This document shows positions 1-64,000 of a DNA stretch of 64,000 nt, one piece after another. Each line of letters begins with the position of its first letter. Positions within the stretch are counted from its first letter, which is position 1. Below the pieces are notes generated by a model. The model did not search any database. It was not told the DNA's origin and saw only the letters and a list, made by a program, of their open reading frames with translations. The DNA is from Polytrichum commune. Lineage: Eukaryota; Streptophyta; Polytrichopsida; Polytrichales; Polytrichaceae. The stretch lies in NCBI GenBank assembly GCA_950295325.1, contig OX485808.1, forward strand, positions 932,501 to 996,500, given 5' to 3'. Made by a program: the position numbers and the translations under genes.

Positions 1-254
1 ATCGAAAAGCTCCAAGTTCGGACTAATAGTTGGGAAAATGAAAGTTGCAATGATCATTCTTAGATTCTCGATAAGTTGTTGAGTGTGTTAAGGAAGTCCA
101 TGGCAGGCCTTATCATACAAGCTCATATGTTTGTGACATGTGTCGCCTTGCTATGGGTTATAGCAAGGCTCCTTGTGTACAATATATATACTAAATGTTG
201 TATATATTTTCAACAATTCTATTTGCCTTGCTCAATACTATTTGTAAACTGTCC
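1..254. other. Intergenic sequence, nothing recognised
   Basis: AT-rich sequence. No domain, repeat partner or RNA gene was recognised. The small open frame here has no recognisable motif. Confidence 0.5.
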
Positions 255-566
255 ATTTAGTATCACCAACACTGAATGTAAACCTAACATTATTTGTCAT
301 TCCTTCTAAATTTCTTTAGGCATTGTAGATTTACAATGTTGCGATTCTTGTCACTTACTAAGTGATTTTTCATCTAGTTTTCAATTATCCATGACAACAT
401 TCCATCATAGAAATGTTAGGATGCAGAATATACCAAAGCTTGTTTGAATAACTGGCATTTGGATGAACTAAAAGTAAGTTCGGATGACAATACTTGTAAA
501 CTTATTCATAATAAGTGTTATTAATATCATATGACACTAAATACGATGTTTAGTGTAGTGCTTATG
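255..566 (-). mobile_element. MITE-like repeat, copy 1 (CACTAAATA palindrome family)
   Basis: This segment is the reverse complement, with divergence, of the repeat at about 51,803-52,130. Shared stretches include the text around 265-300 (CACCAACACTGAATG, CCTAACATTATTTGTC) and around 325-350 (AGATTTACAATGTTGCG). Its right end carries the near-palindrome CACTAAATACGATGTTTAGTG, which recurs at 24.8, 51.8, 52.2 and 52.9 kb. There is no coding capacity. The exact ends and target duplication could not be fixed. Confidence 0.55.
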
Positions 567-1467
567 GTCTAAAGCTTCAAACTCCACAAATTGTTGATTG
601 GAGTTGTTGCAACACATTTTCACTTGGAACGGTCTCCAGATAATGCTATGTTATAATTTTTTCCATCTCCAACACTTGTTGATGTTTGGGATGTCAAGTT
701 TCAACATTGTAGAGGATGCTCTACTTCATCTTTATTAGTGCTAGAAAGTAGTTTCCATGTGGGATTCAAGCCTCAACCAATGTGAGGATGACACGTGGCA
801 TGATTTGAATAGACAATAGTTAGTTTACGTCAAAGTACATGGGTACATGTGGTGAGGTTGGTGTGTCACTATTCCCAACAATTCCGAGACGGTGGACACA
901 AAACGATGAGGTAGCATGCATGAGGGTCAACTTAGACCATGTATAAGATCATGTCCAAGTGATTCAATAGCCATATGCACGGTTGCAATAGCTAGGTTGG
1001 CACGAGAGTACAAAGCTATTGCATAAAGGGGGGGTCATTTGAAACGCAAGTAAACAACTTATTTGGATGCCAAAGTGCCACATGTCTCCACGCGATTGGT
1101 TGATGGTCTCCAAAGATGACGTGGAAACGGAAGTTAGGCCCAATTGGACCTGAATGGACGGTACTCCTATCCTCATCAAGAGCAAGACGAGATAGATCAT
1201 CCGGGGTAAGGATCAGCTCCACTTTCGGTTTCCGATCATCCATCGCTGGCCACATCGCCGAATTTAGTCGAGATTGTCCAGATCTCGACAAATGGCGTTC
1301 ATCGAGACAAATCGGAGCTCGTAGTATCATTGTCCGGGCCTCCTCCGCTAACATAACAAGTTCGTCCAACTTGACGTCGGTAAGTGTCACAAGAGATTTC
1401 GAGGGCCGTTCCTCCTGCGCGCTCTTCTTTCGCTCTTTCTTTCCTTGAGGCTCTTGCTTCTAAATTT
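567..1467. other. Intergenic sequence upstream of the calcium-sensor gene
   Basis: AT-rich to about 1,050, then clearly GC-richer and CpG-containing from about 1,100 to 1,500. That change fits the approach to a promoter or 5' UTR. A short piece around 740-810 (GATGACACGTGG) resembles 23,060-23,120. No convincing gene is present. Confidence 0.4.
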
Positions 1468-1473
1468 CACGTG
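1468..1473 (+). promoter_or_regulatory. G-box (CACGTG) in the calcium-sensor upstream region
   Basis: A palindromic CACGTG core lies in the GC-rich stretch upstream of the EF-hand gene. In plants this is a bZIP/bHLH binding site. Its role here is inferred from position only, and one hexamer can occur by chance. Confidence 0.35.
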
Positions 1474-1644
1474 ACAATCTGTCCTCGCCAATTCTTTCCT
1501 GCGGCTGCGGAGTAGACAGGTTAGGGTAGGTTTCATCGCCACACAGTTTGACCGCTCGGAGCAGATTTACTTCTGTGTGTTTCCTGTGATTTTGTTCAGG
1601 TGGAGTTGGAGAGGTGCGTGGAGAAGTTTTGCGTTGGTTTTGAG

Positions 1645-2600
1645 GTAAGCATACGATTTTTTGGATGGCATTGTGTGTTGGGGATTGACCTACAGTGAAT
1701 CATCCTGTAGCTGGATGATTGTGGTGATGAAAATTGTGTATGCTTGTGTTGTGCCATTGATTGTTGCTGGTGGTTGGATGAGCTCCTGGAGTTCGTTCTC
1801 ATGGCGTCGTTTTTTTTCCCCTTCACTTATTGAATTTCCTTGCTGGAGAGTATAGGGAGGAAGACTGAGGCACAGAATTTTGGATGAGCAGTTGCGTCTC
1901 CCCTGTTCTTTGCAGGAGCTGACCTAATTGACCTAATTGTTGAGGCTGTGTCTTTGCCCTTACCGATTAGAGCGTAGTTGTTTTCGGGAGGTTTGTGTAT
2001 CAATGGCTGGTTGTGACGATGGCAACGAGGGTAGTTTAAATTTGATTCTAAAGGGATCATAAATAAATTTGAGCCAAAGTTTGTACCTGATTGCGGATGA
2101 TCAACTGCGAGTCATATTGCCAGAAATCCTAATATGTTGTGCTCTGTTGTGTTCTTAGTATCGTCTGCATTTCGCATTGTAGAGCGAAGTGCGTGGAGAT
2201 CACATAGGGCTATTCTTTTCACTAAATGCTATTTATTTCTGGATGATTTTCTTGACTGTTGCACTTTGGTGTGTGCTACACAAGGTTCTTTGCTAGATAG
2301 TGAGTTATATCCTCAAGTGCATTTGGATATGGATGCATTTTGAACATGGAGCTATGATCCAGCAGAAACCACAAAATCTCTCCTCCTGAGATCTAAATCG
2401 GGAGGTTTATGAGGTTGGATTGTATGTGAATGCGTTCGGGTACGGTCTACTCAAATCCCGTCATGAGTGTACTGTTGATGTTTTTTAGTGGAGAAGTGTC
2501 TGCAATCCTACACAGATTGTGGATGTTTTTTAGTGGAACAGATGAGCTGACTCTTTTAGGTTGATGATGTTTCAGGTACTTTTGAGCTTGAAAATTGTAG
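1645..2600 (+). other. Possible 5' UTR intron of the calcium-sensor gene
   Basis: A good donor (TGAG|GTAAGC, GT at 1,645) and an acceptor (ATTGTAG|GTGAAAAG, AG at 2,599-2,600) bracket the T-rich segment before the start codon at 2,619. A leader intron would link the GC-rich 1.4-1.64 kb region to the first coding exon. This is inferred from splice-site quality and base composition only. Confidence 0.35.
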
Positions 2601-2618
2601 GTGAAAAGGCTTAGCTAG

Positions 2619-3944
2619 ATGGGGGGCAGGCTAACCAGAGATGCGGCACCAAGTCGGCCGAGCAAGATAGAGACCCGGATGGTGCAAGCTATGGCGGAGC
2701 GAGCACAGTCTGGGAAGTTTGGGTTAAAGTCTTTCAACAGCATCATCATGAAATTCCCCAAAATTGATAAATCCTTTCAAGATGTCAGAGCGGTGTTCAA
2801 GAAGTTCGGTAAGCTTCAGACTGGCCTACTGCTCACAGACATGAGCAGAATGAACCAAGCTGATTTTCATTGTAGCATTCACTATCTGAAATTGCTGTGT
2901 ACTAATAGTTGCGTTTTGCACCGCAGATGCGAATGGTAATGGTTCCATAGATTTGGACGAGTTGCAGCTATGCTTCAAAGAGCTACAAGTAAGCTTTGGA
3001 TCTGAAGAAGTTCAGGCGTTTTATGCAGAATGTGATATGGATTCCAGCCACGGGATTGACTTCAAAGAATTCATTGTAGTTCTGGCCCTTGTTTATCTTC
3101 TGGGAGCCCCACCAACTAGTAGCGGGGCTAGTAGCCAAGGCGAAATTCATGTATCCTTTCAATGCAAACGTGCTCAGGGAGTGCAGGGAATGAATTTCAG
3201 AAGTTCTATTCTATTATTTCAAGGAATTGTAACGGGGTTTTGAGACATGGAACGGCCCTCAAACCTTACGAGCTTTCAAGTAAAGGTGACAGCAAGGAAC
3301 AATCATCATAATTAATGAAAAATTGAAGGGGCTTAGTCATAGATGAACTACCAGTCTGACATTAGTTGTGCAACTATTTATAAGCCACTTCAAAGTGCCG
3401 CCACTTAACAGCAATTGGTTAAACGCGGTGAAGGGTTTTAATATGACCAATATTCTTCTCTGTTGAATGTAATGACCTTGACCCTGAGGTAACACAGAAA
3501 TCAAGGATTGGATTACCACAGCTGGAAACCACATTCGACACTATTGTAGAAGCGTTTGTGTTTTTTGACCGAGACAAAGATGGATATGTGAGCAAGGATG
3601 AGTTGGTTGGTGCCATCAATGAAATATCTCCTGGCAAGCAGGGAGCCAGAATTGGAATGCAGAGATTTGGTGAGCTCTTGACCAATGCCTAACCATGCAA
3701 TTCCATTCTTGTTCACAGTAAGTCTAACTAAGTTGTACAATGAAGGATTGCAGAGAAAGCTGGCAACTCTATGGAGATGACGACCGGTCATGTGTGGAGA
3801 AATTTCTGTCTCTGTGGTTCTGAACTTATTTGTTATGTTGCAGAGGAAATGGATTGGGACAAAGATGGAAAGATCACATTCAAGGAGTTTCTATTTGCGT
3901 TCACGGATTGGGTGGGTCTTGAAGACGAGACAGAAGAAGAATAA
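2619..3944 (+). CDS. Four-EF-hand calcium-binding protein, CML22-like
   Basis: Predicted calcium sensor of 228 aa from four exons: 2619-2808, 2927-3150, 3498-3669 and 3844-3944 (stop TAA). All introns are GT-AG and the phases match. Four EF loops are visible: residues 64-75 (DANGNGSIDLDE), 100-111 (DMDSSHGIDFKE, with His for the usual Gly at loop position 6), 162-173 (DRDKDGYVSKDE) and 199-210 (DWDKDGKITFKE). All have acidic position 1 and Glu at position 12, so four bound Ca2+ are plausible. The tail is acidic (EDETEEE). The N-terminus is basic, with no signal peptide. Length and layout resemble plant CML22-type proteins: a basic head, a hydrophobic helix after EF2 (VVLALVYLLG) and a conserved FxxFDTIVEAFVF segment before EF3. 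The exon 2 donor at 3,151 is the least certain junction; it was chosen because it keeps frame into exon 3. Cytosolic or nuclear Ca2+ signalling is inferred. Confidence 0.85.
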
Positions 3945-5100
3945 AGAAACACTGGTAGCTCATGATGTACTTCTGCACCATTTTACTGTATGGGTTCAGG
4001 ATAGCGTTGGCTTGTACCATAGTCAGTTTTTACCCTGCCAACAAATCTTTTCATGTATTTCTCTGTTGATGTTGGGTTGTGGATAGGTAGTTGCTATACA
4101 GTTGATTCACAAACGAAAGCATGAGGTGTGGAAAAAAACTTTTACTTAACCCTTTGAAGTACAGGTTAATAAGGTTCAGCCACAGGGCAAATGTGGTTTT
4201 ATTAGTCATCCACATCTTCGCAATTGTTTACTGGTACTTTGAGAAGCAGCTTCCTTGTTTGTACAGTAGCAAGTTTCAGGCAGCAGTCACTTCCAATCTC
4301 AAGGATTAAATTGTTTGTGCAAATCGCAACATTATGTATCACTGCAATACTACATTCAAATTGAAGCAGAAAGTACTTTCTTGTCTTTCTGCCATTGGCT
4401 TGTTTCTATGTTTCATGATCTTCTCAATCATCTCCATTCCCCTGGTTGCAGTATGTGAGGATGGGATCATGTTTGCATGCAATATGACTAGCACCATAGG
4501 AGTTTTATGGTTCTAAGAAACTGTTTTTTATGGATTCTATTGAAACTGTCACAACCTTGGCAATCTATGCATCACAAAAGAAAATGAGTTGAATCATTGA
4601 CCTGACTAAACATGGGAAGCAAACTTGTGATGGCACTAGGGCAAAGGAGAAGTCCTTGAGAAGAAGGTTGCTCTCTTATAAGGTAAGCGGGTCTGAAATG
4701 GACACTTTTCTCTCTGCACCCACTTCTCATTGGATGTGAACATGCAATTAGTGCGCAATATGTCTCAAAATGTGTCAACTATTCTAGGCTTGACAATCAA
4801 TATATTTGGAATCAATACATAGATGATATATTACAGTGGACCTGTGTGAATCTTTTAAAGAAAGTGAAAATTCCACTTCAATAATGGATCCATTTGAACT
4901 CCAGGAAAAATGAGTAAAATGGCTATGGCCTCCATTTGGATTTGCTAATCATCTCGTACTAACCCAGTGTTCAATATCCTACGAGTGGGAGCAACGTTGG
5001 TATCTTCTTTTGTCATTCCAAGTATGGTTAGTGGGCCCAACTCGATTACTAATCTCAAATGGACACCTATGACACCTATATTTTAGTGGTGTATAATTAT
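3945..5100. other. 3' flank of the calcium-sensor gene
   Basis: Probable 3' UTR to roughly 4.3-4.6 kb, then intergenic DNA. Around 4,690-4,750 a segment (ATGGACACTTTT..., CCCACTTCTC) belongs to the dispersed repeat also seen at 7.9 and 52.2 kb. No coding region was recognised. Confidence 0.4.
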
Positions 5101-5124
5101 GTAAGGATCTAGGAACCGACACCA

Positions 5125-5580
5125 AAAAAACATCATGTATTTAGAAGAGATTGGACAACATGCTCATTCTAGGCACAATAGTTAACTTAATTGGGAGGAC
5201 CTATATGATCAATTAATAACAATGACATAGACTCATCATTTCTGACAATGCGTAAGATATTCATACGAGCTCTGAAAATTACGAGGAAAGTAGGTGGAGT
5301 ATGTGGGTGTTATTTGGTTTTTTTTTTCATGTTCTCCAACCTCTACCAATTAGATTTACACAACAAAACTCGTGTTGCATTAGCAAATCACGATGAAACA
5401 TCTGCAAAAATTGGATTGAAAATCAAACTTCCCCTTATTTAGTTATGGTTATTGGAAGTGCATGTTTGTTGATTTCTTACCCTAGATACACAGGTCCTCC
5501 CAATTGTGTTCACGATTGAGTATAGAGTAGTTCTTAATATTTGAAAACGTAGTCCAATCTCTTTTAAACATGATCCACAC
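5125..5580. repeat. Inverted repeat, arms of a dispersed repeat family
   Basis: The left arm (about 5,140-5,205; AGAGATTGGACAACATG and TTGGGAGGACCTAT) is the reverse complement of the right arm (about 5,485-5,575; AGGTCCTCCCAATTG and GTAGTCCAATCTCTTTT). The arms are imperfect and enclose about 280 bp. Parts of the same family recur near 8,170, 19,260 and 52,430. This is probably a non-autonomous transposon or a head-to-head repeat pair. Confidence 0.5.
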
Positions 5581-5662
5581 CGAACCACACAACAACCAAA
5601 TCTAGGGGTCCGAATAAGAAAATGAGCCACTTAAGATCCATCTACCTTACAGACACACTTTG

Positions 5663-5788
5663 TTGTTGTTTTTGAGACAAAAGACCAACAGGCCAGCACC
5701 AAAGCATAGGAGGCAGTTGACCACCTAGCAAGTTTTTCGTCAAGTGAAGAGAAGATTTCACAACCGGGAATTGAACTGCCAACCTCTT
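5663..5788 (-). mobile_element. SINE, 5'-truncated, with an 18-bp target duplication
   Basis: The segment is flanked by a perfect 18-bp direct repeat, CCTTACAGACACACTTTG (5645-5662 and 5789-5806). That is the signature of LINE-machinery integration. On the minus strand it starts at a Pol III B-box-like sequence (GGCAGTTCAATTCC) and ends in an AAC-rich tail (left end TTGTTGTTTTT). The A box is missing, so this copy is 5'-truncated. The same family occurs full length at 13.9-15.5 kb. Confidence 0.8.
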
Positions 5789-5806
5789 CCTTACAGACAC
5801 ACTTTG

Positions 5807-7452
5807 GATTTGCTATTCATCTCGTACTAATTGTGTGTTTCATATCCTACAAAAGTTGGTGCAGATTCAAAGGGTGTCCATTTACCCAACTTACCTTATT
5901 TATTGCATTTTGACCTCGACATGACATCTATCCATGCATATTTTTATACGTCGATATCGGCACTTGTGAAGGTGAAGTTGCCACTCTGTTGATCGACCCC
6001 ACCATCATTTACTTACTTTTAGGCACAGATTCCTCAGAACCTCTAACTTACAATCTGAAACTAGACTGGTAGGCAATGCGGACAAGGTAAAGAGCAAAAA
6101 GCACAAATCGGACTCTTATGTCCTACAAATATGCATAGAATTGATCACAACTTATGCTCCCATGAAAGGCTCACGTAGCCATGAGGCGCTAAGGTAGCTT
6201 CATCAATATCACTTCAAGCAATTCCCACATATCCAAATGCACTTTGTGATTAATTTTTTTTAAATAATTGTAGCTGAACAAATGGAAGAGAAAAAATTGC
6301 GGACCAACAAAAATTTATTCCCACAAAAGTTTGAATTTACAATATTTTTTCTAAGCATAAAATTATAGACCTATATATTCATGCGCAACTTTGCCCTGGA
6401 ATGAAGCAGATGCTATGTTAATATCGAACTCATGTGTAAGTACTTTGGAAATATTTATTTCTATAATTAGACAAAGACTCCTTAAACCGGCATGTGATGA
6501 GAGTCGTGTGTGCATTAAAAGGCAAGTTGTCATGAACAAAATCTTGTACTAGCTTAGAGAATATTGATTCTGTATATGTCATGCAAAATGGGGGGGAGGG
6601 GGGGCGTCATTGAGGTGTTGTGAACGCCCTCCCATCAACTCGCGCTCTAGGAAGATCTCGGCCGTCAATTGCGATATGAGAGATCTAAAGGCTCTTATGT
6701 TGCCCCAGCTTTTGGCTTCTCTTCCCCTCATGTAGAGCTTGAAAAACTTCACGTTGGATGAAGTCTGCACCTTCATTCACTCATGAATCTAGGATGAAAA
6801 TTTTCAAACTCATTCCTTCAATAAAAAGACTTGTGGAAGAGATGATGCCAACGGCAAGAATCGAATCCCTCCCTCTTCCTTCCCAAAGGTAGAGCCAAGG
6901 GTACTAACCATCAACTCCAAGCCCCTTTTGTTGACCAACCATGAAATGAAATGAAATTTAACTGGTCGTATGATAGCATTTGTGTGGGATTTTGAAGGTT
7001 CCCATAGGGTTCCCAAAGTTCTTGTTGAAGTTCCCAATGAATCAACCCCTTCATCTTGTAAACATTGATTTTTCATCCGCTGAAATTTCATCTGTAGGAA
7101 TTTTTTTCGGGTTGCATGAGAAGTTTCATAGACCGTAGGATGGGGCGCTATGAATGAATAGCTTGGATGTGGTCTACCCACAAAACCACACCCTCCATTC
7201 CTAGCGCTTCAATGACATTGGGGGTGGGGTGTCAGGAATAGATGAGGTTACCTTACTTTCCAAATGACACGTCACAACAATTACACACAAGTGTCTACAA
7301 CGTAGCTAAAACAATCTTTGAAATATGCAACCTTATTGAAATCATCTTTAGATTGTCAAATAATGGTTAGTTCCCATGTAGATTCACCGGGTGGCATCTA
7401 CATTTCCACCAGAATTTGGTGGGTGAGCAACCTACATGGAAACTAACCCTAA
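5807..7452. other. Intergenic sequence, nothing recognised
   Basis: AT-rich, with a G-run near 6,590-6,605. The open frames in 6.6-7.2 kb have no recognisable domain. Confidence 0.4.
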
Positions 7453-7788
7453 GGGCCCCTTCACACACGAGACTAAAGGCCCGTGACCATTGCATTCTAA
7501 GATCTCATTGATTGAAAAGGCCAAGACCGTCCAAGTTCACTTCACACTAGAAGGTGAAGGCCCGAGGGCCCAAAGAAATTATCATGGATGAAAAGTCTAC
7601 ATAAATTCCTACATGACAAACTACAAATAATGTTTCATGGTCTGCCGGAATTTGTGTTAGGCCCACCTCTAAGAGGTAGGCCTGACGCAAATTCCGCCTG
7701 ACTGTGTTAGTGGTATAATATTTGGATGAGAATAAAGGGCCCTCACAATTATATGGTCACAACCCTTGGCTCATATGTGAAGTGGCCA
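7453..7788. mobile_element. Tourist-like MITE (GGGCCACTTCACAC family), 336 bp
   Basis: The ends are inverted: GGGCCCCTTCACACACGAG on the left and TCATATGTGAAGTGGCCA on the right. They are flanked by TAA at 7450-7452 and 7789-7791. A 3-bp TWA duplication with GGG-type ends is the PIF/Harbinger (Tourist) signature. The interior matches the larger copies at 23.7-24.8 kb and 57.2 kb. No transposase is present. Confidence 0.75.
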
Positions 7789-7909
7789 TAAGACTTTTGA
7801 AAAAAAGTTTGGGATGCTTGACAAATAAAATTTGTGTAAAAGAATAGAGAATATCATGTTCAAATTCTTATAACTTTTCCACTTCCATCTGCATTAATTT
7901 GTCATAGTT

Positions 7910-8225
7910 TAAGGTAGATGGGTCTTAAATGGTTACTTTTGTCTACTAACCCACTTCTCTTGGGACATGAAACAAACACTTTGTACAAGATAATTAGCAA
8001 ATCCGAATCAAGGCCGCAGTTGCTTTCCTCATAATTTTAGGTGCTCATATAAAATCCTATTCATTATCAAAGTGATAATTCTTCTATTCATTAATTGGTC
8101 ATATAGGACCCCCCCCCACTGCGCCAATTATGTTGATTGTTGAACCTGTAATGGTAACTTATCATAGTTTAAGCATGTCGTCCAATCTCTTCAATGTTGT
8201 GCAATGAAAACCTCAACAACAACCT
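7910..8225 (+). repeat. Dispersed non-coding repeat, copy 1
   Basis: Contains ordered blocks shared with 52,200-52,515: an ACTTTT/CCCACTTCTC block, an AGATAATTAGCAAATCC block, a poly-C tract, and a TTAAGCATGTCGTCCAATCTCTT block. Partial copies lie near 4.7, 5.5 and 19.2 kb. There is no open frame. The element class is unknown. Confidence 0.5.
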
Positions 8226-8857
8226 ATTCATCAAATACATTCATGATTCTTGTAAAGATTGTCACTCTTGGCAAGCTTACTCCACAAATTATTCCAATTA
8301 GTGAGGGATGGCTAATAGTGGGTGTGGTAAATTAGTGAAGGTGATGCTAAACTTCTTTACGGTATGAAATTAGTGGCACCACAAGATCTAGGAAGCGTTG
8401 TTCAGCCTAACACTATTCACTGTTCATATCAGCATTATTCACTGAAGTACGCGCATTTTACACTATTCACTAACAAGCATGTGTTTCCATATTTTCTTTT
8501 TTACCACTCTACAAACATTTTAGAGCATGCACTACTTTCTTGAAATCTATGGTAAATGATTATATATTCATGCATTTAGTATCACTCAATAAAAACTTCA
8601 GCCCTTAATAACTTTGAAGGTAAATAGTGCATGCTTTGGGAATTAGCACCACCCTCACTAATTGGGATAATTAGTGTAGGCATGATCTTGAAAGGCGATC
8701 CATTCTTGAATTCTTGAATCACAGACTTCTCAATGAACAACAAGGTGGATCAATTATGAGAGAAAACATTAATATTCTTCGAACTTCTTGTGAAAACTGG
8801 CAATCCAAGAGAATTACATCTCTTAACATGTCATTCGGTCTAGTAGAAGATCATCAC
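8226..8857. other. Intergenic sequence, nothing recognised
   Basis: AT-rich. A short cluster near 8,405-8,475 repeats CACTATTCACT several times. No gene or RNA was recognised. Confidence 0.4.
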
Positions 8858-9630
8858 GAATGCGAAGTTCTTGCTGACGAACACTTGCGTCAAGATTGCT
8901 GGAGCTCTAGTCCGCATGTTGCAGATGCGACAGTATCGAGGATTTCAATTCTTCAAACGCAAATGGTCACATAAGTAATATCACGGCTTCAAGCGAAACA
9001 CCGAAATTAGCTGCGGCAAGATGTTCGTAAACCACTTCAAACCCATGCAGTCAACGATTTGTTGAGTTTTATACAATGCAGATTTCAGTAACTACGAGGC
9101 TGCGACACGCATGAACTGGCACAGCGTCCAAGCATGCGCGGGCAATGCGGCCGATTCTTCAAAAACAAAAGAATTGATGTATACGGAGAGGTAACAGCAC
9201 GAGCTAAGAATACATGCATCTGAGAACGTCGGATTTCTTAATGCACGTACGAGGTTGCTCTTAGAATTTTACTGTGGACGCTGAGTGAGGCAATTCAGGA
9301 GATTTACAGCATTACATCATGAACGCGAAGGCTCTCATTGAGGAATACTTACGCCAAGACCGATGTACTGGGCTCAGTCGCGGAAATTGTCACCATTGCA
9401 ATATCCAATTCTTCAGAGACAAAGGTCACCTACGTTGATCCAAGGTTTCATTGCGAAACAACAAGCCTACGATGAGATATGAACAAACTGCTTCAAGATG
9501 AGCAACAATTATCGTACAACGAGGCTGCGAAATGAGAATTGTAATGAACTGGCACAACGTCCACATGAATAACTTACTATGCGCGGCCAATGTGGCCAGT
9601 GGTGTTCACATACAAAAGAATGATCTACCC
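8858..9630. repeat. Two diverged tandem units (~450-bp period) beside a germin-like gene
   Basis: Unit A (about 8,858-9,185) and unit B (about 9,322-9,630) share ordered blocks. GAATGCGAAG / GAACGCGAAG occur at 8,859 / 9,321. TTCAATTCTTCAAACG / TCCAATTCTTCAGAGA follow. ACGAGGCTGCGA occurs in both. ATGAACTGGCACAGCGTCCA / ATGAACTGGCACAACGTCCA follow, then GGGCAATGCGGCC / GGCCAATGTGGCC and CAAAAGAAT. Unit B runs into the 3' end of the germin-like gene ending at 9,664. Unit A may therefore be the relic of a lost tandem paralogue. Confidence 0.6.
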
Positions 9631-9663
9631 ATAGCTGGAGCTCTCTTGCATTCGTACAACAAT

Positions 9664-10317
9664 CTACATAGCGGGCTGGAACACCTTCTTGATCTTCTGG
9701 ACCTCGTCGGTGGAGATACCGAAGCCCTTGGATAGAACCTCGTCCTTGATAGCGGGGGTTGATCCGAAGAGAGCAGATGGAATGAGCTGGACACCAGGGT
9801 TCTGGCCGTTAAGGACCGACACGGATGCAGCGTGTCCACCTCCAACGTTGAGCTGGAAGTGCACAAGACCTCTGGGGAAGAGCCACACGTCTCCCTTCTT
9901 CAAGGTTGCGGAGAACAACATGCCTGCGGTGTCAACGAAGCCGACGAGGATCTCACCCTTGATAACGTAGATAACCTCCGAGGCTCGGGCGTGGGTGTGA
10001 GGAGGCACGAGACCGCCCTTGGCATAGTCGAACCTGGCAAGAGAAAGTCCCTGAGTGTTGAGAGCAGGATAATTGACGCCAGCGAAGCCAGGGGTGATTC
10101 CGATACCGAGGGGGCCGATGGCGGCGGGGTTTCTCAAACCGCTGAACAAGAAGTCGGAGGAGACCACGGTGGCAGCGCTCTTGCAAGGCAGGCCGTTGAG
10201 CAGGACGGTGCTCTTCAAGTCGGCGACGCAGTAGTCGTTGATAGGATCAGCGTCTGTGGCAACTCCTACTGACACGAACATGGCCACGACCAAGATAGCT
10301 AAGAGGAACTTCGCCAT
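9664..10317 (-). CDS. Germin-like protein (secreted cupin), copy 1
   Basis: Intact single-exon cupin of 217 aa, a normal length for germin-like proteins, which are apoplastic and usually form Mn-binding hexamers with superoxide dismutase or, more rarely, oxalate oxidase activity. The start at MAKFLLAIL was preferred over an upstream in-frame Met because it opens directly on a signal peptide (residues 1-20). Visible are the conserved disulfide pair Cys30/Cys45, cupin motif 1 with metal ligands His107, His109 and Glu114 (PPHTHARASE), and motif 2 with His153 (FPRGLVHFQLN). All four ligands are present. A TATA element lies about 100 bp upstream. It is divergent to the paralogue at 11,853, with about 1.5 kb between the starts. 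Antisense frames over it are shadows. Which enzymatic activity it has cannot be read from sequence. Confidence 0.93.
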   Translation of the reverse strand: MAKFLLAILVVAMFVSVGVATDADPINDYCVADLKSTVLLNGLPCKSAATVVSSDFLFSGLRNPAAIGPLGIGITPGFAGVNYPALNTQGLSLARFDYAKGGLVPPHTHARASEVIYVIKGEILVGFVDTAGMLFSATLKKGDVWLFPRGLVHFQLNVGGGHAASVSVLNGQNPGVQLIPSALFGSTPAIKDEVLSKGFGISTDEVQKIKKVFQPAM

Positions 10318-10416
10318 TGTAGCAAGCTGGCTTTCGAACAGCACTTGCACAGAGCAAGCAATGTGTCGAAGATGAGGTACTGATCAGCAGGCTCTCTGAA
10401 AGTTTCGACGGAGATG

Positions 10417-10424
10417 TTTAAATA
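10417..10424 (-). promoter_or_regulatory. TATA box of germin-like gene 1
   Basis: TATTTAAA on the minus strand, about 100 bp upstream of the start codon at 10,317. A TSS around 10,385-10,395 would follow from the usual ~30-bp spacing. Confidence 0.55.
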
Positions 10425-11852
10425 CTGTGTCGACATCTGCGGGAGAGGACGATCCGCCGAGTCCACCTTTACAGTCCACGATCGGGTCCCACATATCCTG
10501 CAATTACAAATAGTAATATTCACCTGCAATCACCTCTGCTGATGGTTTCACATCAACTACTCTGGATGCGGTTGAGAACGTCGGCATACTTACCTTTCAA
10601 GACCACAGGGTAAATAGCAAGCGGCAACGGCGGTCGATTCTTCGTGGAAGCCGATTCACCTCCAAGCCCATAGCCACCATATCTTCTACATATTGGCATG
10701 GACGTACCAGGTGAGGCCAATCAACTAATGGTCTCTCAGAAGAATTGTGGAGTTTGGAATGTTGAACGGAGTCCGCAGAATCATACTTTCATGCTCAATA
10801 CAATTAAAATTTCGTTGCGGTGCTTAATTCGCATGAGTCACTCTCATGTCGACATTGCCATTAAGAATTTACTGGAGAACTTGAAGTTACTGGGTGGATC
10901 TAGTGCTTTCTCCGCAAAAACCGCGCGAGTTGAGGAATGGAACATTCTTTATCACTGCGGAGAGACAGAAGTTTCTTTCTGCAAACTTGTCTTCAGTTCA
11001 CACATTCCGGAGCTCACTCCTAGTTTCCCGTCGTTTTTAAATCGTCCTTCGAAGGTCATAAAATCGAAGGGTCAAACCATGATGATGATCCAAAACGTTA
11101 GGCCCCAAGCGTACCCGAGTGAACTCAAAATGCTGCTCTAAAGGTAAATACGTTCATTTTCTAGAATGTATGGTACTTAGTCTAATATTACAGTCATTGG
11201 AGGTTCGACTGAATTTAGTTTGATGACCAATGAATAACCTTATCATCCTCACATGAACTTCCTGCTGCAATGTAAACGGTTTTGGTAGTTATCGTGAAGT
11301 TACGCTAGCCTGATTTGCAGTTGATGGAAATAAGTGACACACGGTAAAGTCGAGCCACAAACAGTTACAGAGAAAACTCCTCTTCAACTGTCCGATCGTT
11401 GAATCGGACGTCTTAAAATAGAATTCAATTCCTCCATTGGTAAAAATAATATTCTCCTGGATAGAGCGTTAATTTATGAGTCAGCAGTGGCAAATTCATC
11501 ATTGATCTAAGGACCAGATGATTACAGATGCTAATCTGCCCTAACTAGTAGATTCGAAGTGGTTTTTATCTTCTCTCATGTGGAGGCTGCCAGGCTGCCT
11601 CCAACGTGCAGACATTTCCACCAGAGAAATAAAAGGAGAGGAAGCTCCCCAGCCAGCGTACTAACTCGAAGGACGACGTCACCTGCTAATAAATGCATGC
11701 CGACATATACCCTCAGCCGCCAGCATCGTCGATTGGTGTCGCTGCAGCGAAATTGATAGTCAAGTTTTGGTACCTGCGTGCGGAAGTTTTAGCGACCAAG
11801 GAACAACACCGGCGAGTTTCTTTAGTAAGTTTTGTGCAAATATTCTGTAGAG
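10425..11852. promoter_or_regulatory. Shared upstream region of the divergent germin-like pair
   Basis: About 1.4 kb between the divergent genes, with no transposon recognised. It must hold both promoters. AATAAAAGG near 11,627 is a possible TATA-like element for the plus-strand gene. A 147-codon frame at 10,698-11,141 shows no domain or signal and is treated as chance. Confidence 0.5.
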
Positions 11853-12515
11853 ATGGCGAGAGTTTTGATCGTAGCCTTCGCGGTTATTGTGCTCTTTGCC
11901 ACAGCTGCGTTCGGCAGCGATCCGGATACCATCAACGACTACTGCGTAGCTGATCTCAAAAGCTCAGTTATGTTCAATGGCTACCCGTGCAAGAGTGCGG
12001 ACATGGTGGTGACCTCCGACTTCTTGTTCACGGGGTTCCGGGGCATGGGAGCAGACACAAACAACTCTCTCGGCATCGGCCTTACTCCCGCATTTGCCTC
12101 AGTGAATTACCCGGGACTGAACGCACAAGGACTGGGGCTGGTTCGATTCGACTACTCAAGGGGCGGCCTCGTTCCTCCACACACGCATCCTAGAGCGTCC
12201 GAGGTTATTTATGTCACTCATGGCATGGTTTTTGTCGGCTTCGTGGACTCAGGAGGGAAGTTTTGGTCCGCTACCTTGACGGCTGGCGACGTGTTTTTGT
12301 TTCCCAGAGGTTTGGTGCACTTCCAGCTCAATGTTGGCAACGGGAAGGCCATGTCGATCTCCACCGTAAACGGCCAGAACCCCGGTGTCCAGTTGATTGC
12401 GTCCGCTCTCTTTGGTTCCACTCCTGCCATTAGGGACGATGTCCTAGCCAAGGGCTTTGGCATCAACAAGACAGATGTCCAGATGATCAAGAAGTCCTTC
12501 CAGCGCGCCATGTAA
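11853..12515 (+). CDS. Germin-like protein (secreted cupin), copy 2
   Basis: Intact single-exon germin-like protein of 220 aa, secreted to the cell wall. The start was placed at MARVLIVAF because a hydrophobic signal peptide (about residues 1-21) begins there; an in-frame Met seven codons upstream is less suitable. It has the conserved Cys31/Cys46 pair, and metal ligands His110, His112 and Glu117 in motif 1 (PPHTHPRASE) and His156 in motif 2 (FPRGLVHFQLN). Possible N-glycosylation sites are at NNS (residue 70) and NKT near the C-terminus. It is close in sequence to the minus-strand gene at 9,664-10,317 but clearly diverged (RGMGADTNNS versus RNPAAIGP), so the pair is an old inverted duplication. 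The activity (SOD-like or other) is unknown. Confidence 0.94.
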   Translation: MARVLIVAFAVIVLFATAAFGSDPDTINDYCVADLKSSVMFNGYPCKSADMVVTSDFLFTGFRGMGADTNNSLGIGLTPAFASVNYPGLNAQGLGLVRFDYSRGGLVPPHTHPRASEVIYVTHGMVFVGFVDSGGKFWSATLTAGDVFLFPRGLVHFQLNVGNGKAMSISTVNGQNPGVQLIASALFGSTPAIRDDVLAKGFGINKTDVQMIKKSFQRAM

Positions 12516-13846
12516 ATGTAATCCTCAATCTCTTGACTGCCGCATACACCAGTTGCTCGGAAGACAGTGGAGCAGACCGCGACAACATAATTTTATTATA
12601 AAATCGAGTGTTCCAGGTTATCGTGGCACCTGTGAACACCATCAATGTCGCTTGGATGTCTCTCTGTCTATGTGTCTTTACAAATGATATTAGCAGGCAG
12701 TTTATAATTACACAGTTACAGGAACGCTGAATTCACACTAAAACATGACACTTCAATTTAGATCCATTAGAACTTAACTCGCTCTTGTGAGATTGGCATC
12801 AACTTAACAATCCCACAATAAATCATTGTCTTCCGACATATAATATACTGTCAATTCTCGGTAGCACTTTCCAGTCTCACTCACCCACTTTACACAATGC
12901 GTCGATTTACGAGCTACATATATCTGCTCTGGCAGACGAAAATGGATTCAGCCGCTTTCAATTACATTAGAGTTTATACCTTCTCGGAGATAACTACTGG
13001 AATCATTCATCTCTGGGTAGATTGCATTTGGAAGGTGGCCGTCACTGTTTCATGCGACAGGAAAGAAAATTAAAGAATCGACCATCTGCAGAGACTGTCT
13101 TTACGAACTCAAGCTATAGATAAATCACTGACGAGCAATCAGTGACTCTGGCGTCCCTGCGCATGGTGTGGTATTTGACGTTGACATTTAACACAATATT
13201 GCTGATTTTTTTTTCCGGAGCTATATTTCATCTGTGTATCACCTTCAAATCGTTTCTTCAAATCTTCGAGTCAACGCCCCCGTATCTTTCCACATGAAAT
13301 TGAAGTAGCTGCTACTCTAAAGTCGCATCAGAGTTTGACTTGTAACTCATGTGTGCACTGCACTGTCCTCCATCTTCTTGCTACACCATGAGATGCATTA
13401 TTATGTGATCCTTAATCTTCGAATGGAGCATTGATAATTCTCTCACTGTCTTAGCACAGATCCCTTCTGCACCATGGTTAATATTCCCCGAACACGAATT
13501 TTCTCTTGCAATGATTCTAGTGAGTGTCTTCTTCCTGCTGAATTCATTCTGAAATTTCTCTATCTGCAGGAGGACCAATTCATTTACCTTCACGAAAGCA
13601 CCGTTCAAACAAGAGGTGCTGCATTAATCGTTTGCAACGGTGGCAATCGCAGAACTTTACATTCCATAAGACTATGTTGAATTTCACTTAAATGTTTACC
13701 ACTTTCAATCAATTACAATGATGTAGCACATGACAGTAGCTGCTGCTCGATGTCTAAAAACAGAAATGGCAGGATGCCTTCGGCGTGAACTGTAAAATAA
13801 ATTCCTACAATTCTTCGCATGTCCCAATCCAGATTTCCCTTTGATA
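12516..13846. other. 3' flank of germin-like gene 2, nothing else recognised
   Basis: The first few hundred bases are probably 3' UTR. The rest is AT-rich, without recognised repeats or genes. Confidence 0.45.
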
Positions 13847-13997
13847 TTTAAGATCTAAATAAATAAATAAATAACGTCGGCCACTCCGACATGGATTTGA
13901 GCCCGTTGGCCCTACCCTGCTCAAGAATCCTTTTGATGCAGGGTGGGGATTATTGCCAACCTTGCAATGGGTGGACTCTTGGCTTCCTGCGTACTTA

Positions 13998-15333
13998 GGG
14001 CCGGTTTACACTACGGTGGAGAAGTCCACCGGTCATGAAAAGAAGGGCGTTTCTCAATTGTGATTGATCGAAAATGCAACTCTTGACCGGTGGGTGTTTA
14101 CACTAGGTGAAGAAAACAATGGTGGTGAACTTTTCTCATGGATGATAAAATGACATGGCCGCCTACATGGCGGCACTTTTTGGAGTTGGGCTTCTCCGGA
14201 GGAGTTTCTTGTCCGGCCTCAAGAGGCCGGAGAAGCCCAACTCAATAAAAAATTAATTTTCAAAAACAGATTTGGACCGTAGATTTCATATCTAGTTTTT
14301 TTCAAAACCTAAGTGTTGGCAAGCTTCTCTCTCTCTCTCTTTCTCTCTCTTTGTTGTAGTAGCTCCTTAGTGATTTTTTTTTGTGTAATTTTTTTTCGCA
14401 ATGGCTGGTTACTGGCAAGTGAATGCAAAGTATCATCGGTTGCCAATTGATGCAATGTCAAAGAAATTCTACACTCTATTGGAATACAAAGTCTTAATTT
14501 TGTATCTTTCTTGCTCAACATGGGTCCAAGCAGTGACATAAATAAATAAAAGTAGGCTTACTCACCCGTACACGATCTTTGAACATTTTTGCATTATATG
14601 ATCCAAGAAGAAATTGTGACACATATCCACTTGGCCGGTCAAATTTCCACACCACCCTCTCCTTGTTCCCAAACAAAAAATATGCCATCATCATAATTGA
14701 AGCATTATGGTGATACATGATGATTTTTTGTATCGCCATAGTTGAAACGATAAAATACTTCAAAACCATAAAGATCATAAGAGAGCACAAAATCTCTCTT
14801 CTTCGATTATCCATGATTGAAGATCAAAGATAAGAAGAGAGAAATTGATGAGGATGATTAAGAGGAGAGCATGTCTTAAATAATACCAAAGAGTAGTGCT
14901 TTGTCCAATGTGTATGGGTTTTCCCCTCTTCATTCTTAAATGCCCAAGGAGACATTTATTTCCTACATGGACCAAACTTGACAATTGGCAATTTGGCAAT
15001 TTTCATTATCTTTTGAATAAAATTGAACATTATATTACACAATTCTTATGAACACAATTCTTGTTGAAATCTTTTGATACAATGTGAATGTAGAGAATTA
15101 TGGTTTTTTATCAAAAAATCTTCACCATTAGGTGGACTTCTCTTCACCGGTGGACTTCTCCGGTGGACTTCTCCTCTAGGTGTTTAGACTTCAACCGGTC
15201 AAGACTCCTTAAGAAATATTTTATTGCCTTTAATTCATCTCCGGCACATCCACAATTTGCCTCATATAACCATGTCTTGGCCAAGCATTCTTGACCGACC
15301 GGAGGCCTTCTCCACCGTAGTGTAAACCGGCCC
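13998..15333. mobile_element. PIF/Harbinger DNA transposon, 1,336 bp, internally deleted
   Basis: The terminal inverted repeats are GGGCCGGTTTACACTACGGT on the left and ACCGTAGTGTAAACCGGCCC on the right, which are exact complements. They are flanked by TTA at 13995-13997 and 15334-15336. The 3-bp TTA duplication defines PIF/Harbinger. Subterminal CACCGGT/ACCGGTG motifs recur at both ends. A transposase fragment remains inside on the minus strand. Confidence 0.93.
14515..14814 (-). pseudogene. Harbinger transposase N-terminal remnant
   Basis: A 99-codon frame inside the Harbinger element. Its C-terminal end (FKDRVRVSKPTFIYLCHCL) matches the conserved 'F...FRMSKxTFxYLxxxL' segment that precedes the DDE domain in plant Harbinger-derived nucleases. 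The DDE catalytic region and the companion Myb-like gene are absent, so the element is non-autonomous. The assignment rests on this motif plus the element's ends. Confidence 0.6.
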
Positions 15334-15467
15334 TTAACTAGTTTTTCTCCATCAAGTAGAGAGAAGATTTCAGGGCAGGAATTGAACTGCCAACCACTTC
15401 GTTTGGAAATGAGTACCTCTCCACTATCACCAGTAGTTTAGGGTCATCTCAAACCTTTGAGATCTAA

Positions 15468-16085
15468 CATTGTAATATGTCATTTTTTGTAATTGCGTAC
15501 TCGGTAGCAGGAAGACTTTCCCATATTTAAGTAAAATTGGACTAAGTCCAAGTCCAAAATCATAATATGTTAAATTCTATCATAGGATCTTACAATAGAA
15601 TGGTATGCTAAGATCCTCCGATAAAATATGCAAAGTTAATTGAAATGATATTATATATAGAAATTCATTGTCATTATTCAACATCTATTATTTGAGTTTA
15701 ACTTCAAAGCATAAATAATTTTTCCATCATGTTTTAAAAGCATAACATTCAAGTAATCATGAAAGACTCACATATCTAGAGTATAAAATTTAAGTATATG
15801 AGAAGTGGTTAAGGGATCCGCCCATAGAATTGAAGCAAGCTAAAGTCAAAATTTTGAAAAATATGTCCATGTTACTTAAATATAAGTTGAAATGCATTAC
15901 GCATTCTGACATGAGGTTATGTTTTTTGGTGGGGCATCACATTTCTTCAAACTAATCATAGCTTAAAAAAATTATCATGGGTTTGTACATCCAATGCCCC
16001 TCATGCCCCCCTCATGTATTACATGTTGTATTAGCGTTCATACAAACAAAGAGCATGAGGGTCCCATGAGAGTTGATCTTGCTAA
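15468..16085. other. Intergenic sequence, nothing recognised
   Basis: Strongly AT-rich, without recognisable features. Confidence 0.45.
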
Positions 16086-16398
16086 GGGTGCGTTTACACT
16101 AGGGTTCAAGACAAAAGGAAATCCAAGATTGAGAGTTACATTGGTCAAGAGCCAAATTTTGGACCAAGGAATTTAAACTTAGGTCAAGGTCCAAGTTATG
16201 AGAAAATGTACTAGAACTAATGTGGCATCACTTTCCAGTCAAATCTCAATGGTCTTCATCCAAGAAAATTTTCTTCATACTAATTTGAGAAATTAATTTC
16301 CAAGCTCATGTCCAATGTTGAATTAAAAAGAATGGTCCATGTGAAGGATGTTTTGGACCCCAAGTTTCTTGGATAAGGATTTGAATGTAAACCCACCC
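16086..16398. mobile_element. Tourist-like MITE, 313 bp
   Basis: Ends GGGTGCGTTTACACTAGG and TTTGAATGTAAACCCACCC are imperfect inverted repeats, flanked by TAA at 16083-16085 and 16399-16401. The interior is palindromic in parts (AAATCCAAGATTG / TTTCTTGGATAAGGATTTG). There is no coding sequence. The family is distinct from the GGGCCACTTCACAC family, but with the same TWA target preference. Confidence 0.8.
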
Positions 16399-17229
16399 TA
16401 AATGTCAAGTCACACATGGGCCTAGTATTCATCACTTTTGTCCCAATATGTAGGATATCGATAATGTATATGTGCCATTTTTGCCAAGCTTTCACCAATG
16501 ATACCTATATCCCAGATACCTACCTTTGAGATGATTTTTTAATCTAGATAAAAATTAAAAATTAAAAAAAAAAAAAAAAAAACACATTAGCACATACAAA
16601 TGCGGAACATGAGAGTTGGGTTGGCTAAATGTCAAGTCACACAGGTGTTGAAGTTTGCTGCTACTTTTCAGTATCTATGATGGTCACAAGTTGTACCATC
16701 TACCTATGCTCTAGATAATGGACAAAATTGATGAATTTTATGGGCCTCCAAGTAGGGAAGGGTAGTTCTATTATTGGCTAAGTAAAGTGGCTCAATATAG
16801 TAATTATTGCATGCATGATTCATTGTGTGGGCTTCCACCACCATTGTTTGGCCACCACTCCTTGAGTACATGGGTCATCACTCCTTGCACACGATCACCA
16901 CTAGTGTCAAAGTAAACAATATCCCTAAAAATCTTAGGACGGTTTGCAATGCCTTGAGACCATCATTGCTTAACAATGCGTTTCCAAATTTTCGTGTGGT
17001 TAGGTGTGTGCTTGCAGGCTTCAGTCCACATTAAATTATAAATTGTATTGTCTTGCACACTACATCAAGTATTTAGCATAATAACGTGGCATTCTACTAC
17101 AGCATGTACAACATTAAATCAAAATAACTAACCTAAAATAACGAGGCTTTGAAATAATAAAACCCACACTATAGAAGAAGAGAGTAGTCTTAGATGTAAA
17201 GTGCATCTCTTGTGTGCAAACGCGTTTTA
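16399..17229. other. Intergenic sequence with a poly-A tract
   Basis: Contains an A-run at about 16,563-16,581. Nothing else was recognised. Confidence 0.4.
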
Positions 17230-17241
17230 TTACCAATATCA

Positions 17242-17370
17242 AAAGAAAAGAAAAGAAAAGAAAAAGAACATCAAGCAATCCAATGTGAATTTGAGCCCTT
17301 TGGCCTACCCTGCTCAAGAGTCCCCTTGACATGGAGTTTACTATCTACCTTGCAATGGGTGGGCTCTTGT
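17242..17370 (-). mobile_element. SINE, 5'-truncated, third copy
   Basis: Shares the 3' half of the 13.9-kb SINE (TTTGAGCCCTTTGGCCTACC, CCTGCTCAAGAGTCC, CTTGCAATGGGTGG). It has an AAAAG-repeat tail at its left end. Imperfect flanks TTACCAATATCA (17230-17241) and TTACCAATTTGA (17604-17615) look like its target duplication, now separated by a CACTA-type MITE. Confidence 0.55.
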
Positions 17371-17601
17371 CACTAGAAGAAAACTTGTTCATTGCAATCA
17401 TTTGTTGCGACTCAGCCATTGCAACTCATGGCAAGAAAATGCATAAGTAAATTATTTTGGTTGGCAACCGGAGGTTTTGGTTACTCATTGTCCAAAAACC
17501 ACAACCAAAAACCTCTAATTGACAACAAAAATGAGTTATTTATGCATTTTCTTGTCATGAGTCTCAATAGATGGTCGTAATGGACAAGTTTTCTTCTAGT
17601 G
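17371..17601. mobile_element. CACTA-type fold-back MITE, 231 bp
   Basis: The ends are CACTAGAAGAAAACTTGT on the left and ACAAGTTTTCTTCTAGTG on the right, exact complements. The 3-bp duplication TGT lies at 17368-17370 and 17602-17604. CACTA ends plus a 3-bp duplication fit the CACTA (En/Spm) superfamily. Almost the whole element is self-complementary (ACTCATGGCAAGAAAATGCATAA against TTATGCATTTTCTTGTCATGAGT), with a short loop near the middle. A transcript would fold into one long hairpin. Confidence 0.85.
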
Positions 17602-17615
17602 TGTTACCAATTTGA

Positions 17616-20600
17616 TGTATTATTTATGGAAACACACATCTAGAGTGGTGTTTTCTGGTCCTTTTATGGCCTCCATATTGCATCTTAACGTATAACACTA
17701 AGGGTCTTCATCATATGCTTCTAGCAATTTTTGTTCACCACATAAATTATTTCTCATTGTGCATGTATCGATAGCGCAAACAATGCTCTCACATTCACTA
17801 TTATTTTTGGACAACTCTTTTGTTCACATGCACTTAAATCATGATTCTCCATAGCAGCTTATTGTGATCTTGACCAACTTATAAGAATACTTGAGTTTTG
17901 GAGTTCTTTGGTCTCATGTTGTGCTTAGATGCATGTGAAATCGCTTGATGGTATGAGATCATACTAGACATGTCTTATTCAAACACCATCGATGTCCTTC
18001 GGACTCCTCAAACACTTACTTTAAATTTGGGTGCAAAATGGTTGAATATTCTCCTAAAGCAAACACTTCTACTATCCAATCATGTATAAACACCTTTGTT
18101 AACATGAACTCTTTTATCTTATTGATACTCATCATTTTATATATGATTTGGTATGCAATCACTACGAGTGTTTCTACCACTAGCGGATGTAACAAGAGAA
18201 AACTTGCATTGGTTGGTTGTGAGTCTTGGCAAAAGAAAAAAAGGAAAAAACAAAACAAAAAGTTCAAAATATACCCAACATAAGATTTCCAATTGCATAT
18301 TTTTATTTTTATTTTATTTTCTCATCAAGACTTGTCGTAGTAGACGATTGCAAGTTGATGATGGACAAGGTTTCCTGTATAATATGATCGCCTAGCCGTT
18401 CACATTTGGCAACTCCTACGACCAACATACCGTTCATTGTATGATGAAGTCCAAGTTCGACCTTTTGATGTCAACCGTATTTCAAATATGGTTATGAGAG
18501 GAACATAACTTTACTTGCACCTTGAACACACATGCGATTCTTTTGGGGGACTATTAAAGAGGGAAAGTGGCCCTAGTAGCCTTTTTATGTCGTGTGACCA
18601 ATTCATGTTGGTGGGAAACCAACTCGAGTCATTCCGGGCGCTTTAATTCTTGTGTGGAATCATGAAGGTGGCCGGTTTGCAATCATGTTTTTGGCGGAAA
18701 TCTTTGGTAGCATCCACACCTTAACTCATAAAGATACCCGGACCTTTTGATCCGCAACTAGCTAATAGGTAGAGTTCTAGACGGGCTCCATCGATGCCTC
18801 CTTTTCCAACCATTCGGATCGATTTGACCACCAAATAGCTCGAATGCATCCATTTGAGCATTCACACTTAGCAAAAACATATCGTTCAAGTGACTCTTTC
18901 ACAATGGGTTTTTGTCAATTTTCTAATTTCTTTGCATATACTTTTGAAAAAATCAAAGGTGGATATCTTAATGTGGACAATGACCTATGATGATACACAT
19001 AATATATAGTTATATATCCAAAAGAATAGGTTATGTACAATTTTTGAAGAATATTCATTATATTTATATATAGACTCTCAACATGAGTCATGAAGCTATA
19101 CTTTTCTTCTCAAATCCATGAGTTGAAGTGTTCAAAGTGTGCACAATGTGTGCACAATGTGTGCGTGTTTGTTACACCTAATAAGATAAGCTAATCCCCC
19201 CCCCCCTGCAGTCCCTCCCCTATCATGTTGACTCTCGAACCTAGAATGATTATCAAAGTTTTAAGCATGTAGTCCAATTTAGGCTAAACATGTGTATTTT
19301 TGTTGTTTATTCTCATATCCACACTTAGTCACAAACAACTCAAATATTGGTCTCCAATTTACAAATGATTTGCATGATCATGTTGGTTTGGACTTGATAT
19401 ACTTGTCATTTAAGTATATTTGGAGAAACCGCTTGTCTAGAAATAATGAGGGATGTGCACTTGTGGAGACAAAAGTATCAAATGAAGACAACAACACCAC
19501 AAATTGGAATGTTTGTGTTCCATGTTTGCCAACCACCATATTTGTGTAGTTTCCTGATTCAATATACGTCATATTGGCGGTTGAAATTGTCCAAACATCA
19601 TGCATTAATATAAACATACTTAAATTCTAGTTATATTGTCGTATCTCACATTGCTTTTTCCATTGCGCATATTTTATCACTCAAACCTTGGTTTCAAAGT
19701 TTTGGGAATTTTTTTTATTTTCAAAAAATCTTAAGATACTTTAGTAAATCCACTCGTGCAATATTCAAAATGGATAGATGCAACGGTGACCGTTTGTGTA
19801 TTCAATAACAAGAGTTGTGTTTCTCGTATTTCTCTTTTACGTATCACTATGTTAATATATCATGCTAGAAATGAACTCGATAGATTGGATTGTGGCCGTT
19901 GGTATTGAAGAGAATGGGGTGAAGCAGAGAGAGAGAGAAAGAGAAGAAACATTGGTCCTTATGGGATCAACATGATTGAAATGCCCGTTCGACCCACCCA
20001 AAGGGGTGAAGCATCGTTAGGTATGCCAATGAGGTTGGTGGTGTTTGGTCTTCGGTGTGCTAGACATGTGCATTTGTGTATGTTGCATGTGCATGACAAT
20101 AGCCATGTGGGGATTTTGTTGTCTTTTGAGGATGCTTTAATTTACGCATGCGTTGATGAGGGTGCTCGTGAGGGTGTAATTTCATGTGATATTATGAGAT
20201 CATAAGATTTGGGCATGTTGCATGAATTGCTTTGTTATGTCGATTGATTATGAGACACTTTATGAAGTGATACATGTGTACAACTTAGTAGGAGGTGGAA
20301 CCAAGTGTCTTTGTCATTTTGCATGCATAGTCTACAACTAATGGTTGGGTGGTGGGACTAGGAGGTTCGTTTGCGTAAATTGCCTAAGTATGGAGCATAC
20401 AAGAATTTTAAAACTTGTGATTTGGACACCCATTATCCAAGCCCCATGTACCAAATACCAAATAAGACCATCAGATATTAGACGGACTATGGCCCTCACC
20501 TTTTTCCAAAAAAAATCACGTCATGATCGGAGGTATTAATTAAGTACACACTACCTCTTTGAAGAAGGAGGTACAAAGGCGACATCGTTATTTTGTTATG

Positions 20601-21110
20601 TTTCTCATTAAAAATGCACCATACTAGTATCAAGCGACATGCATGCGCAAAAGAAAATAGAGAAAATACTAATGAAAAGTGAACGTCTCTATGTCGCAAG
20701 GTGTGAAGGGCCCAATCGCCTATACAATGGCCCTAGGGTTAGCCAAGGGATATGTATAGTTTTATTGCATACATTTGTACATCTAATTAGAGTGACTAAC
20801 TTTATTCATCATCGACCAATATACATGATATATCTAATCATTGTGTGGCAACCGAAGAAGTTCGTACATTCACTTGCTACAACAAGAGAAGTCACGAAGG
20901 CCATTAGAATTAACATTCACATCAATTTTATGTCCCACTAATCGTATGCTTGTTGTAACTTCACAGTGAGTAAACTAAATTTTGGAAGCGGGTTGATGTG
21001 TGAATTGATTAATTTATGAGTCAAAGAAGGTATTAGCTTGCCCAAAGATATATCGCATTCTTGAAATATCACCCAAATTAAGAATGCATGCAAAATTTAT
21101 ATCGCCCATG
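17616..21110. other. Gene-poor repeat-rich sequence, mostly unrecognised
   Basis: No gene was recognised. A poly-C tract and an AAGCATGTAGTCCAATTT block near 19,195-19,285 belong to the dispersed repeat also at 8.1 and 52.4 kb. GAGA repeats lie near 19,927-19,945. Open frames are short and without motifs. Confidence 0.35.
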
Positions 21111-21114
21111 CCAA

Positions 21115-21450
21115 TAGAGTTCTTCATAAAGGCCCTCAAAGAGAGATGAAATCATGGGTTTTATCCTTATTTCAAAGAAAATTTTCCAATAATTTGCTAG
21201 ATCAATGTGTGTCAAAACTCGTTTTCAGAGTTGGGTGAAATGTCTTGGATCTCCCTTTACCATCTCAAAACCTTTCAAAAAAAATTAAAGATCTAAAATG
21301 GGTATGTTCATGGGACAAAATCCACCCAAAATCTCAAATTGGCTCGGTTTCTATTAGCCCGACACTTTAAGCCTCAAGAAAATTTGGATGACTTTATGCA
21401 TGAGCTCCCAAACTTACGTTGCAGCCAACTAAATGGGGGTTTAATGCCAA
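21115..21450 (+). repeat. Dispersed non-coding repeat, second family, copy 1
   Basis: Collinear with 56,525-56,920. Shared blocks are AAAGAGAGATGAAA, GTTGGGTGAAA, CATCTCAAAAC, CATGGGAC and GATGACTTT. There is no coding potential and no recognisable ends. The class is unknown. Confidence 0.5.
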
Positions 21451-21629
21451 GCTTTTACAAGTGACTTCTAATGGTTCAAAATTTCTATAGAAATCTAGCA
21501 TGTCCATCATTCCCATACTAACCAAGTAAAGCACTTGGGTGAATAGTCTTGTGACCTCCGCATAGCATTCCCCCACCTCCCAAATATCTTATGGGTATAA
21601 TTATATGCCCTCCTCATTGCCCTCACAAC

Positions 21630-22800
21630 TACAAAAGAAAGAACAACCCAAAAACACATTCATGTTTATCGACAACCTCAACAATATATTCTTCATACCA
21701 CATAAGATACCCATCATCCCAACACAACCCCCATGACAAATTACTCAAACAATCATAATTCACCAAATCATTTGGACCAAACACACCATAACAATACAAA
21801 AAGAAGAAGCACATATCAACATTTCAAGGAACGAAGTAGCAGACCAACTCGCAACTGAAGGAACTACCGCAAGAAACCCACCCCCACACCCTACATACAT
21901 ACCACACACACACCCATACCCTACTGACTCAACGGAGTATAGTCCGGCAAACATACATAAACAAATTCCATCGAGTACAAGGACTCTAAATCGCGCCAAA
22001 CCAAATTCACGTACATTGACAAATGAGTCTCTGATGACCAAATTCGCCATAAACTATCAAACCACTTTTGGCAAGCCAATGGCATCTCATACATGCAAAT
22101 AACCCAAACACAAAAATGATGACACACCCAATACATGGGAAACCTCCGAAGAAACATCTTCTAGCCAACCACCCACCCAAACCCAAATTGTACAATGTGC
22201 CCAAACTGCGAAATTGAAACGTGGCCACACCTCCTATCCACATGTACAAACTCCCACATAAAAGGCCTACACATAGTCCGACATAACCAAGCCATCCACC
22301 AAATAGCTCACACACTCCAAACCAACAAATACAGAATATGCTACACTCTTGCCCCCAAGGCATCACTAATCCCATAATGACAGCTACAATGCACATGCCC
22401 TACTAACCCATGCAATTGCACAACTTGATTAAGCCCTGACATAATATGCATCCTTCATACCCCCAACGGATAGCCAACCACCCATAACCCTAACCTCACC
22501 TAACACTATACAACTCAGAGAATTCACTTATTGCCACAACAAATTCCCCAACATTGCCATAAGATAAAAACCCATTAAATATAACCCCCTCATCCAAACC
22601 CCATTAAACCCACTGCATGGAATGTCAAACCCCTTATCAGCATCACAACAAGAGTACGGGGTGCTATCCACAAACAATCCATAGAAGCACTAGAGAATCT
22701 AAAAACCCTAAAAGCAAAGTTAAACAAATTCACGAAACACATCCATCAAACTACCATCAAATACCTCACCTACTTATTAATTTAACAAAAGAAAACTAGA
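21630..22800 (+). pseudogene. Decayed dual-endonuclease LINE fragment (RNase H to restriction-like endonuclease)
   Basis: A 5'-truncated, frameshifted relative of the LINE at 32.6-45.3 kb, in the same orientation. In order it shows an RNase H end (ISRNEVADQLATEG against the full copy's IDGNEQADKLAKEG), the CCHC knuckle plus its RHN follow-up (MCPNCEIETWPHLLSTC ... VRHNQAI), a Cys cluster (CTCPTNPCNC), the endonuclease PD (SPDIIC), EFTYCHNKF, and a KYNPL segment. Residues diagnostic of the C-terminal endonuclease are the ones preserved. Amino-acid divergence from the other copy is large, so this is an old, separate lineage. Like the full copy, its plus strand is very G-poor. It ends near a CA microsatellite and no 3' UTR hairpins were seen. 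Confidence 0.75.
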
Positions 22801-22835
22801 CAAAAGCTGAAAACCAATAGACCCTCCCTAACCCC

Positions 22836-22855
22836 ACACACACACACACACACAC
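22836..22855. repeat. CA microsatellite
   Basis: About ten uninterrupted CA units just 3' of the LINE fragment. Confidence 0.9.
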
Positions 22856-23668
22856 CAAAACAAACAAACCATCAAAAAAAAAACAACAACAACAACCCTC
22901 TTTACTTATTACACATGTTACTCGCATGGAGCCCACCCTCCAAAAGGAAGGAAGTATTGCTACCTTGTCGCTTGGTAAAATATGATCCAGGCCAAGAAGA
23001 ACAGGCTCCCATTCACGTTGGTACAAATAAAAGTACGGATGTTAGTTTTTTATTAGTGTTCTCATGCCACACAAGGCTCTTTTTAGATGTCAGAGCCAAT
23101 ATGGTGATGACACGTGGTATCACTTTAAAATAGTTATTTAATTACAAGGAACATCATTATTGCCATCAATATGGCAATATAAAAATAAAATAAAAATCTC
23201 AAAATGACGTGTAGTGCCAACGTACAATTGACCAGTAAGGCTGCACTCAGGGTGTGAGAAAAGAGAAGGCAACTTCCCACAAAGGTCCAACAGCCACTCG
23301 CAAGGTGCCATGTGGCGGTCGGTTTGTCCACCTGTTATGGCCAAGAATGCATCCAACATGGTGACTAGGACACCAAAAATATAAACAATTTAAACCCACA
23401 GGTACCATAGTACTGTTGGGGGCATTAGCCCTCTCCCCAAAAGCTAAGAATTAAATAACAAAAAACTAATTCTTTGGGTTGCAAGGAATTTAAATATCAA
23501 ATTCAAGTGGAGCAAGTGGCAGCATGTAGTGAGTCGGGACGCTTTATAATACTAATGTAACATGTGGTATCTATTTTATTAGTTCCTTTGCTATCTCTAA
23601 TTTCAACTAGACTCTATTATATGCAAGACTAGAGTATTTTAATTCCAACTAGACTTTACTATGTGTAA
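22856..23668. other. Intergenic sequence, nothing recognised
   Basis: No gene. A GATGACACGTGG block near 23,105 resembles 760-800. Confidence 0.4.
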
Positions 23669-24760
23669 GGGCCACTTCACACACAAGACTGAAGGCTCGT
23701 GACCATTGCAATCTAAGGGCCACTTCACACACGAGACTAAGAGCCCGTGACCATTGCACTTCAAGCACTCTCATTGGTGGAAAAGGCGGAGCCGGTCCAA
23801 ATTCGCTTCACACCACGCTTGAGGGACCAACGGAGTATGTGACTGTAAGATGGATGTAAAGTCTACATGGAATCCTACATGGCATCGAATGGATCATGTT
23901 TCATGGTCACTTGGACTACTTTCAAAAACCATCTCTTGGAGGGTGGCCTAACACAAAACGGGGAGACCATGACACTTCGACCGCTCACAACCGTTGGTTT
24001 ATTCTATTTTACCATTTTCGAGGACCCGCATGAATAGACATCCATCGAAATAGCATTCGGTTGAGGACCCGGTCACATATGACTTCACACTACACTTGAG
24101 AGTCTGTGACCGCACTACATGAGTTTGGAGGTGTGTTGGGACGGCCTTTGAACACTTTCTTTTGGGCTCTCACAATTTCATGGTCACGGCTCTTGGCTCT
24201 TGTGTGAAGTGGCCTTAAGAGCTCTCATTAGTCAAAAGGGCGGAGACCGTCCAAGCTCACTTCACACACGAAGGTGAAGGCCTGAAGGTCCAAAGAAAAC
24301 TTCGTGGAGGAAAAGTCTACGTGGAGGTGCTACATGGCGGACCATGGATAAGGTTTCATGGTCTCCCGGAATTTTCGTCAAACCCAATTCCAAAAGGGCC
24401 TGACACAAATTCAGGGAGACCATGACTTCTTTTAATATCTTTTTCCAACATGACAGATTGCAAGATAGGTTGCAGGGCAACTTTCATAACAAACTCCAGG
24501 ACATACAAACAACACCAAGTAATTCTCTTAAATTAACATAGTTTGAGACATATTATATTAAACAAAATCCTCCCCTCTTTTACGGCCAACAAAATATGTG
24601 ATGGTCCTGCAACATGGTCCATTCTCACTTCACCCTATGCTTGAGGGCCCACGACTACATAAAATGGCTTTCCCAACACCCATGGTACGGCCTTTGGATG
24701 AGAGTCAAGGGTCCTCATCATTATAAGGTCATGGCTCTTCGCTCATGTGTGAAGTGGCTC
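23669..24760. mobile_element. Tourist-like MITE (GGGCCACTTCACAC family), outer copy
   Basis: Starts GGGCCACTTCACACACAAG after TAA (23666-23668) and ends CTCATGTGTGAAGTGGCTC before TGA, a degenerate TAA. Removing the inner element leaves about 590 bp, which aligns in reverse orientation with the copy at 57,181-57,751. Shared blocks are GGGCGGAGACCGTCC, GAAGGTGAAGGCC, TTTCATGGTCTCCC and CCATGGTACGG. Confidence 0.8.
23717..24215. mobile_element. Tourist-like MITE nested in its own family member
   Basis: A 499-bp element beginning GGGCCACTTCACACACGAG and ending CTCTTGTGTGAAGTGGCCT, flanked by TAA (23714-23716 and 24216-24218). It interrupts the outer copy within a sequence that reads ATCTAAGAGCTCTCATT when joined, as at 57.7 kb. 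This element is therefore the younger of the two. Confidence 0.85.
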
Positions 24761-24817
24761 TGAGACTGAAGGACTTCACCCTGAGAGATATAAAGGTAAC
24801 GGGGAGTTACCCACTAC

Positions 24818-25045
24818 ACTAAATACGATATTTAGTGCAACTCACTATTTGGAATTACGCAATGCTATATCTATTTATTGAACATCTCATATTCTACCAA
24901 CAAATGTCTAATTGGTAGTTTGGACATTATAAAACATGGACAACTTTACTTGATAAAATTTTATTTCAATAATAATAAAATATAGCACCGTGTAAATCCA
25001 AACAATATGTCACACTAAATATCATATTTGTGGTAGTTGGGACTG
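24818..25045. mobile_element. Short MITE-like element with CACTAAATA ends
   Basis: Bounded by CACTACACTAAATACGATATTTAGTG and a matching CACTAAATATCATATTTGTGGTAG near 25,012. AT-rich interior, no coding sequence. It shares terminal palindromes with the repeats at 0.5, 51.8 and 52.9 kb. Confidence 0.45.
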
Positions 25046-25619
25046 TGGTGTGACACAATCTTCTCACCTCGTGAGTAAACGACCATTAGTTAAGAGCACT
25101 TAACTCACCCCAAAGGCGTGGAGGGAGAGCTAGTTCACTAACTTATCCACTTGAAGACTATTTGAGGGGACTAGTTGAGGCTCAAGGTTGGGTGGATCAT
25201 ACCTTTTTGTTTTCCTCTCTCTTTTGGAGAGAAGTTACATTGCTATTAAAGCTCCAAGATCTTGTACCTTGGTGTTATGGTGTTGTTACTTTTCTGTTGC
25301 GTAACATTTGTGTTTCAAGTTGGGGAGACAATTAGATCTATTTTGCAAAGGAAGGGAATGAGTTTTGTTTTGTTTTGTTTTGTTTTGAGAGAGGCAAAAG
25401 GGGAGCTTAAAGCATGCTTCATAGAAAGTTTTTTGCAATTTTTTGGTCACCGGACCCACATGTCATCCAAATATTTTGGTTTTCTGATTCAAGGTTTCTT
25501 GGATGATCAAGTGTTTCCTTTTGTGTTCTTCTATTTTTCCTTGAATACATTATAATGGTCAAGCTTGTAAATTAAGTCCTCGGGCTCTCTAGTTTTTGGG
25601 TATTGTTTACATACAACAC
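25046..25619. other. Region before the gypsy relic, 5' LTR not identified
   Basis: May contain the eroded 5' end of the Ty3/gypsy element, but no matching LTR was seen. (GTTTT) repeats occur near 25,365-25,385. No gene was recognised. Confidence 0.35.
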
Positions 25620-26503
25620 CGTGACAATGAATATGGAAATATTTGTCCCTAATTATGAGGCCTCTCCTTTCATGGTTAACCCCGTTTCTACCTTCCCAAC
25701 AATTGAGGAAATTGTGGATAAATTCAGAGTGCTTTTAGCGGAAATACTCCCAAAAGGTTGTTTAAAACACAATGGGGACTTGGTCATCAATTATTCCCTC
25801 GTATGAGTATTTGCAAAGTTTATCGAGGGCCTATTTGCATGGTAAAAAGGAGATACCCTATGATACCAATGCATATTTCATTAATGGAATACATAAGGCA
25901 AAGTACTTTAAGAGAAATTTGACAAGATTTTAAGTTGTTGCATCAATTTGAATCTAGTTCAAACTATGGCAAATATATATGGATGAGGCCATGCCACACG
26001 TTTTGAATAAGCTCACTCTGTCATCTCAATCAATGATGAACTTCTCAAGGCAAATAGTGCATCAAGATGTATTTGTTTTAATGATTGGTGTTGCATCATA
26101 TTGTGTGTGAGTTATGCTTTTGCTATTACCTTTGGGCTGAAAGTATAGAAGGGTAATGACACTTTGGTATTAGGCAACATTGATCAAGTTCCTACGGACA
26201 AGCATACTAAAGTCCATGTTAAGATAAAACAATGTTATATTCAAATTAATTGCCTTGTCTCTAAGTTGAGCAATGGTATTGATTTGATATTGGGAAATGA
26301 TTGGTTAGTACAAGACAAAAACGTTTGGATTTTCAATTTAAACATTGCATGTTTACTAAAGGCCGTCGTAAAATGACTGTGTATACAAATATAATGCAAA
26401 GTCAAAATCCAAATTCCCATAGACTCACTTGCATGCAATTCAAATGGTCAATTCGGAAGGAAGAAATTTCATTCTTAATTCAATTAAACTACAGTTGGAA
26501 ATG

Positions 26504-27816
26504 TGTGAGGCCAAACCACCCACCCTTAAGCGTCCTAGTCCGGGTGAGGGAATGGATATCACATTCATGTTTCCACAACTCCATTTGACCAAACTCGTGA
26601 GAACCCATGACATTTCCCATCAATCAGTGCACACCAATCCATTCCACGATAATATTACAAGCGTTGACAAACGCTCTTCTCTATTATCACAATCATAACC
26701 TCGTGTTCTCCTATCTTGCTAATGAACTAAGTATCTAAAGTAATATTAAGTAACAACTTAATTAACTAACTCTCACCGAGTCTAATGTAGCACCACGGGA
26801 TCCCCCCTTTATATCACTACGGTTCTCCCTTAGTCATCTACCCAAATCACTCAAAGCCTAGCATTAAAGTAAGCCAGCAGCCTCGGAACAATAAGCCCAG
26901 CAGACTTCCAACAGTAAGCTAGTAACCTTGAATCAGTAAGCCCAGCTTCGAAACATTAAGCCCGCAACCTCCCAACAGTAAACCAGCAACCTCCCAACAG
27001 TAAGCCCAACGGACTTCCAATAGTAAGCCAGTAGCCTTGAATCAATAAGACCAGCCTCGAAACAGTAAGCCAGTAGCCTCCCAACAGTAAGCCAACAGCT
27101 TCGAAACATTAAGCCCGTAGCCTCCCAACAGTAAGCCCAGCCTCGAAATATTAAGCCCACAGCCTCCCAATAGTAAGCCCAACCTCGAAACAATAAGCCA
27201 ACAACTTCAAAACATTAAGCCAGTAGCCTCCCAACAGTAAGCCAGCAGCTTCGAAACATTAAGCCCGCTAATCCTCTACCTAATTCCACTAATTACCCAA
27301 GCCCCCTACCTAATCTTCATACCTAATTCCACTAATTTCCCTAATACCCCCTTACTAATTACACACTTTTTCTCTAGCTCTAAGAGCTCAAAATCCTAGA
27401 GAGGAGGGGGAGAGAGAGAGAGAGAGGAAGGAGAGGAGGAAGAGAGAATGAAGAGAGAAGAGGAGGAGGAGGGGAGGGCACCCAAGACCACAAACCCCTT
27501 AACCTTCTCCTACTTAGTAGGACCTTATCCTATCCACTAAGCCCTCACCCCCTAAACCAACAAGAGCATGTTCTAATTCAACCATTTAAATCCAAGGCCC
27601 TTCCTCTTGCTTCATCAAACACTACTCAATCAACCAAAACACTCCCTAATGTCGCTAAGCTTCTAATTAACCACACAAATAGGCTTAAGGTCTAAACATA
27701 AATCCACACCGAGCCTCACTCTTTTTATACTTTTAATTGTTTCAATAACACCCGAATTGCAATCCTAAGTAGATCCTAAGCATAAAACAAATATGAGCAC
27801 TCATTTTGGGCTCATA
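26504..27816 (+). mobile_element. Solo LTR, family 1, copy A (1,313 bp)
   Basis: Starts TGTGAGGCCA and ends TGGGCTCATA (near TG...CA inverted ends), flanked by the perfect 5-bp duplication AAATG (26499-26503; 27817-27821). This fits one LTR left by recombination. Its middle (26,870-27,275) is a minisatellite of about 25-bp units such as AGTAAGCCAGTAGCCTCCCA. The 3' part matches the LTR at 30,684 (TTCACTCTTTTTAT-like block, CACTTTGGGCTCA-like end). It splits the gypsy pol. Confidence 0.83.
27380..27480. repeat. Purine-rich GA/GGA tract within the solo LTR
   Basis: An imperfect run of GAGAG and GGAGGA units around 27,400-27,475. Confidence 0.6.
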
Positions 27817-29579
27817 AAATGGCAGAGAGGACACAATGGCACCACCTTATGCCACAATGTTGGAGGACTTGTTGATGTGTTTTGGCCTTTACCAAGTGGA
27901 TTACCTCCATAGTGGGGAATGGCCCATTTTATTCTTCTTGAGCCAAATGGGAAGCCACCTTTCATATCTATCTATAGGTTGAGTCCTCTAGAACTACATG
28001 AGGCTAAGACGTAGATTAAGGAATACTAAAAAAAAAGATGGATTGAGCCCAATGCATCGCCTTCTGGGTTTCCCATATTATTTGTCCAAAAAAGTCGGAG
28101 CACTACAAATGATGGTTGAAATTTTGGCACAAATATATCACCAGATTCATATATCATAGGAAGATGCATCTAAAATGGCATTCAAAACCTCATTTGGGCA
28201 TGATCAGTTTAAGGTCTTAATTGTTGGACTTACTAATGTCCCATCTACTTTCCATGGAGATGAATCAAGCTTTTTAATAAGTTTATCATGTAGTTTGTGT
28301 TAGTATATCTTGATGATATCCTAATTTTCTTAAAGAATGAGGAGGAATATGGGCAACATTTAAAGTAAGTACTCCAAGTTCTAAGAGAGCAACAAGCTCC
28401 ACTGATATTCCAAATTCATGTAGTTTGTGTTTTATACCAAGATGGCTAAGTGTCATTTCAGGAAAGTATAATGACACTACTTAAGCCATGTTATCGGCCA
28501 AGAGAGCATTAAAGTGGATCCTAAGAAAATTGAAATTGTTGTGAAGTCGCATAGACCTCTTGAAATTGGACAATTACAATATTTTTTGGGGGTTTTGCAA
28601 TTACTTTTGCAAATTCATCCATGAATATTTTACTTTAGTGGCACCTTTGACATATTTGACATGAAGCAAATCTAAATTGATTTGGAATGAGGATTGGCAA
28701 AGTGCATTTGAAAATGTTAAATTTGTATTAACACATGCACTTAGTTTTTACATTGTCCAAGTGAAGGGAACCATTTGAGGTCATCATTGATGATTCTTTA
28801 ATAGGGGAATTAACGGTCATGCTTCAAAGAAGAAGACCTAATGCCTTTGAAAGTGGGAAATTCTTCCTTGTTGAGATGAAATATACCAGTAGAGAGGAAA
28901 AAAAATTAGCAACAGTTGTGCACGCCATGTAAACCCGGCGGTATTACTTAGAGTGGGATGATTGCACTGTGGTGACATACCACAACCCAATCATGTATTT
29001 AAAGACACAACATAAGTTATAAAGGTATCAAACTCGATGGCTTGAATTCTTGGAGCATAATTTTGTCTATAAGTGCGTATACTGCACATGACATATCACT
29101 ATGGCGGCCAACACTATGTGATGAGATTTCAGAGAGCTAGACAATCAACTTACTGAATTTGCTAATGATTATAAGTTATATCATATACTTGTTGCATAAT
29201 ATGTTTTTCATCCTTGGTTCTTAAACCCGTACAATCTGAAAAACATATATGGTGGTATGATAAAGCAGTAGTGGTTCAATATGTGTCCTTCCAAGGGTAA
29301 ATTATTAGGTGTTTTCTACTCCATGAATATCATGATGCAATGTACATTGGTCATGTTGGGATAACTAAGACTTGGAAAAGGATGCGACTAAATTTTTGGT
29401 GGCGTAAGATACAAAGGTCCATCATGAGTTATATCTATATAAAAACTTGTAAGATTTTTCAATGGAGTATAACTCCTATTTTGAAGCAAGCAAACATGTT
29501 ACAACCCTTGAAGATTCCCGACATGAATTGGGAGGTGGTCAACATGGATTTTATCTTTGGCTTGACACCTTCCAACTCA

Positions 29580-29580
<1 letters not shown>

Positions 29581-29667
<87 letters not shown>
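29581..29667. repeat. Compound microsatellite (TTG)n(TG)n in the integrase reading frame
   Basis: About 18 TTG units followed by about 15 TG units. The tract sits between TPSN and DKLSKMAHF-like codons of the gypsy integrase core. Intact elements have a short run of Val codons before Asp there, so the tract probably grew from GTTGTTG coding sequence. Confidence 0.8.
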
Positions 29668-29668
<1 letters not shown>

Positions 29669-30683
29669 ATAAATTGTCCAAAATGGCCCACTTTATGCCA
29701 ACCACAACACCAGTTATTGTTGAAAAAACGACAAGGTTATTTTGTGATCATGTGCATAAACTTCATGGTGTACCCTAAGTAATCCTAAGCAACATAGATG
29801 CTAGATTTACAAATAGGTTATGGATTGCGTTGCATGGTCTTTTGTAGACAAGGTTGGCTATGTCCACCGCATTTCATCCTCAAACCGATGAACAAATGGA
29901 AATAGTACTCCGGGTCATTAAGGAAATCTTGTGATATTAAATAAATACAATGTAGGATGACTGGAATGAATTCCTCGCTAAGGTAGAATTTGCATATAAT
30001 GACTTTTGGCAAGAGTCTGTTTGGAACACTCCATTTATCCTCAACACATGTCAACATCATGTGACACCAATAAGTGGGATCAACATGTGTCAAGTCAAGG
30101 AGTAGTGGATGCGATAGCCATGTCAAACAACATACGTACACATCATCATGAAAGCGTGATTGTGAAGCCCCAACTGTGCATAAATGTTTGAGGCGAAAGT
30201 AGGCACATTTTTATTCTTTCGGGCTTGCACATGATCCTATAAATGATGCATTAACAATAATATGTCTTGCCATATGAATGGCATGGAGCATGTGTACATA
30301 AATTGATATCATGGCTTGGTTTTAAGTTACGTGGTGGTATTGGCTATTGTTTTGATGCACTATGCTTTGGGGTTTGTGGTACATGAACGCAAACGTTCAT
30401 TTCTAAGTGAGGAAGTGTGTAATTGTTGAAGGTGAAGCATTAGGTTGCTTGTAATCATAGAAATGTAATATTAGAAGGTGTAGAAGGTAGAGCATTAGAT
30501 TGCTTGTAGTCAATATAAATGTAAAGGAAGAGGCATGAGAAACAATAAGGTTAAATTAATGCCACAACGATTTTCCGATAGGGATAAGAGCTATCCCACA
30601 TTGTTTGTATGAACCAAGGAAAAGAAGAAAAATAATTAAAGGCAAAACAAGGGTAACATGAGACCATCTCACTCTGAGCATTG

Positions 30684-31796
30684 TGTGAGCCCAGAATCAC
30701 CCCCGCCTTTAATTGCGTATGAGTCCAGGCGGGGGATCCTCTGTCACACTCCTCTCCCGTATTGCGAAAATGTATCAACCCCCGTGAATGAGGCAATGAG
30801 ACACAACCCTGTCTCTTTATTAAACTCTCATAAACCCAAGTATTCATAAATACTTGTACCACAACATACATCAAGTAGGATCCTAATTAATTCCACATTC
30901 TCTAACCCCCAAGCCTAATTCTATGACTAACTACCTACTAACCCAACACTGGTCTACATGATAAACTCCTCTGTCCGCCAACAGTCCATGCCACTTCCCC
31001 TCCAGAGCTTATAACTGGCTGGGCTTCGGCCAACAACCTCACATTCTCCGAAATCCTTTGAGCTGCCGAGCTTTGGCCAACAACCTCACATTCTCTGAAT
31101 CGCCTTTGAGGTGCCTGGGCTTTGGCCAACAACCTCACATTCTCTAAATCCTTTTAAGTTGCCTGGGCTTCAGCCAGCAACCTCACATTCTCTAAATCCT
31201 TTTAAGTTGCCTGGGCTTCGGCCAACAACCTCACATTCTCTGAATCGCCTTTGAGCTGCCTGGGTTTCGGCCAGAAACCTCACATTCTCTGAATCCTTTT
31301 AAGTTGCCTGGGCTTTGGCCAGCAACCTCACATTCTCTGAAATCCTTTGAGCTCGCTCCTTGAGAACAACCAACCTCCCCCGAAGGGACCCCTCCTCCTT
31401 CTCCACTGTTCAGGCAACGGGGAATCCTACTTCGGCAGCATTTTTTCTCATTTCCCCCGCTTCCCTTGGTCTTCCACTGTATCCTTATCGTGTCTCTCCC
31501 CGAGAGGAGTTTTCTTCTCCTCATTCACCGTTCCCCCTGGCTTATCCATAAGCCCTGACCCCCTTTAAATGGACAGCAAAGGTCTTAATTCGAACATTAA
31601 AAACCTGCGTTTGACTCCTTGCCATAGGACTACCTAACCCTCCCCTAACCAATTAAATCAACACTAACTCAACTCAAGCCCCAAATCTAACACTTCACTC
31701 TTTTTATGTTTTCTTCACAATAAATAAAAGTCACGATCTAAGTCCTAATGATTTCTAAGGTTAACACACATGTGGGCACACGACTTTGGGCTCACA
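30684..31796 (+). mobile_element. Solo LTR, family 1, copy B (1,113 bp)
   Basis: Begins TGTGAGCCCA and ends TGGGCTCACA, a perfect 10-bp inverted terminal pair. It is flanked by the 5-bp duplication CATTG (30679-30683; 31797-31801). The interior minisatellite (31,005-31,350) repeats a ~50-bp unit containing CAACCTCACATTCTCTGAAT and CCTGGGCTTCGGCCA. It sits inside the 5' LTR of the LTR-GAG element. It is related to the copy at 26,504, but with a different repeat array. Confidence 0.87.
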
Positions 31797-31866
31797 CATT
31801 GTTCATATGCCTTTGTGTATGTGTAATATGTTTGTGAAATCTCATTTCTAGTCCTATTGACTTCCA

Positions 31867-32625
31867 AATGTTATGGGTCCACGCATGCAAGTGAAGTGCA
31901 AAGACATTTGATTGCTTTGAGGTTGCAGAGTGGATCTTGAGGGGTTGGTGCTTTGGAATTTCGGAGCGTTGGAGATGTCTAAGGACACATTTGGTTGTTT
32001 TTTGCTTTTGCTTGAATGTATGTTTGATGCATGAGCATGTAACTTGATTGTCTTAAGTGTTGAGAGGTTTGTTTGAAAGGTTTGGAGGTGTTTAGACTTC
32101 AACAACAATTGACATTAGTGTTTTGAGTGTTTAAGGGCTTATTTGAGAGCGTTGAAGGTGTTTAGATTCCAAGAGCACATGACTTGAGAGGCTTGAATAT
32201 TGAGAAGGTTATTTTAAAGGTTTGAAGGTGTTTAGACTTCAAAACATACGACTAGAATAATTTGAATGGTTTAAGATTTATTTGTGAGGCTTGAGTATTG
32301 TAAGGTTGTTTGAAACCATTCAAGGTGTTTTGAATTTTTGAGTGCTTGAGGTGTACAAGATTTGACTTGAGGTATTTGAGAGTGTAAAACACATTTGACT
32401 TGAGTGATTGGAGAGTACAAAGGGCACATTTAAGAGAAAATGCATTCATTTGAATGAAATAAGATCTAACGAGTGATTAGAGAGTGCAATGGCCACATTT
32501 GAAAGAAAATGCATTCATTTGAGTGAAACGAATTATAACTTGAATGATTAAAACGTTGTAACACACATTTGAAAGCAAGTGGACTAATTCTAGGTGTGAG
32601 AGATTTGACTTGAGTGATTAGAATG
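31867..32625 (+). repeat. Leader of the LTR-GAG element, part 1 (degenerate TTTGAGTG array)
   Basis: Non-coding array of loosely repeated phrases such as GACTTGAGTGATTAGAGAG and TTTGAAAGAAAATGCATTCA, with a period of roughly 65-90 bp. It continues after the LINE at 45,335. Confidence 0.6.
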
Positions 32626-33241
32626 TCTTTAGGCATTAAGTTGGTTTGCGAGTGTGGGAGGTGGGGGATGACTTGAGAGGTGAAGCCGGAACACTCTCGG
32701 CGAAGCCCTGACAGATCTGAGAAGGTGTTGGAGGTAAGGGGGGAAGTGCCAAGGTAGAAGTGGCTATCCTGCTGCTCCCGTAACTCTTCCCCCCCAGCCA
32801 CCCACCTCTTCAGATTTTGAAAGGGCACTGAGAGATGTGGCCACCGTAACAAGCCCCCCATAAAAGATCGTGATAATCAGTGCATCCACACTCTCCTCAT
32901 AGGCCCCCCCGACACCAGAAACGGTAGAACGAAGCAGCCGCTGCTGCACCTCGGAGATCTACTGCCGAGCCACCACCACATGACATCGCCACTACCACGG
33001 AACACATCAACATATCTGACCCTGCAATACGTAGCTGACTGGATTCTCAAACTGCTGCCACGCCGCCACTGGAGACATCTGCTTCAACGAGTAACAACTG
33101 CTGCTACTCACCACGGGAAGTTAGCCACCGAAGTAACCGCCCCGACGAAGCTGCCGCCCACACCTGAAGTCCCCTTGCAACCAAATCCACCACCGATACA
33201 GCTGCTGCTCGCCGGATACACGTAGCCGCCGAACTCGCCGG

Positions 33242-33500
33242 GACCTCGTAACCGCTACTACCTCAAAACACATTCTCCGAAGTCCCCTACAACTCGTAGC
33301 CGCTGCTGCCGTTGTCAATAAATCGGTGCTGCCATCGAAACACAGACTCCGAAGACCCCCACAACTCGTAGCCGCTGCTGCCGCCGTCGCCAACGTCCCT
33401 TCAAAACTACTGCCACTCCCGCAACCCACAGCCGCTGCTACCACCCAAACACAGGTTTAGAAGCGCCCCCGCAACTCGCAGCCGCTGCTGCCACCGGAGA
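33242..33500 (+). repeat. GC-rich minisatellite in the LINE 5' region
   Basis: Five imperfect units of 50-72 bp, each starting near AACTCGTAGCCGCTGCTGCC (about 33,248, 33,290, 33,362, 33,421 and 33,471). Tandem arrays in LINE 5' UTRs often serve as promoter monomers. That role here is inference. Confidence 0.65.
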
Positions 33501-34333
33501 TTGCAGATCCAAGCTCAGATCTGTACTCAGATCCAGGCTCATCGAACATTACATCTAAAATCCAGCACATTAGACTAGACTTACAAGACCCAGAGATTGC
33601 ACCGAGTGAACTCAGTCAAAGGATCCTGCGGGTGTCCACATCTAGCAGAAACATAGTCAAAATTTCTGTTGCAAGACATAGAAATCCTCAACAAAGGATA
33701 GTATGACTACAGATAGGAAAACCTTGAGAGATTACAACCCAGAGGAAGATTGGGACAAACTGCAGCCGGAGAGACTTTAGACCTGCGCTATCTACAAGCA
33801 CTGCTGAACGCCGAAGGAACTGCTAAAACCAAGGAGGAATTGCTTAAGCGAAAGGAGAGCCGTCACCAAAACCGAGAGCTTGTCGAAGCAGCGGGGAGCC
33901 CCAGAAGATGCCTCAACACTGTGCTCCAGAAGAGTGCTGGAAATTCTTGACAAACACACGACAGAGGGAGGAGTTCCGATTCGGAGATTTGCTGCTGGAA
34001 ATCAGAAGGCTGCAAACACGGCATTGCAGCAAGAAACAAACGGGAGTTGCGTGCTGTGCAGTTGGCAGACACCGGAGGATAATTGGATCGACACTATATT
34101 AGCCACAGAACTACTGCGAAGTTGTGCAGCACCGGAGCAGAAGTTGTAAAGACGTGAAGCTGCGGGACGTGAGAGGCCGCGAAGCTGTGGAACTGTACAG
34201 CTGATTACTCCTCAACCAACAAGGGATTCCAAGGTAAGATTTCTAAACCATCCATTGCACATAGACTTAGATGCACACACATAAGTAATAAGTAGTCACA
34301 TAGCAATTTTTTTTTGTCAAGATAGGAGGTAGT

Positions 34334-34684
34334 ATGAAGGTTGCATATGCAACCATGTTTGCTTTTGTATTATGGCTCATAGTAGCCTCCTCATATTGGA
34401 AATCCTCTCACCGTGTCCCCTCTCACACTATTTGGATAGGATATTCAAGTTGTCGTTATGAAAACATACATGAACACAAACCAACACCAAAAGTAGTACC
34501 ACCATGTTTTTATGCCTCTCCATATTGGAACCTTATGTATCTCATCAAAACATCCACACCCCTAGATAACTTAACACATCAATACACTAATCTAGAAAAT
34601 GAAAAACCAAAATTGTTGCATGCTTGGATTATTAATAATTATTGTTCCAAAACCAATAAACGAAATAAGAGTAATTATATGTAA
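34334..34684 (+). other. Unassigned 116-codon frame in the LINE 5' region
   Basis: Starts MKVAYATMFAFVLWLIVASS, a hydrophobic signal-like start. It is followed by a Cys/His/Tyr-rich stretch with no recognised family. It lies between the 5' minisatellite and ORF1 and could be an upstream frame or chance. Confidence 0.2.
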
Positions 34685-34839
34685 GACACTCAAAACACTT
34701 CTTCCCTAAAAACAATATCCAATTTGGCCCACAATTTAATTTGTGGAATGGATTTGGCATAGGGATGATAAGAAGTATGGACCTAGTTAACCCTCCACAA
34801 AAACTAAGCCACTCATTTGAACATTGTACTTGTCACAGA

Positions 34840-36476
34840 ATGTCTACATCCACCAACGTTGCTGCCACCACTAGGAAACTATTTGAGCAAAATGTTGATA
34901 TGATAGATGCATTAGCAAACGGTAAAAAAAGACAAGTCGGTGCTATGATTGTGTCTAGCCAAAAGAAGGCAAAGGGCAAAGGAGTTGTATCCCCACGCCC
35001 CCCCCCCCTTTTGGTTAGGATATCATGCGATGAATGCAATTGCATGTGAAAATGGTGAAACATTAGAACCAACAGTCTCAGTTAGTGAACTTGTCAAATT
35101 TGGAATGGAACATGATGAGGCATTAGAACATCTAGAAGCGGTCCCCTCTTTCCCATACATCCCCCAAGAAGTTTGGCCTTCCAAAAGGATGGATGGTAAA
35201 GAAGGTGGGCACTTCAATCTCACTCAAGTCCCTTTCGATGTAGAAGTGGATGAAGGAGGGTTTTCTCTTGACTACCAAATAGCCATAACCTTTGAGCTTT
35301 GTGAACGAAACTTGTCAAGGGATGAAATACATGCAAAAACGGAAGCAAGGTTAAAAGCTATGAACATTGAACTAGGAGAAATCCTAGGAGAACCTATAGC
35401 TATCCTTTGCTTCCACGGCTCTAAGAGGTGGAATGGTATAATCAAACTCCACCTTAAGAACCCAATGATAAATGCCAATGATCTCCTTCATGGCAATAGG
35501 TCATTTATCCTCAAGTTGAATAATATAACCTATTGTAGAGGAAAGACATTCAAATCATTTGATTCCATAGCCATCGCAAGTCTGCTCTCGGTCAAAATCT
35601 CTAGCCCTACACTCAAAGATAGAAAATGGTTCCAATTGCATGAAGAGATTGTCAAAGATGGCTTCAAACGAGGGTATGAATTTGAAGTCACCAATGTGCA
35701 AAAGAATGATAGTGCTGAATTTGCATGGATAAAAATCCCATCTCCGGACCAAGCAAAGAAATTAAAAACCTTCAAAATTTCATTTTTCAATGAAATCATG
35801 GAAGTACACTTTGCTAGTATGGAGAAACTCTCCGAGTATGATAAGGTAAAAAAGAATGCAGTAGTATTGATTGCAAAAAACTTAAGCAAAACCAAAACCA
35901 CCGTCACCTTAGAGGAGGGGATAGAGAAACTCTTTGGAGAAAAAAAATGTGGCGGGCATTTTCTTCCGATTAGAAAAGGGGAAGCATGTGGGATCATGTA
36001 ACGTACAATGTTTTAATGCGGCAGTTTATAAGAAGTATGTAAAACAAAACCACCCAATTCTTGGTAAATACGTAGAATTTTCACCTCATTCCAGAAGTTT
36101 GGATGGAATTGATGCCCCCTCCGCAATAAAACTTGCTAGACTAGGCTTTGCTGATGTCAACACCACACTAGCCAACACGATTCAAGCCTTGGAGAATGCC
36201 CCATCAAAATGATACACGAAGGCATATTTGAGCAAAATGGTAGAAGAGGCGGTAAGCAAAGGCGCAGTGGAAATTCGCAAAGAAATGAGCCTCCTAAAAA
36301 ATGAGATTATTGAAGAAGCAAAAGTATATGCAAACAAAGTTCAAGCTGAGTCAAACCAAAATTCAAAAATACAAATTGTACTCCTCCAAAAATAAATGCG
36401 CATCACCCTGGAAACCCTCCAAGCCGACCACCCCGACACCCCCGAAATTGAAAACCACATGGATGTGTCAAACTAG
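34840..36476 (+). pseudogene. LINE ORF1 protein (RRM-like, coiled-coil tail), frameshifted
   Basis: A once continuous frame of roughly 545 codons starting MSTSTNVAATTRKLF. It is now broken by a slip at the poly-C tract near 35,000-35,010 and another at the poly-A tract near 35,940, and by a TGA at 36,210 that replaces an expected Trp. The N-terminal part has a basic KKAKGKG patch. The middle (GEPIAILCFHGSKRWNGIIK ... GNRSFILKL) and later segment (KNAVVLIAKNLSKT ... NVAGIFFRLEKGKHVGSCNV) look like two RRM-type beta-alpha folds, as in RNA-binding ORF1 proteins. The tail (KMVEEAVSKGAVEIRKEM) is helical and coiled-coil-like. The role, RNP formation on LINE RNA, is inferred from position and fold resemblance; I do not recognise the exact family. 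Confidence 0.6.
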
Positions 36477-38122
36477 TTTTGACAAATGTAGCGATGGAAA
36501 CACATATTATAACAAAAAATATATTTATATACACAACTTAATAAACAACAAAACAAATATTACAAAATACTATTAAATACTATACACAAAATATATAAAT
36601 ATCACACTAACAAAAATAAAATAAAAATAGTATCTATCGATACTCCAATAAAGCAACAAATAAACCAAATACAAAGTAAAACGAATGAATACTCCCACCC
36701 ACCTACATACATAGCAACAAGAAAACATAATGCAATAAAAATATATTTATATACAAAAAACAATAAAACCCAATACAAACATCATATAATATTAATAAAT
36801 ACTACACAAAAAATACACAAAAATACACAAAAAAATACATATTAAATACAAACAAAACAAACATAGTATTTATCAATACTATCTCAAAAAAACAAACAAA
36901 TAACTCACAAATTAAAATCAAAACTAAGGCACATATTGAACACATTAAAAATAACATACAAATAAACAACCAACCTCTAATACACAACAAAAAGAAACAC
37001 ACACAAACAAACACACACATAAAAACAAAAAAGCAATATACAACAAAAACCAAAATACTAAATATCAAACACCCCACAAAGCACCAAACAAAACACCAAA
37101 CGGCCTTGGCCTACGGGCCTCGCCACAAAATAAAACAAATAAAACACTCAAACTACCACAACTTCTATCACACATTTTTCAAAAATACAAAATTTATGCC
37201 AAAACAAACCAAACACACACACTACTTCCCCAAATATACACAAAAACCAATACATGCCCTATCCAACCTATTTACCACAAGTGTAGCGATGGAAATACAT
37301 ATTATAACAAAAATACATTTATATACACAAACCAAAAAATAACAAAGAAAAAATTACAGAGTATTATTAAATACTATACAAAAAATACATAAATACCGTA
37401 TCAACAAAAATAAAATAAAAATAGTATTTATTAATACTCCAACAAATAAGCAAACAAACAATATACAAGTTAGTACTCAATCAATATTTTTCTCCAAACA
37501 CATCAAAAGCAATCAACAAACAAAGAAAATACAACTAAACAAACAAACCAAACTCATCTTAGCCTACAAGCAAATTTACACTAAGACAAAAAGACAAAAC
37601 ATAGTCAAAACATCATACCACATATACAAATTGATAAATAAAATAGCAAGCAAAACCAAATACCAAATATCAAACCATTCTCCTAACTTGTGGGAGAAAG
37701 AACATTACACATCAAACCACGCACAACACCAACTTACACACCTCAACCTTAACCTACACCTTGCACAATCCCCTATAATACGGCACACAAAGCACCAAAT
37801 GGGCTCGGCCTACCGGCCTCGCCACAAAACCAAACAAATAAGATACTCACGTTACTATATCTTTCAACAAGCCTTTAACACAATCACACGGCCCATACAC
37901 AAACAAACCAAATTCACATACTACCTCCCTCACCACAAAACTAAACACAAAAGATACCCACACTACCACTTTTTTCACCAACCACATAATACAATAACAA
38001 GGCCTATATACAAACAACCTAAATTCACTCATTATCCCCTCAAACTCCCTCAAAAAATAATAATACATGCCTTACCTAATCTATTTACCACAAGTAAATA
38101 CACACTAATAAAATACTACAAA
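36477..38122 (+). repeat. G-poor spacer between ORF1 and ORF2 with two interleaved tandem repeat families
   Basis: Family one has copies at about 36,486-36,655, 36,725-36,890 and 37,283-37,445 (GTAGCGATGG, ATATATTTATATACA, AATAGTATTTAT blocks). Family two starts with GGCCTTGGCCTACGGGCCTC at 37,101 and GGCTCGGCCTACCGGCCTC at 37,802, and ends with CTATTTACCACAAGT at about 37,268 and 38,079. Within it a ~110-bp unit is duplicated at 37,823-37,933 and 37,934-38,041. The second part is open in the ORF2 frame. Confidence 0.65.
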
Positions 38123-38197
38123 ATGAACAAAAGAAAACCAAAAATCAAACAATACCAAGGATATCACTTCATTCATCAATTAGCACTATTACAATGT

Positions 38198-38224
38198 GGA
38201 GACATTGAACCTCACCCTGGACCG
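38198..38224 (+). other. 2A-like motif GDIEPHPGP at the ORF2 N-terminus
   Basis: The frame reads LALLQCGDIEPHPGP, close to the 2A ribosome-skipping consensus D(V/I)ExNPGP, which several APE-type LINEs carry at the start of ORF2. The Asn of NPGP is His here, so activity is uncertain. The Met at 38,123 (MNKRKPK) would put it about 34 residues into the protein. Confidence 0.6.
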
Positions 38225-41200
38225 ATGCCAAATATATTGTATAGACATCCAACAACACACAAAAAAATAGCCAACACCTACTTCATCCCTAACACAATAA
38301 AATTATACCCAGAATACCAACACCTTGCTAATTCATTTGCCCCTATACTAAAACATGAACACCCTCTACATCCACAAGCAATCCTAACATTCTCACATTT
38401 ATATCAATACACGCAAACACAAAACCACTCACCCCTATCCCACATACTATATGCCATTATTATAATCATAAACCCCTCAATAAACACTTGCAATAATATA
38501 TTAGCTCAACCCAACACCTACCACTTCAACATAGAATGGACTAATACACTAATCATCAAACTGGCTAACCTTACCAACCCCCAGAAAGACATATCCATAC
38601 ACAACACCCATACACTAAATTCATAGAAAACCACCAAGACATAATAGTACCTCCAAACTCAATACATCAAGAATTATACACTTTCATACATAGCCATGAA
38701 TCACCTCCAACCCTTACCACACTCCAAAGAAAACTTCCCTTCTTACCAATCAAATTATTAAACGAATATTCTCACCCACCCCCACTTCTAAATATACCCA
38801 CTCAAACAACTAGAATAAACACCAACACTAATCATGAAACAAACATAATAACTTGGAATGCATCATCACTGAATACAACCTTGCCTAACTTACAAAGCCT
38901 CGTTACCTACACACAAACAAATACAGCAACCATTATCATCCAGGAAACTAAATTCACAGCAACCATATCCACGAAATATATTAAAAATTTATTCCCACAA
39001 TACAAACTCGTATTTAACAACACACATGCACTCACTAGATGCATTCAACAACGAATGCCTTATACACCAGGAAGGGGCGGATTGCTTACTCTTATAAACA
39101 ACAAATATGCCTTCCCTGGTAATATCACCAAAATTCCCACACCGGCTAGTATTTCGCCATATCTTCAAATAATATGAATAAACAACCAACCATTAAAACC
39201 ATGGTTAATTATTCACATGTATATGCCTACACACATAGAAGACCTACACCTCATTCCCAACATAAAAACTACAATCACTAATCAAATTACTGTACACCCC
39301 GATCATATTTACACCTTATGCGGAGACTTTAACCGCGACATTGCACTTATTGGTAGACAAAATAACAGTTCTAATTCACCGCCACAAGAAGAAGACATAC
39401 ACTAGAAAACCTTTACTGCATCCCTAAATCTTGAATACATCCCAACAAACACCACATTCTCAAGACAAGGCGGTAACAACTATACATCTACCAGCTTGAT
39501 AGATGAATTCTACATCAACTCACCATATAATAACACATACTCTTCTACAACAAACACCTACATGGACCTAACTCAGACCACTATCCAATCACCCTCCACA
39601 TACCACATAACACATCAATAGCAAGACCCAAACCCTCCAACAACATTACACAAAATAAAATCCTAAACCCGATACCACCTGAAAACCTTGAAATTTTAAT
39701 ATAAAATTCTTTGAAGAGAACTCCACACAAATCCACGACTTAAACACCCTCCTTGAAAATCATGATCATCTCACGAACACCCAATGGTAATACGCGTGTG
39801 ACACACTAGACAACATAATAAGAAAAATTTCACAAAACATAGAAGAAACATGTAGTACAGCTCCAATACCACCAACCACCAACATGTACAAATCCCCAAC
39901 CTACCTACAACAAACACCTCACTGAACGTATGGATAGAGGAAATAGCAATCATTGCAAAAACCGCCAAGATTCAAGCTATAAACATTACCACAAAATATA
40001 CTAAAGAATGTATACTAAAAGCAATATCAAAATATAGAACACTATATGAAAAAAGTCCTAAGAAAATAAACAAGAAAGTCTTCAGAAACTCTGAAACCTC
40101 ACCCCTAGATTCTATCATAGATAGACAAAACAACATCCTAACTAGTCCTGAAGATATAGCAAAAGAAATATACACACAACAATCCATTAGTAATCGTCCC
40201 ACAGTCCCTACCTGTGCCCATCAAACAAACCATTTACAACACTGTACGTGTAGCGTACGACAATACCCGTGGCACGACCTTGACGGCCTCACCATAGACC
40301 GACGCGGAGAACCTCAAATTCCACTCCACACATACTTCGATTCAGAAACATATGACCTATGTCTAAAAAACCTTGGTAACAACAAAGCCCCTGGCCCAGA
40401 TAAAATTCTCAATTCAATATTAAAAAACATACCACCACGCTTTCACAGACTACTATTCCTATTCTTCAAACACTGCTATAAACAAAAACAAATCCTTGCA
40501 TCATGGAAAATGAGCCTAACGGTCCTACTCTATAAGAAAGGTAACCCATCACAACTCACAAATCATAGACCTATTGCTTTAGCTAATACCATATATAAAT
40601 TTTACACAAGTACTCTGACATCCATCCTCTCGGCCTACGGAGAAATATACCAAATACTACATGATAGCCAAGAAGAATTCAGAGCAGAAAGAGGAACTTC
40701 CAGACAACTCCAAATACTAATTGCTGCACTGGAAGATGCAAGATTCACAAAACATGACATATACATTCTATACATAGACTTTAAAAATGTTTTTGGCTCT
40801 ATAGACCACGCTAGACTTCTAGCAATAATGAAAGACCTTGGATACCCAGATGATGCCATAAACCTAATCAGAAATATATATTCGCAATCTACGACCACAT
40901 TTATAGGAGAACACTTTGGCAAAACACAACCTATCCCCATTCAAAGGGGAACAATACAAGGAGACACCCTAAGCCCATATATATTCATCATATTCTTAGA
41001 ACCTCTTCTAAGATGATTACAATAGGAAAATAATGGCTACACATTCGGAACATCCAAAGTAAAAATTTCCTCAGCAGCGTACGCCGATGACCTAGCAACA
41101 ATAGCAAACAAATTGAAATCGCTACAAATACAACTCAACAAACTTGACATATTTTGTGAATGAGCGGGCATGGATCTTGGAATCCCCAAGTGTGCAATTA

Positions 41201-42998
41201 CGGGATGCCCAAACAAATCCAAAATGAGCCCCTTAGCTTTTAAAAACCAAATTCAAGCGACTAATATTAACTACGGAAACGAACCTATACCAGTTTTGAG
41301 TCAAAATGAACCATACACATATTTAGGAATAAACCTTGCCCCCTCACTAAAATGGAAAACACAAATACACACCACTACCACCAAAGTTATAAAACAATGC
41401 AAAGATCTTGCAGCCTGTCCAGCTACTATGAAACAAAAAATCAATATGGCGGACACACTTATACGCGCCGGAATTGCATACAGTTTCTATGCGGTACCAT
41501 ACTCCCTACCTGCCATCAAAAAACTTGACAAAAAAATTATAGCCCTCCACAAAACAATATGTGGACTACCAAAATCCACGTCAAACATAACTACACAACT
41601 TCCTCATAACTTATTCGGCATAGAGGCCTTCTCATTCAAAAATGCCTACTTACGATGTATAGGAGAACAACTACAACATGCCCTCAATGACACAGGCAGA
41701 CTAGGAAAAATCTATAAAGGATTGCTTCAATTTATACTAGCAACATTTGGTGGCGCCGAAGAGATACCTCGTATCAAATATCACCACTGTGTCCGCTCAC
41801 CTATAACTATAACACTATTCCTACTCAACAAAGAAGCAGGAGTTCACCTAAAGAGCACAATAAACAATTTCATGTTTAACACCTCTCCACTTGAAAATGA
41901 TTGGATGAAAGAAGCGCGAAACTTACACAGCCTGAATCATAAAACATCGCTTAAATTATTACAAAAATTACTACTACACAACATAATTGAACTAGGGCAA
42001 ATCACTCTACCCAATGGCCTCAACATGATGTGCCCGAACGATTTTAAAAACTATTATTCCAACCCTACCAAACTCATCAAAAATGCACTAAACATTGCTC
42101 AACAACTATTATGTCACCCCCAATGCCCCCCTCAATGTCAACAACCATGCCCGCACCACTACCTACCCAGAACCCTAAAAGAAAACTACATAATAATAAA
42201 TCATAACATTCTCCCTAGACAACCTGAGCCGCCACTACACCCCCCCCAAACCCACCCCACCCACATCACCCACCCCCACCAAGAGATGTGCTTAAAAACC
42301 CTAGGCAATTCCCTATTCACACCATCCTTGACCATAAAAAACGGCAATACACTAACTCCAATGGAATAATGAAAATAACACATCATATCTATGCCAATGG
42401 ATAATAAACAACCATAACACCTATAATAAATGGCTAACCCAAAGAGACATGTTCCCTTGGTACGAAGCTAACACATGTGCACACAACTCTGGACTACTAA
42501 CACAATACTATACTGAAAAACAACATAAACACTACTCAAACTTAATAAACGCTCACTTTGCCACAGAACAACAACGAGATACGAGATATGTCACCCCCGC
42601 AACAAATATCCCAATGGCACATATCTCTATCCATGAGTGTAACCCCGAAAATGACATAGAAACCTCCACAAATACTATCCAAATGCATTTTGATGTTGCC
42701 AACATGTATGAGGACAAGGGACGGCACCTCATTGCCATTCCCAAAACCAGACTACACTGGCTCTGGAAACAATACCAACTCGCACAAAATACCCCACATG
42801 GGTTAGAACCACCTACACAACCATTCGAAACTGAAATAGTATGGCTATACCAAAGGTACAAGTACCGGATCCCAAAAAATGACCCACTAAAACTAGCCCA
42901 ATACACATTACCAACTCCAATATTAAATTTTCTCATCACATCATTCAACATTAGCCATCCATACTTCTCATCCCCAGTCACATGCCCTACACAACTTA

Positions 42999-43330
42999 AT
43001 AGATTTTACTCTCCATTCGCAAGAGATAAAATATTTGGATCATTAGGGAAAGCCTTCGACCACAAATGGAATGGAATAGGCTTTGCCCACCCCAACAACG
43101 CTACAGACCTACTACAGGCTACACATTGGGCCCGTCTTGCTGCCAAAGATGACCCAAGCAACATCACAATAATCATCTCACCTGACATAAATTGGTACCA
43201 AAACTTCAACCCATACTCGGGCCCATTCCCAGATACACATATTATCGCTCACTTTGCGGCAGATACAATCACATACGAAGAACCTACTATACCACCTGAA
43301 CTTAATATACCTAGGAAAAAACTCTCCACA
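42999..43330 (+). other. Unidentified conserved-looking domain in the RT-RNase H linker
   Basis: Segment with FYSPFARDKIFGSLGKAF, HKWNGIGFAHPNN, HWARLAA and NITIIISPDINWYQ, ending with TIIAHFA-like hydrophobic strands. The pattern recalls small adenine-methyltransferase-like domains (FGS...F..W.G...NP...), but the catalytic NPP[FYW] is not intact. I do not assign a function. Confidence 0.25.
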
Positions 43331-45065
43331 CTACAAATACTCTGCATACACCACCAAAATAACCACATAGGCACCTATGAACAGCTAAATCAACTCACCC
43401 ATATTGCAAATAACCTCTCAATAACACAACTATACACACAAATTGCCATGCACACCCCCCCCCCCCCCGAATACTCCTGTCAACCCTAACAAAAAGTGGT
43501 CCAAATTAACTTACCCCGATACCCCCATACTCAATGTATCACCTATACCTCAACTACCGGACTACCAAACTAACTTACCATTGAAATACCATCCACAATT
43601 TAGTTATTACACCGATGGCTCATTCAAAGAACCCAAACTAATCTCTACCGGAGTATGGAGGAAAGAAATGGCAAGATATGGTATCTATAGCCCTAGAGGA
43701 CTAAGTATAGCCGGAAGGCTATATGGACACCAGAATATCCTCATAGCAGAAATGATGGCTATACATAAAACATTGCGAATTATCAACGACCAATATCCAA
43801 ATGAGCCCGCATATATATTCACCGATAGCCTCAATGTCCTATACCTACTAAACACACAAATCAAACACCCCACACTACACAATAGTCACCCAGACCAAGT
43901 CACACTTGCCTCCATGGTAAAATTACTCCAAAAACGCTCTCAACCAACTACATTACACAAAGTTAGAGCACATGCCAACATAGACGGCAACGAACAAGCA
44001 GACAAATTAGCAAAAGAAGGACTGGACCTTACCCATAGAAATGCCATACACCCACACGAACACGCTCATGCCACACCTTACTACTATCAAAAAGACAAAT
44101 GGCCTTCCATGATAGACACGCTAGACAAGGGCCCAGTCAGATTCCTAGAAAAACAAATCAAAAAATATGACAGAACAAACAACTTAGAAAACATGGCCGC
44201 ACAAGCCCCTAATATTTGGAAATGGATAGGCAATGAACACATTGACAAGGAAATTTCTAACGAATTCTGGAATAACCTTACTATTACAGACAAACAGAAG
44301 TCATGTCTTATCAAATTCCGTACAGGAACTTACATGGGCCAAGCCAGAAAACAACTTTTCTTTGGTAGACAAAGATTCCCCACCATCACCTGTCCCATCT
44401 GTAACTCATACGAACCTGACACATGGCTACATGTACTACTCACATGTAGGCAACAACATATTCACTCTCTACACATAAAAAGACATAACAAAGCAATATG
44501 GGAAATAAGGAAATTACTAATCTCATCCGAAAAATCCCGATGCTACACCCTTATGAACGCTGGCACCTTTAATGACAACCCCCAAGAAAACACTGTCCCT
44601 AGCTGGTTATTACCCTGCACATGTGGAACCCAAAGATGTCACTGCAACTCCCGTTTTAAACCCGACATTCTTTGCGTTAAAGGACTACCATATCAAAATA
44701 CACCCCCCACAAATGTAGACCAAACAATTACCATACAATTCATTGAATTCACATACTGTAATGATAAATTTTCACCAGCAACCCTAGAAGCCAAAACTAA
44801 CAAATACCAACCGCTGATAGAAAGCATTGCTGCCCTAGGTTGGAAAACAAACCCGCTTATTGTTATTACAGCAGGCGCCAGAGCCGCAACACACATCCCA
44901 TCAATGAAACTATTGGAAGACAAATTTAAAATACCTATGTCATCCATCCGAAATACCTTCAAAAACATTAATACCATTGCGATACAATACGCCATGTCCA
45001 TCTTGCTCCACAAAAGAAGACTTGAAAATCACCAACCTCTACCTCAAATACAAGACCCCCCCTAA

Positions 45066-45322
45066 ACTCCCTAGATCAAACTAAACAAAACAAACCCTAT
45101 ATTAAACCATCCCTTGGGTATAGTCTCCCTTTGTGTCATAAACCAATATTGGTTACTGGCTCTTATTTGTTACTGGTTACTTGTGACTATAGTGTCTACT
45201 CTCGAAAGGGGGAAGTAGTTCCTCACTTCTACTCCTATGTCCCGTGGACATAGGTTTAGGGGTGGAACGAACAGACACTTCGTTCACGTCGGTCCCCCTG
45301 GGGATCGAAGTTTCTTCTCTTC
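45066..45322 (+). other. LINE 3' UTR with consecutive hairpins and no poly(A)
   Basis: Two perfect stems are visible: CCTATGTCC (45,234-45,242) with GGACATAGG (45,246-45,254), and GAACGAA (45,265-45,271) with TTCGTTC (45,279-45,285). A third stem pairs GGTCC with GGATC (about 45,291-45,306). The element then ends in a pyrimidine-rich TTTCTTC, directly before the target duplication. Structured non-polyadenylated 3' ends serve as RT recognition sites in R2-like elements; that role here is inference. Confidence 0.7.
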
Positions 45323-45334
45323 TCTTTAGGCATT

Positions 45335-46054
45335 TTGGAGAAGAAGTGAACTCATTTGAAATGAAAAAATATATAATTTGAGTGATTTGATAGTTCTAGG
45401 GCAACTTTGAGAACAAAAACTCTTATTTGTGATGTATTAGATATGACTTCAATGATTTGAGAGTCCAAAAGTCCATTTGACACCACGAGAACATTTTTTA
45501 GTTGAAATGGATTTTATTTGAGTGGATTGGTGTCAAAGCACAAAGTTTGAAGGCAAAAATATCCATTGGAGATTGAAAGGGTGTTATTCAAATGCATTGA
45601 GTTGCAAGAATACATTTAGAGAATGAGGGGGTGTATTTAAATATGAATTAAATGTTTGAGGGCTTCTTTGAGGGCATTGAACATATTTTGAGTTTGAAAT
45701 GATTAAACTTGGGTCATTTGAGTGTTGAAACGCTTACTTGATAATGATAAATAGGCTCAACATTTGAGGTCAAGAAGAGCATACTTGAGTGTTTTGGTTG
45801 ATTTGAGTGTTGGAAAACACATTTGAAAAATAAGGCTAATTATTTGAGGTCAGGAGGAGCATAATTGAGTGTTTCAAGTGCCATTTGAAAGAGAGGTTTG
45901 TCATTTGAACTCAAGTAAAATTGACTTCATTGGTTTGAGGATAAAATTATTTCATTTAAGGTATTAAGGCTCAAAAGCACATTAGTGGTGCAGTTTAGGT
46001 CCTAAGGGCCTGATTTGAAAGTTTTGAGCATACAACTTATTATTTGAATGTAAG
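45335..46054 (+). repeat. Leader of the LTR-GAG element, part 2
   Basis: Continues the TTTGAGTG-type degenerate array interrupted by the LINE, with phrases such as TTGAGTGATTTGA, ACATTTGA and ATTTGAGGTCA(A/G)GA(A/G)GAGCATA. It ends at the gag start codon. No coding potential. Confidence 0.6.
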
Positions 46055-46790
46055 ATGGCATGTCTTGAGAGTGAAGGGATTAGAGTCGTAGACAAGTTTC
46101 ACGGGGAGAAATTTAGCCTTTGGAAATTCAAAATGGAGATGGTTTTGGCTTTCATGGACCTTTGGGACATTATAGATGGATCCTAGAAAGCTCCACCTTC
46201 TAGTATGAATCCCAAAGTGTTGAAAGAGTACCAAAGGCGCGTCAAGAAATCCATGTTTATCATCGGCTTCAACTTAGTGAACAACCAACTTGCCCACATC
46301 AAGAGTTACAAAGGACCAACAAAGGTGAGGAAGATCCTTTGCAACATTCACGCGACGAAGAGTTTGTCCGACATCATTTTTGTTCGTTGCTAGTTTTTTT
46401 TGTGCAAGATGTAAGAGGGCGAAGACTTATTGGACTACACCAACAAGATCAAAGAGTTTGTAAATCAACTCAAGTGTTTGAAAGTAGCCCCACATGAAGA
46501 AGACATCGTCATGACTTTGCTCGAAAGCTTGCCGACGTTATGTAAATACTTGATCATTGCCTTGGAGAAGATGCCAATGAAGGGAATTGACGATGGAGTA
46601 TATGACAATATAACCGATCTACAAGATGTCGAAATACAAAGAGAAGAAACCCCAAGACTAAAATATGGCGATGGTGTTGCATCAAAGCAAAGCGAGTGAT
46701 CCACCTTCGCGCCAAGGTGTAAGGACATGCTTCTATTGCGGCAAACCGGGCCACATTGCGTGATTTTGCTACAAAGCAAATACTCAGTAT
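46055..46790 (+). pseudogene. Copia-type GAG of the LTR-GAG element, broken
   Basis: Begins MACLESEGIRVVDKF and has the copia gag signature F.GEKFSLWKFKMEMVL. It runs through DYTNKIKEFVNQL and VMTLLESLP to a zinc knuckle, CFYCGKPGHIA.FC (46,728-46,775, CX2CX4HX4C pattern with a TGA inside). Stops occur at about 46,184 (TAG), in the 46,390-46,412 stretch and before the knuckle, with frame changes, so no functional protein is made. Pol is absent: the 3' LTR begins some 70 bp downstream. It would have packaged its RNA using another element's enzymes. Confidence 0.75.
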
Positions 46791-46857
46791 ATAGGGTTGA
46801 GAAATTATGAAACTCAATAGTATGACATGTCTTTGACTACTCGCAAAATGGGAGTCT

Positions 46858-47111
46858 TGAAGGTGGAGCATTAGATTGCTTGTAGTCATAGAAATTTAAT
46901 GCTAGAAAGAATAAGGTTTTAATAAGTCTACAAGGTTAGTCCGTACTAGGAGAAGAGTTATTCCATATTGTTTGTAAGAACCAAGTTGAAAATAAGCAAT
47001 AAAGGACACGGCAAGGAATGAGGATGACCATCTCACTCCAAGCATTGTTCGTATGTCTTTGCGTATGTGTTCTTGTTTGTGCAATCTCATCTCTAGTCAT
47101 GTTAACTTCCA
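46858..47111 (+). mobile_element. 3' LTR of the LTR-GAG element
   Basis: About 254 bp, TGAAGGTGGAGCATTAGATT to TTAACTTCCA. It aligns along its length with the interrupted LTR at 30,427-31,866, which has an extra duplication of its first ~45 bp. Confidence 0.65.
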
Positions 47112-47871
47112 ATAAATATTATCAATATTAGGCTATGAGTTTTGACATGAGTTTTGTGCCTTCTAATTCTCAATATTTATATGGCTTTTATATCTCCAAT
47201 TCATGAGCAATTGGTAATTAAAAAATGGAACAAAACTTATTGAGTTTGGCCTAAAATATCTACATAATAAGCAAACATTATGTCAAACTTTTGGAGGCAG
47301 TTAACCCTTAATTGTGATTTAAAGAATTTACTCATGATTTATAATATTAGCATCATTCCAAGTTATACAATTATTAAGAGATAATCTTACTATCTAAACT
47401 ACATTTTAAATGATAGATTATTGAAATGCTCACATTGCTATAGGAATTAGTATAGATAGAGCATTATCATAAATGAGTGGTAAAATGATGGGTGCAATAT
47501 ACATTTGACCATATGGAAATCAACATGGCCAACAAAAAATTGAATGTTTCATGCCTTTGAAAGGTTAAAGACAACTACACTAATACATGCAATTGGGTTG
47601 CAACCCGTTAAGATATTGACAATCCACAATAGTTTCAATAGTTTCTTTAAATTTCAAAAAATTACAGTGTCTAATTTTGTAATAGAGTGGTTGCTATACA
47701 AACGAACAAACAGAGTTAAACGTTTTTGTTATCTAGTATTGATCCAAAGTAGTCAAGTAGAAGACAAAGTAAAATTGCATGGTACCAAGAGACAATTCAT
47801 GAATCACTCCAAATGACTATCGGCCGATGAATCTACTTGATACATTATGCCCTCTCTCCCTCATTCGATCA

Positions 47872-47914
<43 letters not shown>

Positions 47915-47915
47915 T
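47872..47915. repeat. AAT/ATT microsatellite, palindromic
   Basis: Runs of AAT followed directly by ATT form a 44-bp self-complementary tract. Confidence 0.9.
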
Positions 47916-48500
47916 GCACGCAGCACCTCTACCTATGTGATGATAAGGACACACTCGAGTCCGCATGACATGGGATATACAAGATCTCAAACTTGCAAAC
48001 AAAATTCCTTGGTATTATAAAATGTGTATTCAAATTACGGTTATCACCAAGTCAACTCGGAGATAGACTCCCAAGTGAGTTGCAAGGAACGTGCGGAACG
48101 CCACAAATCGGGCAACCACATAATTGAAGTATATATGCAAATGCAACAACACCACTTTGCACCGGCCACTTCCCTTTGCCCCACTCGCTTAGAACTTTGT
48201 CGGCAAAAAAGTGGGCTACGGGTAAGTGTATTGGAAGGCGGAATCCTCCACATTTCAAGCACACACTATGTGCACGTGTACGAACTTATTGAATGATCGT
48301 GACCTAAGCTTGTTCCCATTGTCAACGTGTGATCACATCGATGGCCGGTTTCTATTTGGGCTTCAAATGAATTATTGCGTTCCAAAATTTTGCCATTTGT
48401 TACATAATAAATGACTCTCAACCAATTTTTTTATGCGAGAGAGAAGATAGGCAGAAACTTCTTGATTTTCCCTCGGTTTGCGCCGGTTCTCCCAAGGTGG

Positions 48501-48501
<1 letters not shown>

Positions 48502-48531
<30 letters not shown>
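48502..48531. repeat. Poly-T tract
   Basis: 30 uninterrupted T. Confidence 0.95.
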
Positions 48532-48532
<1 letters not shown>

Positions 48533-49004
48533 GGTTCCGTTGTTGCAACTGAACTTTTAATATGTGCCATCGAAGAAAGAAAGAAACAAAACAAAACAAA
48601 GGAGGAAGTTTTCTCAACTCTTATGGGACAATAAATATGAGAGATTGGAACAATGGGTGAGGAGGAAGGCCTCTCAAATCTTTTGGGATCGTAGATTTGG
48701 TGGTGATTTTGGAAGATGGGTGAGGATCCTCCATTCTAGTGGATTTCAAGGGGTTCCGATAACGACAACATGGTGCAATGCGAGAGTGCGGGCTTTAAAT
48801 TCATTGGTGGTTTGCTTTAATGTCAAAACATGTGATATATGGAAGAGAAATGTGACAACAAGGAGTGACATTTAAGCTGAGAACATTTGTTCCCTAGGGT
48901 TTTGGGATATAAAAGAAGGAGTGGCTTTAAGGAGGTTGATGTTGTAGAATTTAAAAGTGTATAGATCAGTTGAGAGTCGGTTTTTTTTGTGAAATTGTAT
49001 ACTG

Positions 49005-49068
49005 GCACACACACACACACACACACATCTATATCTATATCTATATCTATATCTATATATATAGAGAG
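49005..49068. repeat. Compound microsatellite (CA)n(TCTATA)n(GA)n
   Basis: CA units, then five TCTATA-type hexamers, then GA units. Confidence 0.9.
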
Positions 49069-49339
49069 AGAGTTGTCTTTTTCAAAGCTTGATCTTCCTC
49101 TTTTCAAAGGCCCTTTCATTTCTATTCTTCATCAAAATAAAGCAAGGGTGGGTGGGTGGGATTTTCCTCAACACAAATCTATTTCCTTTCAAGTCATAGT
49201 GTCTATCATTATGTTTGTAGCACTAGGCTTTGTACAATATGGAATGGCTTGATTTTTCAAGAGTTAACTAAAAACTCAGTCTGTGTGGTATGAGTAGTCA
49301 GAATGTAGAGATTTGGTGTACTCATTACATGACTTGTAT

Positions 49340-49505
49340 ACATAAGCTTAGTCTAGAACCTAAGTTCAAAACCTTAGTTCAGAACAGAGTCTAACTTAGC
49401 ATAAACGTAGTTCGGACTGTAGTCTAACTCTGCAGATATACAATCCAGACCAGAGTCTAACTCTGTAGAAGTTTAGCCCATAATATAGCTTTACTCTGTA
49501 GTGTA
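49340..49505. repeat. Minisatellite of ~50-bp AGTCTAACTCTG units
   Basis: AGAGTCTAACT(T/C)(T/A)G-like phrases recur about every 50 bp at 49,385, 49,423 and 49,455, with weaker versions at both ends. Confidence 0.5.
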
Positions 49506-50361
49506 TTCTGCTAAGTAATCATGATCCAGAATACAATTCTATCTATGTAATGCATTGTGTTTGGAAGCCAATGTAACTAATGTTACCAATGTCACCAATA
49601 TCATCATCAAGTAATAGGTCGAGTATATCATATGTAAACTTGTACATATGTATCAATACTGTCTCAACTACTTTGTAGTGGTTGTGTGCTAATCAAAATA
49701 CTATTTCAAAGCAATAACACTACTTTCATGCTTATCATATAATAAGGTGAAAGATCAGAGTATTCAAACTTGAACAATGTACTATTGTTGGTGTAGAAAA
49801 TGTGAAGAGCTAGCCTCACCTGCACCCGTGCCAACCTAAACAAACAAAATGTGTGTTAGAAAGGCGTGTGTCAGGTGTCTTCAACTAAGCTCAGTTGCTA
49901 TCCATGTCACACATTAACCTCACCTGTCAAGTCCATTGATGCTTTGCAAAGACAATACTCATTACAAATCAATGAGTATACAAAAAACCTGCTCTTTTGC
50001 CATGTTGTGTAACTTGATAGTGACAATCTCTAATTCACCCAATGTCAGTTTTTTCACCTTCCCTCCAACCTTGCTCTCACATTCACGTCCTTCACGCATG
50101 TAAAAGAGTTTTCACATGGGAGAAAGAGAGGCTTAAGTATTGGTGTACGTGGTCAAGCAAAGAGGTTGTTTTAGGTCACGGAAACCCTAAAACGTGGAGT
50201 ATGGTAACTGTTTTTTACCATGGTAACTTAACCCATGGTTAGTTTCAACCATCTGACTATGGTGTTGATTCCCTTAGGTGTCTCAGCCCTATTGGAATGT
50301 TCATATTAGATTGTCAGTAATATTACTTTTTTTATTTTAAAAGCAAAATCAAGAGCAAAGC

Positions 50362-50407
<46 letters not shown>

Positions 50408-50647
50408 TTACCTGGACAGAAATAGGTTGTGTGTGTGAGAGAGAAGAAAAAGAAAAAGAAAAGGGAAAAATAAGAATACCTACCACTCCATAGTAACACT
50501 GATACCTATATTTGATTGGTGTGTGGTTCGGTGAAGATCAAAGAACAAACATCGTAGAAACACATGTCTAAAAGAGTTCAGAATGTATCTTCAAAATTCG
50601 TTAATTACTTCACATTCAATAGTGAACACAATTGAGCATGAAGACTT
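49506..50647. other. Intergenic sequence with a GA microsatellite
   Basis: (GA)n at 50,363-50,404. No gene recognised. Confidence 0.45.
50363..50404. repeat. GA microsatellite
   Basis: About 20 GA units. Confidence 0.95.
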
Positions 50648-51043
50648 GTGTTTTTAATTAAAGAACCAACAGACATGTTGCCGATAACTGTAACCAAATT
50701 AGAAAAAGTTTTATTTTCAATCCAACATTTGCTTATGTTTCATCATAGTTTTGCTAATGCAACAAATGTTGTGTTGTGTAAATCCAATTGGTACAAGTGG
50801 AAGGACCATGTTTCCAAAACCCGTGTATCTATTAAAGAGCACAAGGAAGACCCCAAGAACATGCCACTTGGTTCTCATGTTGTCACATTGCCCAACGTTG
50901 TGAGCACCAAGGATCTCGCATTGATGTACTCAAAGGATGAGATGATATCTTTTGGGGGTGTGAGTGTCGTCCTCATATTGTTCTTTCTTGTTCAAGGCTC
51001 CGGTGAGGTGGGGTGGGATTTCTTGAATAAAGTCGGCTCCTAA
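50648..51043 (+). other. Unassigned 131-codon frame
   Basis: Longest non-repeat-explained frame in 47-57 kb, with soluble, Lys/His-rich composition (WYKWKDHVSKTRVSIKEHKED) and a hydrophobic stretch (VSVVLILFFLVQG). No family recognised, no promoter or splice pattern seen. It could be a transposon relic or chance. Confidence 0.2.
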
Positions 51044-51299
51044 GTTAGTCGGCGTGGACCACATGATATATACACACTCTTGTCGTGAAACCAACGCTAT
51101 GTTTGGGAGTTAGGGCCTTTAGAGGCCTCTCGGCATACTTGAAAAGGTCCAATTACATGAAATTTCGGCCACACTTCCTAAATAGATAGCACACGAATTG
51201 GGGCGTCGGCAAGTCATCGGTGGGTCATTGGGGAATTGAATATACCCTTTTTGTCTAAGGAAAATTCAATGCGGGCAGTCATGTCATAAGGTGAAGAAG

Positions 51300-51802
51300 T
51301 CCTTAGGGTTCTTTTACACACGTCACCGATGACCATGAGCAAAAAAATGAGTCACGATTTATCATGGTCATGGTCGGCGGTCCAAAGACCACAGTCGAGA
51401 GAAATCCACGTCATATTTTTACAGCTTCGGTCGCGCATCATAATGTAAAGCATACTTAGACCATGATGTACTGTTCTTAATGAAAATAACAATAAAAAAA
51501 AGTAAATGTAAACTTTATTAAAAATACAACTTTCTAAATTTTAAATTAAAAAAAATATGACATGGTTACCCTTGTTTTGCGTTGAGACAATTAATTTGGC
51601 TTCTCTCGCTGCAAAACCCAGATGATCACCTAACATTATCCATTTTTGAACATGTAGGATTCCATGTCATTTTCGTGTTCATTTTATGACATGCTCGCCC
51701 ATGGTCGCTTTTATTTTAGGTGACCAAGTGTAACGAAATGGACCGTCACTCGTTTCTCAACCAATGACAAATTCTAGAAAGTGGTGGTCATGGTCAGTGG
51801 TC
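51300..51802. mobile_element. Candidate DNA-transposon relic with inverted ends
   Basis: The left end TTAGGGTTCTTTTACACACG...GATGACCATGAG is complementary in part to the right end (GTGGTCATGGTCAGTGGTC). A similar left end plus GAGAAATCCAC block lies at 53,443-53,580. The right end seems cut by the adjoining MITE. Harbinger-like ends are suggested but no clean duplication was found. Confidence 0.4.
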
Positions 51803-52130
51803 GCTACACTAAATATTATATTTCGTGTCAATGGTTTTTTGTGTCATTGTGGTAACTTTTCTAGTGAAACTAATTATGAATAAGTTTGTTAGTATGTCCA
51901 TCTCAACTTACTCTTTGTTTATCCAAATGCCAATTTTTGGAACAAAGTTTGGTATGATTTGCATCCTAACAAATTTATGACGAAATTTTGACATGGATGA
52001 TTGAAATTTAGATGACGAATCACTTATCAAGTGACAAATATTGCAACATTGTAAATCTATAACCCTCAAATATTCTAACAAGGAACGACAAATAATGTTA
52101 GGTTAACATTTAGTGTTGGTGACACTACAC
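51803..52130 (+). mobile_element. MITE-like repeat, copy 2 (CACTAAATA palindrome family)
   Basis: Runs from TACACTAAATATTATATTTCG to TAGTGTTGGTGACACTACAC. It is the reverse complement of the copy at 255-566, sharing ATTGCAACATTGTAAATCT and ACAAATAATGTTAGG. No coding sequence. Confidence 0.55.
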
Positions 52131-52199
52131 CAGGTTTCACAATTTAGTAGTGAGCAAGACAATATGAATTGGTGACTCTAAATACAATATTTAGTGTAG

Positions 52200-52515
52200 T
52201 GGAACCGACTCTTGCTTGGTCACTTTTTCCGACTAGCACACTTCTCCTAGGATATGAAACACGTGATTAATACAAGAAGGTTAGCAAAATCAAGGCCATG
52301 GCCAATTTCCTTGCAATTCAAAGTGAAGGCTCTCATGCCCATCAAATGATCATACAGACACCCTCCCCCAAGTTTGTTGAGTATTGAACTTGAAACGGTA
52401 ATCATATTTTGAGCACGTAGTCCAATTTCTTTTGAACACATGTCTTTAGGTGTTTGTTCTTGGAGGCTCACCAAACCACATACCACTCAAATTAGATGTC
52501 CTAATAAAGAAATAA
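52200..52515 (+). repeat. Dispersed non-coding repeat, copy 2
   Basis: Collinear with 7,910-8,225: CACTTTTTCC, CACTTCTC, CTTGAAACGGTAATCAT and GTAGTCCAATTTCTTTTGAAC. A palindrome-family end (CTCTAAATACAATATTTAGTGTAGTG) borders it on the left. Confidence 0.5.
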
Positions 52516-53440
52516 TAACCAAATAAGGGTTGTCCACCTTTCCATGTTTGCATCCCACCATGAGTATGGAGATTTTATATATGTCCAATTAAATATTAGA
52601 AATGGGTACAAATTATGATTTTTTTTACCAATGTATGAGGGACCGTTTGACATGATGGATTCTACACATGTAAGCTAGGACTTGTAATAGGTCTGTCAAA
52701 TGGCTCGTTTTGTGTAAGATGTACGTGAAATGAACCTTGTCAAAATGACTCCAAGCATCCTTGTTGTCTAATTTGGTTTTAGTTCAAAGTAGAACAATGA
52801 GTCAATGAAGCTATTACGAGGACACAAAATGTTTGAGAGTGGATGCAAAGTCGGTGACACTAAATATCATATATAGTGTAGTTACTACTAACAATCACTC
52901 ATTGCTAACATAGCATCTACTTCTTGCAAGGGGGGCAAAGTAGTTTCACATCTTATGCCATTGTCCCCAGGGCATGGCCACAAATTTTTTGATCACTATG
53001 GCCTCCTTTGGATACTATGGTTCTTCTTCTTCTTCTACCATGCCAACACAAATGGGAAAGTTTCCATCTTGATAAGAGCTTTTGTCTTATATGCACTAGC
53101 AAAATTGCAGTACATTACATCTAGTGAAGTTACTGTGAGTAGGACCAAAAATCCTTGCTGGTAGTAGCAAGTTTCATAAAGAGATGAACTTTCCCTATCA
53201 AGAGGGACTCTCTCCTATTGCCATGGCGACTGGCCCTATAGCGGGGATGGCATTTTGCACGAGCTCGTGTGTTTCCATTGGGGCCATGTGGAAGTAGGCT
53301 TCCAAGCAACACGTTGCTAGTAATATATATAGTACTAGTCACCGGCTTGTGGTTTTACTTTAAGGTAATCTACATGTGGATGTTTGCCTCCATGTGGAAA
53401 TTGTTCTCCCGTCTCCTCCTTACTTCTCCACGAGTTCGTT
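52516..53440. other. Intergenic sequence, nothing recognised
   Basis: One more CACTAAATATCATATATAGTG palindrome at about 52,858. No gene. Confidence 0.4.
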
Positions 53441-53442
53441 AG

Positions 53443-53620
53443 GGCTCCTTACACACGTGACTTGAGGGTTGTGAGACATAATGATTTAGGGTTTCCCACG
53501 ATCGTGGCCGGCGGTTCAAAGCCCATGACCAAGAGAAATCCACATCACTTTTTAAAAGTAATTTTGTCTTACCATGTTCATAACAATTTTGTAGTTGTCT
53601 TGACACATGAAGACAATTAT
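53443..53620. repeat. Fragment of the 51.3-kb element
   Basis: Shares TAGGG.TC.TTACACACGT, TGGCCGGCGGTTCAAAGCCC-like and AGAGAAATCCACATCA blocks with 51,305-51,420. Confidence 0.45.
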
Positions 53621-54812
53621 TAGTGGATTTTGCAAGTCTATTATAGCCACATGGCTCCGATTACATGCCATTTGGACGTGCACCCAACTGCATGAGAAAT
53701 GATTGCATGCGTTTGTATATTTAATGTATCTACACTAAGGCCCTTCCTTCATGTTTGTGGCTAGGTTTAGTTAGATTGGATCCCACTAAATTGGATTGGA
53801 CTCTCTACTACCTACTAATTGCTTTTGGTCCCAACATTGTTTTTAAGAAATTAACCTATTTGCTTTAATCAACTTTGGTATCCAACAATTGATTTTGCGA
53901 GGATGGAGATAAACCTTCTTAACTTCATCCATATGTTTGGTATTTCCACACTTGCTCCACATGGGGAGGGTGATATCATCACCATCTACATCACGAGATC
54001 AAAATAAGAACACATAAAAGAGCAACGCCACTCCGTCCTAAATCCAATTTGAACCAAGGATGGCAAAACGGGGCGATTAGGTTAAGGAGCCATTGAGATT
54101 TGGTCACCCACCCCATGAGCATGCCTATGAACGTTAAAAACATGCCTTGGTATCCCAAGAGGAAAAGATTGCTTAATCAATTGCTGGAAAAATATATGCT
54201 TAGTAATCGTTAGTCTATTTGATCGATGGTTTTGAAAACCAAATGCAAAGGTTTCTATCTAGTTACAACCCCTCATTGAACCCAATTGCCCCAAAAAATA
54301 AAATGGAATATAATGAACATGGTTTTGTGATACATGAACTTGAATAAGATCATCCCTCTTCCAATATTTAAAATTCTCATTCAACATCCGGGAAAGGACG
54401 AACATGTGCCCCTCCCTTGTGTCTGCTTTTTGATGTTGCTTCCATGGAACTATCACTGAGCAAAATGTAAGAAACATTAGTGGAGTAAGACTAGCATCAC
54501 ACATCACATCTACACTTTGTCCAATATTGTCAAAGGGTCCTTTCAAAAATAGACGCACCGCCATGTGCAAATAAGTTAGGCAACTTCCAAGGCTCCCAAC
54601 AAAAAATCAAACAACGAATAATAAAATCATGGTCAACCCCAACCCTGCCCAAAGGATGGAAAAGCATGGTCAACCCAACCCAACCCATCCACAACATGGC
54701 CATGGCCGCTCCAATATTCCCAACAACCAAAGCAAGCATATTGGGATACTTCCATCGAAAATAACACAAATCATGAATCATAGCGGTTACCATTTCCCAC
54801 CACATAGAATAT
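53621..54812. other. Intergenic sequence, nothing recognised
   Basis: No coding or repeat feature recognised. Frames at 54.26-54.8 kb on the minus strand lack motifs. Confidence 0.4.

Positions 54813-54882
<70 letters not shown>
54813..54882. repeat. (CT)n(AT)n microsatellite
   Basis: About 27 CT units, then about 8 TA units. Confidence 0.95.
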
Positions 54883-54884
<2 letters not shown>

Positions 54885-56524
54885 CCTATAAATCAATTTC
54901 CCTTCCCTATAAGTAGGAGAAATCTACTTCTAGGAAAATTTTATGCATATATTGGCAATTATAAATACACTTGTAAAACATAAAACTACACCTTGTAGTT
55001 CTTATACAAATAAATAACATCATTAATGTTAGTCATTCACGCATTGTGTGTGTGTGTGGGGGGGGGGGGGGGGAGGGGGTGAATCCAAGTCTTATGAAGA
55101 CCATGCCCATCTGGCAATGAATCAAATATTCACATGAGCTCAAAAAAACACAAGGAAAATGACTATGGATATGTGGCTTCACCTATCATTGCCACATCAT
55201 ATTGTAGTTAAGAAAAGTTTCCCCTCCAAATAAACCATACCCTTAGGTTGTTTTTCATGGTACTCTAGTGTGTGTGTATATGGTTTTTATATTTATATTT
55301 GTACATTTAAAAATCAAGTTCCCTTTTCATTTCTCCCATGATACCATATTTCTAAGGCCTCTAGTGGCCCCTTACTCGTAGGGGGAGGGAGGGGGCATAG
55401 GTGTTGATAGTAAGCACTCACGTGGCTATTATCCTTTGCACTCAAATTCTTAGCCAACTCATGGAGATTGCTTAATATTGTTGAATTTCATGCCCTCAAT
55501 TTCAAGGCCTCAAGCCAATTAACTTCAAAGAGAATTGTGTCAAAACACATAGTATACATAGTTTATTTAAGATGGATTTTCAATTTACATCTCCACTTTA
55601 CACTCCTCAAAACTATAGAAAGCTTGAATATTGATGATGATATCAATCAAACTACCAACATTATTTGAAAATAACAAAATCGCATCATGAACTCTTATCC
55701 AATTGTAGTGAATGAGCTATTATCAAAATAATATTCTTAAAGCTCTTCCAAAGGTACAATGGATGTGGAAAACATAGATAAATAGATAGATAGATAAAAA
55801 CTCCATACCTTTTGCAAGGCCGGCGTGAATAAAGTGTCTATTCGTAGTGTTGATGGTTCGGTGCCCACCAAACAAAGGACTGTGGCAAACATACAAGATA
55901 ACAAATATGACAAAGTCGGTCAAAGTCGTGCCAGAAAGGAGATAATTTTCACAATTTTCATGGAGAGATAGTTACTCAAATGCCATTTACGTTGAGGAGG
56001 TTCATTCAACACCGGCACCCCGAAGGTGGGGAGGATGTCTCCATGGTCGATCCTCGACGTCTCTTCTTGTCTATAGCTCACCTTGTGCATTCTCTCAAGA
56101 GTGGGAATAACCCTAGGTTCTACATAGTTCTATGTACTTTTTCCCACAAGGGTTTTTGGTTAGTCTATCCTCACATTCATGGAGGAACCTTGCATGTTAC
56201 ATGAAGGGAGAATCCATTCCTTTGATGATGGGGGGTGGAGGGTGTGTGCAAAAAAAGGAGCGAAAGACTCCCGTGAACGGAGAAGGTTGGCGAGTTGTGA
56301 AGTGGTCTTTTGTGGAATCCTCACATCTTGGGCTAGTGCATGCTAGTTTTGGGGATTGACTTAGGCCTCAATGGTCAATTATAACCAATTTGGTAAGAAC
56401 ATGATGTTATGAGTTCCTCCCATTGGAGATGTTAATCAATTATGCATTGTTCATGGTGGTCAACCATGCTCGAAATATGCATTTAATAGGCAAGTCCTCG
56501 CTTCACAAATGATATGTAATAGAG
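54883..56524. other. Intergenic sequence, nothing firmly recognised
   Basis: GT run plus G-tract at 55,045-55,073. Frames at 55,980-56,360 have no recognised domain. Confidence 0.4.
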
Positions 56525-56920
56525 TAACTTGTAAGTCCCTTAAAGAGAGATGAAACCGTGGATTCAATTCTTTGAGAGGGAAATTTCTATTAAAAGTTGT
56601 TTAGTTTGTCTAGCGTTGGAGACTATTTTGAAAGTTGGGTGAAACTCCTTGGACTTTCTTTTGTCATCTCAAAACTTTGAATTACTTTAAGATTTAAACT
56701 TTAGGTTTTTCCATGGGACCCATCACGCTAGACCACGGATTGCCTTGCCCACCTATCCTAGTAAGACAAGGTAAAAAACTCATTCTAAATTGCTAGGCAT
56801 CAATCTTTGAGTAGGTTACACGGATGACTTTCTACATACGCTCTCAAATTGACATTGTAAACAACTCAATGTGAGTTTGATGCTAAGTCTTTACTGGTAC
56901 AATGAATGGGGAGAACCAAT
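56525..56920 (+). repeat. Dispersed non-coding repeat, second family, copy 2
   Basis: Collinear with 21,115-21,450: AAAGAGAGATGAAACCGTGG, GTTGGGTGAAACTCCTTGG, CATCTCAAAACTTT, CCATGGGACCCA and GATGACTTTCTACAT blocks. No coding sequence. Confidence 0.5.
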
Positions 56921-57180
56921 TGCTAATTACATATGAAATAATCAGTTGAAGTTGAAGACTTCAAGGAAAATTACCGATCATTGTAGAAGAATCTATGGAA
57001 AATACCTCATATTCATAAAGAAAACTGGAAGACCACAATATATAATCAGTTGGACTTGAGAAAAACTAGGATCTTCACCGTTTATGCCCAAAAACCTCGC
57101 GGGACTCTGTTCCCAAAACTCTTAACATTACTCAACTCCCTTGAAAATTTAAAGAAAATTGAACTTAATAGGACTTATTA

Positions 57181-57751
57181 GGGCCACTTCACACATGAGC
57201 CAAGAGCCGTGACCTTGTAATGGTGAGGACCCTTGACTCTCATCCAAAGACCGTACCATGAGTGTTGGGAAAGCCGTTTTATGTAGTCACGGGCCCTCAA
57301 GCATAGTGTGAAGTGAGAATGGACCATGTTGCGGGACCATTGCATAGTTTGTTGGCGGAAAAAGAAGGGAGGATTTGGCTTAACATAATATGTCTCAAAC
57401 TCTATCAATTTAAGAGAATCACTCGGTGGTGTTTGTCTGTCCTGGAATATGTTCGGATGAAATAATAATAATAATAATAATCATAATCATAAGTCACGGT
57501 CTCCTGGAATTTGCGTTAGGCCCCACCTCTTGAAGGTGGGCTTGACAAAAATTCCAGGAAACCATGAAACCTTATCCAAAGCCCGCCATGTAGGACTCCA
57601 TGTAGACTTTTCATCCATGAAGTCTTCTTTGGGCCTTTAGGCCTTCACCTTCGTGTGGGAAGTGAACTTGGACGGTCTCCGCCCTTTCGACCAATGAGAG
57701 CTCTTAGATTGCAATGGTCACGGGCCTTCAGTCTTTGGTGTGAAGTGGCCC
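57181..57751. mobile_element. Tourist-like MITE (GGGCCACTTCACAC family), 571 bp, in the PP2C promoter region
   Basis: Ends GGGCCACTTCACACATGAGC and TTTGGTGTGAAGTGGCCC, flanked by TTA (57178-57180; 57752-57754). The interior is the reverse complement of the outer element at 23,669-24,760, and it holds a short AAT microsatellite near 57,462-57,480. It ends 620 bp before the PP2C start codon, so it may lie within or just upstream of the promoter. Confidence 0.88.
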
Positions 57752-57754
57752 TTA

Positions 57755-58370
57755 CTCTCTCTAGCTAGCTAGGGCATCATGCAAGAAAGCTTGACTTGGA
57801 GGGTCACCTCACCAACACCCAAGCGTTGTCGGGTCAGGTGTTGTGTGCCCAAAAGAAAAACGCCAAAGGGCAAAAATGGCAGTCAACCCAGCCCCGCCCC
57901 GCCCCGACCCCCTCGCCCTCCGACCCGGCCCGCTCTAGACCACCGCGCAAGGAAGGACGGACAGACCCCCGACTTCCACCCGGCCCGTTCTAGTCCACAG
58001 CGCATTCAAGGGTGCAACCCCCAATTTCCACCCGCCTTCGTTCAAGCTTCTCCTTGTTTCCTCTCCTTCGTCGGCTTCTTCTCTTTCTTCGCGTTCGTCT
58101 GTCACTCTTCTCTTCAAACCCTCGCTCGCAGTGCAAACCCTCCGGATCCACATTTATACTCTGCTGCGCTCAACGCTCCTGAACTACGCTACTCTGTCTC
58201 CCCTGCGGCTGCCAAACTACGCTCGCAACAACACTACAACAACACTACAACTGCACTCAACTCATTGGTACAGGAAAGGAAGAAACATAACAACGCAACT
58301 AGCTCCCTCCGAGAGTATGACCCAGGCGACATCGCACTAGGGCCGCCATTGCCGACACCATTGCGCAGAC
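57755..58370 (+). promoter_or_regulatory. PP2C promoter and pyrimidine-rich 5' UTR
   Basis: Base composition jumps to GC-rich at about 57,880 (CCCCGCCCCGCCCCGACCCC), then becomes CT-rich (58,050-58,110; CTTCTTCTCTTTCTTCGCG), typical of a plant leader. Several upstream ATGs occur. A long frame at 57,779-58,525 is out of frame with PP2C and has no recognised domain. Confidence 0.5.
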
Positions 58371-61300
58371 ATGAATGCGTTCAACTTCCCCAGGGACAGC
58401 ACGGGCGCCGTGCCAGTCAGCGGAGGAGGCGACAGGTCTGTCTTGCTTTTCCTCTTCTGTTGTTTAATCTCCCTCCTGTTGCTTGTTGTGCGCCCCTGGT
58501 AGAGAGAGAGAGAGGTGGAGTGTAGGCTTGATCTTGGGAGTGAGCGGGGAGCTGTAGCAAGGTGTTGAGGAGAGGTGTGAGGTTTGGTTTGGTTTTGTGT
58601 AGTATAGTTTGTGTCGTGGTGTGGTGTCGGTGAGGTGTTCTGTGAGAGAAATTGGTGTCGGCGCGGGATCTGGTGGAATGTATTTTTTTTGTGTTGACGA
58701 GATCGAGCTGTGCAGCCTCATGTCGTTATGTACCTCAATTTGCGGTAGGGTTTACTAATTAACGAACGAACCGATGGAACGTCGCTTAGCCTAACGAGAC
58801 GGACTGGTGTGATTACGTACTCTCTCTGTGGAGCACTTCCGAGGCCTCTACGGACCTCATTTTAGTGTCTTCGTTGTGTACGAGGCTCACTACGCCAGCA
58901 AAAATTGGAGGAAGCGCCCTTTCTTTGTGTGTAACGTGTCTTGAACGTTACGCGATCATCGTTTCGGTAGAAGCTCCTGGTGGCGAACGGCTCCGGCTTT
59001 TATTTCCTCGGATACGGAATTTGAACTTGGGATGAAGAATGTGAAATTTGAATGTCTTAGGATTTTGTCGAACTTGAACTGTGTTCACTCTGTACCTTGC
59101 TCCCTCCGTACGGGTGTAACTTCTGCGGGCAGCCCTAATTATCCACGACGTTCCCTCTTGGTCCAGATCTATAGTGTCAGGATTTACATCTCCTTGGAAG
59201 TCTTCAATAACGGTCGTCACACCAGCTGCCGCCCTTGCAATCTGTGGAGTCCTCGAGACATGGGTCTCCCTTGGCTCTTCTCATATTGCTATTCCTATTC
59301 CATTCTATTTGAGTATTTTTCCTTAAACGCCAGTCTTCTCTTACTGCCGTTACTCGCATCTGTTGTATCAAAGATCTTGTACTTTTTCTTCAAGATCTGA
59401 AGCGAGGTGATGTTAGTTCGTGTTGAACTCCATTGATCGATGCACATTGTGTGACCTGTAAGCCGGATTGTGAGCTCTGTGTGCCGGTTTACACAATATC
59501 TAAAGTGCTGAAGATATCCGTATGTACATTTGATATCGATATAGCAGAGGAGTTGGATCTAGTAGGCGTTAGATAGATGCATGCTAATTATGGTCTTCCT
59601 ATTGAGGGTGCTTATGTATATTCAATCTGGAGTTTGATGCGATTGGTGTACAAATACATTTGTTTGTCCTGCTGTAGCTTGTCCCCTGAATGGATGCTGC
59701 TTTTGTACCGCTCACTTGGATGCTTGAATCACAAGATTGTGGATTGATAGGCGTCGTCCTGTTTTTTTCAGTAAAAATAACAAATTCAGCTATGGATTCT
59801 CAAGTTTGCGTGGGAAGAGGGTCTCTATGGAGGATTTCCATGACACCAAAATCGCCGAAGTCGGTGGGCACATGGTGGGCTTGTTCGGAGTGTTCGATGG
59901 TCAGTGTTTCTACATGAAGTTTTGTTTTTTAGGTTGCCAGATAAACACAAATGTTATGTTGTTCCAGATGTATATATGTTTAATACGATGTTGCTGCATT
60001 GCCAAGTAAATTGAACTACTTGAAGTACTCTTGGTGGTTTTGGTTTTCTGTAATATTCAGCTCAGTCATTCTTGTTGTTGGAATAATGCAGGGCATGGTG
60101 GCTCTCGGGCAGCTGAATTTGTGAAGCAGAACCTGTTTGATAACTTGCTTAAGCACCCTAAATTTCTTAGTGACACCAAGGCTGCAATTGGTATGTACAT
60201 CTTTGCATCTGGACATTTCTGACTACATCTGGACATCCTTCAATTAAGATTGGATCTTACTGAGCAAGAAGTCCTTTTTGAAATCTCATTGCTAGCTAAC
60301 TAGATTATTGGCAGCATGTGCTCATAGTCGCGTGAACTTGTCCTATGTTTTCCTATTTATTGGTCAGTTAACTGCTCCCACTATACCTGCATGTGAAGGT
60401 TATTGAGTTCTTGAGTGTTGTATGACAGTTGAGACATACAAACAGACAGATCAGGAGTACCTAAAAGCAGAGAACAGTCAGCATAGGGATGCAGGATCAA
60501 CAGCTTCCACGGCTGTTCTTGTTGACAACCGTCTGCTTGTTGCGAATGTTGGTGATTCTAGGGCTGTAATATCCAGAGGAGGAACAGGTAATTTGCCTTT
60601 GTCCCTCCTTCATGTCCTTCAAAGTGTTGCCGCTGTTTTTATTAGTATGCTTGTTGTTTGTGATGTAAAGATTGATATTTAGCTCGTTGTCCATTTGGTG
60701 GCTTGTTTATGCCAAGAAAAAGGACAAGTACACTTGTTGTCCCATCAAGGTGTACAGTATCTTATGTTGGTTCTTAATACTGACTTTGTTGATCTGTGCT
60801 GTTGCTCAGCTGTTGCACTTTCCAATGATCACAAGCCTAATCGAACTGATGAACGTCAACGTATTGAAGATGCGGGTGGGGTTGTCATGTGGTCGGGTAA
60901 GATTCCTATAAGAGTAAACATCATTCATGCTAGCTGCTAAGCAATTCATTTTGCAGTACATTCTACTCATTAAAATTTCTAGGAAGTAGGTATGTTTAGA
61001 CTTGAGTATGATGAGAAACCTTCCTCTTTCAGGTTTAGGTCTTGTATCCATGTTCTGAAGTGTTCATAAAGAATTGGAACCAAGATGCACCTCTTTAAGT
61101 ACTGGGACACTGTGGCTCACTAGAAATTCGTTTCTGCAGGTACTTGGCGAGTAGGTGGTGTCCTTGCAGTCTCTCGTGCTTTTGGTGACCGTCTGCTTAA
61201 ACGATATGTGGTTGCAGAACCTGAAATACAGGTACAATTCCAGGCATAAGTATTAAGCTTATGTATGTTGTTGGTTGAGAGTTAGCTGTGTCCCAGGTTT

Positions 61301-61914
61301 TGTGTTTGGTTATTTGTGTGTTACTGATTTTTTTTTTCGCTGTATAGGAGGAGTTTATCTGCGATGACGTGGAGTTTCTGGTGCTTGCCAGTGATGGTCT
61401 CTGGGATGTTGTCAGTAACCAGGTCAGATCCTCAGCCCCCTTTGTTTAGGTTTAAAGGTGATATAACTGCAAACCTCCCAGAGCTAGGTTCTTCTCAAAT
61501 GCAGATGATATTGGTTTTATATGGTTCCGGGTTACATACTAAGATTTCTGGGCAATTTTGTATGGGCTTCTGATTGTATTAAAGGAGTTTTATTGAATTT
61601 TATTCATGAATTCTAAGAGCGTCAAGGCTAGTTTCATATAGTGCAGCAACATGTTAACCATCTTCATGTGGACAGCAAATGCCAGTTTCTTTTTCTGCAA
61701 TGCCATTGTGAGTCTCATGCATTCAGACTGGAGGTGTTTGGACTTGGATCTGAGATATTTTTGTTGTCTTGGCTATGTGCAGGATGCTGTGACAATGGTG
61801 CAGCATATCCAGGATGCCGAAGAAGCTGCAAAGAGGTTGACAGAAGAAGCTTTCAAGAAAGGAAGTGCAGACAATATCACTTGTGTTGTCATCCGCTTCC
61901 ACCACCCCACTTAG
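58371..61914 (+). CDS. Protein phosphatase 2C (family F-like, WIN2/PP2C-59 type)
   Basis: Metal-dependent Ser/Thr phosphatase of 278 aa, from eight exons: 58371-58435, 59772-59899, 60092-60190, 60429-60587, 60810-60896, 61140-61231, 61348-61422 and 61783-61914. All junctions are GT-AG and keep frame. The start is [12 protein letters not shown]; exon 1 holds only 22 residues and intron 1 is the longest (1,336 bp). The core is complete: KRVSMEDF (Asp43), GVFDGHGG (Asp64-Gly65), [54 protein letters not shown] (Asp226) and [13 protein letters not shown] (Asp265, Asn266). All metal-binding aspartates are therefore present. Length and phrases match compact plant PP2Cs near Arabidopsis PP2C-59. No transit peptide or kinase-interaction extension is seen, so it is likely cytosolic or nuclear. 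Role in stress or immune signalling is inferred from relatives. Confidence 0.93.
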
Positions 61915-62700
61915 ATTGATGTTAATATGACCGTTTCCTACGACTCTTCGAAGAGCCCATGTTCGATGCTTCTCCAGGAAACATAAATTGCTTAAGCATC
62001 TCTGGAAAGCTGTGAAAGGCAGAAAGTCAGCAGTAGGGCAATCAACACAGCGCATCTCAAGCTCATTGGCACCAGGTCCCTTCCTCACATCTGTAAAATT
62101 AGGTGGATGGGACTTCAGCGGATCTATTTTGACTGAGCTGATTATTTATGGGTTTGAATTTCATGAAGAAGGCCAAGCATTCGTACTCAAGCTGGTGGTG
62201 TGAGTTGGAGAGAAATGCAGAAGATTTGTGCAAGTAAAGAGTTTAGCATGTTCCTCTGACTTAGGGATGCAGCAATAGTGAACATTGTTGGTTCTACAGG
62301 AAGTTTCTCCCATTTCTGTGTCCCCTTTTATCCAGGCTGCTAAGCACGCAGTAAATCTGGTTTAATTCCTCCTCCAACCCCTCCCCCCCTTCCCCCCCCC
62401 AGGCAATTGTTATTACAGTTTCTTACTGCACCCGAGGTTTGTGATTCAGGATGGGCAGGTGAATTAGTCATAACCATCATAGCCATTGCCTGCCTGGCAC
62501 ATATGGTGCGTTTTATGACTATGAACACTTGGAAATCGTGGTGTCTAAGCATTGGAATCCATTGATCTGTCTAGCCTGGATGGCGCTTAGGCTTTTTATA
62601 TTAAGCAGGCGAGGTAGCAGAGTGTCTTATTAATTAGTACTTTGAAAGCTCATCTCAATAAGATGGTACATATTTGTGGCGTCCCATTTTTTGCTTCTCC
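61915..62700 (+). other. Probable PP2C 3' UTR
   Basis: Follows the stop codon without a recognised gene. C-runs occur near 62,380-62,400. The polyadenylation site was not fixed. Confidence 0.4.
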
Positions 62701-64000
62701 CACATCATCTTGAATTTTCTCCAAATGTTCCTGTCGTTTATGACTGGCCCTGCAGTATTTCAAATGCGTCCTATTTTGGGTTTTGTGTTCTCTCATCTGG
62801 GACCCTTGATCAGAACTCTGGCAAAAGCTGTGACAGGATTCAATGACATGTGCAACTGACTGGCGGTGTCAGAAGGCTGTGGATACCCTACACATGGGCA
62901 GAGCCGGCCATTTGAATGTGGACAGAAAAGAAAGGCTTTGTAAGGAGCGGAGCTATGTGTGTCAGAGTCGCTCTTGATCTGCGTCCTCTCTTTTGACTTT
63001 CTGTGCACGGAAGACTGTAGAACCTCCCCCTGCCAGTCTGCCTAATAGATGCCGACAGATTTGTGATTATTGTTGAAGTCGTGTCAGGCCGCTCCTGTAC
63101 TTTCATTCTCCCCGGTCCTGTTTTCTTCATGACATTTCCACTTCCGATATCTCACTGCAGGGGTAGCGCCGTTTTCAGAGCAGCTGCCTCCTTCTCCTGC
63201 AGTTTTGCCAGGAAGGTGCAACCGGTGGCAGACAATTGATCAACCCAGTCTGAAGATGAAATTAGCTTTTAATCTCCTTAATGATCGAATCTAGTGTGCA
63301 CATGATGCAGAAGATTTGCCTCAGGCCTGCTCACATGGGGCCCTGTGTGGAGCTTTGACCTGCGGTTGACTGACTTGGGAATCACAAAGCTAGAGGACAA
63401 CACTGGGTCCATGATAGGAATCCCTGGCACATGCAGATTTGGTGTTGACTGGCCTGCATGTGTTCAGTTTGTTACATATGCCGTACCCTCCTTTGCGCAC
63501 AGTCCTTCTGTCACTTTTCATTCTCTGCGACTATCGGTTGCATTTCCGAGCACACCGAGGAGGAAAACTTGCCTTCAGGTATGGAGACTATGGACCCGAA
63601 TGAAAAGTTAGCACTTGCATCTCTCTGTTTGTGTTGAAGAGCACGATAACCTGAACCTTGAAATGCTAACCAGGTTTGCTAACACAGGCCCATTAACTAT
63701 TAAGCCACTCTAATATGGCAAGGTGTTTCCTGGTTCATTTTCTTTGGGTTGCCAGACATAAAATGGCTTGTAGGATTTGAGTGGGTCTTGAGCAATACGA
63801 GAATGCCATGTGGGAAATTTCTCAAGAATAATCTTTAGCAAAAGCCGAAGGAGGGGAGCACTTCACAGCAAAAAAAGAACATGCTCAGTCTTTTGGGTAG
63901 TTCTACTGTAAGGCTCTGCATGTTAGGAAGTGTGAGATTAGATATTCAATCGGAAGCAATTGAAGGGTTATATCATGCTCAGATCTTTTCAATGTAGTAC
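62701..64000. other. Downstream sequence, nothing recognised
   Basis: GC content remains moderately high. No frame shows a domain. It could include part of a long 3' UTR or an untranslated neighbour's start. Confidence 0.35.

What the first reader, a model, noticed from the sequence alone, without database searches (positions are those of the whole stretch)
32638..45322. A land-plant LINE that carries both an APE endonuclease and an R2-type restriction-like endonuclease
Seen: EN motifs (QETK, CGDFN, SDHYPI) before the RT, and, after RNase H, a CX2CX9HX4C knuckle, RHN, KPD, EFT, K..KY and GARA. Known: APE belongs to late-branching LINEs and the restriction-like enzyme to early ones such as R2; having both defines Dualen/RandI, reported from Chlamydomonas. 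Inference: this window holds a Dualen-like lineage in a plant genome, with RNase H placed between RT and the second endonuclease. I cannot check whether land-plant members are already catalogued.
Basis: partly seen in the sequence, partly recalled or inferred. Interest (0 to 1): 0.95.

Follow-up and report, generated by a model that had tools for sequence, protein, structure and literature searches.

The report
Double-endonuclease plant LINE with unexpected domains
A jumping gene in a land-plant genome carries two different DNA-cutting enzymes in one giant protein, together with a chromatin-reader-like piece and a cap-methyltransferase-like piece whose catalytic motif is missing in every copy read, which makes it an unusual case for studying how such elements choose and cut their targets.

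Summary
The host genome has at least 79 matches of this lineage and 149 of a second lineage about 40% identical; some have open frames over 2,000 codons. In the two read whole (L031, L062), one protein carries an APE endonuclease, a reverse transcriptase, RNase H and a C-terminal CCHC plus PD-(D/E)XK domain; for the window's copy of that domain the five best matches among 350,542 PDB chains are R2 proteins. APE plus RLE is the hallmark of Dualen/RandI. The host is a land plant (auxin response factors).

I call it a new variant of a known kind. Open: where the RT branches relative to algal Dualen, which I could not reach; what the extra domains do; whether algal Dualen has them.

The parts
32626..32637 (+). 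5' copy of the 12-bp target-site duplication TCTTTAGGCATT
   Evidence: exact repeat with 45323-45334
32638..45322 (+). whole LINE insertion, old and broken
   Evidence: bounded by the target-site duplication; homology to L031/L063 detected from about 34313 to the 3' end. 32638-34312 has no cross-check from a relative.
34313..36591 (+). ORF1 region (N-terminal hydrophobic start shared with L063; 35191-36591 aligns to the stretch of L031 that holds its 428-aa ORF1 piece)
   Evidence: ORF1 pieces of L031 and L062 gave no convincing Pfam match (best E 1.2 and 0.03)
36469..38107 (+). 5' part of the ORF2 frame made of diverged repeats
38198..38224 (+). 2A-type motif; this copy departs from the DxExNPGP consensus at one residue, L031 and L062 match it
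38851..39590 (+). APE endonuclease (broken in this copy)
   Evidence: motifs; Pfam over cut-off in L062
40387..41094 (+). reverse transcriptase core (APGPD to YADD)
   Evidence: RVT_1 8.1e-18; best PDB hits R2 (and for L031)
42383..42600 (+). chromodomain-like segment
   Evidence: profile A5: 8 PDB sequences at E<=10, 7 named chromodomain proteins (all CDY/CDYL family), best 0.011; Pfam Chromo best 4.9e-4, 7 of 11 and 9 of 14 members at E<=10
42806..43123 (+). PCIF1/CAPAM-like methyltransferase domain, catalytic NPPF replaced (HPNN within 43085-43108)
   Evidence: PF12237 1.6e-9 over cut-off; 23 of 23 members at E<=1; motif
43602..44024 (+). RNase H
   Evidence: PF00075 6.4e-12
44391..45062 (+). 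CCHC knuckle plus PD-(D/E)XK restriction-like endonuclease (RHN, KPD, EFT, KxxKY)
45186..45312 (+). folded 3' end: branched domain plus terminal hairpin
   Evidence: RNAalifold and covariation counts
45313..45322 (+). pyrimidine-repeat tail; its border with the duplication is ambiguous by a few bases
45323..45334 (+). 3' copy of the target-site duplication

Best explanation
It is a Dualen-like (APE plus RLE) LINE of a land plant: a degraded member of a large family of which some other copies still have open frames (the confidence below is for this identity; I give the whole inferred mechanism about 0.4). Shown here: domain content and order (ORF1; ORF2 = 2A motif, APE, RT, chromodomain-like, PCIF1-like, RNase H, CCHC-RLE), selection on four ORF2 segments, a 12-bp target duplication for the window copy, repeat-unit tails and a conserved folded 3' end. 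Inferred: the RNA is translated with a skip at the 2A site that frees the polymerase protein. The protein holds its own RNA by the folded 3' end. One endonuclease nicks the first strand, and the RT primes there on the pyrimidine tail, slipping to give varied repeat numbers. RNase H removes the RNA. The other endonuclease cuts the second strand about 12 bases away. The chromodomain-like part would bias the site by chromatin. The PCIF1-like part would act as a non-catalytic RNA (perhaps cap) holder.
For: Uninterrupted 2625- and 2422-aa frames, 42% identical. Pfam APE over cut-off in L062; RVT_1 and RNase_H over cut-off in window, L031 and L062, PCIF1_WW over cut-off in window and L031. RLE fold: five best PDB hits all R2, E 3.0e-3 to 2.0e-2, probability 0.98-1.00; the only PDB sequences matched by the RLE profile are the two R2Bm ones, E 2.1, through CCHC-RHN. 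dN/dS medians 0.100 PCIF1-like, 0.090 RNase H, 0.077 RLE, 0.132 thumb. Target duplication. Tails (TTCTC)n, (TTTTC)n and (TATC)n. 3' structure: 6 of 41 and 9 of 33 pairs changed on both sides, covariation score reached by 0 of 500 shuffles in both lineages. PF12237: 150 of 150 scored places over cut-off, 697 candidates, 0 of 14 control genomes.
Against: RLE model mean pLDDT 53, blocks of 59-84 between residues 211 and 310; no Foldseek hit at E <= 0.001; of the 45 rows after R2, 20 have endonuclease or viral L-protein titles, the rest are mixed. The PCIF1-like model failed (pLDDT 43); L062 alone scores PF12237 under cut-off (26.7 of 31.1 bits), and the 23-row profile found PCIF1 in the PDB only third, E 0.6, behind two prefoldins. 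Chromo scores are weak. Host L1 RTs also score higher with R2 (66-70 bits) than with L031 (52-57), so the RT comparison shows distance from L1, not kinship to R2. Target duplication found in 1 of 3 copies tried (longest shared word 9 bases in L031, none of 9 or more in L062; their 5' ends are unknown). The measure 'further pair types' was reached by 269 and 500 of 500 shuffles. dS between subfamilies is mostly above 1, pairs are not independent and only open copies were used. No activity was tested and no algal Dualen sequence could be compared.
Confidence: 0.85

Rival explanations
1. An ordinary plant L1 with a zinc-knuckle tail that only looks like an RLE; one endonuclease (APE) does all the cutting.
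For: RNase H is known in plant L1 (passage of PMC4640811); the RLE part alone has no Pfam and no PDB match and its model is of modest confidence.
Against: L031's RT scores 57 bits with the host's own L1 and 102 with R2. R2 proteins fill the five best fold matches. CCHC-RHN aligns in register with R2Bm. E, K and KY are invariant and P-D at least 90% conserved in 30 rows of two lineages about 40% alike. dN/dS 0.077.
Confidence: 0.07
2. The PCIF1-like domain is an active cap or DNA adenine methyltransferase with an altered motif that protects or marks the element's RNA or DNA.
For: The domain is conserved and under purifying selection, and stretches around the FGS motif match PCIF1. Methyltransferases are known passengers of other retrotransposons (PMC6338049, passages).
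Against: The catalytic NPPF is replaced in 43 of 43 distinct copies read (15, 21, 7), differently between lineages (among them HPNN, HPHN, HPPN, FPTD, LPKD).
Confidence: 0.1
3. The region is a stack of unrelated insertions, so that the APE and RLE belong to different elements.
For: The window copy is broken into several frames.
Against: Single uninterrupted frames with the same order in two lineages and many copies elsewhere.
Confidence: 0.01

Closest known systems
Dualen/RandI LINEs (Chlamydomonas and other core-Reinhardtinia green algae)
   Same: APE and RLE in one element, with RNase H. Definition from passages of PMC4640811 and PMC3636483; algal range from passages of PMC8226300.
   Different: Land-plant host; 2A motif, chromodomain-like and PCIF1-like domains found here. 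Whether algal Dualen has them is unknown to me (Kojima and Fujiwara 2005 not held).
R2 LINEs
   Same: Best RT matches among solved structures; CCHC-RHN plus PD-(D/E)XK endonuclease fold.
   Different: Has APE and RNase H; flanks after the tail look unrelated to each other, by eye, in the printed copies, so no fixed target is seen.
Plant L1 LINEs
   Same: APE endonuclease, RNase H, two ORFs (recalled for plant L1, RNase H also in a passage of PMC4640811); plant-type L1 with zf-RVT is in the same genome.
   Different: RT distant; has an RLE; repeat-unit tails instead of the poly(A) that I recall for L1.
2A-bearing APE LINEs
   Same: 2A-type motif at the N-terminal side of ORF2 (position in known cases recalled). 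PMC4981915 passages mention 2A-like sequences in non-LTR retrotransposons and cite Odon 2013.
   Different: Here beside an RLE and in a land plant.
PCIF1/CAPAM cap adenosine methyltransferase
   Same: PF12237 domain, described as CAPAM-like methyltransferase and not WW (PMC7641849, passage).
   Different: Catalytic NPPF replaced; fused inside a LINE polyprotein.

Membership tests
Dualen/RandI | APE and RLE encoded by the same element | tested here: met
   L062 and L031 frames; RLE by fold search of the window's copy
Dualen/RandI | RNase H present | tested here: met
   PF00075 in window, L031 and L062
Dualen/RandI | RT groups with known Dualen/RandI, between RLE and APE clades | not testable with these tools
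   no Dualen sequence could be reached; three collection scans found no relative
R2 group | RLE as only endonuclease, insertion at a fixed target | tested here: not met
   APE present; varied flanks after the tail, by eye
Plant L1 | RT inside L1; no RLE | tested here: not met
   (small tree: seven sequences, unrooted)
PCIF1/CAPAM methyltransferase | (D/N)PP(F/W/Y) catalytic motif (motif class recalled; NPPF in the PDB chain) | tested here: not met
   0 of 43 distinct copies read
Chromodomain | score over the Pfam cut-off | tested here: inconclusive
   best E 4.9e-4 (bits not shown); members shown one by one are under cut-off or absent; 7 of 8 PDB profile hits are chromodomains of one family
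2A peptide | DxExNPGP motif | tested here: met
   L031 GDIEPNPGP, L062 GDIELNPGP; ribosome skipping itself not tested

The most novel reading that the evidence does not exclude
A land-plant LINE lineage that splits target cutting between two unrelated endonucleases (one per strand) and adds two borrowed host-type modules: a chromodomain that steers insertion by histone marks, and a catalytically dead cap-methyltransferase fold turned into a holder of the element's own capped 5' end, coupling recognition of both RNA ends to integration.
Probability: 0.25. Interest if true: 0.92.

Novelty: new variant of a known kind. Interest (0 to 1): 0.77.

Why it matters
APE and RLE are usually taken as alternatives, and the move from RLE to APE is a main step in LINE history; Dualen is the group described as encoding both (PMC4640811, passage). 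An abundant land-plant family with open frames makes the division of labour between the two enzymes testable in plants. The chromodomain-like and dead PCIF1-like domains would be, as far as my searches go, new kinds of cargo for a LINE and raise direct questions on chromatin targeting and on recognition of the RNA 5' end, which I recall as poorly understood in LINE integration. Land-plant repeat surveys that expect only L1 and RTE may be missing such elements.

Tried and rejected
Rfam search of six loci (L001, L010, L031, L037, L062, L063): no match at E <= 1. Scans of viral contigs and bacterial/archaeal genomes: no relative, so no outside Dualen sequence. Structure model of the PCIF1-like part: too poor to search. 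Ordinary L1, nested insertions and an active methyltransferase were considered as rivals and ranked low. Target duplication of L031 and L062: not found. Literature: searches; in the rows listed (for example 40 of 178, 20 of 3,322, 15 of 54, 15 of 29 and 12 of 22 papers) I saw no paper on a land-plant Dualen, a PCIF1 domain in a LINE or a chromodomain in a LINE. I read listings, and passages of eleven papers (PMC8226300, PMC4640811, PMC3636483, PMC5348765, PMC4981915, PMC6338049, PMC9033089, PMC12477314, PMC7466625, PMC7641849, PMC10400116); none was read whole, and subscription papers are mostly not held.

Rows dropped. dN/dS: only places covering at least 85% of a segment; of these, copies with stops were left out (6 of 21, 10 of 30, 15 of 31, 0 of 14 for PCIF1-like, RNase H, RLE, thumb), and pairs with dS <= 0.05. 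A7: 26 rows; of the 27 places found in 31 loci, L001 (same as window, which stands in for it) and L028 (printed the same as L027) were left out, and 4 loci were not found by the pattern. A8: 19 of 30 places found, mostly near-identical ones left out. A3 (30 rows), A4 (23 rows), A5 (11) and A9 (14): my choice of open copies. Catalytic motif: one search printed 23 rows, of which 22 show it, and L044 and L062 are the same place, so 21 distinct; one search printed 7 of 8 loci. The output was cut in the middle. Between the first and the final form of this report the count of copies was mended from 44 to 43, and results against the reading were added; the odds were kept.
Full report
1. What was claimed and whether it is there. 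The finding claimed a LINE at 32638-45322 with APE motifs before the RT and, after RNase H, a zinc knuckle and restriction-like endonuclease motifs. All the motifs are there. The boundaries are supported by an exact 12-bp repeat, TCTTTAGGCATT, at 32626-32637 and 45323-45334, the second copy following directly on the pyrimidine tail. The copy is broken: tblastn with a relative crosses several frames with stops. Pfam finds RVT_1 (8.1e-18), RNase H (6.4e-12) and, unexpectedly, PCIF1_WW (1.6e-9), each over its cut-off.

2. Relatives in the same genome. The host assembly has 407.8 Mb in 64 contigs, and the window lies on contig C6. The RNase H-RLE protein has 79 scored matches, 77-96% identical outside the window itself; the tool states that such counts are lower bounds. 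One relative, L031, has an uninterrupted frame of 2625 aa holding everything. A second lineage turned up next to copy L021 and has 149 scored matches out of 5915 first-look candidates. Its member L062 has a 2422-aa frame. The two proteins are 42% identical over 2401 columns, from just before the 2A motif to the C-terminus; L062 lacks a short stretch after YADD.

3. Domains. APE: PF03372 2.2e-6 and PF14529 1.1e-7 in L062, over cut-off; weaker in L031 (PF14529 3.3e-4, under cut-off); no Pfam hit for the window's piece 38569-39177. RT: R2 proteins are the best PDB hits (window 5.1e-17 for R2 and 1.7e-10 for LINE-1 ORF2; L031 6.6e-30 for R2, with L1 absent from the list, which I take as a filter effect). 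In a seven-sequence comparison L031 scores 102 bits with R2Pm and 57 with the better of two L1 RTs from the same genome. The L1 RTs too score higher with R2 (66-70 bits) than with L031, so this shows distance from L1 and not kinship to R2. In the unrooted tree the L1 pair (1.000), the Dualen-like pair (0.999) and the vertebrate R2 pair (0.952) hold together, and the split of all three R2 from the rest has 0.799. The tree is too small to order the groups.

4. The second endonuclease. Single-sequence Pfam and PDB searches of the C-terminal part found nothing. A 30-row profile matched only the two R2Bm sequences, at E 2.1, through the CCHC-RHN stretch. AlphaFold gave a modest model (mean pLDDT 53; blocks of 59-84 between residues 211 and 310) with helix, three strands, helices and a strand in the order of the PD-(D/E)XK core (topology in PMC3636483, passage). 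Foldseek against 350,542 PDB chains put five R2 structures first (E 3.0e-3 to 2.0e-2, probability 0.98-1.00; TM-score on the query 0.34-0.37). None reached E 0.001. Of the 45 further rows listed (of 288 matches), 20 carry endonuclease or viral L-protein titles, all weak (E 0.35 or more); the others are mixed. E, K and KY are invariant and P-D is at least 90% conserved in the 30 rows; P0001 (in A1, not in A3) lacks the D and L006 the P.

5. (a) 2A: GDIEPNPGP in L031 and GDIELNPGP in L062, at the same aligned place, about 200 residues before the APE; the window copy departs at one residue. (b) Chromodomain-like segment between the RT part and the next domain: a profile of 11 rows hit eight PDB sequences at E <= 10, seven of them named chromodomain proteins, all of the CDY/CDYL family, best E 0.011; Pfam Chromo matched 7 of 11 and 9 of 14 members at E <= 10, best 4.9e-4, while members shown singly scored under the cut-off or did not match (L031:2849-3196, L082). 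I hold this likely, not proven. (c) PCIF1/CAPAM-like domain: 23 of 23 members at E <= 1; 150 of 150 scored places over cut-off in the genome, out of 697 candidates, with 0 of 14 control genomes; PCIF1 (6irx) is the only PDB hit of the window protein (E 0.063), but with the 23-row profile it came third (E 0.6) behind two prefoldins, and L062 alone is under the Pfam cut-off. The tool did not tell which of the 150 places lie in LINEs; at least some lie in the long frames seen before, L031 among them. The catalytic NPPF is replaced in 43 of 43 distinct copies whose motif was printed. The Pfam name says WW, but PMC7641849 states the family is a CAPAM-like methyltransferase (passage). (d) A folded 3' end: in both lineages a branched domain closed by a stem, a linker with ATTCA in most copies, a terminal hairpin, then a short-unit pyrimidine tail. 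Pairs changed on both sides: 6 of 41 and 9 of 33 (reached by 1 and 0 of 500 shuffles); covariation score reached by 0 of 500 in each; further pair types reached by 269 and 500 of 500, so that measure gives no support; slid partners pair 30-52% against 98-99%. Related sequences can exceed shuffles without structure, so the slid controls and the repeat of the same plan in two lineages weigh more. No Rfam family matches.

6. Selection. Nei-Gojobori dN/dS among open copies: median 0.100 for the PCIF1-like part (99 pairs), 0.090 RNase H (172), 0.077 RLE (113), 0.132 thumb (64); single pairs range up to 0.5-0.8. Pairs share ancestry and many have dS above 1, so the values are rough, but the PCIF1-like part is about as constrained as the catalytic ones. 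A dead but conserved fold suggests a binding role (inference).

7. Host. The genome has auxin-response-factor domains (10 matches, best 1.8e-20; 0 of 14 control genomes), cupin genes in the window that I take as germin-like and plant-type L1 with zf-RVT (150 scored matches). It is a land plant; a moss is likely from recall of chromosome number and size only.

8. How it works. Shown: domains, order, selection, a 12-bp duplication for the window copy, tails of varied repeat number, folded 3' end, and flanks after the tail that look unrelated between copies. Inferred: 2A skipping; binding of the 3' end; one endonuclease per strand; RNase H removing the template; chromatin bias; cap holding. Which endonuclease makes the first nick cannot be told from sequence.

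9. Known or new. APE plus RLE defines Dualen/RandI in the passages I read, and RNase H is reported from it. By domain content this is Dualen-like; by tree it is untested. A 2022 review names L1 and RTE as the plant LINEs (PMC9033089, passages), and a Physcomitrium study describes LINE-1 and LINE-2 (PMC7466625, passages). In the listed part of my searches I saw no land-plant Dualen, and no PCIF1 or chromodomain in a LINE. The original Dualen paper and Repbase were out of reach, so I call it a new variant of a known kind rather than something categorically new.

Noticed in passing
window 9664-10383 (-) and 11829-12515 (+): Two cupin genes (germin-like by my reading), the clearest host genes among the ORFs of 150 aa or more.
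   Followed up: partly
window 32012-32622 and 45430-45797: Diverged repeats with similar units lie on both sides of the element: it seems to have inserted into a local repeat field.
   Followed up: no
window 31019-31353 and 26868-27266: Tandem arrays of 48-bp and about 22-bp units.
   Followed up: no
L063 1445-2410 of the reverse strand; window 34313-34428: ORF1 seems to begin with a hydrophobic, signal-like stretch shared between the window and L063.
   Followed up: no
G000 C1:40948585, C4:34924404, C1:51770977: PCIF1-like matches lie in open frames of 2663-2924 aa, longer than L031; L074, at the first of these places, keeps PP in the motif (HPPN).
   Followed up: partly
L031 3' part: The 3' untranslated part of L031 holds an internal A-run and extra sequence before the conserved folded end.
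   Followed up: no
G000, whole genome: Plant-type L1 elements with zf-RVT are also abundant (150 scored of 322 candidates), so both LINE kinds live in one genome.
   Followed up: partly
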